From Halobaculum sp. XH14 (GTDB lineage Archaea > Halobacteriota > Halobacteria > Halobacteriales > Haloferacaceae): DNA of 64,000 nucleotides. The position numbers were made by a program, and so were the translations under genes. The DNA is taken from contig NZ_CP134949.1 in NCBI RefSeq assembly GCF_032116555.1, positions 3,038,001 through 3,102,000 on the forward strand, given 5' to 3'. Below the pieces are notes generated by a model. It saw only the letters and a program-made list of their open reading frames with translations, was not told where the DNA came from and made no database searches. Below, in pieces: positions 1 to 64,000 of the stretch (position 1 is its first letter; every line of letters starts with the position of its first letter).

Positions 1-141
1 GTCAAGAAGGGACTCGAACTCGCCGGACTCCACGGCGGGAACGTCCGGAAGCCGATTCGGCCGCTCTCGGCCGAGGACGAGGCCGAAGCCGAAGCGATCT
101 ACCGGGAACTGGACGACGACATCAGTCGCCTCGTCGGGTAA
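1..141 (+). CDS. C-terminal end of a DapA-family (dihydrodipicolinate synthase / 2-keto-3-deoxy sugar-acid) aldolase
   Basis: Only the last 46 residues and the stop are inside the window. The tail reads GLELAGLHGGNVRKPIRPLS and then an acidic helix, which is the usual end of class I DapA/NanA/KDG-aldolase family TIM barrels (family knowledge). The active-site lysine lies outside the window, so the substrate cannot be told. It converges on the mannonate dehydratase gene. A 2-keto-3-deoxygluconate aldolase or a related sugar-acid role would fit that neighbour, but this is inference. The family call is fairly sure and the substrate is not. Confidence 0.7.
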   Translation, partial: VKKGLELAGLHGGNVRKPIRPLSAEDEAEAEAIYRELDDDISRLVG

Positions 142-285
142 CGCGGTTCGAGCGCGTCGGAGCGACGCGGACGGGCAGCGTCGAGGGCCGGGACCGTGAT
201 TCTCACGGCGCTCTTTTTCAGCGTCCACGACGGGGACGTGTACGGCCGATCGGACGCCGGCGGAAGGCGCTCGGGCGGCGGGTCG

Positions 286-1350
286 CTACTCGCCTCGGAC
301 GGTGTCGACGACGCCCCGGAGGTAGCCGACGGTGAACCCGCGGGCGCGGTGTCGCCAGTCGTCGTCGCCTTCCATCTTCGGGACGTGGTCCGGGATGACC
401 GCGCCCTCGAAGCCGACGTCGTCGAGCGTTCTGACGGCCTCGGCGGTGTCGAAGTTCCCCTCGTCGACGAACGTCTCGTTGAACTCGGGGACGGTGCCGA
501 CGACGTCGCGGAAGTGGATGAACACGATCTGGTCGCGTTCGGCGAACTGGCGGAGCACGTCGGTGACGTCCTCGCCCATCTGGGAGAAACAGCCGAGACA
601 GAGTTTCAGCCCGTGGTTGTCGCTCGGGACGTGCTCCATCGCGCGCTCGAAGTTCGCCACGTTGCGGAACAGTCGGGGAATCCTGCCCATCGATTCGAGG
701 ACGGGCGGATCGACCGGGTGGAGCGCCAGTCGGACGCCCGCCTCCTCGGCGACGGGAACGACTTCCTCCAGGAACGCCTCGTAGTTCGCCCAGAACTCCG
801 CTTCCTCGTAGGCCCTGTCCAGTCCGGGCGCGAGCGCGTCGGGGTCGTCGATCTCGTCGAAGTCGAAGGCGGTGCCCTCCGCGCCGCCGCGCAGTTCGAC
901 CGGTTCGGTCCGCATCGGAACCACGCCCCGGGGGTTCCACTGGTAGCCCAGGATCGGGACGTCGGCCTCGCCGAGGTTGCGGATCAGCGTCGTGATCTGT
1001 TCGAGCGCGTCCCGTTTCCCCTCGCGGCCGAACATGATGTCGCCGTAGAGCGAGTACGGCAGCGACTGGATGCCGGTGAGACGCAGGCCGTGGGATTCGA
1101 CCTGCTCGCGGGCGGCTTCCAGTTCCGCGACTGAGGGGATCGAATCCCGACCCACCGCGACCGTGTCCGACCCGTCGCGGTCGTTGAACTCGTCCGGCTC
1201 CTCCTCGGTGTCGGCGTGGTCGACGAAGACGTCAGTCGCACCAAGCTGTCGGACGTACCGGAGGCGGGAGTCCGAGAGCGTGCGCGTCCGAACGCCGACT
1301 CGGATGTCGCTTCGGGTCTCGGCACTGGCGTTGGCGGAGCTTCCAGTCAT
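286..1350 (-). CDS. uxuA: Mannonate dehydratase (UxuA family)
   Basis: The product has 354 residues and should convert D-mannonate to 2-keto-3-deoxygluconate plus water in the cytoplasm. Family marks are seen in order: RLTGIQSLPYSLYGDI near residue 95, the metal-binding LALHPVDPP segment, the KLCLGCFSQMGED segment with its conserved Cys, and FIHFRDV, followed by a C-terminal DHVPKMEGD. The length suits the family (about 350-395). The start at 1350 gives MTGSSANAS; upstream in-frame sequence is Arg-rich and low quality, so the longer reading was rejected. It lies 188 nt downstream of a thiamine-diphosphate enzyme on the same strand and converges with a DapA-family aldolase, suggesting a hexuronate or sugar-acid pathway. 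Confidence 0.88.
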   Translation of the reverse strand: MTGSSANASAETRSDIRVGVRTRTLSDSRLRYVRQLGATDVFVDHADTEEEPDEFNDRDGSDTVAVGRDSIPSVAELEAAREQVESHGLRLTGIQSLPYSLYGDIMFGREGKRDALEQITTLIRNLGEADVPILGYQWNPRGVVPMRTEPVELRGGAEGTAFDFDEIDDPDALAPGLDRAYEEAEFWANYEAFLEEVVPVAEEAGVRLALHPVDPPVLESMGRIPRLFRNVANFERAMEHVPSDNHGLKLCLGCFSQMGEDVTDVLRQFAERDQIVFIHFRDVVGTVPEFNETFVDEGNFDTAEAVRTLDDVGFEGAVIPDHVPKMEGDDDWRHRARGFTVGYLRGVVDTVRGE

Positions 1351-1538
1351 GGTACCACCACTGGCACGGGGGAGCATAAACGTCCATGTTTCGGTCAGAC
1401 TCGCTGTCCCCGGCGGTGGTGGCGTCTCCATCGTTGACTGACGGCCCCTCCGTGAACTGACGACTCCGTCGTGGGCTGACGACCTCGGCGGACCGCGCCG
1501 GTTTCCGAAGCGACGTGAAAGGGAACCGGCGGGGCCGG

Positions 1539-3221
1539 TCACTCGACCTCGAGCGCGGACTCGTAGTCGCCGGCGTCCACGGGGGAGGGTTCCTCGGCGG
1601 GGATGTCGACGTCGACGAGCGTCGGCCCGTCCTCGTCGAACGCGTCCGCCATCGCGGTTGCGAGACCGCTCCGGGTGCTCACTCTGACGCCGGTGCACCC
1701 GAACCCCTCCGCGATGGACACGAAGTCGGGCGAGTCCCACTCGAAGCGGTGCCCGTCCGTGTAGCGGTCGATCTTCGGCGACTGGCTGATGATCCCGTAG
1801 TCGCCGTTGTTGAGGACGACGGTCGTCACGTCCAGCCCGTGCTCGACCGCCGTGTGGAGTTCGGTGAGAGACATCATCAGGCCGCCGTCGCCGGTGAGCG
1901 CGACGACCTCACGGTCGGGGTGGGCGAACTTCGCGCCGAGTGCGGCGGGGAGGCCGACACCCATTCCCGCCCACGAGCCCGACGTGACGTACCCGCGTTC
2001 GTCGTAGGCTTCGAACGCCTGCTTGGCCCACAGCCTGAATCCCCCGATGTCCGTCGTCACGATGGCGTCCCGCGGGATGACGTCCCGGACGGTCCCGAGC
2101 GCGCCGGGCGTGTGAATCGGGTCGTCGGCGAGCAGCCCGTCCGCCTCGAGGTGGTCGAAGTACTCCTCCCGGGCCGTCGTGGCCAGCGCCGCGCCGTTCC
2201 ACGTCTCGGCCCGCTGCGAGCGCGCCGCGAGCCCGTCGATCAACTGCCCGCCGGCGACGGCGACGTCGGCGACGATAGGGACGTCGGACGCGTAGCCGTT
2301 GTCGATGTCCTCGGGGTCGAGATTGACGTGTATCAACGTCTCACCCATCGGGAGGGTCCAGTCGGCCGTGGTCACGCCGTCGAAGTCGGTCCCGAGCGCC
2401 AGGACGACGTCGGCCGCCTCCAGCACCCGATGGGCGCTCGCGGGAAGATGTTTGGCCGACACGCCGAGGAACTGCGCGTCGTCCTCCGGAACGACTCCCT
2501 TGCCCTTGTACGAGGCGAGCACGGGCGCGTCGAGACGCTCTGCAAGCTCCCGGGCGATCCGACCGCCGTCGGGTGACCGTCTCGTCCCGCCGCCGACGTA
2601 CACGAGCGGGCGTTCGGCGCTCGCCAGCGCGTCCACCGCGTCGGGGTACCCTCCGTCGCTATCGACGCTCGCACGCCCGCGTTCCACGGGTTTCCGTTCG
2701 GCCTCGAACGTCGCCTCCAGTATCGAACTCGGAACCCCGATTCGAACCGGACCGAACGGCGGCGTCAACGCGGTTTCGATCGCTCCGTGGACGGTCCCGG
2801 TGAGTTCGGCTCGCGACTCGACGTTGACGTTCGCTTTCACGACGTTATCGTACGTGTCGGGAGGAATCTCGTGAATCGGCCCCTTCCCCCGATCCTCCGG
2901 ATCGATGTCGGCCGAGACGTGAACGACGGGAACGCAGTCGTCCGCGGCGTTTTTCAGCCCGTGCATCGCGTTCGTGTCACCGGGGCCGGGGACGGTCAAC
3001 GTCGCCGCCGGCCGGCCCGTCGCCTCGTAGTATCCCCACGCGACGTGGGGAATCGACGTCTCGTGACGGGCCATCACGTACGTCATCTCGTCGCGTTCGG
3101 CGACGACCCGATCGAGCGGGAGCGTCTGCGTTCCGGGGAGCCCGACCAGGAGTTCGATGCCCGCATCGACCAGCGCATCGTAGACGTGATCGCCGCCCCG
3201 CTTCGTGGTTCGCTCGGACAT
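1539..3221 (-). CDS. Thiamine-diphosphate-dependent enzyme of the acetolactate synthase family
   Basis: The product has 560 residues with the three-domain ThDP architecture. The N-terminal Pyr domain carries the catalytic glutamate in MARHETSIPHVAWGYYEATG, followed by a central domain (VYVGGGTRRSPDGG region) and a C-terminal PP domain with the GDGGLMMSLTELHTAVEHG...NNGDYG cofactor and metal motif. No FAD-type specificity can be read. Members include acetolactate synthase, benzoylformate decarboxylase and sulfopyruvate or sugar-acid decarboxylases. Since ilvB partners (small subunit, ilvC) are absent and mannonate dehydratase follows, a catabolic role is more likely than branched-chain synthesis (inference). 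The start at 3221 (MSERTTKRGG) is chosen because the reading frame further upstream has no family similarity. Confidence 0.85.
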   Translation of the reverse strand: MSERTTKRGGDHVYDALVDAGIELLVGLPGTQTLPLDRVVAERDEMTYVMARHETSIPHVAWGYYEATGRPAATLTVPGPGDTNAMHGLKNAADDCVPVVHVSADIDPEDRGKGPIHEIPPDTYDNVVKANVNVESRAELTGTVHGAIETALTPPFGPVRIGVPSSILEATFEAERKPVERGRASVDSDGGYPDAVDALASAERPLVYVGGGTRRSPDGGRIARELAERLDAPVLASYKGKGVVPEDDAQFLGVSAKHLPASAHRVLEAADVVLALGTDFDGVTTADWTLPMGETLIHVNLDPEDIDNGYASDVPIVADVAVAGGQLIDGLAARSQRAETWNGAALATTAREEYFDHLEADGLLADDPIHTPGALGTVRDVIPRDAIVTTDIGGFRLWAKQAFEAYDERGYVTSGSWAGMGVGLPAALGAKFAHPDREVVALTGDGGLMMSLTELHTAVEHGLDVTTVVLNNGDYGIISQSPKIDRYTDGHRFEWDSPDFVSIAEGFGCTGVRVSTRSGLATAMADAFDEDGPTLVDVDIPAEEPSPVDAGDYESALEVE

Positions 3222-3331
3222 GGGGAATCTTCGTTCCGAACTCCGTGGTCCGGGCGTTATAGTTTCGGGTGTCCACCGACCGCTCGCGACACGCTCCGCG
3301 GCGCCCGGACGGGGCAACGAAAAATATAGTC

Positions 3332-3348
3332 GTTCCATATATAATGGA
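3332..3348. promoter_or_regulatory. Promoter island with TCCAT-ATATA-ATGGA inverted repeat
   Basis: TCCAT (3334-3338) and ATGGA (3344-3348) are perfect inverted repeats around ATATA, preceded by GT (GTTCCAT). The element overlaps a TATA-like sequence on the minus strand about 110 nt before the start of the thiamine-diphosphate gene, so it could be promoter and operator together. The transcription start is not determined. Confidence 0.4.
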
Positions 3349-3759
3349 TAGATTATGTTTCTGCCGAACCGCAACGGAGGTCGCCCCGAACCGCGAGAGA
3401 AGACGATCGGCGTCGTCGGAGACCGTGACCGGGACGGGTCCAGTCGCGTCGCCCTGAAGACGGACCGATCGACCGCGTGCCGGAAAACACGCCGGAGGCG
3501 GCTCTCCCGACGACACTCCCGCACTGGTCGAGACAAACGACCGTGCGATCCATCTCCCGTCACGTTCGTGACCTCCCGACCGTTCGAACTGCCCGTCATC
3601 ACCATCTCTGTCCGTCGAACGGGTGGTTTCTGACGGCCCGACCCCGGATTCTACGTCGGACACCGACGGCTCCGAATCGATCAGTCGCGGCCGGACGTTT
3701 CCCGGATGTGGCGACGAGCGAACGCCGACTCGGCCCCCTCGCCGAGCTCGTGACCGTCC

Positions 3760-3800
3760 GTTCCAAATAGGTACTTGTTCTTATATTATCTACATGGAAC
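3760..3800. promoter_or_regulatory. Second GTTCCA / TGGAAC element in AT-rich island
   Basis: GTTCCA at 3760-3765 and TGGAAC at 3795-3800 flank an AT-rich segment with TTATATTATC. The half-sites match the GTTCCA of the 3332 element, so the same regulator may bind both. No credible gene starts beside it. Confidence 0.3.
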
Positions 3801-3908
3801 CAGTATTTTGTTATTTGAGGCGGCGATCACACGCGGCTCGTCGGTGAACGTCCGGTTGGCTGCCCGAAGCCGTTCGCGGCGAGCAGGTCGCGGACCGCGG
3901 CGCACGGC

Positions 3909-4699
3909 TCAGCCCCGCACCACCAGGTGGCTCCGCACCGCTCGCTGGCACTCCGCGCACGTCCGATCGACCCGGGCGACCGTCGCCAGCAGCGGGTGGT
4001 CGACCGGGAAGTCCCGGTAGACGGACGGGATCAGACTCCGGTGGCTGACCCCGATTTCACCGCCGCGGCTCGTGGCGCTCCCGAGGAACGCCTGACGCTG
4101 CCGGACGAGGCCCGCACATCGCTCACGGTGGGCCGCGAGCGTCTCGTGGCGGGCCCGAAGGTCGTCGAAGTCGAGCGCGGACAGCGGCGTCTCGTCCGTC
4201 GCGGCGATCCACGTCGTGATCTCGTCGACGACGGCTCCGGCGTCCTCGAGCCGTGCTGCTTCGCGTTCGAGCGCGCGCGAGCCAGGACGTCGGTTTCGAT
4301 CCGGCGCGTCCCGGCCTCCGAGAGGATCGCCCGCTTCAGCCGGGGTGAAAACGAGGTGTCCGTCGTCGGAGCGAGCGCGGCCGCGAGCGGCTCCGAGAAC
4401 TCGGCCCGGATCGTCGCGTGGAGCGACGATGGTTCGTCGCCGTCCCCGCCGCAGTGGGGACGAACCGTCTCGGCGAACGCACGCCGGACGGCCTGACATC
4501 GGTCGTCGGTCGAACGGGCGCTCCGGGCCTCCACTCCCGCCGTCGCGGTGACGCGCCGCGGGGACGATGGAGCCGGCTCTGGCGGGAGATCCGCCACCCG
4601 GGAGCGGAAGCGATCGATCGCATCGCGCTTCGTCTCGACCGACTCCAGTTCGCACCGGGCGCGAGCGACGGCGTCGTCGATACGGGTGGTCACCGCCAC
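3909..4699 (-). pseudogene. Frameshifted haloarchaeal conserved gene (DUF7260-like)
   Basis: The first part begins with a GTG at 4699 (reads AVTTRIDDAVARARCELE) and runs in frame through RIETDVLARA. The natural continuation, LEREAARLEDAGAVVDEIT and on to HLVVRG, lies in the frame shifted by two bases. The break is inside a CGCGCGCG run at about 4268-4276; removing one CG dinucleotide restores a single frame of about 262 codons. The N-terminal alternating Arg/Glu helix and C-terminal conserved part with CAECQRAV look like a small haloarchaeal family I associate with DUF7260 (not verified). It starts one base after the preceding gene, so they form an operon. It may be a real mutation, a slippage-prone switch or an assembly error. 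Confidence 0.6.
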
Positions 4700-4700
4700 C

Positions 4701-5687
4701 TCACACCCCCCGCCGGATGGACGCGCTGGCGAGTCCGTTCTGGCGCGCGTCCAGCGCGACTTCGAGCCGAATCAGCCAGCCGTCGTCGACGTCGTCCACG
4801 TCGATCGACGTGGGGATCGACCGTGGCCCGTGACGGACGAGTTCGACCACGACGGGCAACACGGGCAGGCGGTCCTCGTGGGGCGACAGCGCGTAGTCGG
4901 ACAGCAGGACGTTCACCGCCCGGGTCTCGCCGTCGGGATCGGCCGACGACGGCGACCACAGGTAGCTCCCGAGCAGCCCGCGTCGTTCGAGCCGTGTGAG
5001 CGTGGCCCCGACGGGATGGTCGGTCGCCGGCGGGGCGGGCAGTCGACCGGCGGCGGTGGCGACGACCTCGGCCTGCTCGTCGGGCGTGAGCCGTCGATCG
5101 ATCTCGGCCGCCATGCGTTCAAGCAGACGGAGACAGAGGTCGTCGAGGTCCCCGACGCGCTCGGCGTACTCGACGTAGGCGTCCACGACGGCCGACTCGA
5201 CGGCGTCGTGACCGGCCGCCGAGAGCGCCTCGAAGACGGCCGCAGCGACGCGATGGCAGAACTCGACCCGGTCCGAGCGACTGGAATCTGACGAGGTCGG
5301 TCCGAACGCGGTACCCGTCGCGCCCTCGGAGTCGGGACCGTCGCTCGGCCCGGGAGTCGAGCCCGGTTCGCCGTTCGCTCCGGGGGACGAGTCCGGATCG
5401 TCGGCCCGCGCCCGGCCGGGGTCGTACTCGGCGGTGACGTGGTCACGACCCTCCTGGCAGACGATGACGTCGTAGTAGGGCAGTCGCGGGTCGTATCGCC
5501 GGAGTGCCGCCCGGTACCGCTCGGTCGCGTCCGCGGCCGCCCGTGCGCTCGCTCGGCTCTCGAACCGGAGTCCCGCCGCGGGGACCGGCCGGTCGCCGTA
5601 GCGAGCACAGACGAGGACGTACGTGCCGTCGTCGCTCGCCAGGCCCTCGATGTGTGACCGAATCTCGCCGAGCGTCGTTCCGATCAT
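4701..5687 (-). CDS. Conserved haloarchaeal protein of unknown function (DUF7551-like)
   Basis: The product has 328 residues. The N-terminal about 95 residues (MIGTTLGEIRSHIE..., GLRFESRASARAAADATERY, RRYDPRLPYYDVIVCQE) form a compact conserved domain that I know only from haloarchaea. An Asp/Pro/Ser/Gly-rich linker follows at about 98-135, then an alpha-helical C-terminal half ending in a beta segment (WLIRLEVALDARQNG). No catalytic motif, signal peptide or membrane segment is seen. It is the first gene of a two-gene operon with the frameshifted gene downstream. Function unknown. Confidence 0.75.
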   Translation of the reverse strand: MIGTTLGEIRSHIEGLASDDGTYVLVCARYGDRPVPAAGLRFESRASARAAADATERYRAALRRYDPRLPYYDVIVCQEGRDHVTAEYDPGRARADDPDSSPGANGEPGSTPGPSDGPDSEGATGTAFGPTSSDSSRSDRVEFCHRVAAAVFEALSAAGHDAVESAVVDAYVEYAERVGDLDDLCLRLLERMAAEIDRRLTPDEQAEVVATAAGRLPAPPATDHPVGATLTRLERRGLLGSYLWSPSSADPDGETRAVNVLLSDYALSPHEDRLPVLPVVVELVRHGPRSIPTSIDVDDVDDGWLIRLEVALDARQNGLASASIRRGV

Positions 5688-5791
5688 GTGTCGTTCGAGT
5701 GTGGATAGTTCGTGTCCGTTCGAGACCGGTCAACGGCGGCCGGGGACGCAGGCGCACGCGTTCACCGCGAGGGAACTGTGTTGCCCATCGG

Positions 5792-6982
5792 TCAGACCTC
5801 CCCGTTGACGATGTCCGCGACGCGCCCTCGGTCGAACAGTTCGTCGTCGCCGGCCACGTCGCCGAACTCCTCGGGAAACAGCTGCTTTGCCGCGCGTTCG
5901 GTCAGGAACAGGTTGTGGATCGGCCCCTGGTTGAGGTAGCCGCCGCGGTAGACGCGCCCGTTCCGGACGGCCGCGAGTTCGCTGGCGACGGCGTGGTCCT
6001 CCATGAACGCGAGCACCGTGTCGCGGAACTCGGACGCCGTCTTTCGCTCGTGGCCGCGGATGAGCAGCACGTCCGGGTCGATCTCGAGCAGCGTCTCGTA
6101 GTCGAGTTCGCCGCGGTTGGTCGTGCTGAGGTTCTCGATGTCGGTCCCCGCGAGCGCGTCGGTGACGCCGAGATCGCGCCACTGCTTCTTGCTCGTCCCC
6201 TCGTCGGTGAGTCGGTACGGCGAGAACGTCTCCGGCTCGGTGGTCCCCTCGAAGGTGAGGAACACGTCGGGCCGCTCGTCCGCCGGCGGGAGTCGCGTCC
6301 GTATCTCCGCGATGAACTCGTCGTGAAGCTGCTTGAACGCCTCGTATCGCTCGCGCTCCTGGAACACCTCGGCGATCTTCTCGAACGCCTGGTAGAGCGT
6401 GTAGTACCGGTAGTCGTGCCAGTCGTCGGAGCGACGGAAGATCAGGTTGCCGACGAACGGGGCGACGTTCCCGGCGATCTCGTCGACGTCCGACTGATCC
6501 CAGTCGAACCAGTTGATGAGCATCCCCGGGTCGTACAGGTGGACGTCGTTGTCGAGTTCGTAGAACTGTTCCTTGGTCCGGACCTCGGGGTTCGCCTCGA
6601 TCCGGTCCCGTTCGAGGCTCACCCCGGGCAGTTCGTCGTAGACGTCCGTGTAGTACCGATCCGCCCCGCCGATCCCGGTCATCCCGGACGCCTGCCCGAG
6701 CGCGACCCCCATGTCGGCGTACCCGCCGTCGTAGGCGATCCACCGCTCGGGCACCCAGTCGAACGTGACCTCGCCGACCGGCGCCATCGTGACCGCGTAG
6801 GACCCATCCCCGGTCGTCGTGGACTCCCCGGTCGGCTCCGTCGTGTCAGCCGCCGTCGGCGACGTTCCCGCCCCCGTCTCGCCCGCACAGCCCGCGAGGA
6901 GCCCGCCGCCGAGGACCGCCCCGCCGTACTTCACGGAGTCCCTGCGTGTCAGCCGCCCGCCCCGTTCGGAGTCTCGTTCCAT
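5792..6982 (-). CDS. Iron(III)-type ABC transporter substrate-binding Tat lipoprotein
   Basis: The product has 396 residues. It has a twin-arginine signal (LTRRDSVKYGG) followed by the lipobox LLAGC, so it should be exported folded and lipid-anchored. A Thr/Ser/Gly-rich linker follows, then a periplasmic-binding fold of the FepB/FecB-like class: ERWIAYDGGYADMGVALGQ early on, VFLTFEGTTEP in the middle and the typical ETLLEIDPDVLLIRGHE near the C-terminus. No permease or ATPase gene is adjacent, so it either works with a distant transporter or is an orphan. A TTTAGGC palindrome just before the start suggests iron-dependent repression. Confidence 0.85.
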   Translation of the reverse strand: MERDSERGGRLTRRDSVKYGGAVLGGGLLAGCAGETGAGTSPTAADTTEPTGESTTTGDGSYAVTMAPVGEVTFDWVPERWIAYDGGYADMGVALGQASGMTGIGGADRYYTDVYDELPGVSLERDRIEANPEVRTKEQFYELDNDVHLYDPGMLINWFDWDQSDVDEIAGNVAPFVGNLIFRRSDDWHDYRYYTLYQAFEKIAEVFQERERYEAFKQLHDEFIAEIRTRLPPADERPDVFLTFEGTTEPETFSPYRLTDEGTSKKQWRDLGVTDALAGTDIENLSTTNRGELDYETLLEIDPDVLLIRGHERKTASEFRDTVLAFMEDHAVASELAAVRNGRVYRGGYLNQGPIHNLFLTERAAKQLFPEEFGDVAGDDELFDRGRVADIVNGEV

Positions 6983-6986
6983 GCGG

Positions 6987-7002
6987 TTTAGGCCCGCCTA
7001 AA
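6987..7002. promoter_or_regulatory. TTTAGGC-CC-GCCTAAA palindrome, putative DtxR/SirR-type iron operator
   Basis: Perfect 7-bp arms around CC, lying 4 nt before the start codon at 6982, where it would overlap the leaderless transcription start. TTAGGC-type dyads are the known form of haloarchaeal DtxR-family metal-regulator sites. The gene behind it encodes an iron-type binding protein, which agrees. Confidence 0.65.
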
Positions 7003-7023
7003 TACACATAGTCGTTTCGGTTA

Positions 7024-7036
7024 TTAGGTCGGCCAA
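7024..7036. promoter_or_regulatory. Imperfect second iron-type site TTAGG-TCG-GCCAA
   Basis: Lies 21 nt beyond the perfect palindrome and differs from its consensus by one base in one arm. It may be a second, weaker site on the far side of the promoter. Confidence 0.35.
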
Positions 7037-7327
7037 AAACGGCGGTCGCTTCGGCACTTCACGGGCGGGCGCGCTCGGGAGCCGACGAGGGCCCCGCGTC
7101 CGGGGGCGATCAACGCCGGGGCGGGAACCTGATGGAGAGTTCCTCCGGCGGAAAGCTGACCACTCGATCAGTGCCGAACGGCGACGCGACGAGCCGGACC
7201 GAGCCGGCTAACGTCGCCTTCTCGGGGTGTCCGTTCCGCGGCACCGGCACGCGGGGTCGTTCGGAATCGCTCGGACCGACGGGTCGACTAACCAAACCGT
7301 TAACCATCGCAGCCACCGAACCCGGAC

Positions 7328-8347
7328 ATGGATCTCTCCGCCGTCGACCTGTCCCCTGTTCCGGCCGGCGGGACCGCGAGCGACGCGTACGCAGACACCG
7401 TGGAGGTCGCCCGGCAGGCCGAAGGGCTCGGCTACTCGCGGTTCTGGGTGGCCGAGCACCACGGCATGGCCGGCTCCATCGCCGGGGTCGCTCCCGAAGT
7501 GCTGCTCGGGCACCTCGCGGCCGAGACGGACTCGATCCGGCTCGGGTCCGGCGCGGTGCTGCTCAACCACTACAGCCCGTTCAAGGTCGCCGAACAGTTC
7601 GGCGCGCTCGACGCGCTCGCGCCGGGCCGAATCGACGCAGGGCTCGGGCGGGCGAACGGGTCGCCCGCCGCCGACCGCGCGCTCGGGACCGACCGCCACG
7701 TGCAGAGTCCCGACGAGGACCACGCGGAGAAGATCGAAGCCGTCGTGAACCACCTCGCCGACGACTACCCGGCGGATCACCCCTACGGCGACCTGCAGAT
7801 CCCACGTTCGGGCGAGGACGCGCCGATGCCGTGGGTGCTCGGGTCGAGCCCGTCGAGCGCGCGGATCGCCGGCGAGCTCGGGTTGCCGTACTGTTTTGCC
7901 GCGTTCATCCGGCCGGGGCTGGCGACCCGGTCGTTCGAGACGTACCGCGAGGAGTTCCGGTCGTCGCCGGCGGGCGGCGTCGACGAGCCGCAGGGGATGC
8001 TCGCCGTGAACGCGGTCTGTGCGGAGACCGACGAGGGGGCCGCGCGGCTCCGGGCCGTGGCCGAAGCGTCGTACAGGCGGATGCAACGGGGCGTCGTCGG
8101 CACGAGACCGTCCGTCGAGGAGGCCGTCGACGAACTCGGCGGGGTCCCGGACCCGACGCCCGCGACGCTCGACGGCGACGAGTGGCCGCGGGCGGTCTCC
8201 GGGAGCCCGGAGACGCTCCCCGACCTGCTGGAGCAGTTCACGGATCGGGTCGGCGTCGACGAGGTGATGATCCAGCACATCCACGGGACCCACGAGGACG
8301 CGCTCCGGTCCCACGAACTGTTGGCCGAGGGCGTCGGACTCGCGTAG
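7328..8347 (+). CDS. Luciferase-like flavin-dependent monooxygenase (LLM class, MsnO8 type)
   Basis: The product has 339 residues. The N-terminus (MDLSAVDLSPVPAGGTAS, then GYSRFWVAEHHGM) and the SIRLGSGAVLLNHYSPFKVAEQF segment are characteristic of the MsnO8/bacterial-luciferase-like subgroup. VLGSSPSSARIAGELGLPYCFA is the later conserved barrel strand. It should use reduced flavin (FMNH2 or F420H2) and oxygen on an unknown substrate in the cytoplasm. It ends 3 nt from the convergent HTH gene. The annotation cannot go beyond the family. Confidence 0.88.
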   Translation: MDLSAVDLSPVPAGGTASDAYADTVEVARQAEGLGYSRFWVAEHHGMAGSIAGVAPEVLLGHLAAETDSIRLGSGAVLLNHYSPFKVAEQFGALDALAPGRIDAGLGRANGSPAADRALGTDRHVQSPDEDHAEKIEAVVNHLADDYPADHPYGDLQIPRSGEDAPMPWVLGSSPSSARIAGELGLPYCFAAFIRPGLATRSFETYREEFRSSPAGGVDEPQGMLAVNAVCAETDEGAARLRAVAEASYRRMQRGVVGTRPSVEEAVDELGGVPDPTPATLDGDEWPRAVSGSPETLPDLLEQFTDRVGVDEVMIQHIHGTHEDALRSHELLAEGVGLA

Positions 8348-8350
8348 GCG

Positions 8351-9118
8351 TCAGATCGGCTCGGCGGCCGCCCGACATCGCTCGTAGAGGGCTTCGAGCC
8401 ACGCTCTCGCGGCGGGCCGGTCCGATTCGACGTGGACGGTCGGCAGCCCCGTCGCGGGGTCGTGGCCCACGACGCTGACGTCCGCGTCGTCGATCGCGAA
8501 CGAGAACGGGACGTCGGCGTCGGGGGCGGCGAGGATCGAGAGGTTCTCGTTCGCCGTCACCGCCCGGAACGCCTCGCCGCCGACCGTCTCGTGGGACTCC
8601 AGGGCGCTCGCGGCGAACACCCGCTCGATGTGGCCTCTGTCCTCGAGGGCGGGGGTCGCGCGTTGCAGCGCCTCGACCGCGGTCGTGCTGACGATCGTGC
8701 CGCGGGACCCGCTCGTCTCACCGAACCGGTCGATCACGTGGTCGACGACGCGGTAGGGGTTGGACGCATCCGCGACGACGACCTCCGCGCCCGTGAACAG
8801 GTGCGCGTGCTCGACGAGCGCCGGGTGGTCGACGAGCTCCAGCAACGGCTCGAGTCGGCCGATGCTCTCGACGGCCGTCTCGTACGTCCGGCCGGCCGCC
8901 AGCAACGCCGCACCGAGGCTCGTCGTCCGATAGCCCTCGCCGGTGTTCTCCAGCAGGCCACCCTCCTCGAGGGCCACGGTCGCGCGGTACACGGTCGTCC
9001 GGGAGAGGTCCGTCCGCTCGGTGAGCTGTTTCCGGGAGAGCGCGTCGTCGCGGCAGGCGGCGAGCAGCCGTTTCCGTCGGAGGATCGAGCGCGGCCGGTC
9101 GTCGTCCGGCGGTTCCAT
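8351..9118 (-). CDS. Winged-helix transcriptional regulator, FilR1-like haloarchaeal type
   Basis: The product has 255 residues. The N-terminal HTH is clear (ALSRKQLTERTDLSRTTVYRA), followed by a wing (GLLENTGEGYRTTSLG) and an about 170-residue C-terminal domain with VVVADASNPYRVVDHVIDRF and SVVGHDPATGLPTVHVESD, as in haloarchaeal regulators with a FilR1-like ligand or partner domain. The start at 9118 (MEPPDDDRP) was chosen over a GTG at 9154 because the TATA-like CATTATAAC falls between them, which fits a leaderless transcript. Inverted repeats overlapping the promoter suggest autoregulation. The regulated target is unknown; the convergent monooxygenase is a candidate. Confidence 0.83.
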   Translation of the reverse strand: MEPPDDDRPRSILRRKRLLAACRDDALSRKQLTERTDLSRTTVYRATVALEEGGLLENTGEGYRTTSLGAALLAAGRTYETAVESIGRLEPLLELVDHPALVEHAHLFTGAEVVVADASNPYRVVDHVIDRFGETSGSRGTIVSTTAVEALQRATPALEDRGHIERVFAASALESHETVGGEAFRAVTANENLSILAAPDADVPFSFAIDDADVSVVGHDPATGLPTVHVESDRPAARAWLEALYERCRAAAEPI

Positions 9119-9140
9119 GGGCCACCTCGCCGTCCGATCG

Positions 9141-9147
9141 TTATAAT
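9141..9147 (-). promoter_or_regulatory. TATA-like box ATTATAA of the HTH regulator gene
   Basis: On the minus strand the sequence CATTATAACG sits 23-29 nt before the chosen start at 9118, the usual distance for haloarchaeal leaderless genes. It supports that start against the upstream GTG. Confidence 0.55.
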
Positions 9148-9173
9148 GGTTCACTTGTAAACCGGCTGTTCGT

Positions 9174-9194
9174 CGGTGAACCGCCCGTTCACCG
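9174..9194. promoter_or_regulatory. Inverted repeat CGGTGAAC-N5-GTTCACCG, putative operator
   Basis: Perfect 8-bp arms separated by CGCCC. A further half-site GGTTCAC lies at 9148-9154, directly against the TATA box of the leftward HTH gene. The arrangement fits a dimeric regulator binding its own promoter region; it could also affect the rightward giant surface-protein gene. Confidence 0.55.
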
Positions 9195-9374
9195 AAAACC
9201 TATCAGCCCATCGATGGTTATAACCGGTCGTTTTCGGAGGAGTCGCGTAATGATCGCCGCACCGTCCCGGCGTCCTCCCGTCCGGCGACGCGGGCCGCTC
9301 GCCCCCGCGACCGGGTCCGCTCACCAGCACGAACGCGCACAGTCGCCCGCAACCGCCCCGGACGCGGCCGACCG

Positions 9375-12300
9375 ATGAGGCGGGTCCTCTCGCTCGCCGT
9401 CGTGGTGGTCGTCCTGCTCGGGAGCGTCACGGTCGCCGGGACGGCACCCTTGGCCGGGGTCGCGGCCGCGGCCGGCAACGGCGCGACCCTCTCGGTGACG
9501 ACCGTCTCGACGAACGGGCCGGTCGACGCCGGCGGGACCCTGACGGTCGAAGCGACGGTCGAGAACGTCGGCGACGACGCCGGGGGAACGCCCGTCAGCC
9601 TCGCCGTGAACGGGACGAACGTGGACGACGAGACGGTTTCGCTTGCGGCGGGCGCGAACGAGACGGTCACGCTCTCGTACGACGTGCCGTCCGGCGCGGA
9701 CACCGGATCGCTCGTCGCCACCGTCTCGACGGCGAACGACAGCGCGGAGCGGACGGTCTCGGTCGACGGCAACGAGACGCTGTCGGGGACGCTGACCGAC
9801 GGCGCGACCGGCGACGCGCTCCCGGGCGTGACCGTGACGGTGGACGACGGCGAGCGCACCCGGACCGTCCAGACCGACGCCAGCGGCACGTACTCGGTGA
9901 CGGTGCTGAACGCCTCGGCGGTCACGGTCTCGGCGACCGCGACCGTCGCCGGGGTCGAGGAGTCCGTCGAGATCAACGGGTCGAACGCGACGACCGTCGA
10001 CGGCCCGACGACGCTCGACCTCGAACTGTATCCCGAACTGCCCGGATCGGGGACGGAGGACGATCCGTATCAGATCGGGAACGCCCGCGAGTTGCAGGCG
10101 ATGAGTCAGGACCTCTCGGGGCACTACGTACTCGTCGACGACGTGAACGCGAGCGGGGCGGCCGACTGGAACGGCGGGAAGGGGTTCGATCCGGTCGGGA
10201 CGACGGACGACCTTACTGATCCGGACCCAGCGACCATGTTCGCGGGGTCCCTCGACGGGCAAGACCGGTCGATAACGGGCCTCTCGATCAACCGCTCTAA
10301 CGAACTGGCCGTCGGACTGTTCGGTGCGGCAAGCGATCCGACGGTCTCGAACGTCTCGCTCGTCGACCTCGACGTGACTGGGGCGTCGCTCGATGACGTT
10401 GGAGATATCACCGCGACTGGCGGACTAGTCGGAGTAACTGCTGGCCTCGACGCGTCTTCGATTGATGCGTCAGGTTCTGTTAGTACAGGTCATTTACAAG
10501 GCGGCCTCGTCGGCGGTTGGTTTGACTCGAATAACCCGATGTCTCTCGAACTCAACAACGTCAGTTCAACCGTCGACGTGACCACCGACGAGATTACGTA
10601 TAGCAGTGGTGGGGTCGTCGGAATCTGGAGGGGTCCAGCGACGATCAAGGACTCTCGGGCAACCGGTGATGTTGTTGGCATTGGAGCTAGCGCCGGCGGA
10701 TTTGCCGGGTCCCTAGATCGAGCGGAACTCACCAACGTCTCGGCGACTGGAACCGTACGGCCGCCGGACGGTAAACAGGTCAACAGAGCTGGCGGGCTCG
10801 TTGGTGAGCTCGAAGATGGAAACGTTAGCCGCTCGGCTGCAACCGGCGATGTGCGCACTGACGGCGGAAATTACGCTGGTGGATTGATCGGTGATAGCGA
10901 CGGAATGGTTTCCATCAACGAGTCATACACGACGGGGAACGTGAGCGGTGAGAGCTATGCTGGTGGGCTTATTGGCACCGATGCCGTGGAGATTTCGAAC
11001 TCCTACGCCACCGGAACGGTAGAGAGTAACAACTGGGCCGGAGGTTTCGTCGGGAGCGAAGCAGCCAGCATTTCCAACTCCTACGCCACAGGGTCCGTTA
11101 ACGGCAGCGACGTCGGCGGTATCGCCGGTGAATTAGTCAGTGAAATGACGAACGTCTACTGGAACGCGAGCACGGCGGCGAACGCTACCACTTCCGGTGC
11201 CGCTACGGGAGCAACTGGTCTCACGCCCGCTCAGATGACCGGCGCGAACGCCACTAAGCACATGGACGGCCTCGACCACGAGACGACCTGGCTCGCAGTC
11301 GAGGACGAGGACACGTATCCGGTGCTCGGCTGGCAGGTCGAGTCATACGACCTCGCACTCGCCGACGACGAAATCGACGTGGGGAACACAACCGAGGCGA
11401 CGGTCGACGTCACGTTAGCCGACGGCACACAGGCGACCGCGACGGCCACCTCGAACTACACCACCGAGGGCAACGTCTCGGTCGACGACGGGACCGTCAC
11501 CGCTGACACCTACGGGACTGACACCGTGATCGCTTCCGGGGGCGGCCTGTCCGATTCGGCGTCGATCACCGCGCTCGGGTCGGGTTTCCAGGTCGAGAGC
11601 GTCGACGGCCCGGCCGACGTGAACGCCGACGAGACGTACTCGTTCGAGGCGACCGTCGCGAACGTCGGTAACGTCGAGGGGACCGGGAACGTCACGCTCT
11701 CGTTCGACGGCACCGAGCTAACCGACGAATCGGTGACGCTCGCCGCGGGCGAGCGTAGGACGATTACCGTGGAGTACACGATTCCCGCTGACGCCGACAC
11801 CGGCACGGTCGACCTGAACGCGACCACGCCCGACGATAACGCGACCGCGGCGGTCGCGGTCAACGGGTACCGGACGCTCTCGGGCACGCTCACTGACGGC
11901 GTGAGCGGCGAGAAACTCTCGGGCGTCGACGTACTCGTCGACGGTGTTGTCGTCGCTACTACGAACGCCAGCGGCTACTACGAGGGCCAGGCTCACGACA
12001 ACGCGACCGTCGAGGCCGGCGCGACGGCGACCGTCGTGGGAGCCGAGGGTGACGTCGAGATCACGGCGACGAACGGGACGACCATCGTCGGGAACACGAC
12101 CGCGAACCTGACGCTGTGGGCGGAACTCGACGGCGATGGAACCGAACAGTCGCCGTACGAGATCGGGAACGCCTACGAACTTCAGGCGATGAGCCAGGAC
12201 CTCTCGGCGAACTACACGCTCGTCTCCGACGTAGACGCGAGCGGAACTGCTGCGTGGAACGACGGCGCGGGCTTCGACCCGATCGCCGGCGATAACGACG

Positions 12301-15300
12301 TGATTTTCTCGGGGACCTTCGATGGCGACGATCACGCCGTCGAGAAACTGGCGATCGATCGCCCCGGAGAGAACAACGTCGGACTGTTCGGTACGACGAA
12401 CGGGACCATCCACGACGTCGCGCTCGCGAATGCGTCGGTCGTCGGAGACAACCGCGTCGGTGGCCTGGTTGGGATTAACGAGGGAGCGATCACGAACGCG
12501 ACGGTGAGCGGATCGGTTCGTGGAACCACTCCAGTCGGCGGATTAGTTGGCGATTTGGAGGCCCCCGTCACGAACGTCTCCGCCACGGCGAACGTGAACG
12601 GTTCGAGAGCGGTTGGTGGACTCGTCGGCGAGCAGAGTACCCACGGGGCGATCGATCGCTCGTGGGCGAGCGGAACCGTGACGGGAACCAGTAGTGATAT
12701 CGGCGGACTGATCGGGCAGTCTCAGGGATACCCGTCCGTCACCAACTCGTGGGCGAGCGGCGACGTAATCGGTGACGGGGCCACCGGATACGTCGGCGGA
12801 TTCGGTGGGAACATCGAACCGGTCCTGTCGAACGTGAGCGCCACCGGCGACGTGACGGCACCGGACGCCGACAGCGTTGGCGGGCTCGTCGGGGCGGCAG
12901 CCGCGGGAGAAATCACGAACACGCGGGCCAGCGGGAACGTAACCGGCGACGAAGAAGTCGGCGGCCTGATCGGTTACGCGTACGAGACCTCCCGATCGTA
13001 CGCGACCGGGACCGTGACCGGCAACGCATCGGTCGGCGGGGCCATCGGATATATTTCGTCCTACGGCTCGACTACCGACGTCTACTGGGACGTGAACGCG
13101 ACGGGCCGGATCGCCTCCGCCGGCAACGCGACCGGGCTCACGACCGCGAACATGACCGGCGCGAACGCCACCGAGAACATGGCCCTGGACTTCGAAACAG
13201 CCTGGGGGCCGACGACCGGCTATCCCCACCTCCGCTGGAACGACGCCCGGGCGGAACCCGTCTTCGCGGTGACGACCGTCGAGCCACCGGCCACCGTCGC
13301 CGCGAACCGGACGCTCGCCGCGAACGCGACCGTCGAGAACGTCGGTGCCGCCGACGGGGCGAAGGACGTGACCCTCTCGTTCGACGGCACCCCGATCGCC
13401 ACGAAGTCGGTGACGCTCGCCGCGGGCGCGAACGAGACGGTCAGCATCGAGGGCCTCGTGCCCGCAGACACCGCGCCCGGCGAGTACGAGGTCCTCGTCA
13501 CGTCACCGGCCGGCGGCGCGGCCAGCGCGACCGTCGAGGTGAAGACGCTCAACACGCTCTCCGGGACGGTCACCGACGGCGTGTCGGGCGATGCGCTCGA
13601 CGACGAGACGGTGGTGGTCGAGTACGCCTCCGGAAGGGCGAAAACGGTCCAGACCGACGCCACGGGCTCGTACACCGTCGAGGTGTTCGACGGGAGCGAG
13701 GTGACCGTCTCCGCTAACGTGACCGCCGACGCGATCGAGAACCCGCAGATCAACGACTCCGCGACATTCACCGTCGATGGCGACGAGACGGTCTCCCTCG
13801 AACTGTGGCCCGAACTCGACGGCGAGGGGACCGAGGCGAACCCGTACGAGATCTCGAACGCCTACGAGTTGCAGGCGATGAATCGGGACCGGTCGGCCGA
13901 CTATCAACTCGTCGAGGACGTCGACGCGAGCGGGACTGCCGAATGGAACGACGGGAAGGGGTTCGACCCGGTCGGCGACAGCCTCGCCGCCAGTTTCACG
14001 GGGACCCTCGACGGTGACGGGCACACGATCACGGAGATGACCATCGACCGGCCTGCAGGGAGCAACGTCGGGTTGTTCGGCTTCATGAACGGTCACGTCT
14101 CGAACGCCACGATACGTGACGCGACCGTTACCGGCGACGAGTCGGTCGGCGGACTCGCCGGCGACCTCTTCGGTTCGGTGACCAACCTGTCGGTGTCTGC
14201 GAACGTCAGCGGCACCGAAAACGTGGGTGGCATCGTCGGCTATCACTCGGGGACGGTGGACGCATCGGCTGTTTCGGGGACCGTCAGTGGAACCGAGGAC
14301 GTGGGCGGGCTCGGTGGCAACGCGGATTCATCGGCAACGGTAACTGATTCCCACGCCGCAAGCACCGTCAGCGGGGCCGAAGAGGTGGGCGGACTCGTTG
14401 GCTCCCTCGCGAATGCAGGAACAGTCGAGAACTCCTACGCGATCGGCGACGTTTCCGGCGACTCCCAGGTTGGCGGTCTCCTCGGGAGCGCGGGTTCGTA
14501 TTCGACGGTCACCGACGCCTACTGGGACGTGGACGCGACGAACCAGTCAACCTCCGCCGACGACGCAATCGGACTCACCACCGACCAACTGACCGGCGTC
14601 GCACCGCTTCAGACCATGTCCGGGTTCGACTTCGAGACCACCTGGCAGCTCTCCACCGGCTACCCGCAACTCCGGTCCCAGGGGCTCGCACCCGTCGGCC
14701 CGCTCGCCATCGAGCACGTCGAGGCCGACGGCGAGGTCGTCGAGGGCCGTCCGCTCGCGGTGACCGTGACCGTCGAGAACGTCGGTGACGCGACCTCGGA
14801 CGGACGGGTGAGGCTGGCCGCCGGCGGCGAGACGGTGAACCGATCGGCCGAACTGGCGCTCGCTCCGGGGGAGAACCGGACTGTCACCCTCGAATGGACT
14901 CCGGAGGACGTATCCTCGGGCACGCACGCGCTGACCGTCGCGTCCGCCTACGACGACGACGCCACGACCGTCCAGGTCGTGGGTATCGGTTCGGTCGAGG
15001 GCACCGTCACCGACGACGTGACCGGCGAGCCGATCGCGGACGCGACCGTCACCGTCGGGAACGGCACGTACGGGCCGTACGACGCGACGACCGGCGCGGA
15101 CGGGTCGTTCGCGCTCGCGGACGTGCCAGCGGGCGATTACGAGGTGACCGTCGACGCCGACGGCTATCACGGCGAGACGACGGCGGACGTCGCGGTCCAC
15201 GACGGTGACGCGACGGACCTCGGGACGCGAACGCTGACGGGCAACGCTTCGATCAGCGGGACCGTCGACGGAGCGCTCTTCGACACCCCGCTCGGGAACG

Positions 15301-17138
15301 CCACTGTGACGGCCGCGAACCCCGGCGGAACGTACACCGCACGGACCGCCGTCGACGGCACGTACACCATCGACGGCGTCCCCGGGACCGGCGACGCGTA
15401 CGCCATCGTCGCCGACGCGAACGGATACGAGCCGAACGCGACGGCCCACACGCCCGTGACCGTGTTCGAGGGCGCGGCCGTCACCGGAATCGACGCCGCG
15501 CTCGCCGGCGACGCCACGCTCGACGCGACCGTCCTCGACGCGCGGGCCGTCGGCACCCACGGCATCGAGGACGCCGACCTGCGACTCACGCGGACCGCGG
15601 ACGGCGCGTCCGTCACGTTCGAACACGCGACCGACGCGAACGGGACCTTCTCGCGCGCCGTCCCCGGTACGGGGGCCGACTACGAACTGGCGGTCGCGGC
15701 CGACGGTTACCTGTCCGCGAGCGAGGCGGTCGGCACCGTCGGCGGGGGCGACTCCGTCGGCGTCGACGCCGAACTCGTCGGCGACGCCACGGTCGCCGGA
15801 ACCGTCACCGACGACGTCACCGGCGAACCCGTCGCGAACGCGACCGTCACCGTCGGGGACGGAAACGGAACGTACCGCGCCGAGACCGACGTCGACGGCG
15901 CGTACGCGGTCACGGTTCCGGGGACGGGCAGCGACTACGCGGTGACCGCCCAGCCGGACGCCCCGTTCCGGACGGCGGGCGCGACGAACGCCACCGTCGA
16001 CTCCAACCGGACCGTCACGGCGGACCTCGCGCTCGGACGGGTGTCGACGTACGTCGCCGTCGACGCGCTCGGTTCGCCCGGCACGGTCGAGGAGGACGAC
16101 CGCTTCACCGTGACCGCCACGGTGACGAACCTCGGCGCCGACGGCGGAAACGCGACCGTGGAGTACCGCCGCAACGGCACCGTCGTCGACTCGGCGACCG
16201 TCTCGCCGGACGCCGGGAACGCGACGGTCGTCACGTTCGAGGACGCAATCGGCGAGCCGGGGACGTACGTGCTCGGGGTCCGAACCGCGGACGAGACGGT
16301 CTCGAACTCGATCGACGCCACCCGAGCGACCGGTGGCGGCGGCTCCGACGACGACGGTGGTTCCGCCGGCGACGACGACGGGTCGGCTTCCTCCGGCGAG
16401 CCGGACGACGTGGCGACGGTGGCCGCCGAGATGGACACCGACGGCCACGCCACCGCGACCGTCTCGGACGGTGCCACGGGGACGGTCCGAGTCGAACTCG
16501 GCGACCTCGTTCGAGACGACGCGAGCGGCACCGCGATCACGCGGGTCGACCTCTCGCTCGACCGGGGCGGGAGCGACGTCACGTTTACCGCCGACTCGCT
16601 GTCCGAGCGGCCGGCGGGGACGAGCGGCTTCAGGCCGGAAGGCGGTGCTTCCGCGTCCGAGGCACTCGCTTACTTCGAGCTGACCGCCACGGGCGAGGAC
16701 GGGGACGATAGCCAGCGTCTCGACTCGGCGACGGTCCGCTTCGCGGTCGAGGCCGACCGGCTCGAAGGGGACGAACTCGACCGCGAGAACGTCGTCCTCC
16801 ACCGGTTCGACGAGGACGACGGGGAGTGGGAGGCGCTGGAGACTGCGGCCGTCGAAACGACGGACGGGCGGGTCGTCTACGAGGCGACCACCCCGGGCTT
16901 CTCGGTGTTCGCGGTCGGCGCGGGGAACGGCTCCGCCGACGACCCCGGTGGCGCGTCGACACCCGACGGCGGTACAATCCTGACCGAGTCACCGACGCCG
17001 ACGGGAACGCAGCCGTCGAGCGTCGGCACTACCGACGCGGACCAACGGTCGACGAACACCGAGGGTCCCGGGTTCGGGGGTGCCGTCACGCTCCTCGCGC
17101 TCCTCTCCGTCGCGTTCGTCGTTCGGCGGAGGGCGTAG
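9375..17138 (+). CDS. Giant modular PGF-CTERM surface glycoprotein (CARDB, carboxypeptidase-regulatory and GLUG repeats)
   Basis: The product has 2587 residues. A Sec signal peptide (1-34, ending VAAAAG) is followed by three similar blocks: CARDB-like adhesion domain, carboxypeptidase-regulatory-like domain, then a GLUG-repeat region beginning at residues near 221, 916 and 1480 (each opens with a GTE..PY.I.NA.ELQAM segment). A fourth CARDB (about 1774) precedes tandem carboxypeptidase-regulatory domains (1869-2220), a fifth CARDB-like domain (2222-2315), a Gly/Asp/Ser linker (2320-2343), a PGF-pre-PGF domain (2345-2515), a Thr/Ser-rich stalk and the PGF-CTERM signal (PGFGGAVTLLALLSVAFVVRRR). 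Archaeosortase A probably processes and lipid-anchors it. There are many N-x-S/T sites. GLUG block 1 (about 10380-11200) is clearly poorer in G+C than the rest. Likely adhesin or cell-wall function. Confidence 0.9.
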   Translation: MRRVLSLAVVVVVLLGSVTVAGTAPLAGVAAAAGNGATLSVTTVSTNGPVDAGGTLTVEATVENVGDDAGGTPVSLAVNGTNVDDETVSLAAGANETVTLSYDVPSGADTGSLVATVSTANDSAERTVSVDGNETLSGTLTDGATGDALPGVTVTVDDGERTRTVQTDASGTYSVTVLNASAVTVSATATVAGVEESVEINGSNATTVDGPTTLDLELYPELPGSGTEDDPYQIGNARELQAMSQDLSGHYVLVDDVNASGAADWNGGKGFDPVGTTDDLTDPDPATMFAGSLDGQDRSITGLSINRSNELAVGLFGAASDPTVSNVSLVDLDVTGASLDDVGDITATGGLVGVTAGLDASSIDASGSVSTGHLQGGLVGGWFDSNNPMSLELNNVSSTVDVTTDEITYSSGGVVGIWRGPATIKDSRATGDVVGIGASAGGFAGSLDRAELTNVSATGTVRPPDGKQVNRAGGLVGELEDGNVSRSAATGDVRTDGGNYAGGLIGDSDGMVSINESYTTGNVSGESYAGGLIGTDAVEISNSYATGTVESNNWAGGFVGSEAASISNSYATGSVNGSDVGGIAGELVSEMTNVYWNASTAANATTSGAATGATGLTPAQMTGANATKHMDGLDHETTWLAVEDEDTYPVLGWQVESYDLALADDEIDVGNTTEATVDVTLADGTQATATATSNYTTEGNVSVDDGTVTADTYGTDTVIASGGGLSDSASITALGSGFQVESVDGPADVNADETYSFEATVANVGNVEGTGNVTLSFDGTELTDESVTLAAGERRTITVEYTIPADADTGTVDLNATTPDDNATAAVAVNGYRTLSGTLTDGVSGEKLSGVDVLVDGVVVATTNASGYYEGQAHDNATVEAGATATVVGAEGDVEITATNGTTIVGNTTANLTLWAELDGDGTEQSPYEIGNAYELQAMSQDLSANYTLVSDVDASGTAAWNDGAGFDPIAGDNDVIFSGTFDGDDHAVEKLAIDRPGENNVGLFGTTNGTIHDVALANASVVGDNRVGGLVGINEGAITNATVSGSVRGTTPVGGLVGDLEAPVTNVSATANVNGSRAVGGLVGEQSTHGAIDRSWASGTVTGTSSDIGGLIGQSQGYPSVTNSWASGDVIGDGATGYVGGFGGNIEPVLSNVSATGDVTAPDADSVGGLVGAAAAGEITNTRASGNVTGDEEVGGLIGYAYETSRSYATGTVTGNASVGGAIGYISSYGSTTDVYWDVNATGRIASAGNATGLTTANMTGANATENMALDFETAWGPTTGYPHLRWNDARAEPVFAVTTVEPPATVAANRTLAANATVENVGAADGAKDVTLSFDGTPIATKSVTLAAGANETVSIEGLVPADTAPGEYEVLVTSPAGGAASATVEVKTLNTLSGTVTDGVSGDALDDETVVVEYASGRAKTVQTDATGSYTVEVFDGSEVTVSANVTADAIENPQINDSATFTVDGDETVSLELWPELDGEGTEANPYEISNAYELQAMNRDRSADYQLVEDVDASGTAEWNDGKGFDPVGDSLAASFTGTLDGDGHTITEMTIDRPAGSNVGLFGFMNGHVSNATIRDATVTGDESVGGLAGDLFGSVTNLSVSANVSGTENVGGIVGYHSGTVDASAVSGTVSGTEDVGGLGGNADSSATVTDSHAASTVSGAEEVGGLVGSLANAGTVENSYAIGDVSGDSQVGGLLGSAGSYSTVTDAYWDVDATNQSTSADDAIGLTTDQLTGVAPLQTMSGFDFETTWQLSTGYPQLRSQGLAPVGPLAIEHVEADGEVVEGRPLAVTVTVENVGDATSDGRVRLAAGGETVNRSAELALAPGENRTVTLEWTPEDVSSGTHALTVASAYDDDATTVQVVGIGSVEGTVTDDVTGEPIADATVTVGNGTYGPYDATTGADGSFALADVPAGDYEVTVDADGYHGETTADVAVHDGDATDLGTRTLTGNASISGTVDGALFDTPLGNATVTAANPGGTYTARTAVDGTYTIDGVPGTGDAYAIVADANGYEPNATAHTPVTVFEGAAVTGIDAALAGDATLDATVLDARAVGTHGIEDADLRLTRTADGASVTFEHATDANGTFSRAVPGTGADYELAVAADGYLSASEAVGTVGGGDSVGVDAELVGDATVAGTVTDDVTGEPVANATVTVGDGNGTYRAETDVDGAYAVTVPGTGSDYAVTAQPDAPFRTAGATNATVDSNRTVTADLALGRVSTYVAVDALGSPGTVEEDDRFTVTATVTNLGADGGNATVEYRRNGTVVDSATVSPDAGNATVVTFEDAIGEPGTYVLGVRTADETVSNSIDATRATGGGGSDDDGGSAGDDDGSASSGEPDDVATVAAEMDTDGHATATVSDGATGTVRVELGDLVRDDASGTAITRVDLSLDRGGSDVTFTADSLSERPAGTSGFRPEGGASASEALAYFELTATGEDGDDSQRLDSATVRFAVEADRLEGDELDRENVVLHRFDEDDGEWEALETAAVETTDGRVVYEATTPGFSVFAVGAGNGSADDPGGASTPDGGTILTESPTPTGTQPSSVGTTDADQRSTNTEGPGFGGAVTLLALLSVAFVVRRRA

Positions 17139-17677
17139 GGACCGTCCCTCTCGGCTCCGCCCCGTCCGCGACTCGTCGGTCGGCCACCGACCGATCGCGG
17201 CACGCCCTCGGGCGGCCGTCCCTCGTGTCCGAGTGTCCGCTACTCGACACGTGTCGCGTCGCGGGAACCGGCACACCGGGAGTTCCGCCTCCCGCGCCAG
17301 CACCAACACTGAACGGAGGACGGCCCGGACCGGCACTCGCTGCCCGAGCCCGACGTGGTCCCGGAAGAGATACATAACGGTAGAGCTACACTTATCGAGT
17401 TCGTTCCGAGGCCATGGAGCACCCCGAGCACGACCCGCACCAGCTACTGGATCAGACGCCGCTGTTGGAGGCGACCCGCGACGGCCCGCTCGACCGGTCG
17501 AGAAAGGGGGAGTAGCAGGTCCGACTTCAGGTGGGGAAGGGGGGAACGAAGCCGGATCGAGGGAGGTGTGCCATCCCCGTCCGTACCCGGACCCCTCCGA
17601 TACTTAACGGAAACTATGACTTCGATCGTCGTTTCAGTTTCCGGGTGCCGAACCGGCGTGGGGCCGGTAGCCGGTCC
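17139..17677. other. Intergenic region between surface protein and beta-helix genes
   Basis: Apart from one short reading frame at 17414-17515 (listed separately), no coding frame is convincing. AT-richer patches at about 17368-17400 and 17600-17640 could be promoter remnants. Confidence 0.5.
17414..17515 (+). pseudogene. Possible N-terminal remnant of a winged-helix regulator, or a 33-residue small protein
   Basis: ATG to TAG gives 33 residues: an acidic/His start, then LLDQTPLLEATRDGPLDRSR. The segment LLEA.RDGPLDR is how many haloarchaeal HTH domains begin (helix 1 and turn), but here it stops after RKGE. A promoter-like ACACTTATC lies about 25-30 nt upstream. It is either a decayed regulator gene, whose remainder is not visible downstream, or an intact small protein. 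Low certainty. Confidence 0.35.
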
Positions 17678-19078
17678 TTACCGCCGGTTCCCGTCGGCGG
17701 GCGGGTCGGAGTCGTCGGTGTTCAGCCCCGCGGGGAACGAGTCGACGACCCGGACCGAGGACTGCGTGCCGGTCACGATCGGCGTGCCGGTCACGTCGAA
17801 CCGCGTGTTCCGGATCGTCCCCCCGGAGTCCGAGACGAACCGGACGCCGTTGCGGTCCCTGCCCGACTGAACGATGGAGCAGTCGTCGATCACGCAGTCG
17901 CTCCGGCCGCTGATCTCCATCGCGCTCCTCGTCGCGGCCGACCCGCGGATCGTGACCGAGTCGAACGTGATCGTCCCGCCCGTCGGGGTGTCGCCCAGGG
18001 GCGGCTTGGCCCTGATCCCGTTGATCCCGTCGGCGTCGACCCGGATGTCGGTGTCCCGGACCGTCCCCGAGACCAGCCGGTCCCCGAGCGTGATCGCGCC
18101 CCCGCTCCCGGACACCGTCCGGAGTTCGATCGTGCAGTCCTCGACCCGCACGCCGTCCCCGTGCGTGAGTCGGATGCCGCGCATGTTCTCGTACCCGTCC
18201 GGCGCGGCGTCGTTCCGGACGTGGACGCCGCGGACGACGCTGTCGTTGCCGACCCGGACGTTCGAGATGTCGGAGTTCGCGTAGTAGCCGCCGACGACCT
18301 CAACCCGACCGCGGAGGGGGTCCGCGTAGAGGCCGTTGTCGGGAAAGCCGACGATCAGGCAGTCCGCAAAGCGGAGTTCGCCGCGGTGGTCGTCGCCGAC
18401 GAGACAGCCGTTCGAGGAGGTGTCCCGCACGGCCCCGTCGGGGAGCCGAAGCCGTTCGACGAGCCCTTTCCCCTCCGGGCTGGTTACGTCGGTCCGCAAC
18501 ATTCCGCTGCCGAGACTCTGGGTGCCGGCCACGGTCAAGTCGCGGATGAGCAGTCCGTCGTCAACCAGCGCGCTCACCGGCCGGGAGCCGGCGTCGGCCG
18601 CGCGGAAGTCAAACGCGAGCCCGTCGATCAGCAGGTTCGAGGCCTGCCCGGCGCGGCCGAAGTCGAAGAACGGGTCGTCGAACCCCTCCGGGGGGACGAT
18701 GACCGCGCCGTCGCCGACGAGGCCGACGTTGTCGAACGAGAGGTGCCGGACGGTGTCGTCCACCAGGTAGCGCCCCTTCGGAAGGTACACCAGCGTGTCG
18801 TCGGCCAGGTGCTCCTCGAGCAGCGGGACGACCGACCGCTCCGCGTCCGTGTCGGCCCCGACGGCCGAGAGGTCGACCACCGTCTCGAAGCGGTCGGCGT
18901 ACTCCCCGGCGGCCGCGGGCGTCTCGGTCGCGTCGGCGGTCGGCGAGCTGGCGGGTGAGCGGTCGGCCGGCGGCTCCGTGGTGGTCCGGTCCTCGTCCGG
19001 CAACAGCCCGCCACAGCCGGCGGTCGCCGTCGCCACCCCGGTCGCGCCGAGCGCCTGTAGGAACCGTCGCCTGTCCAT
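17678..19078 (-). CDS. Tat lipoprotein with right-handed parallel beta-helix
   Basis: The product has 466 residues. The start at 19078 places the twin-arginine signal (MDRRRFLQALGATGVA) and lipobox TAGC at the N-terminus. After a Thr/Pro/Ala linker, residues about 65-110 resemble the pectate-lyase/glycan-helix entry segment (LPKGRYLVDDTVRHLSFDNV). Repeated short beta coils follow (VRDTDIRVD, ITFDSVTIRGS, CVIDDCSIVQSG, IRNTRFDVTG), as in NosD/pectin-lyase-fold proteins. No catalytic residues can be assigned. Such proteins often bind or process polysaccharides outside the cell; here it is next to glycosylation genes. Function inferred only at fold level. Confidence 0.82.
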   Translation of the reverse strand: MDRRRFLQALGATGVATATAGCGGLLPDEDRTTTEPPADRSPASSPTADATETPAAAGEYADRFETVVDLSAVGADTDAERSVVPLLEEHLADDTLVYLPKGRYLVDDTVRHLSFDNVGLVGDGAVIVPPEGFDDPFFDFGRAGQASNLLIDGLAFDFRAADAGSRPVSALVDDGLLIRDLTVAGTQSLGSGMLRTDVTSPEGKGLVERLRLPDGAVRDTSSNGCLVGDDHRGELRFADCLIVGFPDNGLYADPLRGRVEVVGGYYANSDISNVRVGNDSVVRGVHVRNDAAPDGYENMRGIRLTHGDGVRVEDCTIELRTVSGSGGAITLGDRLVSGTVRDTDIRVDADGINGIRAKPPLGDTPTGGTITFDSVTIRGSAATRSAMEISGRSDCVIDDCSIVQSGRDRNGVRFVSDSGGTIRNTRFDVTGTPIVTGTQSSVRVVDSFPAGLNTDDSDPPADGNRR

Positions 19079-19239
19079 GGAAGTCGGTACGCACCGTTCG
19101 GGTCGGATCCACTTCAGTATGGACAGCCAACCACGGGTCGGCGCGGCGGTGGGGGTGTCGACGGGCGTGCGCGGAAGTCGCAACGAATTAGTCACCCACG
19201 GGAGTCGTACCCGAAAATGATCGTCTCCGGTGACCCGCC

Positions 19240-20349
19240 ATGGATCTGATCGACGACGAGGGCGACCTCTTCGGCGTCGTCAACGTCGTCGACGCGCTCG
19301 CCGTCCTGCTCGTGCTCGCCGTCGTCGTGGCCGGCGCGACGTTCGTCCTCCAGCCCGATCCGGAACCGGAACCGCCCGACCGTTCGAGCACCCACGCGAC
19401 CCTCGACCTCGGGACCCAGCCCGACTTCATCGTCGCACAGCTCAACGAGGGCGACAGCTACGAGCCTGCGGCCAACACCAACCTCACGATCACCGACGTC
19501 TCGCTCCAGCCGCGCGGGAACGGTGACACGGCCGTGCTCCTGCGGGTCGAACTCGTCGGGGAGACCGCGACCACCGACAACGGCGAGACCATCACCTACG
19601 CCGACGCGCCGCCCCGCCTCGGCCGCAGCCTCGACGTCGTCACCCCCACCTACCAGGTGAGCGGCACCATCACGGCGCTGGGCAGCGGTCCGACCATCCC
19701 CACCGCGGAGCGCGAGGTCCTGCTCGCGGCGACCGTCGATTCCGAGACCGCCTCCGGCATCCGGACGGGCGACGAGTACACGCTCCGGCAGCGGACCGTC
19801 GGCACCGTCCGGTCGGTCCACGTCTACGGCACCGGCAACCCCGACCGGAAGCGCGTCCTCCTCGGACTGACGCTCGACGCACACGAGACGGGCGACGGGG
19901 CCAGGTTCGCCGGCAGGGACCTGAGGGAGGGCAACTCGGTCCCCTTCCGCACGGCGGACTACTCGCTCTCGGGGACCATCCAGCGGGTCGGCGCGACCGA
20001 GCCGCGCGGCGACCCCGCGACCCGAACCGTCACCCTGCAGCTCCGTGATCTCCCGCCCCAACTCGCGGACAGCGTCCGCGCCGGGATGACCGAGACGGCG
20101 AACGGCGACACCCTCGCGCGCGTCACGGACGTCGAGCGCGACAACGCCACGGTCGTCCTCACCAGCGACGACGGGAACATCTACGAGCGCGAGCACCCCG
20201 TGAACCAGGACCTCACCCTCACGGCCGAGCTCGCGGTCCGGGAGACGTCGACCGGGCTCACGTTCAAGGGCCGCAGCGTCCAGCAGGGGAGCACCGTCGT
20301 CCTCGATCTGGGCAGCGTCACCGTCTCGGCGACCGTCGTCTCGACGTGA
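19240..20349 (+). CDS. DUF4330-domain membrane-anchored protein
   Basis: The product has 369 residues. The N-terminus LFGVVNVVDALAVLLVLAVVVAG is the DUF4330 hallmark and one transmembrane anchor (about residues 12-36). The rest is outside the membrane and consists of three similar beta-rich domains of about 100 residues, each with a SGTI...G-type strand and a RT.T..L-type strand (about 55-160, 165-260 and 265-369). DUF4330 proteins occur beside glycosyltransferase or oligosaccharyltransferase genes in archaea and cyanobacteria. Here an STT3-like gene lies downstream in the same direction. Biochemical role unknown. Confidence 0.8.
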   Translation: MDLIDDEGDLFGVVNVVDALAVLLVLAVVVAGATFVLQPDPEPEPPDRSSTHATLDLGTQPDFIVAQLNEGDSYEPAANTNLTITDVSLQPRGNGDTAVLLRVELVGETATTDNGETITYADAPPRLGRSLDVVTPTYQVSGTITALGSGPTIPTAEREVLLAATVDSETASGIRTGDEYTLRQRTVGTVRSVHVYGTGNPDRKRVLLGLTLDAHETGDGARFAGRDLREGNSVPFRTADYSLSGTIQRVGATEPRGDPATRTVTLQLRDLPPQLADSVRAGMTETANGDTLARVTDVERDNATVVLTSDDGNIYEREHPVNQDLTLTAELAVRETSTGLTFKGRSVQQGSTVVLDLGSVTVSATVVST

Positions 20350-20374
20350 TCACCCACACCCCGAGCTCACGCCA

Positions 20375-20923
20375 ATGACCGACACGACACGGAACCAGGA
20401 CCCATCCGACGGCACGCTCGCACGGCTCCTCGGCGGGTCGCGGGTCGCCGCGACGCTGCGTGGCCCCTTCCGGGAGGGGTCCCGAACGAGGCGCGCTGCC
20501 GACCGGCTCTCGGCGACCGTCCGGAACGCGTTCCTCTACCGGTGGCTCACGAAGGAGCCCGAGCCGGAGGTCGTCGTCATCGACCTGCGGGAGACGTGGA
20601 CGGTCGGCCCCGCGATTCGGGTGCTCGACTGGGCCGTCGAGCGCACGCTCCCGTACTGGCGCGAGTCGACGCTGAGGCGCTGGCTCGACCGGCTGGTCGA
20701 ACTCGGCGAGCGCGCGGCCGACACGAGGTACGGCGGGCTCGTCGTGCGCCTCCTCGAACCGCCGGAACCGCCGGCGGAGGAGGGCGATTCGGAAGCGAGC
20801 GAAAGCGGGAGGGGAGCGGCGGAGCGCGATCACGGGGCGGCCGATGGCGAGTCCGGAGCGGCCGACGATCCGGAGCCGGTCGGGAGCGGCGACCCGGCCG
20901 GACCGGACGAGCGACACGACTGA
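20375..20923 (+). CDS. Conserved haloarchaeal protein of unknown function next to DUF4330 gene
   Basis: The product has 182 residues and starts 25 nt after the DUF4330 stop, so probably cotranscribed. The conserved core (about 20-130) is basic and amphipathic: RNAFLYRWLTKEPEPEVVVIDLRETWTVG and ERTLPYWRESTLRRWLDRLVELG. The last 50 residues are an acidic, low-complexity tail (EEGDSEASESGRG...). No signal peptide or clear membrane span is seen. It may be a cytoplasmic partner of the membrane proteins around it; this is inference from position only. Confidence 0.7.
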   Translation: MTDTTRNQDPSDGTLARLLGGSRVAATLRGPFREGSRTRRAADRLSATVRNAFLYRWLTKEPEPEVVVIDLRETWTVGPAIRVLDWAVERTLPYWRESTLRRWLDRLVELGERAADTRYGGLVVRLLEPPEPPAEEGDSEASESGRGAAERDHGAADGESGAADDPEPVGSGDPAGPDERHD

Positions 20924-20996
20924 CTCGCGGAACGGCCGTGTCTGCCGGGGTCACGGCATCGGTGGCCTTGTATACGATGAAAACATAGTAAACGCC

Positions 20997-21287
20997 ATGG
21001 GAACGATCTCGGCACGGGTCCCCGACGACCTCGAGGCGGAGCTCGAGGCGTACCTCGACGACGAGAAGCTGGACCGGAGCACCGGGGTCAGAAAGCTGCT
21101 CGCGGAAGGGCTCGAGGAGTGGCGCCGGGAGCGGGCGCTGGAGCAACTGGCCGCCGGCGACGTGACGTTCTCGAGGGCGGCAGAACGGGCCGGCATGTCC
21201 GTCTGGGACTTCGCACGGCTGGCGCGCGAACGCGACGTCACGTGGGTCGGTGACGAGCACCTGGCGGCCGACCTCGAGGACCTCTGA
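20997..21287 (+). CDS. Antitoxin, UPF0175-like
   Basis: The product has 96 residues. An N-terminal ribbon-type segment (ISARVPDDLEAELEAYLDDEKLDRSTGVRKLLAEGL) is followed by a UPF0175-type HTH (GDVTFSRAAERAGMSVWDFARLARERDVTW). The stop is immediately followed by the ATG of a PIN-domain toxin, the usual antitoxin-toxin order. It should neutralise the toxin and repress its own promoter. The AT-rich stretch TTGTATACGATGAAAACATAG at 20969-20989 is the likely promoter and operator. The start at 20997 was chosen because it follows that promoter directly. Confidence 0.83.
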   Translation: MGTISARVPDDLEAELEAYLDDEKLDRSTGVRKLLAEGLEEWRRERALEQLAAGDVTFSRAAERAGMSVWDFARLARERDVTWVGDEHLAADLEDL

Positions 21288-21800
21288 ATGTGGGTGTTCG
21301 ATGCGACCCCGCTCATCCATCTGGCGAGCGTCGAACGCCTCGACACGATCGAACATCTGGACGAGCACTGCGTGACTCCGGAGCCAGTGTATTCGGAGGT
21401 CGTCACGACCGGCATCGATCGGGGCCATCCCGACGCTCGACGCGTCGAACGCTGCGTCGAGAACGGGGTACTGGAGGTCGTCTCGACGCCCGAGACGTCG
21501 CTCGGTTCCCGGCTTCGAGACAACCCCAATCTGAGCGATGCGGACGCGGCGGTCCTCTCGTGTGCAGCCGACCGTGACGGCACGGCAGTCGTGGACGAGG
21601 CATACGGCCGCGACGTGGCGACGACGGAGGGAGTCCCGACGCGCGGGACCGCGTTTCTCGTTCTCTCGGTCACGAAACGAGGCGTACTCGCCCCCGAGGA
21701 GGCACGCGCCACCATCGACGGGATGATCGAGGAGGGGTGGTACTGTGCGCCCGACCTGTACGCGAAACTGCTCGGGAAACTCGATTCGATCGCGGACTGA
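21288..21800 (+). CDS. PIN-domain toxin (VapC-like, DUF3368 type)
   Basis: The product has 170 residues. PIN acidic residues are visible: Asp5 in VFDATPLIHLA, a Glu in VYSEVV (about 39), Asp in LSDADAAVLSCA and in TAVVDEAYGRDVA. The C-terminal half (LVLSVTKRGVLAPEEARATIDGMIEEGWYCAPDLYAKLL) matches the DUF3368 subgroup usually paired with UPF0175 antitoxins. It is predicted to be a Mg-dependent ribonuclease acting on RNA in the cytoplasm. It begins at the base after the antitoxin stop. Confidence 0.86.
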   Translation: MWVFDATPLIHLASVERLDTIEHLDEHCVTPEPVYSEVVTTGIDRGHPDARRVERCVENGVLEVVSTPETSLGSRLRDNPNLSDADAAVLSCAADRDGTAVVDEAYGRDVATTEGVPTRGTAFLVLSVTKRGVLAPEEARATIDGMIEEGWYCAPDLYAKLLGKLDSIAD

Positions 21801-21879
21801 TGGGACGGCCGCCGACCCACGACCGCCGACCCGACCCGAGACGACGGGTTGAATAGGCGACTGTCACACACCCACGGTA

Positions 21880-24261
21880 ATGGTCACCGCCCCCGAGATC
21901 CGCGACCTCCTCGAGGACCGGCCGGACCTCGAACCGGCCGTCGAGGCCGTCCTCGAACCCGACGAGCCGTGGTCGTTCGCCGAGGTCGACGTCGACTCGG
22001 GCGCGTTCGGCGAACTCGTCTCCCACGGCGTCGTCGAACACGCGGGCGAGGAGTACCGCGTCGCCGACCGGGCGGCCGTCAGGGCGGCCCTCGACGGCGC
22101 TGCCGACGCGGACGCGACTGCCGGGAGCGCGTCCCGGGACGTCGCGCCGAGCGTGGACGTGTCGCTCCCGGCGATCGACCGCCTCGAACTCGCCCTCCTC
22201 GTCGGCGCGCTGCTGTTCGTCGTCGCCTTCCGGCTCGTCCCGCTCCCGACCGTCTTCCGCGGCGGCGACGTCGTCCTCTCGGCGAACGACCCGTACTTCT
22301 ACCGGTACTGGGTCGAGACGATGCTCTCGGACCCGGGCACGACGCTCTCGTCGGTCCCGAGCGGCATCGCCAAGGGGGAACCGCTCCTCGTCGCGACCCT
22401 CTGGCTCGCCACGGTCGCGCTCGGGGGCACCGCCGAGGCCGCGGGCCACGTCATGGCGTGGTACCCCGTCGTCTCCGCGGTCGTCACCGCCGGGATCGTC
22501 TACTGGTTCACGAAGACGATCACGGACGACCGCCGGATCGGGCTCGCGGCCGTCCTGCTGCTCGCGGTGCTGCCGGCCCACGCCTACCGGACGAGCCTCG
22601 GGTTCGCCGACCACCACCCGTTCGACTACCCGTGGCTCGCCCTGACCGTCCTCGGCATCGTCGTCGTCGCGGACGCGGCACGGCGACCCGACGCGACCCG
22701 CGGATCGGACGCCGCCGGGCGACGGGACACGAACGGCGGGCCGGCCGCCGTCGGACCGCTGCCGCCGATCACCGCCCGAACGGTCTCCGGGGCGCTCGCC
22801 GTCGGCGTCGGCGTGGGTGCCCAGACGCTGGCGTGGGACAACAGCCCGCTCCTGCTCGCTCCGCTCGGCCTCGTTCTGTCGGCCGAAGCGCTCCGCGCGG
22901 TTCGGGCGGGCGAGTCCCCGCTCCGGATCGGGGGCCCGGTCCTGCTCGGGGCGGCCGTCGGCGCGGGAATCGCGTGGGCGGGCCACGCCGGGTTCGGCTG
23001 GCACACGACGCTGGTCGCCTCCGCGCCGACGCTCGTCGTCATCGGCGGCGTCGGCGTGCTCGCCGCCGGCGAACTCGCCCACCGGTTCGACGTCCCGACC
23101 GCGGCGCTCGCCGGCGTCGAGGCCGTCGGCCTCGTCGCCGGCACGGCCGCGCTCGCCGCGGTTCGGCCCGACTACTGGAGCCGGCTCACCACGGGCGTCA
23201 CCGACCGACTGCTCGCCCGCCGGGACATCGCGGAGGTCCAGAGCCTGTTCGGCGAGTCGGTGGGGTGGCTGCTCCTGTTCGGGTTCATCCTCCTGCTCGC
23301 GCTGCCGTACATGGCCTGGGGCGTCCGCCGCGCTCTCGATGACGGGCGCTGGCTCGTGCCGACCGTCTACGCCTGGTACTTCCTCGTCATGTCGGCGATA
23401 CAGGTCCGCTTCGTCGGCGAGCTCGCGCCCGTCATCGTCGTCTTCGCCGGCCTCGGGTTCGTCCACCTGGCCGAGCGCGTCGACGTCGCCCGCCGTCCCG
23501 TCCCGTTCGGGGACCGGACCTCCCTCGACCTCCGGGTTCCGAGCCGGGAGACGCTCGGCCCGCTCGTCGTCCTGTTCCTGCTCGTCACGAGCCTGAGCAT
23601 CGTGCAGGTGCCCGTGAAGACGAGCCAGCTCACCGTCGCCGAGGGCGAGTACGAGACGGCGAGCTGGATCGCCGAGGACGGCGCCGAACGGGGGCTCGAG
23701 TACCCGGAGAGCTACGTGTTCAGCTTCTGGCCGCAAAACCGGATGTACAACTACTTCGTGAGCGGCGAGTCCGAGTCGTACGCCTACGCCCGGAACAACT
23801 ACGAGGAGTTCGTGCGCTCACGGGAGCCGCGGGCGTGGTACAACAGCCTGGACGGGCGGGCCGGCTACGTCGTCACCACGCCCGGGGTGGTCGGGAACGA
23901 ATCCTCGCTCGGCGCGCGGCTCCACGACCACGACGGCAACCGAACCGCAAGCACGCCCGCGCTCGTCCACTACCGGCTCGTCCACAGCGAGGCCGACGGC
24001 GAGTACAAGGTGTTCGAACTCGTCCCCGGCGCGGTCGTCGAGGGGAGCGCGGAGTCGAACGCGACCGTGACCCTCCGGACCGACGTCGCGGTCGAGGGTG
24101 CGTCGTTCACCTACGTCCGGCAGACGACGACCGGCGCGAACGGCACGTACAGCGTCCGCGTCTCCCACCCCGGCGAGTACCGCGTCGCCGGCGGGACGGT
24201 CGAGGTGCCCGAGTCGGCGGTGCGAAACGGCACGGTCGTGTCGACCGCGGGGACGGCATAG
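21880..24261 (+). CDS. STT3-like (AglB-family) oligosaccharyltransferase with atypical signature
   Basis: The product has 793 residues. An unusual N-terminal soluble segment (about 1-75, winged-helix-like in pattern) precedes a first membrane span near 108-125. SANDPYFYRYWVE (about 134-146) corresponds to the STT3 first-loop acidic motif and GFADHHPFDY (about 240-249) to the second. About 12 membrane segments follow to about residue 575. In the C-terminal outer domain the place of the canonical WWDYG motif is taken by FSFWPQNRMYNYFVSGE (about 611-627). STT3 enzymes move lipid-linked glycans to Asn. The family is clear, but acceptor recognition may differ because WWDYG is missing. It is probably a paralogue rather than the main AglB. 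A VanZ gene follows after 3 nt. Confidence 0.8.
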   Translation: MVTAPEIRDLLEDRPDLEPAVEAVLEPDEPWSFAEVDVDSGAFGELVSHGVVEHAGEEYRVADRAAVRAALDGAADADATAGSASRDVAPSVDVSLPAIDRLELALLVGALLFVVAFRLVPLPTVFRGGDVVLSANDPYFYRYWVETMLSDPGTTLSSVPSGIAKGEPLLVATLWLATVALGGTAEAAGHVMAWYPVVSAVVTAGIVYWFTKTITDDRRIGLAAVLLLAVLPAHAYRTSLGFADHHPFDYPWLALTVLGIVVVADAARRPDATRGSDAAGRRDTNGGPAAVGPLPPITARTVSGALAVGVGVGAQTLAWDNSPLLLAPLGLVLSAEALRAVRAGESPLRIGGPVLLGAAVGAGIAWAGHAGFGWHTTLVASAPTLVVIGGVGVLAAGELAHRFDVPTAALAGVEAVGLVAGTAALAAVRPDYWSRLTTGVTDRLLARRDIAEVQSLFGESVGWLLLFGFILLLALPYMAWGVRRALDDGRWLVPTVYAWYFLVMSAIQVRFVGELAPVIVVFAGLGFVHLAERVDVARRPVPFGDRTSLDLRVPSRETLGPLVVLFLLVTSLSIVQVPVKTSQLTVAEGEYETASWIAEDGAERGLEYPESYVFSFWPQNRMYNYFVSGESESYAYARNNYEEFVRSREPRAWYNSLDGRAGYVVTTPGVVGNESSLGARLHDHDGNRTASTPALVHYRLVHSEADGEYKVFELVPGAVVEGSAESNATVTLRTDVAVEGASFTYVRQTTTGANGTYSVRVSHPGEYRVAGGTVEVPESAVRNGTVVSTAGTA

Positions 24262-24264
24262 CCG

Positions 24265-24675
24265 ATGCGACGGCTCCCGTTCCCGCTCGTCCCGCGAGCG
24301 CTCCGCTGGCTCGGCGTCCTCGCGGTCCTCGGCGTCATCGGCCACTTCTCGCTCGGGGCCGTGCCGCCCGCGCCCCCGGAGCCGACGCCGTTCTGGGACA
24401 AGCGGCTCCACTTTGCCGCCTACGCCGGGCTGGGGCTCTCGCTCGCGTACGCGACGGTCGGTGCCGACGACGCGTCCCGGCGCGTCGCCGTCGTCCTCGG
24501 GGGCGCGCTCGCGTTCGGCGCGCTCGTCGAACTGCTCCAGGGGACGCTGCCGAACCGCTACTTCGGGTGGGGCGACCTGCTGGCGAACTGTCTGGGCGCG
24601 GCGCTCTCGAGCCTCTGGTTCGCGGTCGAACCGCGACTGGCGTACGTGCGGCTCCCCAGGCGAGGTCGGTCCTAG
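24265..24675 (+). CDS. VanZ-family small membrane protein
   Basis: The product has 136 residues with about four membrane helices. The motif FWDKRLHFAAYAGLGLSLAYA followed by ALVELLQGTLPNRYFGWGDLLANCLGAA is typical of VanZ-like proteins: a conserved D/K/H pair in helix 2, E-Q in helix 3 and D-x-x-x-N in helix 4. The start lies 3 nt after the STT3-like stop, indicating cotranscription. The biochemical function of VanZ proteins in archaea is unknown; here it is probably tied to surface glycan work. Confidence 0.85.
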   Translation: MRRLPFPLVPRALRWLGVLAVLGVIGHFSLGAVPPAPPEPTPFWDKRLHFAAYAGLGLSLAYATVGADDASRRVAVVLGGALAFGALVELLQGTLPNRYFGWGDLLANCLGAALSSLWFAVEPRLAYVRLPRRGRS

Positions 24676-24792
24676 GCGGCGAGTAACCGACCGGTAACGG
24701 ACCCGCGATGGACCGGCAGTCGAGCAGCGGTCGACCACCGAGCGCAACGACCGAGTAGCAGCAGACGAGCGAAGCCGGCAGCAGCCGGCGCC

Positions 24793-25605
24793 CTAGACGA
24801 GCAGCAGCCCGCCGAGCATCGCCAGCCCGCCGAGCGCGACACAGACGACCCAGAACGACACCCGCTCGACGACCCGCATCAGCGCGTCGATGGTGAGATA
24901 GCCGACGAGCGCGGCCGCGGCGAGCGAGACGGCGGCCGCGGCGAGCGTCACGTCCGCGAGTCCGGCGTCGAGGTACGCGAGCAGCCCGCCGCCCACGGCC
25001 GCGGGAATCGACAGGAGAAACGAGAACCTGAACGCGTCGGGCCCGTCGTGGCCACGGAGCAACAGCACGCCTGTCGTGGTTCCCGACCGGGAGACGCCGG
25101 GGAGGATGGCGACGCCCTGGGCGAGGCCGACGATGACCGCGTCCAGCAGGTCCGGCTCCGTGCGCCCGCCGAGGCCCAAGCGCGTCGAGAGCCGCTGGAA
25201 CACCCCGGTGAGGACGAGCAGCGCGCCCACCAGCACGACGAACAGCCCGCCGGTGAGCTCCGAGACGACCGCGTCGAGCGTCGCGTAGGCGGCGATGCCG
25301 ACGACGCCCGAGACGAGCGTGCCGACCGCGAGGAACGTCACGGTCGCCTGCTTGCCCTCGAACGCCTCCGCGGGACGCCACGCCGGGAGCAGCCCGAGCA
25401 CCTCGCGGAGGTCGCCGCGGTAGTAGGCCGTCGCCGACAGCGCCGTCCCGAGATGCAAAAAGAGTGCAAAGGCGACGGCGTCGTCGGGCGCACGACCCAG
25501 GAACGAGAGCGCGAGCGCGATGTTCCCCTCGCTGGAGATGGGCAGCCACTCGAACACGCCCTGGAGCGCCCCGACGACGAGCGCCACGAGCAGCGATCGG
25601 TCCAT
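24793..25605 (-). CDS. uppP: Undecaprenyl/polyprenyl-diphosphate phosphatase UppP (BacA)
   Basis: The product has 270 residues with about eight membrane helices. UppP signatures are clear: QGVFEWLPISSEGN (active-site motif 1), and AQGVAILPGVSRSGTTTGVLLLRG (motif 2 with the essential Arg/Ser). It dephosphorylates the polyprenyl diphosphate carrier so that it can be used again for glycan assembly. The start at 25605 (MDRSLLVALVVG) gives the usual length. It sits between the STT3-like/VanZ pair and sugar-nucleotide genes. Confidence 0.93.
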   Translation of the reverse strand: MDRSLLVALVVGALQGVFEWLPISSEGNIALALSFLGRAPDDAVAFALFLHLGTALSATAYYRGDLREVLGLLPAWRPAEAFEGKQATVTFLAVGTLVSGVVGIAAYATLDAVVSELTGGLFVVLVGALLVLTGVFQRLSTRLGLGGRTEPDLLDAVIVGLAQGVAILPGVSRSGTTTGVLLLRGHDGPDAFRFSFLLSIPAAVGGGLLAYLDAGLADVTLAAAAVSLAAAALVGYLTIDALMRVVERVSFWVVCVALGGLAMLGGLLLV

Positions 25606-25664
25606 ACGGAGCGTGGCCGGCCCGGGTGGCAAGGGCCTTCCGATACCGTTCGCGGACGGCGGGG

Positions 25665-26159
25665 TCAGCCGCCCGGGGAGCGAGCCGACCGACCGACGAA
25701 CAGCCCGAGTCCGAGACAGCCGGCGAGGACACAGCCGCCGTAGACCGGGACGAACGCCACGCCGTCGAGCAGGAACGGGTTCCAGTCGAGCGGGAGGAAC
25801 GGCGCGGCGTCCGCGTAGAGCAGCGAGTCGAGGACGACGTGCGAGGAGACGCCGACGAGCGCGCCGGCCAGGACGGCCGAGCGGTGGCGCTCCCGCTCCG
25901 GGCGACCGAGCGCGAGCGTCGACTCGATCGGCTGCGGGAGCGCGAGGACGACGCCCGCCACGACGAGCGCGAGCGCGCCGCCGCCGACGAACGTCGTCAG
26001 GATCCCGTGAACGGGATCCCCGAGCGGGCCGTAGACGACCAGCGCCGCCCGCACGTCCACGACCACGCTTGCGAGGAGGAGCGTCGGGAGGTCGAGCCTG
26101 CGGTACAGCAGCGCGCCGAGGAGGAGGGCCGGACCCAGGTGGAACGGGGTGAACGGCAT
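25665..26159 (-). CDS. Membrane-bound hydrolase-like protein (YdjM / DUF457-like)
   Basis: The product has 164 residues with about four helices. It opens with MPFTPFHLGPALLLGALL and later has VGVSSHVVLDSLLYADAAPF. The N-terminal His and the SH..LD motif are those of the LexA-regulated YdjM-type predicted metal-dependent membrane hydrolases. It lies 59 nt before uppP on the same strand, so both may be cotranscribed and act on lipids. Substrate unknown. Confidence 0.78.
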   Translation of the reverse strand: MPFTPFHLGPALLLGALLYRRLDLPTLLLASVVVDVRAALVVYGPLGDPVHGILTTFVGGGALALVVAGVVLALPQPIESTLALGRPERERHRSAVLAGALVGVSSHVVLDSLLYADAAPFLPLDWNPFLLDGVAFVPVYGGCVLAGCLGLGLFVGRSARSPGG

Positions 26160-26256
26160 CGATCGGACGGTTCGGGGACGCCACGGAAAAATGACCCTGC
26201 CGAGGGCGTGCCGTGGCGGGTCCACCCCGGCTACCGATCCGGTCGAATCGACTCGG

Positions 26257-27453
26257 CTACCGGTCCCGCAGCACCGACTCGCCGGGCTTCGTCCGCGCGC
26301 CGCCGCTCAACACGACGCCGGCGTTGAGCTTCGTGTCGATGCCGGTCTTCACCGCGTCCCCGCAGACGACCCCGAACTTCCGGCGACCCGTGGAGGTCGA
26401 CTCCCCTTTCACCCGCATGCGGACCGGCTCGTCGTCGTGCCGGAGGTTCGCAACCGTCGTCCCCGCGCCGAAGTTCACGTCCCGTCCGAGCACGCTGTCG
26501 CCGACGTACGAGAGGTGTCCGGCCGTCGCGCCGCGCATGAACACGCTGTTTTTCACCTCGACGGCGTGGCCGACCTTCGCGTCCGGTCCGACGAGCGTCG
26601 AGCCGCGGACGTACGCGTTCGGCCCGACGCTCGCGCCCGACCGCACCAGCGCCGGCCCCTCGATGACGACGCCGGCGTCCACCTCCGCGCCCTCCTCGAC
26701 GACGACGCGCCCGCGGAGGTCGGCCGACCCGTGGACGTCGCCGGCGACGTCCCGTTCGAGTTCGCCGAGCTTCCACTCGTTCGCCTCGAGCAGTTCCCAC
26801 GGTCGGCCCACGTCCAGCCAGCGCTCGAACGGGACGACCCGCACGTCGGCTCGCTCGCAGGCCCGCGTGAGCACGTCCGTGAGCTCCAGTTCGCCCCGCT
26901 CGCTCTCCCCGACGTCGAGCCAATCCTGGGCCTCGGCCGGGAAGGCGTACGCGCCGGTGTTGACGAGGTTCGAGGGCGGGTCCGCCGGCTTCTCGGTGAC
27001 GCCGGTCGCGAAGCGCTCCCCGTCGCGCGATTCGGTGTGGAGGACGCCGTAGTTCTCGGGGGAATCGACGCGGTAGGAGCCGACCGTCGGGGCGAACTCG
27101 TACAGCGTCTCGAGGGACGCCTCGTCGTACAGCGCGTCGCCGTTCAGGACGGCGAACGGCCCGGGATCGAGGCGTGGTGCAGCGGCCCTGACGGCGTCGG
27201 CGGTGCCGCGCTGGTCGGTCTGCTCGGCGTACTCGACGGGCACCCCGGCGAACTCGTCGCCGAAGAACTCGCGGACCGGCGCCGACTCGTAGCCGACGAC
27301 GAGCACGAGCCGCGACGCGCCGGCGGAAACCGCGGCCGCCGCGGCGTGGGCGACGAGCGGACGGTCGGCGACGGGGAGCATCGGCTTGGGGCGGCTCGCG
27401 GTCAGCGGCCGCATTCGCGTCCCTTCGCCGGCCGCCAGGAGGACAGTCTGCAT
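26257..27453 (-). CDS. Bifunctional sugar-1-phosphate nucleotidyltransferase / acetyltransferase (GlmU-like)
   Basis: The product has 398 residues. The N-terminal pyrophosphorylase domain has LLAAGEGTRMRPLTASRPKPMLPVADRPL and FAVLNGDALYD (metal-binding Asp). The C-terminal third is a left-handed beta-helix of hexapeptide repeats (VEEGAEVDAGVVIEG, VGPNAYVRG, VGHAVEVKNSVFM), ending with GVVCGDAVKTGIDTKLNAGVVL, the archaeal GlmU-type acetyl-CoA-binding end. It should acetylate glucosamine-1-P and make UDP-GlcNAc, or do both for a related sugar. It is followed in genome order by glmS and a second nucleotidyltransferase on the same strand, giving a UDP-GlcNAc synthesis cluster. Confidence 0.9.
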   Translation of the reverse strand: MQTVLLAAGEGTRMRPLTASRPKPMLPVADRPLVAHAAAAAVSAGASRLVLVVGYESAPVREFFGDEFAGVPVEYAEQTDQRGTADAVRAAAPRLDPGPFAVLNGDALYDEASLETLYEFAPTVGSYRVDSPENYGVLHTESRDGERFATGVTEKPADPPSNLVNTGAYAFPAEAQDWLDVGESERGELELTDVLTRACERADVRVVPFERWLDVGRPWELLEANEWKLGELERDVAGDVHGSADLRGRVVVEEGAEVDAGVVIEGPALVRSGASVGPNAYVRGSTLVGPDAKVGHAVEVKNSVFMRGATAGHLSYVGDSVLGRDVNFGAGTTVANLRHDDEPVRMRVKGESTSTGRRKFGVVCGDAVKTGIDTKLNAGVVLSGGARTKPGESVLRDR

Positions 27454-27532
27454 GGGAGCTACCGCGTCCGCCGGACGCAAATCCGTTGTGGCTCGCGCGA
27501 CGCCCGCGGCGGCCGCGTCATCCGACCGGCCG

Positions 27533-29341
27533 TCATTCGACCGTGACGCTCTTGGCGAGGTTGCGCGGCCGGTCGATGCTGCGGCCGAGGCGGTTCGCCA
27601 TGTGGTAGGCGACGAGCTGGAGCTGTGCGTTCGCCAGCACCGGCGCGGTCCGCGGGTGCGTCTCCGGCACCGACAGCACGGCGTCTGCGTAGCGCTCGAC
27701 GTCCGAGGCCCCGTCCGTGACCGCGACGACCGGCGCGTCGCGCGCCTCGACCTCCTTCACGTTCCCGATGGTCTTTCTCGCCCGCTCGTCGTCGCCCGTC
27801 ACCACGGCGAACACGGGCGTCTCGTCGGTCACGAGCGCGAGCGTCCCGTGTTTCAGCTCGCCCGCCGCGAACCCCTCGGCGTGCTCGTAGGTGATCTCCT
27901 TGAACTTCAGCGCACCCTCCAGCGCGACGGGGTAGGCCGACCCGCGCCCGATGAAGAAGTACGACTCCGAGCCGAGGTACTCGTCCACGACGGCCTCGGC
28001 GTTCGACTCGTCGAGGACGTGCTGGAGGTGGTTCGGGAGGTCACGCAGCGCCGCCACCAGCTCCCGGGAGTCCGCGCCGTCGCGCTCGGCGAGTTCGGCC
28101 GTGAACAGCGAGAGCGCGACGAGCTGTGAGGAGAACGTCTTCGTCGCCGCGACGCCGATCTCGGGCCCCGAGCGGATGTAGAGGACGTGGTCACACTCCC
28201 GGGCGGCCGTCGAGTCGACGACGTTCGTGAGCGCCAGCGTCTCCGCGCCCCGCGCGTCGGCCTCCCGGAGCGCCGAGAGCGTGTCGGCGGTCTCGCCGCT
28301 CTGGGTGACGCCGACGACGAGCGTGTCGTCGGTCACGGGCGCCGGCCCGGTCGCGTACTCGCTGGCGAGGAACGCCTGGGCCGGGATGCCCGCCGAGCGG
28401 AGCGCCTCGACGCCGAACAGCGCCGCGTGGTAGGAGGTGCCACAGGCGACGAACTGGATCCGGCCGGGCGTCGACAGCCCGTCGAGCTGGTCGACGGTGA
28501 CCCGGCCCGCGAGCTCGTCCAGCCGGCCGCTGAGCCCCTGCCGGAGCGCGGTCGGCTGCTCGTTGATCTCCTTCAGCATGAAGTGGTCGTAGCCGCTCTT
28601 GCCGGTCTGTTCGGCGCTCCAGTCGACGGTCGTCACGGACTTCTCGACGGGGGTCCCGTCCGCGTCGGTCACGCGCCAGCCGTCAGGGTCGAGCACCGCG
28701 AACTCGCCGTCGTCGAGGTAGACGACGTCGCGCGTGTGTTCGAGGAACGCCGGCACGTCGCTGCCGAGGTACGTGGCGTCCTCTCCCACGCCGAGCACGA
28801 GCGGCGAGTCGTTCCGCGCGGCGAACACGCGCTCCTCGTCGGCGAGCACGACCGCGATGGCGTAGCTCCCCTCGATGCGGTCGAGCGCGTTCCTGACCGC
28901 GGCCTCGGGGTCGAGGCCGTCCCCGAGCGCGCGGGAGACGAGGTGGGGGACGACCTCGGTGTCGGTGTCGCTGTCGAACGTCACGCCCTCGGACGCCAGT
29001 TCGTCACGGAGCGCCTGGTAGTTCTCGATGATGCCGTTGTGGACGACGGCGACCCCGCCCGACTCGTCGACGTGCGGGTGGGCGTTCGCGTCCGTCGGCG
29101 GGCCGTGGGTGCTCCAGCGGGTGTGGCCGATGCCGACCGAGCCCGCGGGGGCCGTCTCCCCGGCGTCGATGGCGTCCCGGAGGTTCTCCAGTTCGCCCGC
29201 GCGCTTTTGCACGTCGAGTCCCGGCGTCGAGAGCGCGACACCGGCCGAGTCGTAGCCGCGGTACTCCAGCGTCGAGAGCCCGTCGAGCACGACGTCGAGC
29301 GTCTCGTCGCCCCGGCCGACGACGCCGATGATGCCACACAT
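27533..29341 (-). CDS. glmS: Glutamine-fructose-6-phosphate aminotransferase (isomerizing)
   Basis: The product has 602 residues. The N-terminus MCGIIGVVGRGD places the nucleophilic Cys2 of the class II glutaminase domain, followed by HTRWSTHGPPTDANAHPH and NGIIENYQ. Two SIS domains follow (FVACGTSYHAALFGVE near 305; FFIGRGSAYPVALEGALKFKEITYEHAEGFAAGELKHG near 475). It ends with NLAKSVTVE, the conserved family terminus. It makes glucosamine-6-P from fructose-6-P and glutamine. The start overlaps the upstream nucleotidyltransferase stop by one base, so translation is coupled. Confidence 0.96.
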   Translation of the reverse strand: MCGIIGVVGRGDETLDVVLDGLSTLEYRGYDSAGVALSTPGLDVQKRAGELENLRDAIDAGETAPAGSVGIGHTRWSTHGPPTDANAHPHVDESGGVAVVHNGIIENYQALRDELASEGVTFDSDTDTEVVPHLVSRALGDGLDPEAAVRNALDRIEGSYAIAVVLADEERVFAARNDSPLVLGVGEDATYLGSDVPAFLEHTRDVVYLDDGEFAVLDPDGWRVTDADGTPVEKSVTTVDWSAEQTGKSGYDHFMLKEINEQPTALRQGLSGRLDELAGRVTVDQLDGLSTPGRIQFVACGTSYHAALFGVEALRSAGIPAQAFLASEYATGPAPVTDDTLVVGVTQSGETADTLSALREADARGAETLALTNVVDSTAARECDHVLYIRSGPEIGVAATKTFSSQLVALSLFTAELAERDGADSRELVAALRDLPNHLQHVLDESNAEAVVDEYLGSESYFFIGRGSAYPVALEGALKFKEITYEHAEGFAAGELKHGTLALVTDETPVFAVVTGDDERARKTIGNVKEVEARDAPVVAVTDGASDVERYADAVLSVPETHPRTAPVLANAQLQLVAYHMANRLGRSIDRPRNLAKSVTVE

Positions 29342-30534
29342 CAGCGGGTCACCTCCGCGTCCGCCGCGACGTTACCGTCGACGACTGCGCCCGGCCCGAC
29401 GCGCGCGCCGGGGCCGACGAGCGAGCCCGGGACGACGGTCGCGCCCCCGCCCAGATGCGCCCGGTCGGCGAGCACGCAGCCGAGCCGCCGATCCTCGTGG
29501 ATCCGCGTGCCGACGCGGACGTCGCTCGGGCCGGCCGGCACCGTCGCGCCGGCGCCGACGACCGCGCCCTGGCCAGTCACCGTGTCCGCCAGCGTCGCGT
29601 TCGCGCCGACGCGCGTGTCGTCGTCGACGACGCTCCGCCGGACGGTCGCGCCCGCCTCGACGGTCGCGTTCCGGCCGAGCGCCACGTCGGGGCCGACGAC
29701 CGCGCCGGGTTCGACGACCGCGTCGGGGCCGACGACGACCGGGGCGAACAGCGTCGCGTCGGGGTGGACGCGCGCGCTCTCGGCCAGGTACGCCCCGTCC
29801 CCGCGTTCGGGCTCGTCGACCAGCCCGCGTTCGAGCAGCCGACCGGCGAGTTCGAGCAGGTCCCACGGGTAGGTCACCTCCGAGCGGAGCCCGTCCGCGT
29901 GGACCCCCCGGACGTGGCCGCCGCGCTCGATGACGGCCGCGATGGCGTCCGTGAGCCCGAGTTCGCCGTCGGTCCGCGGCGTGGCCTCCAGATCGGAGAA
30001 GACGGAGGGGCCGAAGGCGTACACGCCGGCGTTCAGCAGCCGGTAACCGTCGCGGTCGGGCCGCTCGACCAGCTCGGTGACGGTGTCGCCGTCGAGGCCG
30101 ACCGCGCCGTACATCGGCGCCTCCTCGGACTCGACGACCGCCAGGGTCGCCACGTCCTCGGTGGTGTGGGCCGAGAGGACGGCGTCGATCATCTCGTTCG
30201 CGAGCACCTCGTCGCCGTTGACGACGAGGAAGTCCTCGTCGATGGTATCGCGGACCCGGAGGAGGGCGTGGCCGCTGCCGAGCTGCTTGCGCTGGACGTG
30301 GTAGGTGATCGGCCGGTCCCGGTAGGTCGAGCCGAAGTGGTTCTGGACCCGGTCGCGCTCGTAGCCGACGACGACGTGGAGGTCGTCGATGCCGGCGTTG
30401 ACGAGCGCGTCGAGCACGTACTCGAGGATCGGTCGGTTCGCGGCCGGAAGCATCGGTTTCGGCCGGTGACGGGTGAGCGGGCGGAGGCGCTGGCCCTCGC
30501 CCGCGGCGAGGACGACGGCGGAGTCGAGTTCCAT
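29341..30534 (-). CDS. Sugar-1-phosphate nucleotidyltransferase with hexapeptide-repeat C-terminus
   Basis: The product has 397 residues. The N-terminal NTP-transferase domain (VVLAAGEGQRLRPLTRHRPKPMLP; FLVVNGDEVLAN) and a C-terminal left-handed beta-helix (VVVGPDAVVEPGAVVGPDVALG..., VRVGTRIHEDRRLG) are clear. It resembles AglF-type haloarchaeal enzymes that make UDP-glucose or dTDP-like sugars for N-glycosylation. Compared with the GlmU-like gene it lacks the acetyltransferase-type ending, so probably only nucleotidyl transfer. First gene of the three-gene cluster with glmS and the GlmU-like enzyme. Confidence 0.88.
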   Translation of the reverse strand: MELDSAVVLAAGEGQRLRPLTRHRPKPMLPAANRPILEYVLDALVNAGIDDLHVVVGYERDRVQNHFGSTYRDRPITYHVQRKQLGSGHALLRVRDTIDEDFLVVNGDEVLANEMIDAVLSAHTTEDVATLAVVESEEAPMYGAVGLDGDTVTELVERPDRDGYRLLNAGVYAFGPSVFSDLEATPRTDGELGLTDAIAAVIERGGHVRGVHADGLRSEVTYPWDLLELAGRLLERGLVDEPERGDGAYLAESARVHPDATLFAPVVVGPDAVVEPGAVVGPDVALGRNATVEAGATVRRSVVDDDTRVGANATLADTVTGQGAVVGAGATVPAGPSDVRVGTRIHEDRRLGCVLADRAHLGGGATVVPGSLVGPGARVGPGAVVDGNVAADAEVTR

Positions 30535-30602
30535 GGTGGGTTGTAAGGCGTAACGCGCGAACGTAAATTGTTCAGTCCGGATCGAAACTGACCGGTGCCG
30601 GG

Positions 30603-30758
30603 CTACTCGGCGTCGGCGGCGTCGGCGTTCTCGGCCTCGCGCCGCTCGCTGAGCGTCTCCCAGATCTCGGTGCAGCCGGCACCGTCCTCGACGTCCTGGA
30701 GGTGTGCGTCGTCGGCGTCGTCGTCGCTCTCGCCGGCCCGGGGCGTGGTGTTACTCAT
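30603..30758 (-). CDS. Small acidic haloarchaeal protein with CTEIWE motif
   Basis: The product has 51 residues. A disordered Asp-rich start (SNTTPRAGESDDDADD) is followed by HLQDVEDGAGCTEIWETLSERR, a short amphipathic conserved core with one Cys, and an acidic Ala-rich end. I know similar small proteins from haloarchaea without a function. The start codon lies inside a perfect GTTACTC-N7-GAGTAAC palindrome, so expression is probably controlled by a repressor. A single Cys could suggest redox or metal contact, but nothing supports it beyond the residue. Confidence 0.65.
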   Translation of the reverse strand: MSNTTPRAGESDDDADDAHLQDVEDGAGCTEIWETLSERREAENADAADAE

Positions 30759-30770
30759 CTTGCGAGTAAC
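30750..30770. promoter_or_regulatory. 21-bp palindrome GTTACTC-N7-GAGTAAC over the start codon
   Basis: Perfect 7-bp arms at 30750-30756 and 30764-30770. It covers the ATG of the CTEIWE gene, where a leaderless transcript would begin. A closely matching 21-bp element is found at 40488-40508 in the same position relative to another gene (16 of 21 bases equal). Likely repressor operator. Confidence 0.6.
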
Positions 30771-31458
30771 CACATGCCCGGGTGTCATGAATCTATCGGT
30801 GCGGGGTATCGGTGGTGATCTTTTCGGGTGGAATCGCGGTCGGGTTTGAATTCGGTTTGTGTGTCGCGTCCGGTCTCGTCTCGAGTATCGCGGCGACCAC
30901 CTCGAAATCCCCCGCGGCTGTCGGCTCCCGCGACCGCTGCTTCGCGCTTCGCGCTCCCTCCGGTCGCGCTTCAGTGCTTGCAGGGTCGGGGTTCGGCGAC
31001 GTACGGGAGAGCACGCTCTCCCGAATTCACGGGCGCAAGCGCCCGTGAACGCCGCGGCCCCTTTCAGTCCCACCTGACTGCACGGCACCGCGACCGTCCC
31101 GCACAGCCACACGCCTCCCCAGCCGATTCGTTCACTCGGCTCGCTTCGCTCGCCGTCGCTCTCTCATCCCTCGCGCGCGTCCGGCGGGCACTACCCGGGA
31201 CCTGCGATCCCGTGAGTTCACCCTCGCTCGCAGGCTCGCTCGCGTGAGCGACGCAGGAGCGAACGAGAACACGCGGGTCGAGCGAAGCAAGTCCCGCGAA
31301 GGCCGAGGAGCGCAACGGCCGCACCGAGTCGACAGCCGCGGGGACTTTCGAAGCGTGCGTCACGAGATCTGAACCGACCGCCGAGACAATATCCCGCTTC
31401 GTCTCTCCCCGCCCACACACCACCCGACGTTAAGCCCGTGGCACCCACAGCCGACCCC
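30771..31458. other. Structured non-coding region rich in inverted repeats
   Basis: No coding frame is convincing in either direction. The stretch has strong hairpins (31004-31049), CCCCTTTCAGTCCCAC at about 31059-31074, and several CTCGCTTCGCTCGC / GCGAGCGAAGC-type inverted repeats from about 31130 to 31300. Such hairpin-rich, TCGC-type repeat sequence is a recurrent intergenic type in haloarchaeal genomes in my experience. The TrmB promoter lies at the right end (CGTTAAG about 25 nt before the start). Confidence 0.5.
31004..31049. repeat. Two tandem perfect hairpins
   Basis: Hairpin 1 (31004-31023) has a 9-bp stem, CGGGAGAGC / GCTCTCCCG with AC loop. Hairpin 2 (31026-31049) has an 11-bp stem, TTCACGGGCGC / GCGCCCGTGAA with AA loop. 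Only two bases separate them. They could be an RNA structure, a terminator-like element or part of a dispersed repeat. Confidence 0.6.
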
Positions 31459-32319
31459 ATGGACGGCGAGCGCGACCCCGGCGACCTCCTCGAAACGCTC
31501 GAACTCACCGAGTACGAGGAGCGCGCCCTCGAACGGCTCATCGAACTCGGACGCACGACGGCCCCCGACCTCTCGGAGGCCACCGGCGTCCCGAAGGCGC
31601 GGATCTACGGCGTGCTCGACGAACTCGCGGACGCCGGCTACGTCAAGGTTATTCCGGGACGGCCCAAGCAGTACCAGCCGAAATCGCCCGACGACATCCT
31701 CGACCGCGCGATCGAGAACCGCCGGCAGTCCTATGAGACGTACCGGAGCGACGTCGAGGAGATCCGCGAGTCGTTCCTCGCGGCGTTCGGCCCGCTGTAC
31801 GACCGGGCGAGCGAGGACATCTCCCCGACCGAGGAGCTGTTCCACGTCGTCGACGTCGGCGAGCCGAGCGAGCGGGAGACCCGGTCGCTCTACGGCGGGG
31901 CCGACGAGCGCGTCCACGTGCTCACCAAGAGCTTCGAGTACTTCGACTCCATCGAGCCGGCGTTCGCGGACGCCTACGAGCGCGGCTGTGAGCTCCGCGT
32001 GCTGTTTCTCGACCCCGAGTTCCTCGCCGGGGACAACGCCGCCGTCCAGGAGCGAACGGTCGAGTACCTGCGTTCCGAGTACCCCGACGTCGCCAGCCGC
32101 TTCAGCGCGACCCGCCTGCCGTGGCGCGGCACCGTCGCGGACCCGAGCCTGGAGTACGACTCCGGGGAGGCGGTGCTGCTCGTCGAGGAGGAGGACATCC
32201 CGCTGCACAAGCGCCAGGCCGCCGTGACCGAGAACGCCTCCTTCGTCGCGGGACTGGAGCGGTACTTCGACCTGACGTGGGAGTACGACACGCTGGAGTC
32301 GGACCCGTACGAGGGGTAA
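31459..32319 (+). CDS. TrmB-family transcriptional regulator
   Basis: The product has 286 residues. The N-terminal winged helix is typical (LELTEYEERALERLIELGRTTAPDLSEATGVPKARIYGVLDELADAGYVKVIPGRPKQYQP), followed by a coiled linker (DRAIENRRQSYETYRSDVEEIRESF) and a C-terminal PLD-like/effector domain with VHVLTKSFEYFDSIEPAF and LRVLFLDPEFLAG. The start at 31459 was preferred over a GTG at 31438 because CGTTAAG lies 25 nt upstream as a TATA-like box. TrmB regulators in haloarchaea often sense sugars. No transport or sugar operon is directly linked, so it may act elsewhere, perhaps on the sugar-nucleotide genes nearby. Confidence 0.87.
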   Translation: MDGERDPGDLLETLELTEYEERALERLIELGRTTAPDLSEATGVPKARIYGVLDELADAGYVKVIPGRPKQYQPKSPDDILDRAIENRRQSYETYRSDVEEIRESFLAAFGPLYDRASEDISPTEELFHVVDVGEPSERETRSLYGGADERVHVLTKSFEYFDSIEPAFADAYERGCELRVLFLDPEFLAGDNAAVQERTVEYLRSEYPDVASRFSATRLPWRGTVADPSLEYDSGEAVLLVEEEDIPLHKRQAAVTENASFVAGLERYFDLTWEYDTLESDPYEG

Positions 32320-32528
32320 CACAATCGTACCCCGCCACCTCCCGTTCGGCAAGTCGTCGTGGAGCCGACGGCGATTGTCGCCAAACGGGGAAGAACGTGG
32401 CCCGGAACCGACAGTCCAGGTCCCCTACCCTAGTCGAACTGCGGCTTACGGGAGCCGGTTCGAGTGCCGAGAACGGCAAATCGCGGTAGCAATCGGATTA
32501 CTTTGTTTGTGGGATGCTAGCACGTGGC

Positions 32529-33296
32529 ATGCGAAGACGCGAGTACCTCCTCGGCTCGGCCCTGTTTGCCGTCGGGTTGAGCGGATGCACGACGACTGCT
32601 GACCGACGGACGATGTTTCAACAGTCGGCCACCACGGCCGGAACCGATCAGGCCACCGGCACGTCGACGGCCGACGGAAGTGGAACGGAAGCGTCTCCCA
32701 CGGGCGAGGCCGACGGTGAACCAGTAATCGAGCTCGGCGAAAGCGAACTCGTCGTCGACGAGTCGAGGTTCAGCACGGACGTCTATGTGAGCGTCGCCGT
32801 CGAAAACGTCGGCGCTGGCCACTCCGGCACCCTCGAGGTCGTCGCGGATTGGTACAACGACGCGGGGGAGTACATGGGGAACGACTCCGCGTTCCTGAAC
32901 TCGCTGGGCCCAGGAGAGATCTGGGCCGCACGCGTCTACTACCTCGGGGGCAGTGGAGAGGAGGTGAACGACTACGAGGTGGCTGGAGAGTACAACGTCG
33001 AGCCTCCCGACATGAATCCGGACGGCCTCAGTTTGCTTGAGAGCGAGCTTCAGGTCGGGGAGGACGAGGCGGTAGTCTCCGGGCGGGTGGAGAACCGGCG
33101 AACGGAACCCGTCTCATACATCGAAGCAACGGCGAAACTCTACGACGCAGAGGGTGTGGTCCTTGGCGACGAGTGGACCAACGTGACCGACGTCCCAGCG
33201 GGGGAAGTGTGGGCGTTCGAACTCACGTGGCTCGCTTTCGGACGAGCCCAGGACGTCGCAGAGCATTCGATGTGGCTCGAGGATTCGGCCCTGTGA
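32529..33296 (+). CDS. Tat lipoprotein with FxLYD-like domain
   Basis: The product has 255 residues. The start at 32529 places MRRREYLLGSALFAVGLSGC, a twin-arginine signal with lipobox, at the very N-terminus; an ATG 15 nt upstream would put the TATA-like TTACTTTG too near. After a Thr/Ser/Gly linker there are two beta-sandwich repeats of the FxLYD/DUF3426 type: VSVAVENVGAGHSGTLEVVADWYNDAGEYMGND and VSGRVENRRTEPVSYIEATAKLYDAEG. Both carry the 'GEIWA / GEVWAF' strand. Extracellular, lipid-anchored; function unknown. Codon use is somewhat less GC-biased than in the neighbours. Confidence 0.8.
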   Translation: MRRREYLLGSALFAVGLSGCTTTADRRTMFQQSATTAGTDQATGTSTADGSGTEASPTGEADGEPVIELGESELVVDESRFSTDVYVSVAVENVGAGHSGTLEVVADWYNDAGEYMGNDSAFLNSLGPGEIWAARVYYLGGSGEEVNDYEVAGEYNVEPPDMNPDGLSLLESELQVGEDEAVVSGRVENRRTEPVSYIEATAKLYDAEGVVLGDEWTNVTDVPAGEVWAFELTWLAFGRAQDVAEHSMWLEDSAL

Positions 33297-33389
33297 AATC
33301 GTCCGGATTGGTAGTCGAGCACGACGGAAGCCCAGGCTATCGAAATCCGCACTTGGAGTAGTGACGTCCCGTCGTCGGGGACAGGTGAG

Positions 33390-34370
33390 TTACTCGTCTT
33401 TCGCTCGCAACAGTTCGCGGACCGAATCCTCCACGCCGTACTCAGGCTCCCACCCGAGCGTCTCTCGCGCCTCGGAGATGTCCACCTCGAACGAGTCCAC
33501 CAGCGTCTCGGCGCTCCGCGGGTTCTCGACCAGTTTCACCTCGGGTTCCGTCCCGAGCTCCTCGCCGGCCAGCCGCCGGACCAGCTCCGCGACGGCCATC
33601 ACGCCCGGGTCCTCCTCGGAGGCGATCTCGTACTTCTCGACGCCCGTCTCGCCGGCCTCCAGTTGCTCGAACAGCCGTTCGGCGCTCCGGACGTACGCGC
33701 GGGCCACGTCCTTGACGTGGATGTAGTTGCGGGCCTGCGTGCCCGGCTCGTACACTGTCAGCGGCTCGCCGGCGAGCGCGCGGCTCACGAAGAAGTTGAT
33801 GACCGTCCCCTTCGAGACGCGCCGGCCGCCGATCTCGTGTTCGCCGTACAGGTTCGACTTGAGGTAGAGGTGGGCCGGGAACGCGCCGGCCGCGAAGTCC
33901 TCGATGGCGTGCTCGGAGAGCACCTTCGTCCGGCCGTACCAGTTCATCGGGTCCCGCCCGTCCGCGGCCGAGATGGGGAACGACTCGGGATCACCGAGCA
34001 CCGCCATGCTGAACGGGAACACCAGCGCGGCGCCGGTCTTCCGGCAGAACCAGGCGACGTTGTTCGTCCCCGTGACGTTCACGTCGTAGGCCCGATCCGG
34101 GTTCTCCTCGCAGTCGTCGACGCCGCTGACGGCCGCGAGGTGACAGACCACGTCCGCGCCCGAGAGCGTCTCCTCCAGTTCGGGCCGGTTGCGGACGTCG
34201 ACGTGCCGGACGGTGACGTCCTCGATCTCGCGGACCTCGCCGAGATAGAAGTTGTCGAGCGCGGTGACCGTCCAGTCGGGGTGCTGCTCGCGGAGCAGTT
34301 TCACCACGCGGCTGCCGATGAAGCCGGCCGCGCCAGTGACCGCGACGGTGCGGGAGTCGTCGGTCGTCAT
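33390..34370 (-). CDS. NAD-dependent nucleotide-sugar epimerase/dehydratase (extended SDR)
   Basis: The product has 326 residues. It has the Rossmann GAAGFIGS motif near residue 14, DVVCHLAAVSGVDDCE, a catalytic-type FSMAVLG segment and YGRTK (the YxxxK pair), followed by ARNYIHVKDVARAYVRS, which binds the sugar nucleotide. These are the marks of UDP-glucose 4-epimerase-like enzymes. The exact substrate cannot be read. With a second epimerase at 35190-36131 and the sugar-nucleotide cluster upstream it fits surface glycan synthesis. Confidence 0.88.
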   Translation of the reverse strand: MTTDDSRTVAVTGAAGFIGSRVVKLLREQHPDWTVTALDNFYLGEVREIEDVTVRHVDVRNRPELEETLSGADVVCHLAAVSGVDDCEENPDRAYDVNVTGTNNVAWFCRKTGAALVFPFSMAVLGDPESFPISAADGRDPMNWYGRTKVLSEHAIEDFAAGAFPAHLYLKSNLYGEHEIGGRRVSKGTVINFFVSRALAGEPLTVYEPGTQARNYIHVKDVARAYVRSAERLFEQLEAGETGVEKYEIASEEDPGVMAVAELVRRLAGEELGTEPEVKLVENPRSAETLVDSFEVDISEARETLGWEPEYGVEDSVRELLRAKDE

Positions 34371-34463
34371 GGTCGTACGCCCGTCGTGGGGCGGGAAATA
34401 GCCGCCGCTTCCTCGTCGAGAGTGAAAGAGAACACTATCGACGAAGGCCGCACTGGTGGTGGT

Positions 34464-34868
34464 TCACCAGACGGTCTCGACGTTCCCGTCCTCGAACGCG
34501 CCGTCGGTCGTGATGACCGCTTCCGTGGTATGTGCCCGATGGCTCGCAATCACGAGTCCGTCGTGAAGCCCGAAGCAGTCGGCGATCCGTCCGTACTCCC
34601 TGAGCACTTCGCCCGTATCGGGTGGCGTCGTGACGGGGCCGTTCGCGAGGAGCGCTTGCTGTGTCGCTTCCGGCGTTCCGACGAGGTCGATTCCCCTGAC
34701 TGTCTTGTCACGAGCGACCGCGTAGAGTGTTTCCGCGACCGTCGTCGGCGGTGCGTGGATGATCGCTTCGCCCGCCTCGGCCTCGGCGAACAACCGGTCG
34801 GCGCGTCGAGGGAGTGCGTCGACGAGGTACGTCAGCAACGCGACCGCATCAGCGGTGTAGGCCCGCAC
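34464..34868 (-). CDS. PIN-domain toxin (VapC-like)
   Basis: The product has 134 residues. PIN acidic residues are seen: Asp7 in AYTADAVALLTYL, Glu about 46 in TTVAETLYAVA, Asp in FGLHDGLVIASH and the terminal Asp in VITTDGAFED. Probably a Mg-dependent ribonuclease. It follows the AbrB-type antitoxin by 3 nt on the same strand. With it, it separates two epimerase genes, as if inserted into a glycan cluster. Confidence 0.85.
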   Translation of the reverse strand: MRAYTADAVALLTYLVDALPRRADRLFAEAEAGEAIIHAPPTTVAETLYAVARDKTVRGIDLVGTPEATQQALLANGPVTTPPDTGEVLREYGRIADCFGLHDGLVIASHRAHTTEAVITTDGAFEDGNVETVW

Positions 34869-34871
34869 GCG

Positions 34872-35132
34872 TTACACCTCGTCGTAGTTACGCTCGCGGC
34901 GTTCACGGAGACTGTCACGCAGTTCGGCCGCGACCGCATCCCGTTCGGACTCGGAAGCATCGTCCGGCAGGAGCATCCCACGCGCATCGGTCTTGGTCCG
35001 TTTCTTGACGAGGATTCCGCTCTCGGTTTCCACCCAGAGCACCTCATCGCCCGGCTCCAGTCCGTATCGTTCACGGAGCGATTTCGGTATCGTCGCCTGT
35101 CCCTTCTCCGTGATTCGGGTCGCCTCGCTCAT
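34872..35132 (-). CDS. AbrB/MazE/SpoVT-type antitoxin
   Basis: The product has 86 residues. The SpoVT-AbrB swapped-hairpin domain is clear (TRITEKGQATIPKSLRERYGLEPGDEVLWVETESGILVKKR), followed by a tail (LLPDDASESERDAVAAELRDSLRERRERNYDEV) that should bind the toxin. It should repress its own promoter through the AGTAATAC palindrome immediately upstream. Confidence 0.88.
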   Translation of the reverse strand: MSEATRITEKGQATIPKSLRERYGLEPGDEVLWVETESGILVKKRTKTDARGMLLPDDASESERDAVAAELRDSLRERRERNYDEV

Positions 35133-35136
35133 ATGG

Positions 35137-35157
35137 AGTAATACTTCCGGTATTACT
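35137..35157. promoter_or_regulatory. Antitoxin operator AGTAATAC-N5-GTATTACT
   Basis: Perfect 8-bp arms (35137-35144 and 35150-35157), 4 nt before the antitoxin start at 35132, in one of the few AT-rich spots of the region. It overlaps the expected promoter. A typical place for autoregulation by an AbrB-type antitoxin. Confidence 0.6.
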
Positions 35158-35189
35158 TAAAACGTTTCTGGGCCGGGAGCCAAATTGTA

Positions 35190-36131
35190 TCACGCACTGT
35201 CGAACCGGTCGGCGAGGTCGCGAATGCCCTCGGTTAGCGTGTGTTCCGGCTCGAAGCCCGTGTCCGCCAGCCGGTCGAAGTTGACGTGATAGGAGGGGCC
35301 CGGATGCTCCTCCTCGAGGTAGGTGACGTCCAGGTCGCGGTCGAGTTCCGCCCGAACCGCCTCGGCGATCTCCTCGATGCGGTAGTTCTCGTCGTTGTCG
35401 CCGACGTTGTAGACGAGGTCGTCCCAGGCGTCCGGGTCGAGCGCGGCGTCGGCGTAGGCGTTCGCCGCGTCGGTGACGTGGATGAACGGCCGCCAGTTGG
35501 AGCCGTCGCCGTACACCGTGAGCGGCCGGCCGGTGAGCGCCCGGAAGACGAAGTGGTTCACGACGAGGTTGAAGCGGACGCCCGGCGAGTAGCCGTAGTT
35601 CGTGCTCATCCGGAGCGCCGTGCCCGCGAACCCGTACCGCTCGCTCGCCTCGCGGAGCAGGGACTCGGCCTCGTACTTCGACTCGGCGTAAGGGTTGAGC
35701 GGGTCGGGCTCGACCGTCTCGTCGATGTCCTCGACGGCCGCGCGGCCGTAGATGTTACACGAGGAGGCGAACACGACGTTCGAGACGTCGAGCTTGCCGG
35801 CCGCGAGGAACACGTTCTCGGTCGCCTCGTGGTTGACGCGGAACGTCTCCTCGCGCCGGTCGTGAGTCGAGTCGGCACCCGTGATGGCAGCGAGGTGGAT
35901 CACCGCGTCGACGCCCCGCATCGCGGACTCGACGTCGCCGTACTCGGTGATGTCGCCGCGGCGGAACCGCACGGAGTCGTCGCCGCCGAGCCCGCTCCCC
36001 ATCAGGTTCCGCGGCGACGACATCGAGAGGTCGTCGAGGACGGTCACGCGGGAGACGCGGTCGTCGGCCCGGAGGAGCGGGACGAGCGCGCTGCCGATGT
36101 AGCCGCAGCCGCCGGTGACGAGGACGTGCAT
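35190..36131 (-). CDS. NAD-dependent nucleotide-sugar epimerase (extended SDR)
   Basis: The product has 313 residues. It starts directly with HVLVTGGCGYIGSALVPLL, has VIHLAAITGADSTHD, SSCNIYGRA, YAESKYEAE (YxxxK) and NWRPFIHVTDAANAYADAAL. The pattern is that of UDP-glucose/GDP-mannose epimerase-like proteins. The start at 36131 gives M directly before the Rossmann strand; upstream frame is Arg-rich and rejected. It differs clearly from the other two epimerases in the window, so each probably makes a different sugar. Confidence 0.88.
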   Translation of the reverse strand: MHVLVTGGCGYIGSALVPLLRADDRVSRVTVLDDLSMSSPRNLMGSGLGGDDSVRFRRGDITEYGDVESAMRGVDAVIHLAAITGADSTHDRREETFRVNHEATENVFLAAGKLDVSNVVFASSCNIYGRAAVEDIDETVEPDPLNPYAESKYEAESLLREASERYGFAGTALRMSTNYGYSPGVRFNLVVNHFVFRALTGRPLTVYGDGSNWRPFIHVTDAANAYADAALDPDAWDDLVYNVGDNDENYRIEEIAEAVRAELDRDLDVTYLEEEHPGPSYHVNFDRLADTGFEPEHTLTEGIRDLADRFDSA

Positions 36132-36222
36132 GGCGGCACGGAACGGGCGGAGAACACTAAACGGCCCGGTTTGAGGACGTGGAAGGCCTCGAGAGCGGAA
36201 CCGCACGGTCCGGAGCGCCGAG

Positions 36223-36522
36223 CTACTGCATCGACACGTACGTGAGCGCCGCCAGGGCGACGAACTGGAGCGCGCGCATCACGAGCACCGTCATCTGCGA
36301 GGCGGGCGTGGCGGCGTACAGCATGCTCGAACTGAAGAAGAAGCCGATGGCGACGAGGTTCTCCACGAGCAGGACCGCGGCGAACGTCAACAGCCCCAGC
36401 GTCAGCGGCGTCCGGAACTCGCGGTAGTTCCGCCACCAGACCGCGACGAGCGCGGCCAGCAGCAGGACGTTCAGCCCGGAGAGGGCGCTTGCGACCGTCA
36501 GATAGGGTGTCATCGTTGCCAT
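36223..36522 (-). CDS. Small three-helix haloarchaeal membrane protein (DUF7521-like)
   Basis: The product has 99 residues with three hydrophobic helices (about 8-28, 40-62, 72-97). The ends of helix 1 (WWRNYREFRTP) and the LVENLVAIGFFF segment resemble small haloarchaeal membrane proteins that travel with ArsR-like HTH genes. The start is 1 nt after the HTH gene stop, so they form a two-gene operon. The same arrangement occurs at 41772-42854. Function unknown. Confidence 0.72.
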   Translation of the reverse strand: MATMTPYLTVASALSGLNVLLLAALVAVWWRNYREFRTPLTLGLLTFAAVLLVENLVAIGFFFSSSMLYAATPASQMTVLVMRALQFVALAALTYVSMQ

Positions 36523-36523
36523 G

Positions 36524-36796
36524 TCAGACGTGCTCCGTGATCTCCTCGAACTCCGCCCGGTGGCGCTCGAACCGGTCGGTGAGGAAGTACAGTTTGCCGT
36601 ACTGCTGGTCCCCGCTCTCGATCACGCCGTGGTCCTCCAGCATGTCGAGGTGGTGTCGAACCGAGTTGTAGTCGATGTCGAGCTCCCCGGTGAGCTGGTT
36701 CGCGTTGTGCGGCCGCTCGTCGAGCAGGCGGATGATCGCCGCCCGGTTGGTGCCCCCGCGCGTGCCGGCCAGCAGGTACCAGAGTGCCTTCTCCAT
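36524..36796 (-). CDS. ArsR-like winged-helix regulator
   Basis: The product has 90 residues, essentially only a winged helix: GTNRAAIIRLLDERPHNANQLTGELDIDYNSVRHHLDMLEDHGVIES, then a wing (QQYGKLYFLTDRFERHR) and a short helix. No metal-binding Cys are present, so the signal is not a thiol-bound metal. It is coupled to the small membrane protein downstream, which may be its target or its signal source. Confidence 0.85.
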   Translation of the reverse strand: MEKALWYLLAGTRGGTNRAAIIRLLDERPHNANQLTGELDIDYNSVRHHLDMLEDHGVIESGDQQYGKLYFLTDRFERHRAEFEEITEHV

Positions 36797-36909
36797 CGCG
36801 CGTCGTCTCGCTTACCTCCCCGTCCACTGATGGGAAAACGCTTCGCCTTCCGAGGGGGGCGACCCGTCCCGTCCACCCGCGGCCGCAAACTGGCTGGGAA
36901 CACGGGCGC

Positions 36910-38478
36910 TCACAGCGACGACGGGTCGACCGTCGCCGACACCCAGCCGCTCGGCCCGCTGGGAAACGCCCGTGACTCCTCCCGCGGCTGGACGGTCCCG
37001 TCGGCCTCGACGGCCCGGACGACGGCCTCGTGGCTCCCGTCGGGCGGGTCGTACCGGTGGGCCCACTGTCGCCACACGTCCTCGCCCGGGAGCGGCTCCG
37101 AGAGGTCCGCCTCGGTCCACGTCCCGCCGCCGTCGGTCGACACCTCGACGCGATCGATCCCGCGCGTCCCGGCGTAGGCCGCGCCCGCGAGTTCGACGCG
37201 GCCGTCCGCGAGCCGGTTGCGGACCCAGAGCTTGGCGACGGTGTTGACCGGTCCGGTGCCGTGCCAGCCGCGCTTCTCCCAGTACCCCTCGGCCTCGCCG
37301 TCGAGCACCTCGACCTCCGTGAGCCACTTCACGTTGATCTCGCCCCAGTGGCCCGGAATCAACGCCCGCGCCGGCGCGCCGTGGCCGCGCGGGAGCGGCC
37401 CGCCGTTCATCCCGACCGCGAGGAACCCGCCCTCGCGCAGCGCCGCGATGGGGAACTCCTCGAAGAAGCCGTCCTCGGCCCGGAGCATCACGTACTCGCC
37501 CTCAGGGTCGGCCTGCTCGACCAGGTCGGCGAGCGAGACGCCGGTCCAGAGCGCGTTGTCGAGTTTGTTGCCGTTCAGCCCCTCGCCGACGCAGCGGAGC
37601 GAGACGAACCGGTGCTCGTGTTCCATCGCGTCGACGTCCGCGAAGGTGAACTCCGTCTCCGACCCGACCGCGCCGTGGACGCGGAGCGACCAGTCCTCGC
37701 GGGAGAGGTCCGGGTCGACGTTCGCCACGTCGACGGTGTAAAAGGAGTCGCTCACGAGCGGCTCCAGCCCGGCGACGTCGAGCGACTTCTCCTCGGCTTC
37801 GGCGAGCAACGCTGCAACCTCGTCCGACGACGAGGACGCAGAGCCATCGGCGGAGTCCATGGAATCGGTTTCGGCCGACGTGGACACGCCGAGCGTACTC
37901 GCGACTGACCGTCCGCCTGCGCCCAGCAGGCCGACGCCGAGTGCCGCGGCGACGCTCGCGAGCACGGACCGTCGCGCGGCGTTCGGTGTCCCATCCGCGC
38001 TCCGATCGTCTCCGTCCCGCTGTCCGCCCCGTACCGCGGTGAGGACGGCAGGAGCGGCGACCACGACGGCGGCACCGACCCCCGCGGCGGCGGCAGAGCG
38101 CGGCGAGTCGACGAGCGCGAACCCAAACAGGGCGACGCCCAGCCCCGCGACGGCCGGCGGCCCGGCCCGGTGGCCCACGCGTCCTCCGAGCCACAGTCCG
38201 AGTCCGGCGACGAGCGCGAGCAGGAACGCCGCGGTCGCCAGCCCGCCCGCGAACGCCAACTGGCTGCCCAGGCTGCCGAGAGTCGTGATGGCGACCGTGA
38301 CGACGGTCCCGGGCGTGAGCCGCACCACCTCGTTCGCGATGGGCGCGCCGACGAACGCCGGCGTGATACCGACCGCGGCGTAGGAGGCCACGAGCCCCGC
38401 GACTCCGGCGCTCAGGGCGACGACTGCGGAACCCACCTCGGTCGAAACCGACCCGAACCGCTCACGAACGGGGGTCAT
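36910..38478 (-). CDS. Membrane-anchored sulfite-oxidase-family molybdopterin oxidoreductase
   Basis: The product has 522 residues. The first about 190 residues hold about five membrane helices (near 15-37, 55-73, 76-97, 108-124, 128-148) and a last RR-preceded helix (AARRSVLASVAAALGVGLLGAGG, 168-190) that looks like an internal Tat-type segment. The molybdopterin domain follows, with Cys296 in SLRCVGEGLNGNKLDNALWTGV as Mo ligand, PLPRGHGAPARALIPGHWGEINVKWLTEVEV, and a C-terminal Mo-co dimerisation domain (VEVSTDGGGTWTEADL). It should face outside. SUOX-fold enzymes oxidise sulfite or reduce methionine sulfoxide (MsrP/YedY) and other S/N-oxides. The overlap (ATGA) with the Met-rich gene suggests joint function. 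Confidence 0.87.
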   Translation of the reverse strand: MTPVRERFGSVSTEVGSAVVALSAGVAGLVASYAAVGITPAFVGAPIANEVVRLTPGTVVTVAITTLGSLGSQLAFAGGLATAAFLLALVAGLGLWLGGRVGHRAGPPAVAGLGVALFGFALVDSPRSAAAAGVGAAVVVAAPAVLTAVRGGQRDGDDRSADGTPNAARRSVLASVAAALGVGLLGAGGRSVASTLGVSTSAETDSMDSADGSASSSSDEVAALLAEAEEKSLDVAGLEPLVSDSFYTVDVANVDPDLSREDWSLRVHGAVGSETEFTFADVDAMEHEHRFVSLRCVGEGLNGNKLDNALWTGVSLADLVEQADPEGEYVMLRAEDGFFEEFPIAALREGGFLAVGMNGGPLPRGHGAPARALIPGHWGEINVKWLTEVEVLDGEAEGYWEKRGWHGTGPVNTVAKLWVRNRLADGRVELAGAAYAGTRGIDRVEVSTDGGGTWTEADLSEPLPGEDVWRQWAHRYDPPDGSHEAVVRAVEADGTVQPREESRAFPSGPSGWVSATVDPSSL

Positions 38479-38900
38479 CGCGTCCGGGCGTACCCCAGCG
38501 CCACCGTCCCGACCACGAGCGCGGCGAGGAACGCGGGTACGCCGAACCCGGGCCCGAACGCGGTCGATTCGTCCGTCGAGTCGGCCATCCCCCCGTCCAT
38601 GCCGGTCCCGGTCATCCCCGAGTCGGTCATTCCGGTCCCGGTCATCCCCGAGTCGGTCATTCCGGAGTCCGTGGTACCGGAGTCGGTCATCTCGTCGTCC
38701 ATCCCGGCTTCCGTCCCCGTCATCGAGTCGTTCATCCCCGTCTCGGTCCCGTTCTCCTGTGCGTTCGTCGACTCCGCGAAGCCGTTCAGGTCGGTCGCAG
38801 CGGCCGCGTTCGTGGCGGCCAGCGCCCCCGTCACGCCGACGGCGAGCAGGACCGTCGCCGTCACGAGCAGGGTGCCGACCGCGAGGGTGGGTCGTCGCAT
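38475..38900 (-). CDS. Methionine-rich PGF-CTERM surface protein
   Basis: The product has 141 residues. A Sec signal (RRPTLAVGTLLVTATVLLA...GALA) is followed by an acidic Asn/Thr linker, then a repeat region with ten methionines at 56, 60, 67, 71, 81, 86, 91, 96, 101 and 105 (pentads MTDSG and MTGTG). It ends in GPGFGVPAFLAALVVGTVALGYARTR, a PGF-CTERM signal, so an archaeosortase should anchor it outside. Its stop overlaps the molybdoenzyme start by 4 nt. Methionine-rich exported proteins paired with YedY-type enzymes are known as sacrificial scavengers of hypochlorite in bacteria (MrpX). That role here is an inference. Confidence 0.8.
   Translation of the reverse strand: MRRPTLAVGTLLVTATVLLAVGVTGALAATNAAAATDLNGFAESTNAQENGTETGMNDSMTGTEAGMDDEMTDSGTTDSGMTDSGMTGTGMTDSGMTGTGMDGGMADSTDESTAFGPGFGVPAFLAALVVGTVALGYARTR
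38586..38690. repeat. 15-nt coding tandem repeat (MTDSG/MTGTG pentads)
   Basis: Seven consecutive five-codon units inside the Met-rich gene, with nearly identical DNA in the middle (TCATTCCGGTCCCGGTCATC-type). The repeat number could change by slippage between strains. Confidence 0.65.
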
Positions 38901-39070
38901 CACCGATGGGGAGGGGAGGCTTCCCAAAAGGGATTTTCTGAGGTCTCTCCCGGCTCTCTGTGGGGTTCGTGAGGAGTCGATCGAAACTCCGTCTAGAGTT
39001 CACCTCGACCGGGACCGTCAGCAGACGACCGGAGCGGGAGAGCGTGATTCGAACGCGGCGAGAAGTCGAT

Positions 39071-39141
39071 GCGTGGGGGACGAATCGAACGATCCAGCTC
39101 GACCGTGGAACGGCCGCGTGTTTCCCTTACACCACCCACGC
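39071..39141 (-). tRNA. tRNA-Gly (anticodon TCC), with weak T-stem
   Basis: 71 nt. The acceptor stem GCGTGGG/CCCACGC is perfect, the D-arm GTGT-AAGGGAA-ACAC carries GG, and the anticodon stem CGGCC/GGTCG has a loop GTTCCAC, with T33 and anticodon TCC. The T-loop TTCGATT is normal, but the T-stem GATCG/CGTCC has two mismatches (or a bulge if the variable loop is one base shorter). It may be a functional gene with an odd stem or a decaying copy. It is 6 nt after the next tRNA-like gene on the same strand. Confidence 0.65.
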
Positions 39142-39147
39142 GCGGAC

Positions 39148-39231
39148 GAAAGGGGGCGGATTCGAACCGCCGAGGCCTCTTCGGCCACCCACCGCGACGG
39201 TGGATGCTCTACCGGGCTGAGCGACCCTTTC
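39148..39231 (-). tRNA. Class II (long variable arm) tRNA-like gene with closed anticodon loop; possible pseudo-tRNA
   Basis: 84 nt. Acceptor GAAAGGG/CCCTTTC, D-arm GCTC-AGCCCGGTA-GAGC and T-arm GGCGG-TTCGAAT-CCGCC are perfect. The variable arm has its own stem (GGCC-GAAGA-GGCC), as in tRNA-Leu/Ser. The anticodon stem TCCAC/GTGGG closes a loop CGTCGCG in which position 33 is G instead of the universal T, and C32-G38 and G33-C37 can pair. Position 34-36 reads TCG, which would be Arg, not a class II tRNA in archaea. So the identity is unclear; it may not work in translation. Confidence 0.5.
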
Positions 39232-39301
39232 ACGCGGCGACGTCCGCCGCGTTCACGACGAGGGGCGCGACCCAACTCGTAATTCGTCCGCTAACGGGCG
39301 G

Positions 39302-40486
39302 TTAGTCGTCGGCGAGCCGGTCCTCGAGAACGCCGGGCAGGAAGCGGTCCTCGTGGGACTCGATGACGTCCGCGTTCTCGACGAGCGTCTCGATCACGCC
39401 GCGGATGCCCTCCTCGAACGTGACCGACTGGCCGCCGATGAGGTCGGCGTAGCGCTCGTTCTCGATCTCCATCTGGTGGGTCTCGTCCTCGTCGCGCGGG
39501 TTCTCGAAGTGCTCGACCTCCGTGCCGAGATCGAACTCGCCGGCCACGTCCGCGATCGTGTTGCCCATCTCGACGATGGAGATGGGCCGGGTCACCTGGT
39601 TGTAGACGACGTGGTCGTCGGGGCGGTCGTCCGGGTCGCCGAGCGCGAGGCGGGCGAGCCCCTCGACGGCGTCCTCCAGCGCGATGAACGGCTTGCGCTG
39701 CTCGCCCTTGCCGTACACCGTGATGGGGTAGCCCGCGACCGCCTGGGCGGCAAAGCGGTGGGCGACGACGCCGAAGTAGTAGTCGAAGTCGAAGCGGGTG
39801 GCGAGCCGGTCGTCGGTGGCCGTCTCGTCGGTCTCGGCACCGTAGACGATGGCCGTCCGCACGTCGGAGATCGGGATGTCGAACTGCGTGTGGGCGAGCC
39901 GCAGGTTCGCCGCGTCGTGGCTCTTGGTGAGGTGGTACCACGAGCCGGCCATCGCCGGGAACGGGACGTCGTCGCGCTCGCCGTCGTTCTCCATCGCCGC
40001 GCCGCCCTCGGGGATCGGGAACTCGGGTGCGCCGTAGACGCCGGTCGTCGTCGTCTCGACGAAGTGGGTGTCCGAGAGGTCGTTCTCGTGGAGCCCCCAG
40101 ACGAGGTTCCGGGTCGCCTGCATGTTGTTGTGCTGGGTGTAGTTCGCCCGCTCGCCGTTGATCTGCGAGTACGGCGCGGAGGGCTGTGCGGCGGCGTGGA
40201 CGACGGTGTCGGGCTCGTGGACCTGGAGGAGTTCGTCCACGAACGCGCGGTCGGTCAGGTCGCCCTCCACGAACGAGAGGTTCGCGAGCCCGAGCGCCTC
40301 CTCGGCCGCCTCGAGCCGCGTCTCGATGTCCGCGACCGGCGTGGCCGAGACGGAGCCGACCTCCTCGACCCAGCCGCGGCGGCCGAAGTTGTCGACGAGC
40401 ACGACGCGCTCGTCAGTTCGGGAGGCGATGCGGAGCGACGTGGGCCAGCCGACGTAGCCGTCGGCACCCGTGACGACGATGGTCAT
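39302..40486 (-). CDS. SQD1-like UDP-sulfoquinovose synthase / NAD-dependent epimerase
   Basis: The product has 394 residues. The Rossmann motif GADGYVGWP, AAQPSAPYSQINGERANYTQHNN, ETTTTGVYGAPEFPI, YHLTKSHD (YxxxK) and VYGKGEQRKPFIALEDAVEGLARLA match the SQD1/Agl3 subgroup of SDR enzymes. These add sulfite to UDP-glucose to make UDP-sulfoquinovose for sulfolipid or sulfated N-glycans. It has the usual length of the subgroup (about 390-400). A 21-bp palindrome sits 2 nt before the start codon. Whether the substrate is truly sulfite is not proven by sequence. Confidence 0.87.
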   Translation of the reverse strand: MTIVVTGADGYVGWPTSLRIASRTDERVVLVDNFGRRGWVEEVGSVSATPVADIETRLEAAEEALGLANLSFVEGDLTDRAFVDELLQVHEPDTVVHAAAQPSAPYSQINGERANYTQHNNMQATRNLVWGLHENDLSDTHFVETTTTGVYGAPEFPIPEGGAAMENDGERDDVPFPAMAGSWYHLTKSHDAANLRLAHTQFDIPISDVRTAIVYGAETDETATDDRLATRFDFDYYFGVVAHRFAAQAVAGYPITVYGKGEQRKPFIALEDAVEGLARLALGDPDDRPDDHVVYNQVTRPISIVEMGNTIADVAGEFDLGTEVEHFENPRDEDETHQMEIENERYADLIGGQSVTFEEGIRGVIETLVENADVIESHEDRFLPGVLEDRLADD

Positions 40487-40487
40487 G

Positions 40488-40508
40488 GTTACTCAGATTC
40501 TGAGTTAC
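40488..40508. promoter_or_regulatory. 21-bp palindrome GTTACTC-N7-GAGTTAC upstream of the SQD1-like gene
   Basis: Inner arms ACTCAGA and TCTGAGT are perfect inverted repeats. Outer bases match the 30750-30770 element in length, arms and position near the start codon (16 of 21 bases equal on the same strand). A TATA-like TTTTGTATC lies about 30 nt before the start, so a bound regulator would block initiation. Confidence 0.6.
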
Positions 40509-40781
40509 TACACGAGATACAAAACTGTATCGGTCCGAGTGCGGGACCCGCGGCCCGCACTCCCGAGGTGACGGCGAGAATCACACGAACGGTCGGTTCC
40601 GGGGGCGGTCCCGCACGGTAACGGGACTCCGGGCGGCCGGTCGTCGGTCCGGTCGGTGGAACGATGCCCGGCGGTGAACGCTCCGCGTGAGACCGCCGAT
40701 CGCAGTGAAAAAGTCGAGGGTGCGGCGACGTCGTGATCGCGGCGACGGACGACCGACCGCCCCAGCCGACGAACGGGCGCC

Positions 40782-41540
40782 TCAGCCGACGAACGAGCGC
40801 CGCGCGGCACCGACCACGTCGAACGTGTCGCCGAGCATCAGCCGGGCGTACCAGCCCGACAGCCGGGCCAGCGCGTTCAACACGTGGAGCCCGACGAGAC
40901 AGAGGCTCACGCCGAGCCCCGCGACGAACAGCGCCTCCGCGAGCGTCGTCACCTGCCAGGAGCCGACGGTCACGACCGCGTCGAACCCGACCAGCAGCCG
41001 GTTCCAGCCGAAGTACAGCGCCGGGTGGAGTTCGACCGGGCGTTCGGCGACGAGCCCCACGTACACGCCGGGCTGGTCGTAGTACAGCGGGACGAACAGC
41101 AGGCTGACGCCGGTCGTGAGCGTCGACATGACGACGGTGAAGGAGGCCAGCCCGAACAGGAGCTTCGTCGGGAGGTAGATCAGCGCGGTCCAGGTGCCGC
41201 GGTCGGTCGCCAGCGAGACGAGCTGTTCGGGGAACGAGCCGTCCTCGATCCGCGTCGGCGCCTCGAGTTCGACGCCAAGCAGCGCGGTCGTCAGCCAGCG
41301 TTCGAGCCCGGCGAGCCCGAGCGAGGCGGCCAGCACGACCGCGAGCAGCGGCGCGCCGACCACGACGAACAGCAGCGCCGCGCCGAGCGAGACGCCGATG
41401 GAGACGAACGTGAAATAGAGGAAGCCCAGCGGGAGCGCCAGCGAGAGATAGAGGAGGTTCAGGTACGTCTGCGGGCGGAACGGCACCGCGAAGAACGAGC
41501 GGAGTCGACCGCCGACGCTCGCCCGTTGCGTCCGTGACAT
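40782..41540 (-). CDS. Polytopic membrane protein with putative sensor domain
   Basis: The product has 252 residues. It has two repeats of the haloarchaeal/actinobacterial 'putative sensor' type: RPQTYLNLLYLSLALPLGFLYFTFVSIGVSLG and DRGTWTALIYLPTKLLFGLASFTVVMSTLTTG, each a pair of membrane helices, followed by two further helices. No kinase or other output domain is attached. The start at 41540 follows a TTTATG box at the right distance. A homologous gene (42983-43639) lies on the other side of an HTH/membrane operon. Confidence 0.8.
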   Translation of the reverse strand: MSRTQRASVGGRLRSFFAVPFRPQTYLNLLYLSLALPLGFLYFTFVSIGVSLGAALLFVVVGAPLLAVVLAASLGLAGLERWLTTALLGVELEAPTRIEDGSFPEQLVSLATDRGTWTALIYLPTKLLFGLASFTVVMSTLTTGVSLLFVPLYYDQPGVYVGLVAERPVELHPALYFGWNRLLVGFDAVVTVGSWQVTTLAEALFVAGLGVSLCLVGLHVLNALARLSGWYARLMLGDTFDVVGAARRSFVG

Positions 41541-41567
41541 CTCACCGAAACGTCGCCGAGGTTCGCG

Positions 41568-41573
41568 CATAAA
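41568..41573 (-). promoter_or_regulatory. TATA-like box TTTATG of the sensor-domain gene
   Basis: Located 28-33 nt before the start at 41540 on the minus strand; supports that start over an in-frame ATG further upstream. Confidence 0.5.
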
Positions 41574-41771
41574 CGTTCGGGTCGGTCTGGCGAGCGTGCA
41601 AGCCGTCCGCGGGGATCGAGTCCCCCGCCGCCCCAGCACCACGGGAGATGAGCGGCGCGAACGCGACGGCACGTGGGACGGGTCGGGGCGGGGCGGTCGG
41701 ACGGCTCCCCGTCGCCGGCACGGGCCGGACAGTCGGGGGACTTTTGCTCCCGGGTCGGGACACGAGCCACG

Positions 41772-42122
41772 ATGGCCGATGACGGGGACGTGACCGGCGT
41801 CGTCGACCTCCTGGGCGACGATTACGCCCGGACCATCCTCACGCAGACCCGGCGGGAGCCAAAGTCCGTCGACGCGCTGAGCGACGCCTGCGAGGCGGAT
41901 CCGTCGACCGTGTACCGGCGCGTCCAGCGGCTCCAGGCGGCCGACCTGCTGGAGGACCACCAGCGGCTCGACCCCGACGGCCACCACTACAAGGTGTACG
42001 CCGCGAGCGTCCGGGAGGTCCGGGTCCGGCTCGACGAGGACGGCTTCGAGGTCGACGTCGAACGCGACCCCGAGGAGAACGCCGCCGACCGCTTCACCCG
42101 ACTGTACGAGGGATTCAAATGA
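41772..42122 (+). CDS. ArsR-like winged-helix regulator
   Basis: The product has 116 residues. The HTH core is VVDLLGDDYARTILTQTRREPKSVDALSDACEADPSTVYRRVQRLQAADLLEDHQRLDPDGHHYKVY, with a C-terminal strand-helix (VRVRLDEDGFEVDVERDP). The stop overlaps the following membrane gene (ATGA), so the products are made together. Same gene pairing as at 36223-36796 but the HTH is only distantly similar. Confidence 0.86.
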   Translation: MADDGDVTGVVDLLGDDYARTILTQTRREPKSVDALSDACEADPSTVYRRVQRLQAADLLEDHQRLDPDGHHYKVYAASVREVRVRLDEDGFEVDVERDPEENAADRFTRLYEGFK

Positions 42123-42493
42123 GAGCCACGCACCACCTCCCATCGCTCCCGACGATCACGGCGCTACCGACGGTCACGTCGCCGCTCCCGCTTCAGACGA
42201 CGACCGGCGGGTCGCCGACGGTGGTGCTGCTCGTCTTCGCGGCGCTGTTCGTCGCGACGCTGCTCTCGATGTATCTCGCCCTGCGGCTCTACCGCGGCTA
42301 CCGGACCGGCGGCGGCCGCGGAACGCTGCTGCTGGGGGTCGGCCTCGTGCTCGTGACGACGGTGCCGCTGCTGGTTCGGCTCGCGCTCTCGAACGTGCCC
42401 GCCGTCCCGCCGACGACCCGCTCCATCGTCGCCACGGCGAGCCAACTTGTCGGCCTGCTGGTCGTCCTGGGGGTGATCCATGACCGCCGGTGA
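42119..42493 (+). CDS. Small three-helix membrane protein cotranscribed with HTH gene (DUF7521-like)
   Basis: The product has 124 residues. A Thr/Pro-rich N-terminus precedes three helices (about 33-55, 70-90, 100-120). The loop ALRLYRGYRTGG after helix 1 is repeated in related form in the next gene (AYRGYRRND), showing a tandem duplication. Overlaps both neighbours (4 nt and 14 nt), so the three genes are tightly coupled. Confidence 0.75.
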   Translation: MRATHHLPSLPTITALPTVTSPLPLQTTTGGSPTVVLLVFAALFVATLLSMYLALRLYRGYRTGGGRGTLLLGVGLVLVTTVPLLVRLALSNVPAVPPTTRSIVATASQLVGLLVVLGVIHDRR

Positions 42494-42854
42494 CCCCACG
42501 GTCGGCATCCCACCGGCGACCGTCGTCGAACCGGGGAGCGTCGCCGACCTGGCGAGCGTCCTGCAAGCGATGGCACCCCTCGACCCGGCGAGCGTGCTGT
42601 TCGTGACCGCGGCCGCGACGGCGCTCGTCGGCGCGGTGGTCGCCGCCATCGCGTACCGGGGCTACCGCAGAAACGACAGCGAGTCGATGGGATTCCTCGC
42701 GCTCGGCATCGTCTGTTTCGCCGTCGCGCCGTTCCTGTTGACCTACGGCGTCGGGCCGGTCGCCGCGCTCTCGGACGCGGAGACGCTGCTCTCGGTCCTC
42801 TGTGCGAACATCGCGGGGCTGCTCGCCGTCCTCCACTCGCTCGACGGCGTCTGA
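42480..42854 (+). CDS. Small three-helix membrane protein, paralogue of the preceding gene
   Basis: The product has 124 residues with three helices (about 37-58, 70-90, 97-120) and AIAYRGYRRNDSESMGFLALGIV matching the loop and helix 2 pattern of the previous protein. The start overlaps the previous stop by 14 nt. The pair may form a heteromeric membrane partner of the HTH regulator. Function unknown. Confidence 0.74.
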   Translation: MTAGDPTVGIPPATVVEPGSVADLASVLQAMAPLDPASVLFVTAAATALVGAVVAAIAYRGYRRNDSESMGFLALGIVCFAVAPFLLTYGVGPVAALSDAETLLSVLCANIAGLLAVLHSLDGV

Positions 42855-42982
42855 CCGACCCTGCCTTCGGCGGCGTCCGCCCGGAGCGGCCCGTCGTCCC
42901 ACTTAGTTCTGTCGCGGAGTCGCCGACACGACAACCCGTCGGGCGGCTATACCGTGGTGTCGTCCGTCGGTCCGCGTGCAGC

Positions 42983-43639
42983 ATGACGACGACAGCCACC
43001 CTCCGGGACGCACTCGGTTCGTTCCTCGGTGCCCCCTTCGACCCGCGCACGTATCGCAACCTCGCGTACCTCGTCCTCGCCGTCCCGATCGGCTTCGCGG
43101 CGTTCCTGGTCCTCTCGGTCTGCGTCTCGCTCACGCTCGGGCTGAGCGTCACCCTGCTCGGCCCGGTCGCGCTCGTGGCGACCCTGGCGATCGCCGTCGC
43201 GCTCGCCTGGGGCGACGTCACGCTCACGAGCGGCCTGCTCGGACGGCAGCTCTCGCCGACGTTCCCGGACACCGACGGCGACGCCGTGACCGTGCTGAAG
43301 CGGCTGGTCGTCGGCCGGCAGACGTGGGCGAGCGTGACGTACCTCTGCTGGCGCGCCCTTCTCGGATTCGTCGCACTCATGCTGCTCACCGTCGGCCTCT
43401 CGACCGCGCTCGGGTTGCTGGCGGCCCCGCTGGCGTACGGCGATCACCTCGCCATCACCTACCGGCTCGGCCGGTACCCCATCGACACGCTCCCGCGAGC
43501 GACCGGCGCGGCCGCCGTCGGCCTGCTCGCGCTGTTCGTGACGCTCGGGCTCTCCAACGTCATCGCGCGCGTTTCGGGCGACGTCGCCGACGCGCTGCTC
43601 GGCGCCGACTCGCTCGCCACGGGTGACTCTCCGGCGTAG
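42983..43639 (+). CDS. Polytopic membrane protein with putative sensor domain
   Basis: The product has 218 residues. It has the same architecture as 40782-41540: DPRTYRNLAYLVLAVPIGFAAFLVLSVCVSLTLG and RQTWASVTYLCWRALLGFVALMLLTVGLSTALG, then a final helix pair. No output domain. It lies behind the HTH/membrane genes on the same strand, so the five genes 40782-43639 look like a membrane-sensing cluster (inference). Confidence 0.8.
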   Translation: MTTTATLRDALGSFLGAPFDPRTYRNLAYLVLAVPIGFAAFLVLSVCVSLTLGLSVTLLGPVALVATLAIAVALAWGDVTLTSGLLGRQLSPTFPDTDGDAVTVLKRLVVGRQTWASVTYLCWRALLGFVALMLLTVGLSTALGLLAAPLAYGDHLAITYRLGRYPIDTLPRATGAAAVGLLALFVTLGLSNVIARVSGDVADALLGADSLATGDSPA

Positions 43640-43707
43640 GCCGGGGTGACGCCCCGGAGCCGACCCACCCCAACTGCTTCCTCCCGCCGGCGCGAACGTC
43701 GGGGGGA

Positions 43708-44712
43708 ATGGACACACGAGCGGCGTTCTCGTGGGCGCTGGTCGCCGTGCTGGCGACGATCGCCTGGCTCCTCGTCCGGCCGTTCCTCTCGTGGCTCCTC
43801 GCGACCGGCCTGCTCGCGTTCGTGCTCCGCCCCGTCCACCGCCGCCTCGAGGGGCGCGTGGGGTCGCGGCCCGCCGCCGGCCTCCTCGTCGTTCTGGTCC
43901 TCCTCGTCCTGTTCGTCCCCGTGGCGCTCGGCGTGAACGCGGTGCTGACGGAGGGGACCGTTCTCCTGGAAGGGGTTTCCCGTGCGGAGGTGCTGGGGCG
44001 GCTCCAGCGCGTTCTCGAACGCTACACCGGCGTCGCAGTGCCGGTCCAGTCGCTCGCGAGTCAGGGGGCCGAGCGACTGCAGGAGTACGTGAGCCGGCGA
44101 ACCACGTCGTTTCTCGGCGCCGGCCTCCACGCGTTCCTGGGCTTCCTACTGTTGACGTTCGTCCTCTACTTCCTCCTCACGGACGGCGAGTCGTTCCTCG
44201 CGTGGCTGCGGCGGGTGACGCCGCTCGAACCGGCCGTCCGCGAGGACCTGTTCACGTCGGCGAACGACCTGACGTGGGCCGTGCTCAAGGGCCACGTGCT
44301 CGTCGCGGCCGTCCAGGGGCTCGTCGCGGGGATCAGCCTGTTCGTCACCGGCGTCCCGTACGCGCTCCCGCTCACCGCGGCGATGATGGTGCTCGCGCTC
44401 GTCCCCATCGTCGGCGTCTCGCCGGTGCTTGGCGGCGCCGTCGTCTACCTGTTCGTGAACGGACAGCCGCTCGGAGCGGCGTTCGTCGTCGTCTGGGGGT
44501 TCACCTCGGTGGCCGTCACCGACGACTACCTGCGGGCGTACCTGATCGACCGCGAGTCGGGGCTCCACTCGGCGACCGTGTTCCTCGGCATCGCCGGCGG
44601 CACGTACCTCCTCGGCGCGATCGGCCTGTTCGTCGGACCGATCCTCCTCGGCCTGTGCAAGACGACCGTCGAGGTGCTCGGCGACCACTACGGCGTGTTC
44701 GAACGCGCCTGA
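43708..44712 (+). CDS. AI-2E family transporter (PerM-like)
   Basis: The product has 334 residues with about eight membrane helices: LVRPFLSWLLATGLLAFVLRPVHRRLE at the start, a long cytoplasmic/amphipathic section (about 85-130), then VLYFLLTDGESFLAWLRRVTPL, AVLKGHVLVAAVQGLVAGISLFVTGVP and YLLGAIGLFVGPILLGLCKTTVEVL. These are the usual AI-2E/TqsA/PerM landmarks. Bacterial members export AI-2, and related Na+/H+ exchangers help under salt stress; the haloarchaeal substrate is unknown. Confidence 0.9.
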   Translation: MDTRAAFSWALVAVLATIAWLLVRPFLSWLLATGLLAFVLRPVHRRLEGRVGSRPAAGLLVVLVLLVLFVPVALGVNAVLTEGTVLLEGVSRAEVLGRLQRVLERYTGVAVPVQSLASQGAERLQEYVSRRTTSFLGAGLHAFLGFLLLTFVLYFLLTDGESFLAWLRRVTPLEPAVREDLFTSANDLTWAVLKGHVLVAAVQGLVAGISLFVTGVPYALPLTAAMMVLALVPIVGVSPVLGGAVVYLFVNGQPLGAAFVVVWGFTSVAVTDDYLRAYLIDRESGLHSATVFLGIAGGTYLLGAIGLFVGPILLGLCKTTVEVLGDHYGVFERA

Positions 44713-44761
44713 ACGCCACGAACCTCACGGGTCGGGGGAGCGAGTCGCTCGCCCGACGGAG

Positions 44762-44781
44762 TTGATTGGTCGATCAATCAA
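44762..44781. promoter_or_regulatory. Near-perfect 20-bp palindrome upstream of TetR gene
   Basis: TTGATTG (44762-44768) and CAATCAA (44775-44781) are perfect arms; the centre GTCGAT breaks symmetry at one base pair. It lies just upstream of the TATA-like box (CCGTTTTGTG) of the TetR gene, the usual place for autorepression. Confidence 0.65.
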
Positions 44782-44815
44782 AACCGTTTTGTGACGGGCG
44801 GACGGACCGTGTGCC

Positions 44816-45406
44816 ATGGGAACGGGCGACACGGACGCGGACACGGCGACGAGGATCGTGGAGGCGGCGCGGCGAGCGCTGGTCGAACACGGCTACGACG
44901 GGCTCTCGATGGCCAGGGTCGCCGCCGAGTTCGACGGGAGCCAGTCGCTGATCCACTACCACTTCGACTCCCGCGAGGGGCTGCTCGCCGCGCTCCTGGA
45001 ACGGGAGCGTGACCTGTACATCGAACGCCTCGAAGCGCTCCCGGACGACCCCGAGAGGCGGCTGGAGCGACTGATGGACACGTTCGTCCGCGAGTTCGAG
45101 GACTGGGCCGAGGAGAGCGGGATGGCGACCCGGTTCGTCGAACTGTCCGCGGCCGCCACCGGCTCGGAACCCATCCGGGCGGCGCTGCGGGACATGTACG
45201 CGCTGATCCGCGAGGCGTTCGAGCGGACCATCGCCGACGGCGTCAGGTCGGGCGTCTTCGAGCCGGTCGACCCAGCCGAGGTCGCCCGGCTGTTGATGGC
45301 CGGACACGACAGCGTCGGGGAGCGCTGGGTCGTCGGGGAACCGAGTGAGATCCCGAGGATCGCCGACGCGCTCGACCGATACGTGCTCACGGAGGTCAGG
45401 CGGTGA
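44816..45406 (+). CDS. TetR/AcrR-family transcriptional regulator
   Basis: The product has 196 residues. The N-terminal HTH is standard (TRIVEAARRALVEHGYDGLSMARVAAEFDGSQSLIHYHFDSREGLLAALLERE), followed by an all-helical ligand domain (MATRFVELSAAATGSEPIRAALRDMYALIREAF). It likely represses its own operon through the palindrome at 44762. Stop and the start of the CPBP gene overlap (GTGA), so the protease is in the same transcript and may be its target. The AI-2E transporter upstream could be co-regulated. Confidence 0.92.
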   Translation: MGTGDTDADTATRIVEAARRALVEHGYDGLSMARVAAEFDGSQSLIHYHFDSREGLLAALLERERDLYIERLEALPDDPERRLERLMDTFVREFEDWAEESGMATRFVELSAAATGSEPIRAALRDMYALIREAFERTIADGVRSGVFEPVDPAEVARLLMAGHDSVGERWVVGEPSEIPRIADALDRYVLTEVRR

Positions 45407-46149
45407 CCGACCCACGGCCGACCGAGGAGGGCGGGCAGGAACTGCCGGCCGGCGACGAGCCGTCCGCGCGGTCGATCGGGAAGCCGCTGGCCGTGCTCCG
45501 CGACCGGCCGTCGATCCTCGCCGGGCTTCCCCTGGCGTTGCTCGGTCAGACCGTCGTCGTCGTCGTCCTCGGTTCGTTCGTTGTGCCCTCCGAGGCCGGA
45601 CTCGTACTGCTGTTCGCGCCCCAGTGGATCGCAGCCACCACCCTCGTCGGGTTCGTGCTCTGGGTGGAACGACGGCCGCTCGCGTCGGTCGGGATCACGT
45701 GGCCCGGGTGGAGTGACCTCCCGCTCGGCATCGGAGGTGCCGTGGTCGGGCTGGCGACCCTCCCCGTCACGATCCCGCTGCGGGACGCGCTCGGACTGGG
45801 GACGAACGAGGGGTTCCTCTCCATGCTCGTCCAGCTTCCCCTCTGGGCAGTGCTCCTCGTCGTGATCACCGCCGCCGTGACGGAGGAACTGCTCTTTCGG
45901 GCCTACCCGATCGAACGGCTCGCGGAACTCACGGGGAGCGCCCGACTCGCGGCCGCCGTCTCCGTCGTCGCGTTCATGCTCCTCCACGTGCCCGCCTGGG
46001 GCGTCGGTCACCTCGTCACGATCGGCGGGATCACGATCGTCCTCACCCTCCTGTACCTGCGGTGTCGCCGCCTCGGACCCGTCGTCGTCATGCACTTCCT
46101 GAGCAACTTCGTCCTGCTGATCGTCGTCCCGCGGCTCGGCTCGTTCTAG
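45403..46149 (+). CDS. CPBP-family intramembrane glutamic endopeptidase
   Basis: The product has 248 residues. Starts with GTG overlapping the TetR stop. About six to eight helices; the CPBP (CAAX protease/Rce1-like) motifs are TEELLFRAYPIERL (catalytic Glu161-Glu162 and Arg), VAFMLLHVPAWG (His) and VVVMHFLSNF (His/Asn). It cleaves membrane substrates within the bilayer; in archaea substrates are unknown. A long soluble N-terminus (about 1-35) is not conserved in the family. Confidence 0.9.
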   Translation: MTDPRPTEEGGQELPAGDEPSARSIGKPLAVLRDRPSILAGLPLALLGQTVVVVVLGSFVVPSEAGLVLLFAPQWIAATTLVGFVLWVERRPLASVGITWPGWSDLPLGIGGAVVGLATLPVTIPLRDALGLGTNEGFLSMLVQLPLWAVLLVVITAAVTEELLFRAYPIERLAELTGSARLAAAVSVVAFMLLHVPAWGVGHLVTIGGITIVLTLLYLRCRRLGPVVVMHFLSNFVLLIVVPRLGSF

Positions 46150-46281
46150 CGGCCCTGTGCCGGCCGAGGGACGGCGACGGTCACCCCACCGCGGAAACGC
46201 CCGTCCCGGTGGCAGTCAAACGGGGGTAGCGGGTTCCAGTACCGGAAAACGAGGGGAGCGACCGCCGGACGGTGGGCGGTC

Positions 46282-47115
46282 TCACCGCATCGCCGTCACG
46301 GAGACGTCGCCCGTCTCCGTCCGGACGGTGAGCGACGGGCCGCCGTCGCCGAGCGTCCCGGTGACGACGTGTTCGGCCCGGGTCGAATCCGAGAGCTCGA
46401 GCCCCGAGACCGACACGTCGCCCGTCTCCGTCCGCACGCTGAGTTCCGCGCCGACCGAGTCCGCGACCGCGAGGTCGACGTCGCCGGTCTCGGATTCGAT
46501 CCGCGTGTCGCCGGCGAGCGCGGGCGCGTCGACGGTCAGATCGCCCGTCTCCGTTCGGACGTCGCCGAGCACGTCTGGCGATCTGATCTCGACGTCGCCG
46601 GTGCTGCTCTCGCCGGTGACGGTGCCCGAGACGCCGTCGATGGTCACGTCACCGACGTCCGTGGTCGCGTCGAGGTCGCCGGCGGCGTCCGTCACCCGGA
46701 GGTCGCCGACGTTCGTCGCCGCGCGGGCGACCGCGAGCGAGCGCGGCACCCGGACGTCCAGCGACATCGAGGGACGGCCGCCGAACAGGTCGCCGCCGCC
46801 GGACCACTCCGTCCGGAGGACGAGGCGGCCGTCGGCGCGCTCGACGGCGAGCGAGAGCTTCGAGACGTCGGCGGTCACGGAACTGGACTGCTTGACCGTG
46901 TGAACGCGGACGTCCGAGCGGTCGGCCGCGCGGAGCGTCACGTCGCCGACCTGCCCGACGACGGCCAGCGACTCGGCGTCCTCGAGCGCGACGGTTCTGG
47001 TCTCTTCCTCCCGCGTGCCGACGAACGGCGTGAGGCCGGTACAGCCGGCCAGCGAGGTGAGGGCAGCGGCGGCACCGCCGGCGAGCAAGCGCCGCCTCGT
47101 TGGGTCGTGGTTCAC
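46282..47115 (-). CDS. DUF4097-type beta-repeat Tat lipoprotein
   Basis: The product has 277 residues. A GTG start with a TATA-like CTATAAG 25-31 nt upstream. The Tat signal TRRRLLAGGAAAALTSLAGC ends in a lipobox. The rest is a long beta-solenoid of about 20-residue repeats with TGDV/VGDV turns (ATNVGDLRVTDAAGD, TTDVGDVTIDG, SSTGDVEI, TETGDLTVD, SETGDVDLAV, TETGDVSV), the DUF4097 pattern. It should lie outside the cell as a lipid-anchored adhesion or scaffold protein; no enzyme motif. Confidence 0.86.
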   Translation of the reverse strand: MNHDPTRRRLLAGGAAAALTSLAGCTGLTPFVGTREEETRTVALEDAESLAVVGQVGDVTLRAADRSDVRVHTVKQSSSVTADVSKLSLAVERADGRLVLRTEWSGGGDLFGGRPSMSLDVRVPRSLAVARAATNVGDLRVTDAAGDLDATTDVGDVTIDGVSGTVTGESSTGDVEIRSPDVLGDVRTETGDLTVDAPALAGDTRIESETGDVDLAVADSVGAELSVRTETGDVSVSGLELSDSTRAEHVVTGTLGDGGPSLTVRTETGDVSVTAMR

Positions 47116-47139
47116 GCCCGAACCTACTGCACGCCATCA

Positions 47140-47146
47140 CTTATAG
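47140..47146 (-). promoter_or_regulatory. TATA-like box CTATAAG of the DUF4097 gene
   Basis: On the minus strand, 25-31 nt before the GTG at 47115. Supports a leaderless transcript with that start. Confidence 0.55.
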
Positions 47147-47335
47147 CGGGACCGACGGCTGTCCGTCGGCCAAGGCGTCCGAACGTTTATACGTGGTCGT
47201 GGAATCGCCGCCTGCGTTCGCTGCATCGAGCCAGCACCCGCCGGCATCGCGGTCGGTCGTCTCTGGCCACGATGCCTCCGGCGTCACGTGGCCGTCGGAC
47301 TCCCGGGTTCGGACGGACCCTCGCGGGACCGCGTC

Positions 47336-49183
47336 TCAAAACGAGACGACGCCGGAGATCTCGAACCGCACGCCGCCCGCCTCCGACTCGGTCACCGACA
47401 CCGTCCAGCCGTGCGCGTCGGCGATCTCGCGGACGATGCTCAGCCCGTAGCCCGTCCCCGTCGCGGAGTTCGTGTAGCCGCGCGTGAACACGAGCTCCGG
47501 CTCGTCCTCGTCGATGCCGGGGCCGTCGTCGGCGACGAAAAAGCCCGACTCGTCCGGGAGCGTTCCCACGGTCACCTGCACCGCCGGGCCGGCGTGTTCG
47601 ACCGCGTTGCGAAACAGGTTCTCGAACAGCTGCCTGAGCCGGTCGGGGTCCGCCTCGAACCGGAGGTCGGTCTCGCCGGTGAGGCCGGCGTCGTCCTCGG
47701 CGACGACCTGCCAGCTGTCGGCGACGTGGGGTCCGAGCGAGACGAACTCCGTGTCCGTGACCGGTTTCCCCTGTCTCGCGTATTCGAGCATATCCTCGAC
47801 GGTCGCTTCGAGCCGCGAGAGCGCGTTTCGCGCCTCCTCGACCTGTGTCTCGGTCCCCCCGTCGGCCGTGTCGGACGCGAGCTCGAGGCGGCCGTCCGCG
47901 ACCATCAGCCCGTTCTTCAGGTCGTGTGAGACCATGCTGGCGAACTCGTCGAGCAGGTCGTTCTGCTGGCGGAGCTGTTCCTCGCGCCGGACGCGGTTCA
48001 GCGCGGAGACGACGTGGCCCACGAGCAGTCGCGCGAGCTCGTAGTCCGTCTCGTCGAACGACTCCAGCTCGTCGGAGACGGCCTGGAACACGCCGACCTC
48101 GCCGATCGGGAGGCTGAGCGCCGAGCGATACTCCCCCAGCGGACGCACGTCGTCGCGCTCGCCAACGTCCTCGACGCGGAACCCCTCGCCCGTCCGGTAC
48201 GTCTTCCCGGAGAGCCCCTCCTCGACGGGCATCTCGCCCACGCCCTCGGACGGGACGTCCTCGGAGACCTCGGCGGGGACGAGGAGGCCGTCGCGTTCGA
48301 CCGAGAACACGCACATGTCGAACGCGAGCACCTCCGTCGCCATCTCGACGGCCGTCTCGTACACCTCCTCGCGCGTCTCGCAGGGCTCCAGCGCGGTCGT
48401 CGCCTCGTGGAGCGTCCGGAGCCGCCGCTCGTGTCGCTTGCGTTCGGTGATCTCGCGGCCGAACATCGAGAGGCCGTCCGCGGACGGGTAGGCCCGGACC
48501 TCGAGCCACGTCTCCGACTGGGTCTCGGACTTCCCGACCACGGTCGTGGGCTCCTGGGTCTCCATCGCCTCCCTGTAGGCCGGGAGGAACGGGTTCGCGT
48601 CGGTCACCTGCTCGGCCGCGAGTTCGAGGTAGTTGCTCCCGATCAGCTCCGAGCGCGACCCCTCGAACCCGTCCAGCGCGCGCTCGTTCGCCTCCGTGAT
48701 CCGCCAGTCGGAGTCGACCGCCATGAAGCCGTCAGTGATCCGCCCGAGGATGCGTCGCTGCTGGCGGGTGATCTCGGCGACCCGTTCGGTCGCGCGGTAG
48801 TGGTCGACGGCCGTTCGCACCCGGTTGGCGAGCAGGTCCCAGTGGTCGTCGCCGCTCCCCTTCCGGATGTAGTCGGTGACGTTCGCCGAGATGGCGTCGC
48901 TGGCCACCGACTCGCTCCCCTGTGCCGTGTAGAGGATGACGGGGAGTTCGGGGTACTCTTCCCTGACGGCCTCCAGCAGGTCGATGCCGGTCAGTTCGGG
49001 CATCTCGTAGTCGGTGACGAGACACTGCACGTCGGCGAGCCGCCCGAGGTCCTCGGCGATCTCGACCGGCGACCGTGCCGTCTCGAACTCCAGCCCCGGG
49101 GCGCGGCGAGCCACGTTGGTCACGACGAGGTCGAGCAGCGCGTCGTCGTCGTCGACGTAGAGGACCCGGGGACTGTGTGCCAT
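47336..49183 (-). CDS. Hybrid sensor histidine kinase (REC-PAS-GAF-HisKA-HATPase)
   Basis: The product has 615 residues, soluble. It has an N-terminal receiver domain (1-120; phospho-acceptor Asp58 in CLVTDYEMPE), a PAS domain (about 145-250; IGSNYLELAAEQVTDAN), a GAF domain (about 258-395), HisKA with the phospho-His420 in SMVSHDLKN, and an HATPase domain with N-box NLFRNAVEHA, G1 DDGPGI and G2 GTGYGLSIV. This REC-first layout is usual in haloarchaea. It probably relays a redox or light-type signal; no ligand residue is recognisable and no output regulator gene is adjacent. Confidence 0.93.
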   Translation of the reverse strand: MAHSPRVLYVDDDDALLDLVVTNVARRAPGLEFETARSPVEIAEDLGRLADVQCLVTDYEMPELTGIDLLEAVREEYPELPVILYTAQGSESVASDAISANVTDYIRKGSGDDHWDLLANRVRTAVDHYRATERVAEITRQQRRILGRITDGFMAVDSDWRITEANERALDGFEGSRSELIGSNYLELAAEQVTDANPFLPAYREAMETQEPTTVVGKSETQSETWLEVRAYPSADGLSMFGREITERKRHERRLRTLHEATTALEPCETREEVYETAVEMATEVLAFDMCVFSVERDGLLVPAEVSEDVPSEGVGEMPVEEGLSGKTYRTGEGFRVEDVGERDDVRPLGEYRSALSLPIGEVGVFQAVSDELESFDETDYELARLLVGHVVSALNRVRREEQLRQQNDLLDEFASMVSHDLKNGLMVADGRLELASDTADGGTETQVEEARNALSRLEATVEDMLEYARQGKPVTDTEFVSLGPHVADSWQVVAEDDAGLTGETDLRFEADPDRLRQLFENLFRNAVEHAGPAVQVTVGTLPDESGFFVADDGPGIDEDEPELVFTRGYTNSATGTGYGLSIVREIADAHGWTVSVTESEAGGVRFEISGVVSF

Positions 49184-49308
49184 CGTCCCTACACGTCAGC
49201 GAAGAATCTTATTGCTACCGCCCCGGTTATCAGACGGGAGGTCGACCCGCGCTCGCGGCGTCCCGACGCGGCGCTGCGAGTCGGTGGCACCGAGCCGCGG
49301 GCGACGTA

Positions 49309-50559
49309 TCACGCCGACCCCGCCGGCCGCGTCGCGTCGAGCGCGACGACCCGGCCGTCGCCGTAGATCACGTACAGTTCGTCGGCACCGTCGCCGTCCG
49401 TGTCCGCGAGCGTCGGGTGGGTGTAGATGGGCCGTTCCCTGCCGTACGTCGCCAGCACCTCGCCCGTCGCGGGGTCGACCACCGAGACGAGGCCGTCGTT
49501 CGTCGCGGCGACCACCTCCGGATCGCCGTCGCCGTCGGCGTCGCCCAGCAGCGGCGGGGGCATCATCTGCGTGTCGCCGGTCGTGAGCGTCGTCGCCCAC
49601 TCCTGCTCGCCGGAGGCCGCGTCGAACGCCCGGAGCCGGTTGTCAGCGGCGCCCGCGTACAGTTCGGGCTCCCCGTCGTCGTCGCCGTCGCCGAACGCGT
49701 GGACGGCCGCCAGCGTCCCGAGGTCCGCGTGCCACTGGACCTCGCCCGTCCGTCCGTCGAGGACGCCGACGGTCCCCTCGGTCGTCGCCACGACGAACTC
49801 GCGCGCGGGGTCGTCGTCGACCTGTCCGCTCGTCGTCCAGCCGACGGCCTCGTCCCAGGTGTTCCGGCTCCAGACCGTCGTCCCGTTCCCCTCCAGCAGG
49901 ACCGCCTCGTCCGCGCCCGTGCCGACCGCGAGTTCGGTCGTCCCGTCGCCGGTGAAGTCGCCCGCCTGCGGCGCGCCGTTGGTGATGCCGTCGAGGTCGC
50001 GCTCCCAGCGCAACGTCCCGTCCGGCGCGTAGACGAACAGCGTTCCGGTGACGTCGACGACCGCGATCTCCGGGCGCTCGTCGCCGGTAACGTCCGCGAC
50101 CACGGGCCGCGTGAAGCCGTACTCCGAGAGCGTCTCGCGGAACTCCACCGCGCCCGTCCGTGCGTGGAAGCCGAGCAGTTCGTCGGTGGTCGAGGCGGCG
50201 TACACCTCCGCGGTCCCGTCGCCGTCGGCGTCCGCGATGGCGGGGTCGGCGACGGCGTGGAGCGTGCAGTTCGCCGGGGGGACCCCGTGCTCCCACCGGA
50301 GCGAGCCGTTGCCGGCGTGGAGCGCGGCGAGCCGACACTCACCGGTCCCGCCCGCGCCGCTGATCGGCGCGTACACCACGCCCTCGCCGGCGACGCTGCC
50401 GGCCGCGACCGGGTGGTGGTTCGCCCGGATGTCGGTGCCCGTGTCGCTCACCCAGCGTTCCGAGAGGGTGAGCCCGCCGTCCTGGAGCAGCACCGCGCCG
50501 ACGCCGGCCGAGAGGAGGCCGAGGACGACGACGAGCGTGACGACGGTTCGCGGGCGCAT
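49309..50559 (-). CDS. Exported FG-GAP/PQQ-like beta-propeller protein
   Basis: The product has 416 residues. An N-terminal membrane anchor or signal (VVTLVVVLGLLSAGVGAVLL, no lipobox) is followed by seven or so blade-like repeats with Ca-binding DxDxDG loops: IADADGDGTAEVYAA, VADVTGDERPEIAVV, AGDFTGDGTTELAVG, FGDGDDDGEPELYAG, LGDADGDGDPEVVAA, LADTDGDGADELYVI. This is the FG-GAP/PQQ-repeat pattern. Extracellular propeller, possibly a carbohydrate- or protein-binding surface protein. It is divergent from the membrane-protein gene at 50662. Start at 50559 gives the signal at the N-terminus. Confidence 0.87.
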   Translation of the reverse strand: MRPRTVVTLVVVLGLLSAGVGAVLLQDGGLTLSERWVSDTGTDIRANHHPVAAGSVAGEGVVYAPISGAGGTGECRLAALHAGNGSLRWEHGVPPANCTLHAVADPAIADADGDGTAEVYAASTTDELLGFHARTGAVEFRETLSEYGFTRPVVADVTGDERPEIAVVDVTGTLFVYAPDGTLRWERDLDGITNGAPQAGDFTGDGTTELAVGTGADEAVLLEGNGTTVWSRNTWDEAVGWTTSGQVDDDPAREFVVATTEGTVGVLDGRTGEVQWHADLGTLAAVHAFGDGDDDGEPELYAGAADNRLRAFDAASGEQEWATTLTTGDTQMMPPPLLGDADGDGDPEVVAATNDGLVSVVDPATGEVLATYGRERPIYTHPTLADTDGDGADELYVIYGDGRVVALDATRPAGSA

Positions 50560-50661
50560 GCCCGGACCTTCGGGGGAGCACGGATAAGCCGTGTCACCGC
50601 GGCGCGCCGTTCGACGGGCGAACCACCGGGGCTTTTCGCGTCGCCGCCGTACGTCGGGACG

Positions 50662-52140
50662 ATGCGCCCCGGACGGCGGCCGACCGCGACCCTGCTGGGA
50701 GTCCTCCTGAGCCTCCAGGTCGTGCTCGGACGGGCGAGGGCCCACGACCTGAGCACGTCCCGGTTCGACGCGCCGATCCCCTTCCCGCTGCTGCTGGCCG
50801 GCGCGGCCGCCACGGTGCTGGCGACGGCCGCGTTGCTCGGACGAACTGGCGGCGTGCCGACCGTGACGGAGCCGCCCCGGATTTCGCTCCCGGCCCGGCC
50901 GGTCGCCCTCGCACGGTCCGTCGCGCGCGTCGGGTTCCTCCTCGCCGTCACGCTCGCCGTGCTGGACGGGCTGTTCGGCCCCAGCGTCGCCGCCGAGAAC
51001 GCTGTCACCGTGTTCGTCTGGCCGGTCTGGCTGCGCGGGCTGGCGCTGCTCTCGGTCCTCGTCGGGTCGTCGTGGCCGACGCTGTCGCCGTGGCGGACGG
51101 CGTACGACTGGCTCCGTCGCCTCGAAGGAGACGACATCGCGGTGCTCGGGGAGTACCCGAAGCGACTCGCGCGCTGGCCGGCGACGGTCGGGTTCGTCGG
51201 CGGGGTCGGCGTGCTGGCGACGCTGACGCTCGTGCCGCAGTCGCCGCGCGCGACTGCGGGTCTCGTCGCGGGCTACGCCGCGGTCATGCTGCTCGGCGGG
51301 GTCTGTTTCGGGCCGACCTGGTTCCGCCGGGCCGACCTGCTGGCGGTGTTCTACGGACTGCTCGGCAGGGTCGCGGTGGTCGACCTGGACGGCGACCGGG
51401 AGGGTGACGGGGTCGACGGCGACGTGACGCTCGCGGCGCGCTACCCTTGGACCGGCTGTGTCCGTCCGGTCGCCGACGGCTCGCTCGTCGCGTTCGTCGT
51501 CGCCGCGGTCTACACGGTGAGCTTCGACGGGTTCACCAACACGCCGGAGTTCCAGACGCTGCTGTTCGGGACGCGCCGGGCGTTCGACATCGGCCCGGTC
51601 GCAAGCGTGCTGCTGTACGGTGCCGGGCTGGTCGGGTTCCTCCTCGTCTTCGGCGGGGTGGCCTGGCTCGTCGAACGGGTCGGCCGCGAGGCGGCACCGG
51701 GTGGCGGCGCGGAGTCGCGGACCGGCCGGGAGACGACGGACGGCGGCGTGGCCGCCGGGGGGACTGGCTCGTGGCGCGGGGCGGCGCTCGCGTTCGCACC
51801 GACGGTCGTTCCCATCGCGGCCGCCTACGAGGTGGCGCACAACTACCCGTACGTCTTCGAGAGCCTGGGCCGACTCGTGGCGCTCGCGCTCCGCGCGCTC
51901 GGCGTCCAGGTCGGTCCGCTCGAACCGCTAGCTTGGCTGCCGATCGAGGCGTTCTGGGCCTCCCAGGCGGTGCTGGTCGTGGTCGGTCACGTCGTCGCCG
52001 TCGTGGCCGCCCACGGCGTCGCAGTTCGGCGGTACGGCGAGGGGGCGCGCCGCGGGCACGCGCCGCTGTTGCTCCTGATGGTCGGCTACACCGTGCTTTC
52101 GCTGTGGATCGTTTCGCGTCCGGTGGTTTCGTTCGGGTGA
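50662..52140 (+). CDS. Large polytopic membrane protein of unknown function
   Basis: The product has 492 residues with a signal-like start (ATLLGVLLSLQVVLGRARAHDL) and about ten to eleven helices. DLSTSRFDAPIPFPLLLAGAAATVL followed by a large membrane domain resembles a family found in actinobacteria and haloarchaea, some members of which are labelled 'fenitrothion hydrolase' in databases; that name has little meaning for function. Conserved-looking spots are VWPVWLRGLALLSVLVGSSWPTLSPWR and FDGFTNTPEFQTLL. The start at 50662 gives the signal; the longer frame upstream is shadow sequence. Confidence 0.75.
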   Translation: MRPGRRPTATLLGVLLSLQVVLGRARAHDLSTSRFDAPIPFPLLLAGAAATVLATAALLGRTGGVPTVTEPPRISLPARPVALARSVARVGFLLAVTLAVLDGLFGPSVAAENAVTVFVWPVWLRGLALLSVLVGSSWPTLSPWRTAYDWLRRLEGDDIAVLGEYPKRLARWPATVGFVGGVGVLATLTLVPQSPRATAGLVAGYAAVMLLGGVCFGPTWFRRADLLAVFYGLLGRVAVVDLDGDREGDGVDGDVTLAARYPWTGCVRPVADGSLVAFVVAAVYTVSFDGFTNTPEFQTLLFGTRRAFDIGPVASVLLYGAGLVGFLLVFGGVAWLVERVGREAAPGGGAESRTGRETTDGGVAAGGTGSWRGAALAFAPTVVPIAAAYEVAHNYPYVFESLGRLVALALRALGVQVGPLEPLAWLPIEAFWASQAVLVVVGHVVAVVAAHGVAVRRYGEGARRGHAPLLLLMVGYTVLSLWIVSRPVVSFG

Positions 52141-52336
52141 GAACCCCCGCAGGTAGCCTTTTCAACGAAAACGGGACCAGATCGCCCGTGAGTTGACCAC
52201 CAGCTCGGCGGGGCTCGCGGTTGCGCGGTCCACCCCGTCGAGAACCGGCCGAACCGCCCACCGGAACACGATTCGGACCGCCCGTCAGCCCCACCCGGAG
52301 GCAACGACTATATCCCTCCCTTCCCCACGCCCGGAC

Positions 52337-52540
52337 ATGAGCGACTCCTGTGACGCCTGTGGCGACCAGGTCGGCGACCCGCTCGCCCGGAACGTCCGGC
52401 TCTCGGTCGACCGCTCGACCGTCGACGAGCAGCGGCTCTGCCCGTCCTGTTTCGCCGACTGGATCGAGCGCTACGAGGCGGAGATGACCGCCGGATCGCC
52501 GGTCAGCGTCGACGAGGACGGCGACATCATCGTCGACTGA
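52337..52540 (+). CDS. Small zinc-ribbon protein
   Basis: The product has 67 residues. Two CxxC pairs (CDACGDQ near residue 5, CPSCFADW near residue 36) form a zinc ribbon; the rest is acidic (VSVDEDGDIIVD). I have seen similar short haloarchaeal proteins with no assigned role. It lies between the membrane protein and the S9 peptidase. Confidence 0.8.
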   Translation: MSDSCDACGDQVGDPLARNVRLSVDRSTVDEQRLCPSCFADWIERYEAEMTAGSPVSVDEDGDIIVD

Positions 52541-52605
52541 AACGACACGGGAACGGCGGCCTCCGGCCGCTCCCGCGTCGTGGATTCCCCGCGGACGACG
52601 CCAGC

Positions 52606-54765
52606 CTACTCCGTCGCGTCGTCGGCCGACTCGTCCCCGTCACCTGACTCCTCCCCGGCGCTGAGTCCGTCGTCCTCGGGACGGTCCAGCGCCCGCTCGG
52701 CGTCGTGGTGCTCCGAGTAGCCGTCGAACCAGCGCGCGATGCGCTCGATCCGGTCGACGACGTGGGCCGGTTCGCCCGACCGCGACAGCTCGTGGCCCTC
52801 GCGCGGGTACCTGACCAGCCGCGTCTCCGTCCCCTGCTTGCGGAGGATGCGGTGGAACAGGTCAGCCGTGTTCGCGGGCGTCCGGAAGTCCTGATCGGAG
52901 TGGAGCACGAGCGTCGGCGTGTCCACCTCGTGGGCGTGTGCGACCGGCGACTGCTCCCAGAGGAACTCGGGCTCCTCCCAGGGCGTCGTGTCGTAGTCGC
53001 CCTCGACCAGCTTGTACGCGCCGTCGGTCGAGCCGTAGAACCCGGTGAAGTCGTAGACGCCGCGCTGGGAGACGGCCGCGCGGAAGTAGTCCGTCCGCCC
53101 GACCGTCCAGGAGGTCATGTAGCCGCCGAAGGAGCCGCCCGTGAGGAAGACGCTGTCCTCGTCGACGTAGTCGCGTCCGGCCACCGCCTCGACGCCGGCC
53201 ATGACGTCGGTCAGCGTGACGTTCCCCCAGTCGCGCTCGATGGCGCTCATGTACTCCTCGCCGAAGCCGGTCGAGCCGCGGGGGTTCGACCAGAAGACGA
53301 CGTAGCCGCGCGCGGCCAGCGTCTGGAACTCGTGCCACATCGTCCCCGACGTCGTCCACATCGCGTGGGGCCCGCCGTGGACCTCCGCGACCATCGGATA
53401 CGTCTCGTCCGGTTTCGCGGACTCTGTCCGCTCCTCCGAGGCGCTTCGCGCCTCGCTGAACTCCGGCGGGGTGAGCACCCACCCCTCGACGGGGCCCTGC
53501 TCGGACTCGAACTCGATGGGTTCGGGTTCGGGCACCGCGACGTCGTCGAGATAGTCGGCGTTCAGGCTGGAGAGCCGGCGCTCCTCGGATCCGTCGGCTC
53601 CGGCGGCCGTACCGCCTCCGTCCCGCCCGGGGACGAGGACGAACAGGTCCCCGGGGTGGTCCCACTCGGACTTCGTGATGGCCACCACGCCCTCGCCGAC
53701 GTGTGCGCCGTTGACCGAGCCGCCGCGGTACTCGCGTTCGGGCGGTTCGCTCGCGTCGCCTGGGGCCGACCAGAGCGCCGTCGCGCCCTCGTCGGGCGTC
53801 GAGAAGTACACCCGCTCCCCGTCGGGGCCCCACTGCGGGGCGGCCTCGTAGCCGAGCCCTCGATCGATGCCGGCGGTGACGTCCACGGCCTCGTCCGTCG
53901 AGCGGTCGTACACGTGCAGGTCGGTCGGCTTGATGGACGCCTGCTCGGGATCGGTGTGCAGGCAGGCGACGCGGTCGCCGCTCGCGGAAAGCGCCATCCC
54001 GAAGCCGGTCGTCTCGTGGACCCGTTCGGCTTCGCCGGCGCCTCCCGCGGCCGCATCGTGTGCGTAGATGCTGAACCGGTAGTTGTCGTCCGGATCCTCG
54101 CCCAGATCCTTCGCCGCGTAGAACAGCGTCGTCTCGTTGCCCCACGTCGGCGCGGCGTGGTCCACGTCGCCGTCGGTGAACCGTTCGATCCCGTCCCCGT
54201 CCGACCCGTCCGTGGCGGCATCGACGTCGAGCACGTACACGTGCGAGCGCTTCCCGTCGAAGTACTGCCGTCCCGAGCGGAACACCGTCCGGTCGATGAC
54301 GCGCGGGTCCGGCTCGTCCGCTTCGTACTCCTCGGGGACCGCGAAGTCGCGTCCCTCCTCGCGGTCGTCGGCGGTGACCGACTGGACGAACGCGATCCGG
54401 CTCCCGTCGGGGCTCCACTCGATGCTCGAGACGCCACCCACGACGTCGGTCACCCGCTCGGCCTCGCCGCCGTCGAGCGGGAGCACCCAGAGCTGCTGGG
54501 TGTCGTCGTCCTTGCCGCGCGTGGAGGTGAACGCGAGGCGGTCGCCCGAGGGGGAGAACCGCGGTTCGGCGTCGCTCCCCTCGGCCAGGGTGAGCCGTCG
54601 CGGCTCCGCACTGCCGTCGGTCGGCGCGACGTACACCGTCGCCTCGTACTCGTCGTCCCCGTCGGGGACGGTCCGCACGAAGGCGACCCGGTCGCCGTCC
54701 GGCGCGACCCGGGGGTCGCTCGGCTTGGCGACCTCGTGGTAGTCGCTCGCCTGAATTCGGTCCAT
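52606..54765 (-). CDS. S9-family peptidase (acylaminoacyl-peptidase / prolyl-oligopeptidase type)
   Basis: The product has 719 residues. The N-terminal beta-propeller with WD40-like Tolb/PD40 blades (ASDYHEVAKPSDPRVAPDGDRVAFVRT; EPRFSPSGDRLAFTST; IEWSPDGSRIAF) covers about 1-400. The C-terminal alpha/beta hydrolase has GGSFGGYMTSW with Ser545, HSDQDFRTP (Asp) and REGHELSRSG (His). No signal peptide, so cytoplasmic. It removes residues from acylated or short peptides. The start at 54765 (MDRIQASDYHEV) is conserved-looking; upstream codons were rejected. C-terminus ends in an acidic tail. Confidence 0.93.
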   Translation of the reverse strand: MDRIQASDYHEVAKPSDPRVAPDGDRVAFVRTVPDGDDEYEATVYVAPTDGSAEPRRLTLAEGSDAEPRFSPSGDRLAFTSTRGKDDDTQQLWVLPLDGGEAERVTDVVGGVSSIEWSPDGSRIAFVQSVTADDREEGRDFAVPEEYEADEPDPRVIDRTVFRSGRQYFDGKRSHVYVLDVDAATDGSDGDGIERFTDGDVDHAAPTWGNETTLFYAAKDLGEDPDDNYRFSIYAHDAAAGGAGEAERVHETTGFGMALSASGDRVACLHTDPEQASIKPTDLHVYDRSTDEAVDVTAGIDRGLGYEAAPQWGPDGERVYFSTPDEGATALWSAPGDASEPPEREYRGGSVNGAHVGEGVVAITKSEWDHPGDLFVLVPGRDGGGTAAGADGSEERRLSSLNADYLDDVAVPEPEPIEFESEQGPVEGWVLTPPEFSEARSASEERTESAKPDETYPMVAEVHGGPHAMWTTSGTMWHEFQTLAARGYVVFWSNPRGSTGFGEEYMSAIERDWGNVTLTDVMAGVEAVAGRDYVDEDSVFLTGGSFGGYMTSWTVGRTDYFRAAVSQRGVYDFTGFYGSTDGAYKLVEGDYDTTPWEEPEFLWEQSPVAHAHEVDTPTLVLHSDQDFRTPANTADLFHRILRKQGTETRLVRYPREGHELSRSGEPAHVVDRIERIARWFDGYSEHHDAERALDRPEDDGLSAGEESGDGDESADDATE

Positions 54766-54858
54766 ACCGCGGGCCTCGGAGTCGGGTCGGAAAACCGTTC
54801 GGAACCCGGAAGCGCGCGGCACGAGCGTGGACGCGAGCACGCCCGTTTGCGGTGGTCG

Positions 54859-56052
54859 CTACCGGAACCGCGCCGGGTCGAACGCCGACGGGTCGGTGCC
54901 GGGCTCGACGCCCCGAGCCAGGTCCGCGACGACCGTCCCGCTGTACGGGCCGAGCGTGAGCCCCGTGGGGCCGTGACCGGTCGCGAGGTACGCGCCCTCG
55001 ACGTCGGGCACCGGACCGATGATCGGGAGCCCGTCCCGCGAGACGGGACGGAGCCCGACCCTGGTCTCGACCGGCTCCGCGTCGGCGAGCCCCGCCGCAA
55101 CCCGGAGCGCCTCGCCGTAGACGTCGTGCAGTCCGGCGAGCGTGGCCCGCGGGGCGAAGCCGGTGTCGTCCTCGCGGGTCGCCCCGACGGCGACGCGGCC
55201 GTCCGGCCAGGGGACCAGGTACTTGTGCCGGAACGGGCTGACGATGGGCCAGTCGGCCGTGTCGGCGCCCACCTCGGCGGCGGTACCGTGGCCGCCTCGG
55301 GCGTCGACGTCCAGATGAACGATCTGGCCGCGCTGGGGTTCGACCGGAATCTCGAGGCCCAGCGCGTCCGCGAACGCGCCGGACCACGCGCCGCCGGCGA
55401 CGATCACCGCGTCGAACTCGCGGAACTCGCCGTCGGCGACGACGCCGGTGACCGCGGGGTCGGATTCGGCGGGCGCGTCGTCGGTGCGGACGTCGGTCAC
55501 GTTCGCCGCCTCGACCGAGAGGCCGTGCGTTTCGCCGGCCTCGCGGAGCGCGGCGGCGAAGGTTCGGCCGTCGACCCTCGCCTGATCGCGGTACACCATC
55601 GCGCGCTCGGCGTCCGAGAGCGGCGGGAACAGGTCGCGTGCGTCCTCGATCGGGATCTCCTCGAACGAGTCGGGCGCGGGCGTGCCGTACTCCTCGGCCC
55701 GTCGTTCGGTCCGTCGCCTGGCGGTCTCGAACGGCTCCACCTCGTCCTCGTCGACGGCGACGCTGAGCAGGTCACACGAGCCGTAGCCGTGATCGGTGAC
55801 GCCGTCGGCCTCAAGGCTGGCGACGAGGTCGGGGTAGTGTGCGGCCGCCTCGACGGCGAAGGCGAACCACGGCTCGGAGTCGGTTCGGCTGCTCGTCGCC
55901 GGCGCGACGATGCCCGCCCCGGCGTCGGTGGCTCTGCCCTCGTCGCGGCGGTCGAACAGGGTCGTCTCGACGCCCTCGCGTGCGAGGCGGTACGCGGCGG
56001 CCGAGCCGACGATGCCGCCGCCCACGACGGCGACGGAGTCGGGTTCGTTCAT
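54859..56052 (-). CDS. FAD-dependent oxidoreductase of the glycine/D-amino-acid oxidase (DAO) family
   Basis: The product has 397 residues. FAD binding GGGIVGSAAAYRLAREGVETTLFD at the N-terminus, ATDAGAGIVAPATSS, a long substrate-domain insertion and the late TRVGLRPVSRDGLPIIGPVPDVEGAYLATGHGPTGLTLGPYSG, which is the DadA/glycine-oxidase signature. It should oxidise an amino acid or amine in the cytoplasm; electron acceptor unknown. It lies 93 nt from the peptidase gene on the same strand, so amino acids released by that enzyme could be its substrates (inference). Confidence 0.9.
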   Translation of the reverse strand: MNEPDSVAVVGGGIVGSAAAYRLAREGVETTLFDRRDEGRATDAGAGIVAPATSSRTDSEPWFAFAVEAAAHYPDLVASLEADGVTDHGYGSCDLLSVAVDEDEVEPFETARRRTERRAEEYGTPAPDSFEEIPIEDARDLFPPLSDAERAMVYRDQARVDGRTFAAALREAGETHGLSVEAANVTDVRTDDAPAESDPAVTGVVADGEFREFDAVIVAGGAWSGAFADALGLEIPVEPQRGQIVHLDVDARGGHGTAAEVGADTADWPIVSPFRHKYLVPWPDGRVAVGATREDDTGFAPRATLAGLHDVYGEALRVAAGLADAEPVETRVGLRPVSRDGLPIIGPVPDVEGAYLATGHGPTGLTLGPYSGTVVADLARGVEPGTDPSAFDPARFR

Positions 56053-56168
56053 GCGTGGTGGTGTCGGCCGAGCCCCCTGAAGCTACGTGCCGGAGCGGAG
56101 GCTGCCGGTTCCGGTCGGGACGGGGTCGACGGTTCCGGGCCGGGGTTCGGGCGTCACTGGGTCCCGGG

Positions 56169-56792
56169 TCACTCGATGTCGACGCGGCCGGACGTCGCCG
56201 AGCGCAGGCGGTCGCGGAGGTCGCCCGCGTCCTCGACGGCCACCCTGGCCGCGAACGTGACCTCGGCGTCGTAGTCGGCGTCGAACTCGACGCCCTCGCT
56301 CTCCAGAATCCCGCGGACCGTCCCCGAGTCGTCGTACTCCGCGGTGAGGACGACCCGCTCGTGGGGGACCTCCTCGACGACGCCGGCGGCGTCGAGCCCC
56401 TCCTTCACGGCGCTGGAGTAGGCGCGAGCCAGGCCGCCGACGCCGAGGTTCGTTCCGCCGTAGTAGCGCGTCACGACCGCGGCGACGCGTTCGACGTCCC
56501 CCTGCTGGAGGACGTTCAGCGCGGGTTTGCCGGCCGAGCCGGTCGGCTCGCCGTCGTCGCTCGAGTACTCGCGGAGCATGACCTCGCCGGGCGACCGGGC
56601 CGTGCCGTCGCCGGCGGGAACCCGGTACGCCGGGACGTTGTGGGTGGCGTCGTCGTACTCGTCCGCGACCGCCTCCACGAACGCCTCGGCCGCCGCGACG
56701 GTGTCGGCGGGGGCGACGTGGCCGACGAACCGCGAGCCGCGCACCTCGAACTCGGCGGCTGCGCGGCCGGAGACGGTCAGGTACGGCTCCAT
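56169..56792 (-). CDS. IMPACT-family (YigZ) protein
   Basis: The product has 207 residues. The family core is clear: EFEVRGSRFVGHVAPADTVAAAEAFVEAVADEYDDATHNVPAYRV, SSDDGEPTGSAGKPALNVLQQGDVERVAAVVTRYYGGTNLGVGGLARAYSSAVKEGLDAAG, then a C-terminal domain (VVLTAEYDDSGTVRGILESEGVEFDADY). IMPACT/YigZ proteins bind nucleotide or regulate translation stress; function in archaea unknown. Confidence 0.92.
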   Translation of the reverse strand: MEPYLTVSGRAAAEFEVRGSRFVGHVAPADTVAAAEAFVEAVADEYDDATHNVPAYRVPAGDGTARSPGEVMLREYSSDDGEPTGSAGKPALNVLQQGDVERVAAVVTRYYGGTNLGVGGLARAYSSAVKEGLDAAGVVEEVPHERVVLTAEYDDSGTVRGILESEGVEFDADYDAEVTFAARVAVEDAGDLRDRLRSATSGRVDIE

Positions 56793-56822
56793 ACCTCGAC
56801 TCAGTGACGCGGGGCCAAAGGG

Positions 56823-57335
56823 TTACTCGTCCGCGCGCTCGCCGGCCGTCGTTCCCGCGGTGCCGTCCACAGCCCCGTCCGCGGCCCCGCGGGACTCGGG
56901 CAGTTCCGGGTCGCCGACGAACAGCGCGAGAAACAGCAGCGCGCCGCCGATCTGGACCACGTATGCCACCAGCGCAATCGGGTCGGTTGCGAGGTGTGCC
57001 GCGATCTCGCCGACCGGGTTCGTTACGTCGTGGCTCGGCACGAGGCCGCCGTGGTCGGTGAGGTGCCACCAGGCGTAGCCCGCGGTGTAGGCGAGGAGCA
57101 CGCCGGCCGAGAGCGAGTAGATGCGGCGGTGTCGCGCCCCGCGGACGATCGCGGTCGCCAGCCCCAGCAGGAGCAGCGCCGAGGGGACGAACAGGTAGCC
57201 CCGCGGGTCCGCGAACGACGCGAGCGGCAGGTACACCAGCAGCTTCGGCAGCCCTTCGAGGAGGTGGATGGCGGCGCTCACGACCGCGGCCTGCACCGCG
57301 AGCAGTCGGAGGAGGGTCGCCGTGCGGTCGTCCAT
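56823..57335 (-). CDS. Five-helix membrane protein of unknown function
   Basis: The product has 170 residues with helices near 10-28, 40-60 (FVPSALLLLGLATAIVRG), 70-90 (AGVLLAYTAGYAWWHL) and 120-145 (IALVAYVVQIGGALLFLALFV). A conserved-looking His sits in helix 1 (VSAAIHLLEG) and in WWHLTDHGG, a pattern that could bind heme or metal, but this is speculation. The tail is acidic/Ala-rich. Frame and codon bias are haloarchaeal. Confidence 0.75.
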   Translation of the reverse strand: MDDRTATLLRLLAVQAAVVSAAIHLLEGLPKLLVYLPLASFADPRGYLFVPSALLLLGLATAIVRGARHRRIYSLSAGVLLAYTAGYAWWHLTDHGGLVPSHDVTNPVGEIAAHLATDPIALVAYVVQIGGALLFLALFVGDPELPESRGAADGAVDGTAGTTAGERADE

Positions 57336-57458
57336 GACGGGGAGTCGGGTACGGTGGGCGAAGAGAGCGTCGGTTCGCCGGGCGCGTTCGACGTACGCAC
57401 CACTGCGGGGTCGACGGTGTGTGAAGCGTGCGTGGAGTCACGCGGAGGCGACCACGAC

Positions 57459-57515
57459 GCGACGGGCCCGAACCGGCGACGCGACGGGCCCGAACCGGCG
57501 ACGCGGCGGGTCCGA
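57459..57515. repeat. 22-bp tandem repeat, 2.5 copies
   Basis: Two perfect adjacent 22-bp units (57459-57480 and 57481-57502; GCGACGGGCCCGAACC at their start) and a partial third with two mismatches. Lies in the gap between the membrane protein and the Tat-secreted protein. No known protein binding. Confidence 0.6.
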
Positions 57516-57562
57516 AAAATGGGACGCTGCGATGGTGCCGTGAGCCGAAACGCTGCGACGCC

Positions 57563-58192
57563 TCAGTTTCCGCCGGGCGTGTCGGTTCCGCCGGGGGTGC
57601 CGGTCGCGGTGCCGTTTCCGGTTCCGTTCCCGGTCCCGTCGCCGCCGGCGGTTCCGTCCTCCTCCCACCAGTCGTCGGTATCGAGGATCGCGTCCTCCTC
57701 GTCCTCGGCGACCGGGCTGACGTCGACGGTGATGAGCTGTTCGTTGTCCCCGAACGGTGCCCACTCCCGGTTCATCTCGAACACCTGCGGCTGGTTCGGA
57801 TCGTCGTCCGCGTCGACGACGAACCCGAACTCGTCGTCGTACTCGCCGATCTCCGCCTCCTCGACCACGAACAGCGGGACCGTCTCGCCGGTGTTCAACC
57901 ACCTGATCATCCGGGTGTCGTAGTCCGAGAAGTAGCTGTCCCGGACGTCGCCGTAGTTGGGGGTCCACTCCACGACGTCGGAGACGAAGGTGAACCGGGC
58001 GGCTGGCCGGAAGTTGCTGACGAAGATCAGCGCCTGCCAGCCCTCGGTGAGCACGCCGTCGTCGCCCTCCTGTGCGCTCGCCGCGCCCGAGGCGACGGCG
58101 CCCATCCCCGCGGTCGCCACCGCGCTCTTTTTGACGAACGACCGACGCGACTCGTCACCGATCAGCCGATCTACCGGGTTTTCCTCGGTCAT
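57563..58192 (-). CDS. Tat-secreted protein of unknown function
   Basis: The product has 209 residues. Twin-arginine signal SRRSFVKKSAVATAGMGAVASGAASA with a signal-peptidase I type site (no lipobox), so released or loosely bound. The mature domain (about 43-170) holds ALIFVSNFRPAARFTFVSDVVEW, SYFSDYDTRMIRWLNTGETVPLFVVE and QVFEMNREWAPFGDNEQLITVDV. It ends with a Gly/Thr/Asn low-complexity tail (GNGTGNGTATGTPGGTDTP) that may be glycosylated. Similar haloarchaeal secreted proteins are known only as hypothetical. Confidence 0.8.
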   Translation of the reverse strand: MTEENPVDRLIGDESRRSFVKKSAVATAGMGAVASGAASAQEGDDGVLTEGWQALIFVSNFRPAARFTFVSDVVEWTPNYGDVRDSYFSDYDTRMIRWLNTGETVPLFVVEEAEIGEYDDEFGFVVDADDDPNQPQVFEMNREWAPFGDNEQLITVDVSPVAEDEEDAILDTDDWWEEDGTAGGDGTGNGTGNGTATGTPGGTDTPGGN

Positions 58193-58640
58193 AGTAGTCC
58201 CTCCCGGGAGAGGACGGGACGGCCTCCGCGGGGAAAAGCGGAGAGATAGTTAACACGCCGCTGGCACGGGTTACTTCGAGTACGCTCGGCTTCAGCGGCA
58301 CGGCCCCGGGGTGCACGGACCCCGGTTGCACCGCTCTAACGTTCCGGTAAGGAGGGCTGACGTCGTGTTCGACTCCGGTTCGTGCGCGGTTCGGCCGGCC
58401 GTGACGACTCGCGGACCGGCGGTGAAATCCGGGATTCCGGCGAAGCGGGAGCCACAGGGTCCGTTCACGGCCGCCTCTGCGAGCGGTCGAGACTGCCCGG
58501 CACGTCGACCACGCGTCCGGCGCGCGGCGACCGTCCTCCGCGGCGAGCGGTCCTCCCCCGTTCGCCCGAGCGGACCGGCGCGGCGACCGTCCGGCTCCGG
58601 CGTCGTGGGCCACGTCCCGCCGCAGGTCCGTCCCCCCGAG
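58193..58640. other. Non-coding stretch with weak promoter content
   Basis: No convincing coding frame. The leftward secreted-protein promoter may be the GTTAACTATC near 58240-58250, which is far from its start, so a leader of about 50 nt would be needed. Nothing else recognised. Confidence 0.45.
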
Positions 58641-59141
58641 TCAGAACTCCACGCTCCGCACGTACGGCAGTTCCCGGATCTCGACGAGCAGGTCGCCCGG
58701 GACCTCCGCGTCGGTGATGACGTACAGCTTCGGGTCGTCGGCGAACTCCGGGTCGTCCGAGAGCACCTGCCGGAGCGAGATGCCCGTCTCCGCGAGCATC
58801 GTGGTGATGTCGGCGACGATGCCCGAGGCGTCGGGGTCGCCGACCTCGACGGTGAGCACCGTCAGGTCCAGCACCGGCGCGAGGTCCATCAGGCTCGGGA
58901 CCGCGGTGATGTTGCCGAAGATGCGCCGGAGCTCCTCGTCCTCGAGGATGGCGGTCGTCGTCGCGTCCACGACCCGGCGGTCGACGTCGGCCTCGCGGGC
59001 GATGCCGGTGTCGGCGATCTCGATGCCGCCCGAGACGACCCGGCCCTCGTCGTTCACGGAGAAGCCCCGCTCGAGCAGCAGCCGGATGACCGCCTGCTGA
59101 CCCGGCGATCCCTCGAACTTCCCCATGATCTCGTCGAACAT
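58641..59141 (-). CDS. ACT-domain (amino-acid-binding) regulatory protein
   Basis: The product has 166 residues. The first half is a winged-helix-like part (MFDEIMGKFEGSPGQQAVIRLLLERGFSVNDEGRVVSGGIEIADTGIAREADVDRRVVDATTTAILED); the second is an ACT domain (TVLTVEVGDPDASGIVADITTMLAETGISLRQVLSDDPEF, DAEVPGDLLVEIRELPYVRSVEF). HTH plus ACT suggests an amino-acid-responsive regulator; histidine genes are close by, so it could control them (inference). The start at 59141 is preceded by a TATA-like GATTATG about 30 nt upstream. Confidence 0.88.
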   Translation of the reverse strand: MFDEIMGKFEGSPGQQAVIRLLLERGFSVNDEGRVVSGGIEIADTGIAREADVDRRVVDATTTAILEDEELRRIFGNITAVPSLMDLAPVLDLTVLTVEVGDPDASGIVADITTMLAETGISLRQVLSDDPEFADDPKLYVITDAEVPGDLLVEIRELPYVRSVEF

Positions 59142-59515
59142 CGCTCGTTCGTGGTGGCGGCCGCGGCGGACATAATCGTTCGGTGTTGACGAGTCGTGGT
59201 CGTTCGGTGTTGACGAGTCGTGGCGGGCTGGTGAAGTGCGGGCTGGTCGGTCCTCCCGCTCGAACGCGGCCGTCGTCGACTTCCGTGTCGGTTCCCGCGT
59301 TGATTCCGCCGTCGATTTGATCGCTTCGAGAGCCCCCGCAGCGCTCGACTCGGTGCGGCCGTTCACGGGAGCCAAGCCCTCGTGACCGCCGCGCGCCGGG
59401 TGGACCGGTCTGGCGAACGCGACGGCGCCGACGGACCGATACGAAAGATTTGCAACAGGTCTCGCAGGCGACGGACGACGGAAGAGCCAAAGCCCCTCCG
59501 TCCGACGCCCCTCCC
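59142..59515. other. Divergent intergenic region with 24-bp tandem repeat
   Basis: Holds the promoter of the ACT gene (GATTATG on the minus strand at about 59171-59177), a two-copy tandem repeat, and on the right the upstream region of the zinc-ribbon gene at 59516. No coding frame is convincing. Confidence 0.5.
59176..59223. repeat. 24-bp perfect direct repeat, two copies
   Basis: Units 59176-59199 and 59200-59223 are identical, containing CGGTGTTGACGAGTCG. They abut the promoter of the ACT-domain gene, so they could be paired binding sites; a chance duplication is also possible. Confidence 0.6.
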
Positions 59516-60316
59516 ATGCGCGAACTCGACTGCGACTTCTGTGGCACCCGTGCTGCGGGTGCCTTCGAGGTCGTCCCCGCGGAACTCGACCCGACGCCCG
59601 AGGAACAGGTCCGCGTCGTGCTCTGCGAGAACTGCCGCGACACCCTCGACGCCGTCACCGCGCCGCTGCTGGCCCGCCTCGGCGTCGGCGACGGTGGCAC
59701 CCCGAGCGCGGCACGGGACCCCGCCCAGTCCACCCTCCAGTCCGGAACCGACGACGGCGACGATGGCGACGACGGGGACCCGGACGGGACGGGTCCCGAG
59801 GACGGCGCCCAGGCCAGCGCCCGCTCGGAGAACCCCGTCTCGCCCGCCGACGACGCGGTGATCATCGACGCCGGCGGGCCGCGAGCGCGGCCGAACGGCG
59901 ACGAGAGCGACGACCGGGACGCGGACACCATGGACGCCTCTGACGTCGCGGCCGTCCGGAAGGCGACCGCCGCCGAGCAGGACCCTTCGCCCGACGAGTC
60001 CGGCGACGACGGCGAGGACGATGCCGACGACGGGGCGGAGGGGGAGGACGCGGCCGACGCGGGGACCGACGCCGAGGACGGAGGTTCCGACGGCGAGGAC
60101 GGCGGTTCGGGGGGCGGCGCGGGCGGCGAGCCCGCGGAGTTCCGGACGGTGATGCGTCTGCTGAACAACCGCGAGTTCCCGGTCGACAGGGCCGAGATCA
60201 CCGACCTCGCGAGCGGCGCGTACGAACTCGAGGTCTCGGAGGTCGACGAGATCATCGACTACGCCATCGAGCGCGACATCCTCGCCGAGGACGGCGGGGA
60301 ACTGACGAAGGCGTGA
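59516..60316 (+). CDS. Zinc-ribbon protein with acidic linker and C-terminal winged helix
   Basis: The product has 266 residues. The N-terminus CDFCGTRAAGAFEV...LCENCRDTLDAVTAPLLAR carries two CxxC pairs of a zinc ribbon. Residues about 60-205 are a long Asp/Glu/Gly linker (DDGDDGDDGDPDG...GEDAADAGTDAEDGG). The C-terminal about 55 residues (FRTVMRLLNNREFPVDRAEITDLASGAYELEVSEVDEIIDYAIERDILAED) form a small winged-helix-like domain. The shape suggests a transcription-associated factor; haloarchaeal conserved, function unknown. Confidence 0.82.
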   Translation: MRELDCDFCGTRAAGAFEVVPAELDPTPEEQVRVVLCENCRDTLDAVTAPLLARLGVGDGGTPSAARDPAQSTLQSGTDDGDDGDDGDPDGTGPEDGAQASARSENPVSPADDAVIIDAGGPRARPNGDESDDRDADTMDASDVAAVRKATAAEQDPSPDESGDDGEDDADDGAEGEDAADAGTDAEDGGSDGEDGGSGGGAGGEPAEFRTVMRLLNNREFPVDRAEITDLASGAYELEVSEVDEIIDYAIERDILAEDGGELTKA

Positions 60317-60507
60317 GCGTCGCCGGACGAACGTCACCGGGTCCCGGTCGGGACCCCCGAACACCGGATTTCATGTGTGTCTGACGCCGGCGCTCCGGAC
60401 TCACCACTCGCCATCGAGAGATCCCACGCCCGGTGACCCATCGGGTGGCCGGCTACTCCGCCACGGGTCGAAAAGGGAACCCCGTCCGCGAGTGTCGGAC
60501 CTCCCGC

Positions 60508-61098
60508 TCAGAGGTCGCCCTTCGTGCTCGGCACTTCGCTTCTCCGCTCGTCCAGTCGCGTCGCGTCGTCGAGCGCCCGGGCGAGCGCCTTGAACAGCGC
60601 CTCGACCTCGTGGTGGGCGTTCCGGCCGCGCTCGACGCCGGCGTGGAGCGTCAGGTCCGCGTTCATCGCCAGCGAGTAGGCGAAGTGCCGGCCCATGTCG
60701 CTGGTGAACTCGCCGACCGCGTCCTGTGAGAACGCGCCGTCCCACTCGAAGTGCGGGCGGCCGGACACGTCGACGACGACGGACGCGACGGCCTCGTCGA
60801 GGGGCACGCGCCGGTCGGCGTAGCGGACGATGCCGCGCTTGTCGCCCAGCGCCTCGTCGAACGCCTCGCCGAGCACGATCGCCACGTCCTCGACCGTGTG
60901 GTGGTCGTCGACCTCCAGGTCGCCGTCACAGCGGACGGTCAGGTCGAACAGGCCGTGCTTCGCGAACGCGGCGAGCATGTGGTCGAAGAAGCCGACGCCC
61001 GTGTCGACCTCGTGGTCGCCGTCGCCGTCGACCCCCAGCGTCAGTTCGATCGCCGTCTCCCCGGTCTCGCGGGTCACGGCTGCCGTGCGGTCGCTCAT
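60508..61098 (-). CDS. hisB: Imidazoleglycerol-phosphate dehydratase
   Basis: The product has 196 residues. Two HisB halves with metal-binding HHTVEDVAI and the second-half His cluster in [19 protein letters not shown] are seen, plus [19 protein letters not shown] and the substrate-loop DFSG-like FEWDGAF. It converts imidazoleglycerol-phosphate to imidazole-acetol-phosphate in histidine synthesis. The next gene inward on the same strand is hisA. Confidence 0.95.
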
Positions 61099-61302
61099 GG
61101 GCGGACCTCGGCGTGGCGCGCCAAGACGGTTGCGGAACCGTGGGACCCGCTGGCGCGCGGCTCCGAACGGGGAACGGGGGACGCGTCTGACGCTCGGCGA
61201 ACGGCGGATGCGACGACCGGGAAACGCGTCAGTCGCCCGTCAGACGCGTCAGACGGCCGTCTGCGGGGGGTTCATGTCACGTCACGCCGTGGCACCAGGT
61301 CC

Positions 61303-61455
61303 ATGCAATCGGAGTTACCCGCCATGCTCGCCTTCGCCGGTGGCTCCGTCTCCATCGCCTCGGCGACCGCGCTGGGCGTCGTCGCCGGCGTCGCGCTCGT
61401 CGCGCTCTCGACGACGTTCGCGGTCGCGTCGCTCTCACGACTGCTCGGCGAGTGA
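61303..61455 (+). CDS. Putative small single-pass membrane protein (50 residues)
   Basis: MQSELPAMLAFAGGSVSIASA followed by a strong hydrophobic helix (about 24-44) and a short polar end (SLSRLLGE). It lies between hisB and hisA on the opposite strand. Codon bias is haloarchaeal. Such small membrane proteins are easily missed. Uncertain whether translated; no promoter is obvious. Confidence 0.45.
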   Translation: MQSELPAMLAFAGGSVSIASATALGVVAGVALVALSTTFAVASLSRLLGE

Positions 61456-61588
61456 GTCGACGGGGAGGCGAAACGGGCAGTCGGACCGCGGACGGTGGAG
61501 ACGGCCGGGTCGACGGCGCACCGTTGGGCGTCGATTCGGGCCGAGTCGTGCTCGTTCGGCCGTCCACCGACGATCGGAGCGTACGTCC

Positions 61589-62317
61589 TCAGGCGTCCAT
61601 CGCCTCCCGCAGCGTGAACCGTTCCTCGTACAGCGCCGTCCCGACGACCACGGCGGCGGCACCGGCCTCCCGCAGCGCGCGGACGTCCGCCACGGACGCG
61701 ACGCCGCCCGAGGCGACGACCGGAATCTCCACGGCCTCGACGACGCGCTCGACCGCCTCGCGGTTCACGCCCGCCAGTTGTCCCTCCACGTCGACGTCGG
61801 TAAAGAGGATCGCGCCCGCGCCCAGCGCCTCGTACCGCCCGGCCACCTCGGCCGGGTCGAGCCCGGTCCCCTCGGTCCAGCCGGAGACGACGACCTCGCC
61901 GTCCCTCGCGTCGAGGCTCACCGTCACGCTCCCCGGGTGCGTCTCGGAGATCTCGCCGACGATGGCCGGGTTCTCCACGGCGGCGGTGCCGAGGATGACG
62001 CGGTCGACGCCCCCCTCCAGCAGCCGGGTCGCGCCCTCGACGGTCCTGATGCCGCCGCCGACCTGGACGCCGACGGCGTCGCCGACGGCGTCCACGATGG
62101 CGTCGAGCGCGGGGGCGTTCTCGCGCTCGCCGACGAACGCGCCGTCGAGGTCGACGAGGTGGAGCGTCCGCGCGCCGGCCGCGAGCCAGCGCTGGGCGAC
62201 CTCGACCGGGTCGCCGTACGACGATTCCGTCCCCGGTTCGCCGCCGACGAGCTGGACGGTCTCGCCGCCTTTCACGTCGACGGCGGGGACGACCTCGAAC
62301 TCCGGAAAGTGGGTCAT
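61589..62317 (-). CDS. hisA: 1-(5-phosphoribosyl)-5-[(5-phosphoribosylamino)methylideneamino]imidazole-4-carboxamide isomerase
   Basis: The product has 242 residues, a TIM barrel: EVVPAVDVKGGETVQLVGGEPGTE (first catalytic Asp), VGVQVGGGIRT, VILGTAAVENP, VTVSLDARDGEVVVSGWTE (second catalytic Asp), ILFTDVDVEGQLAGVN and VPVVASGGVASVADVRAL. Complete and of usual length. Amadori isomerase of histidine synthesis. Confidence 0.96.
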   Translation of the reverse strand: MTHFPEFEVVPAVDVKGGETVQLVGGEPGTESSYGDPVEVAQRWLAAGARTLHLVDLDGAFVGERENAPALDAIVDAVGDAVGVQVGGGIRTVEGATRLLEGGVDRVILGTAAVENPAIVGEISETHPGSVTVSLDARDGEVVVSGWTEGTGLDPAEVAGRYEALGAGAILFTDVDVEGQLAGVNREAVERVVEAVEIPVVASGGVASVADVRALREAGAAAVVVGTALYEERFTLREAMDA

Positions 62318-62474
62318 TCGCTGTCGGTGCTAGCGCGGGCGGGGGCAAAACGGTTCCCAGTGCGGCAGGCTGCCGGGGACGACGGAGCTGACGGTCCCCG
62401 TTCGGCTCCCCCGCCGTTTTCACGAACGAGACGGGGTGCGAAACTGTCAAGTATGGTTGCTCGAACCGGACTTC

Positions 62475-63341
62475 ATGAGCGAGTCGGTCGTCGCGGACTT
62501 CGTCGGCCACTTCTTCGCGGCCGGCGTGCGGGGTGAACCCCCGACCGGCCGGATCGTCCTCAGCCAGCGACGGCTGGTGCTCGCCGCGGACGAGGTGAAG
62601 GAAACCATCCCCCTCTCGTCGGTGTTCGACGTGAAGGTGGGGCAGGTCCCGGCGGAGATGGAGGGCTACTTCAACGACACCATCACCATCGCCTACCGCG
62701 TCGACGACGAGCGGCGCGTCGCCGCCGTCGAGGGCTCGGACACGAACATCGACCGCTTCGGCACGGTGCTGTTCAAGGTGCTGCTCAACGGGACGACCGC
62801 GCTAGTTCGCCACCCGGCGCGGCTGGGCGGTCGGGTCACGGACGCCGACGCGGAGAAGGCGTCGCTGAAGCTCGAGCACGGCTCGCTCACGTTCAAGCGG
62901 AAGAGCGGGCCGTTCACGGTCGATCTGGGGACGGTCATCTCGGTCGAGCGCGCGGACCGCGACCTGGGCAACGGCCCACACCCGGTCGTCACGTTCCGTC
63001 ACATCGAGGACGGGACGGCGGCCACCTCCGAGGTCGGAATCGACTCGGCCCGGAAGACGAACCTGCTCGGGCGGTACATCCGACTGCGCTACGCCGACGT
63101 GCAGGAGGAACTGGCCGACGTCAGTCTCGACGAGGAGGAACTGGAGGTGCTCGTCGCGCTCTACTCGGCCGGCGAGGGCGTCTCGCTGTCGGCCGTCGTC
63201 GACATCGACCCCCAGCCGCTCACTTTGCTGTTGAACGGACTCGCGGAGAAGGGCATCGTCGTCGACACGGAGACCGGCACGAAGCTGACGGCGAAGGGGC
63301 GGGTCGTCGTCGGCCAGCGGCTCGAGTCCGTGAACACGTAG
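62475..63341 (+). CDS. cheF: CheF-type chemotaxis adaptor protein
   Basis: The product has 288 residues. MSESVVADFVGHFFAAG, RIVLSQRRLVLAADEVKETIPLSSVFDVKVGQVPAEMEGYFNDTITIAYR and the C-terminal winged-helix-like DEEELEVLVALYSAGEGVSLSAVVDIDPQPLTLLLNGLAEKGIVVDTETG match the haloarchaeal CheF (DUF439) family. In Halobacterium, CheF proteins link CheY and CheD/CheC2 to the archaellum switch. The start at 62475 fits family starts; an ATG 39 nt upstream adds unlike sequence. No other che or arl genes are within this window, so this is a separated copy. Confidence 0.9.
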   Translation: MSESVVADFVGHFFAAGVRGEPPTGRIVLSQRRLVLAADEVKETIPLSSVFDVKVGQVPAEMEGYFNDTITIAYRVDDERRVAAVEGSDTNIDRFGTVLFKVLLNGTTALVRHPARLGGRVTDADAEKASLKLEHGSLTFKRKSGPFTVDLGTVISVERADRDLGNGPHPVVTFRHIEDGTAATSEVGIDSARKTNLLGRYIRLRYADVQEELADVSLDEEELEVLVALYSAGEGVSLSAVVDIDPQPLTLLLNGLAEKGIVVDTETGTKLTAKGRVVVGQRLESVNT

Positions 63342-63476
63342 ACGGCGACACGAGCGACCCGCCCTGCTCGCGGTTCAGTCGGACGGTGACGCCCGAGCGC
63401 CGGTCTCATTTTCGCCGAAATTCCCCGACAGCAGCCGATTCTCCCGGCCGCGCGTCGATGGTGTCGATTCGATTGA

Positions 63477-63483
63477 TTTATAC
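63477..63483 (+). promoter_or_regulatory. TATA-like box TTTATAC of a small gene
   Basis: Lies 24-30 nt before the ATG at 63507, in a locally AT-rich spot (GATTGATTTATACG). A strong haloarchaeal-type promoter, which supports the short gene behind it as real and leaderless. Confidence 0.6.
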
Positions 63484-63506
63484 GCCCGTGTATGTGAGTA
63501 GCATCC

Positions 63507-63650
63507 ATGACACCCGCTCGCACGGAGTCAGAGGTGATGGCGTCGGTCGACGAGGACAGTTCCGAGTTCGTCATCGCCGACATCGCGCGGGAGGACGCGT
63601 GGCTATCCGTGGGCGAGCGGGACGCGCCGGTGCTCGAACAGTGGTGTTGA
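63507..63650 (+). CDS. Small acidic haloarchaeal protein (DUF7556-like)
   Basis: 47 residues: polar start, then VDEDSSEFVIADIAREDAWL and a short end (VLEQWC). The FVIADIAR-DAWLS pattern is familiar to me from short haloarchaeal proteins without function. A good promoter precedes it. Too short for standard gene callers with long cut-offs. It converges with the next gene. Confidence 0.65.
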   Translation: MTPARTESEVMASVDEDSSEFVIADIAREDAWLSVGERDAPVLEQWC

Positions 63651-63675
63651 GCCCGGCTCGACGCCCGGCGTCGCC

Positions 63676-63927
63676 CTAGATCTCCTCGTCCGGGTCGTGG
63701 CGGTCGGCCACCCGCCGCGCCTCGCTCGCGTACCGTTCTACCGTCTCCTCGTCCTCGACGAGTCCCAGCTCGGACTCCGGTCGCTCGATCCCCGCGGTGG
63801 CCGGGTTCCGGGAGAGCAGTTCCACCGACGCCTGCCGGCGGTAGTACCGCTCGCCGTCCTCGCTCGCGTAGGTGAGCGAGACGGTCTGTCTCGTGTCGTA
63901 CTCGCGCTCGACGAGCCACAGGTGCAT
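63676..63927 (-). CDS. Small conserved haloarchaeal protein of unknown function
   Basis: 83 residues: MHLWLVEREYDTRQTVSLTYASEDGERYYRRQAS is a beta-rich, conserved-looking part; then an acidic helix (VEDEETVERYASEARRVADRHDPDEEI). Good haloarchaeal codon bias. Convergent with the 47-residue gene, 25 nt apart. No function known to me. Confidence 0.72.
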   Translation of the reverse strand: MHLWLVEREYDTRQTVSLTYASEDGERYYRRQASVELLSRNPATAGIERPESELGLVEDEETVERYASEARRVADRHDPDEEI

Positions 63928-64000
63928 GTGACCGGATACGGACGAACGGGATGAAAAGGTGAGCCGTCTCCGTGCGGGCCGGGCGACGATCAGCCGAACT

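Follow-up and report, generated by a model that had tools for sequence, protein, structure and literature searches.

The haloarchaeon Halobaculum sp. XH14 encodes, in one operon, a short Met-rich exported protein (P0002) and a membrane-anchored molybdoenzyme of the sulfite oxidase (SUOX) fold (P0001), and this pairing recurs among haloarchaea much more often than chance would produce. The best explanation, to which we assign a probability of roughly 60%, is that the Met-rich protein acts as an oxidant sink at the haloarchaeal cell surface and is kept reduced by the molybdoenzyme. YedY-type molybdoenzymes of Azospira reportedly reduce MrpX, an exported Met-rich protein that serves as a sacrificial hypochlorite scavenger. 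Coordinates given below refer to the window, namely the whole 64,000-nt stretch analyzed here (NZ_CP134949.1, positions 3,038,001 to 3,102,000), and the features of the operon are collected in Table 1.

Table 1. Features of the Met-rich protein/molybdoenzyme operon in window coordinates.
Feature	Position	Strand	Remark
Met-rich exported surface protein P0002, 141 aa	38475..38900	(-)	
P0002 signal peptide, residues 1-29	38814..38900	(-)	hydrophobic N-terminus; boundary inferred
P0002 Met-rich tract, residues 56-105	38586..38735	(-)	10 Met/50 residues, MTDSG/MTGTG pentads
P0002 PGF-CTERM-like anchor, residues 117-141	38478..38552	(-)	anatomy only, HMM without match
ATGA stop/start overlap, Met-rich gene/enzyme gene	38475..38478	(-)	
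Membrane-anchored sulfite-oxidase-fold molybdoenzyme P0001, 522 aa	36910..38478	(-)	
P0001 N-terminal membrane domain, residues 1-197	37888..38478	(-)	about five long helices; twin-Arg ahead of the last one
P0001 Oxidored_molyb domain, residues 256-400	37279..37713	(-)	
P0001 Cys296 codon, predicted Mo ligand	37591..37593	(-)	conserved 166/166
P0001 Mo-co dimerisation domain (PF03404), residues 422-502	36973..37215	(-)	absent from MsrP
Winged-helix (ArsR/HTH_20-like) regulator, downstream partner	36524..36796	(-)	
Small 3-TM protein, downstream partner	36223..36522	(-)	no Pfam family
Promoter-like element GAAAATCCCTTTT	38926..38938	(-)	TTGAAAAATC at the same place in relatives

The translation of P0002 bears out what an earlier note on this DNA had read from it, namely an exported protein of 141 residues with ten methionines in 50 residues arranged as MTDSG/MTGTG pentads. 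These methionines occupy positions 56, 60, 67, 71, 81, 86, 91, 96, 101, and 105, thus falling within exactly 50 residues, and Cys, His, Trp, Tyr, Lys, and Arg are all missing from the tract. The claim of a PGF-CTERM anchor stands in part. The C-terminal end, PGFGVPAFLAALVVGTVALGYARTR, presents PGF, a hydrophobic stretch, and RTR in the expected order, but the PGF-CTERM HMM (TIGR04126, cutoff 24.5 bits) does not match P0002, although counterparts elsewhere pass it (L223, 42.6; L234, 35.9). In 12 further PGF-CTERM-type proteins encoded by this genome, the 80 residues preceding the motif contain 0-1 Met. P0002 was also considered as a Spondin_N or DUF7482 member, which was ruled out since neither domain is present. 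Elsewhere in the window, the gene at 9375-17138 (+) encodes a PGF-CTERM surface protein of 2587 aa that combines GLUG, CARDB, and carboxypeptidase-regulatory domains; an ARAGORN tRNA-Gly call inside this gene, at 15000-15091 (-), is doubtful.

The overlap of the Met-rich stop codon with the enzyme start codon, described in the earlier note, is present in the window, and the identical 4-base overlap recurs in Halorussus (L235, L248) and Halostella (L249, L275). The operon extends beyond the two genes described there, with a winged-helix (wHTH) gene and a gene for a small protein with three transmembrane helices (3-TM) following the enzyme gene. The two products would regulate the operon; the window copy of the regulator has no Cys and scores 28 against a cutoff of 55 for metalloregulators. 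A TTGAAAAAT element stands before the first gene at 22 of 25 Met-rich loci, 11 of 31 regulator-only loci, and 4 of 54 others. A direct-repeat operator, TTTGNACGGA, was sought upstream as well, and no 120-bp stretch with three copies was found; the repeat does not occur in the window. The wHTH and 3-TM genes also precede Met-poor Spondin_N lipoproteins at enzyme-free loci in many Haloferax (g9) genomes (L172-L192), and the pair may therefore regulate several surface proteins. A similar set lies at 41673-42854 (+) of the window, where two small membrane proteins, one of which is DUF7521, are encoded directly after another wHTH gene. At 34464-35132 (-), a MazE-type antitoxin gene adjoins a gene for a small PIN-like protein (no Pfam match), likely a toxin-antitoxin pair.

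A search for SUOX-fold genes beside Met-rich exported proteins, as the earlier note had recommended, reveals a recurrent haloarchaeal pair. The 879 kb surrounding 80 named enzyme genes contain 16 genuine Met-rich exported proteins, all of which occupy the slot directly upstream of the enzyme (16/80 loci), against an expectation of 0.3; six further Met-rich matches in these 879 kb proved, on reading, to be antisense or otherwise spurious. Filled slots occur, among others, in Haloarculaceae H-GB1-1, Halomicrococcus, Halorussus aquaticus, Halostella, Halorientalis marina, Natronomonas aquatica, Halobaculum, Halonotius, Halogranum, Haloferax mucosum, Halobellus, and Natrinema. When 113 loci of enzyme homologues within the family were divided into 58 with the wHTH/3-TM pair (or one of the two genes) nearby and 55 without, a Met-rich exported protein, defined by at least 5 Met per 50 aa, directly preceded the enzyme at 25 of the former and at 0 of the latter. 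The two counts are not independent because some of the named loci come from the same genomes as the family loci, and a clade-corrected test of the regulator pair against the Met-rich gene yields only a suggestive result (median p 0.06).

The tract is carried by at least four unrelated scaffolds, namely the PGF-CTERM type, a short TAT lipoprotein, a Spondin_N lipoprotein, and a DUF7482 lipoprotein, and so the tract, rather than its scaffold, seems to be the conserved element. Spondin_N proteins outside the slot contain 1-3 Met per 50 residues. The single exception, also an exception to the pairing, is a Spondin_N lipoprotein of G167 (L321, G167:C1:389500-398500) with 10 Met in 50, encoded far from the enzyme. 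More than half of the operons have no Met-rich gene. The earlier note had held that absence of this gene from close relatives would refute the proposed pair; the gene is indeed absent from all 11 Haloplanus loci, whose enzymes are the closest, and this in part contradicts the proposal. On a quick tree of 166 enzymes, with several long branches, the Met-rich label requires 25 changes, and at least 14 of these changes are forced by well-supported branches; gain, loss, or replacement of the Met-rich gene is therefore frequent.

An approach independent of the enzyme employed the bacterial MXKDX profile (TIGR02953, cutoff 41 bits), run on 391 class genomes. Matches were obtained in 11 genomes, 8 of them with exported Met-repeat proteins once the frames were read. 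Six of these eight proteins directly adjoin the enzyme (L326, L327, L328, L329, L332, L335), one adjoins the regulator pair (L330), and one adjoins neither (L334); the remaining matches are not exported or not Met-rich. L223 (47.7 bits), L326 (45.4), and, together with its neighbours in frame, L327 (43.3) all pass. P0002 itself scores 8.3 bits, below the cutoff, and has the layout of the MXKDX kind, being exported, bearing a Met about every 5 residues, and lying beside a SUOX-family enzyme. Simple DNA patterns for the pentads often matched out of frame or within membrane proteins, and they were relied upon only once the frames had been read. In G046 and G047 the enzyme is missing, and the regulator pair comes directly after the Met-rich gene. 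The protein that adjoins neither (L334, in G378) is exported and built of MANETM repeats, ends in a PGF-CTERM-like sequence, and has no enzyme within 1.5 kb. Shorter Met-containing segments were noted in transporter lipoproteins of G001, which carry an EGEMTEGEM linker, and in a multicopper-oxidase-like lipoprotein (L319) with an MGGGGM loop.

The AlphaFold2 model of P0001 (mean pLDDT 86.6) agrees with the SUOX fold and the roughly five membrane helices ascribed to it earlier. Its long membrane helices (residues 4-36, 69-99, 106-123, 126-151, and 167-197) lie ahead of the catalytic part, and Cys296, the predicted Mo ligand, kept in every one of the 166 homologues, is the sole Cys of the protein. 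The accompanying assignment to the YedY/MsrP type does not survive. Domain searches, the model, and structural matches all reveal the two-domain make-up (Mo and dimerisation domains) of sulfite oxidases and sulfite dehydrogenases; SoxC, SorA, and sulfite oxidase resemble the structure most closely (Z 25-29 over about 285 residues), whereas MsrP/YedY reaches Z 17.9 over 194 residues. The MsrP equivalog (NF003767) gives 47.3 bits against a cutoff of 207, and a search of the enzyme's own genome for an MsrQ-like (Ferric_reduct, PF01794) protein returned no match. Nor are the cutoffs reached for SorA (98.6 of 600 bits), SorT (89.8 of 570), or SoxC (85.2 of 420). P0001 is sulfite dehydrogenase/SoxC-like in fold and domain make-up and is not a member of the YedY/MsrP family. 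A second enzyme copy (G000:C1:2082515-2084017; L002, L214), 51% identical, has neither the regulator pair nor a Met-rich gene beside it; the end of a PGF-CTERM protein lies about 2 kb from this copy.

Comparison of homologous sequences shows that P0001 lacks residues that sulfite oxidases use. The position of SorA Arg55 is mostly Asn, Glu, Thr, or Gln in the homologues (Asn in 25/35 Met-rich loci); Asn is also found near this position in E. coli MsrP. Trp takes the position of SorA Tyr236 in 166/166 homologues, as placed by offset from the aligned W231-K233. After the Mo Cys, the P0001 family has V-G-E/D-x-L and SorA has S-G-N-S-R (the CSGNSR motif), a comparison made by direct reading of the SorA sequence, this segment having been misplaced by MAFFT.

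In the proposed oxidant sink, the Met-rich protein would, after export, stay anchored on the outer face of the cell, and strong oxidants such as hypohalous acids and peroxides would react there with its densely spaced thioethers to yield methionine sulfoxide. The molybdoenzyme, translated together with it and predicted to have its catalytic domain outside the membrane, would reduce these sulfoxides with electrons drawn from the respiratory membrane, and the sink would therefore be reusable. The operon, the anatomy of export and anchoring, the recurrent association, the enzyme fold, and the differences at the active site are observed. We infer quenching by the tract and repair by the enzyme because of the bacterial analogue, the near-exclusive presence of Met among reactive side chains, and the oxygen-atom chemistry of the enzyme family. 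The pair statistics, the unrelated scaffolds, the Met-only core, the Met-poor Spondin_N linkers elsewhere (with one exception), the label changes forced on the enzyme tree (at least 14), the HOCl resistance conferred by bacterial MXKDX proteins with MsrPQ, and the non-sulfite-oxidase residue pattern all count in favor of such a sink. Counted against it are the SoxC-like fold, the lack of an MsrQ-like match in the genome, the majority of operons without a Met-rich gene, and the Met-rich exported proteins found away from the enzyme in G167, G046/G047, and G378.

Were P0001 instead a sulfite or sulfane dehydrogenase feeding the respiratory chain, the Met-rich product would be an unrelated surface protein of the same operon. 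The dimerisation domain and the ranking of SoxC, SorA, and sulfite oxidase as top structural matches point that way, but the variable residue (N/E/T/Q) at the Arg55 position, the exchange of CSGNSR for C-V-G-E/D-x-L, and the offset-placed Trp at the Tyr236 position argue against it, and it would not explain why a Met-rich partner recurs on different scaffolds; we consider this unlikely. Met-rich tracts of known copper proteins bind soft metals, and Cu(I) sites typically space their methionines as MxM or MxxM. A tract that binds Cu(I) or Ag(I), in an operon for metal handling, would be in keeping with the former property, with the weak ArsR/metalloregulator similarity of the regulator, and with the MGGGGM loop of L319. 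This tract, however, offers no His or Cys ligands and spaces its methionines by 5 or 4, the Cys-free regulator of the window falls well below the metalloregulator cutoff, and the Mo enzyme would have no evident role, which leaves metal handling very unlikely.

We rate lower still a role of the Met-rich protein in redox sensing, in which the regulator and the 3-TM protein would read its oxidation state and the enzyme would reset it. G046 and G047, with Met-rich, wHTH, and 3-TM genes and no enzyme, would suit such a sensor; the length and sequence of the tract are nevertheless highly variable, unlike a sensor surface, and many operons possess the regulator pair without the Met-rich gene. Least credible of all is that the repeats merely reflect chance expansion of low-complexity linkers in GC-rich DNA. 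Tandem pentads do change fast between relatives, and a short EGEMTEGEM linker exists in the transporter lipoproteins of G001, but other PGF-CTERM linkers of the genome hold only 0-1 Met per 80 aa, the slot is enriched (16 versus 0.3 expected), and Spondin_N linkers are Met-poor unless upstream of the enzyme, G167 excepted.

If the surface oxidant sink is correct, the pair would explain how the outer surface of some extreme halophiles is protected against oxidants, and a bacterial solution would have been reached again with a different reductase. The pair offers a concrete, testable combination of substrate and enzyme in many haloarchaeal genera, cultured ones included (for example Haloferax mucosum, Halorussus, Halobellus, and Halonotius). 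It is possible, and we suggest it tentatively, that a regenerable Met-rich sink originated independently in haloarchaea, based upon a membrane-fused reductase of the sulfite dehydrogenase type instead of MsrPQ and upon anchored scaffolds of at least four unrelated kinds; P0001 would then represent an undescribed class of protein-methionine-sulfoxide reductase.

According to a review of Msr enzymes in archaea, members of the sulfite oxidase family are widespread there and not known to act on MetO (PMC6211008), and our limited search of the open-access literature found no description of an archaeal Met-rich protein/enzyme pair. BcrX, an MXKDX protein of Brucella, is a homologue of the Azospira scavenger; the operon that encodes BcrX together with MsrQP is induced by HOCl and protects the cells from HOCl (PMC8315932). 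Like MrpX-YedYZ of Azospira suillum and BcrXQP of Brucella melitensis (PMC4623255, PMC8315932), the archaeal operon joins an exported Met-repeat protein to a sulfite-oxidase-family Mo enzyme, and some archaeal partners exceed the MXKDX cutoff. Unlike those systems, the archaeal enzyme includes a fused membrane domain and a dimerisation domain and has no MsrQ match in its genome; its partner is surface-anchored and acidic, with MTDSG or MDDES in place of MXKDX; and the regulators are a wHTH and a 3-TM protein rather than an ECF sigma/anti-sigma pair. P0001 shares with MsrP (YedY) the fold of the Mo domain and a single Mo-ligand Cys, with Arg just ahead of it in most copies, and differs from it in its dimerisation and membrane domains and its low equivalog score. 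With SorA/SorT, SoxC, and sulfite oxidase it shares the two-domain fold, while differing in the unconserved sulfite-pocket Arg and Tyr positions, the membrane fusion, the Met-rich partner, and scores far below the equivalog cutoffs. The earlier proposal of an archaeal counterpart of MrpX/YedY is thus upheld for the recurrent pair and its members above the MXKDX cutoff but not for the enzyme, which is not a YedY/MsrP; if the oxidant sink exists, the pair would work like MrpX-YedY with an enzyme that still stands outside the MsrP family.
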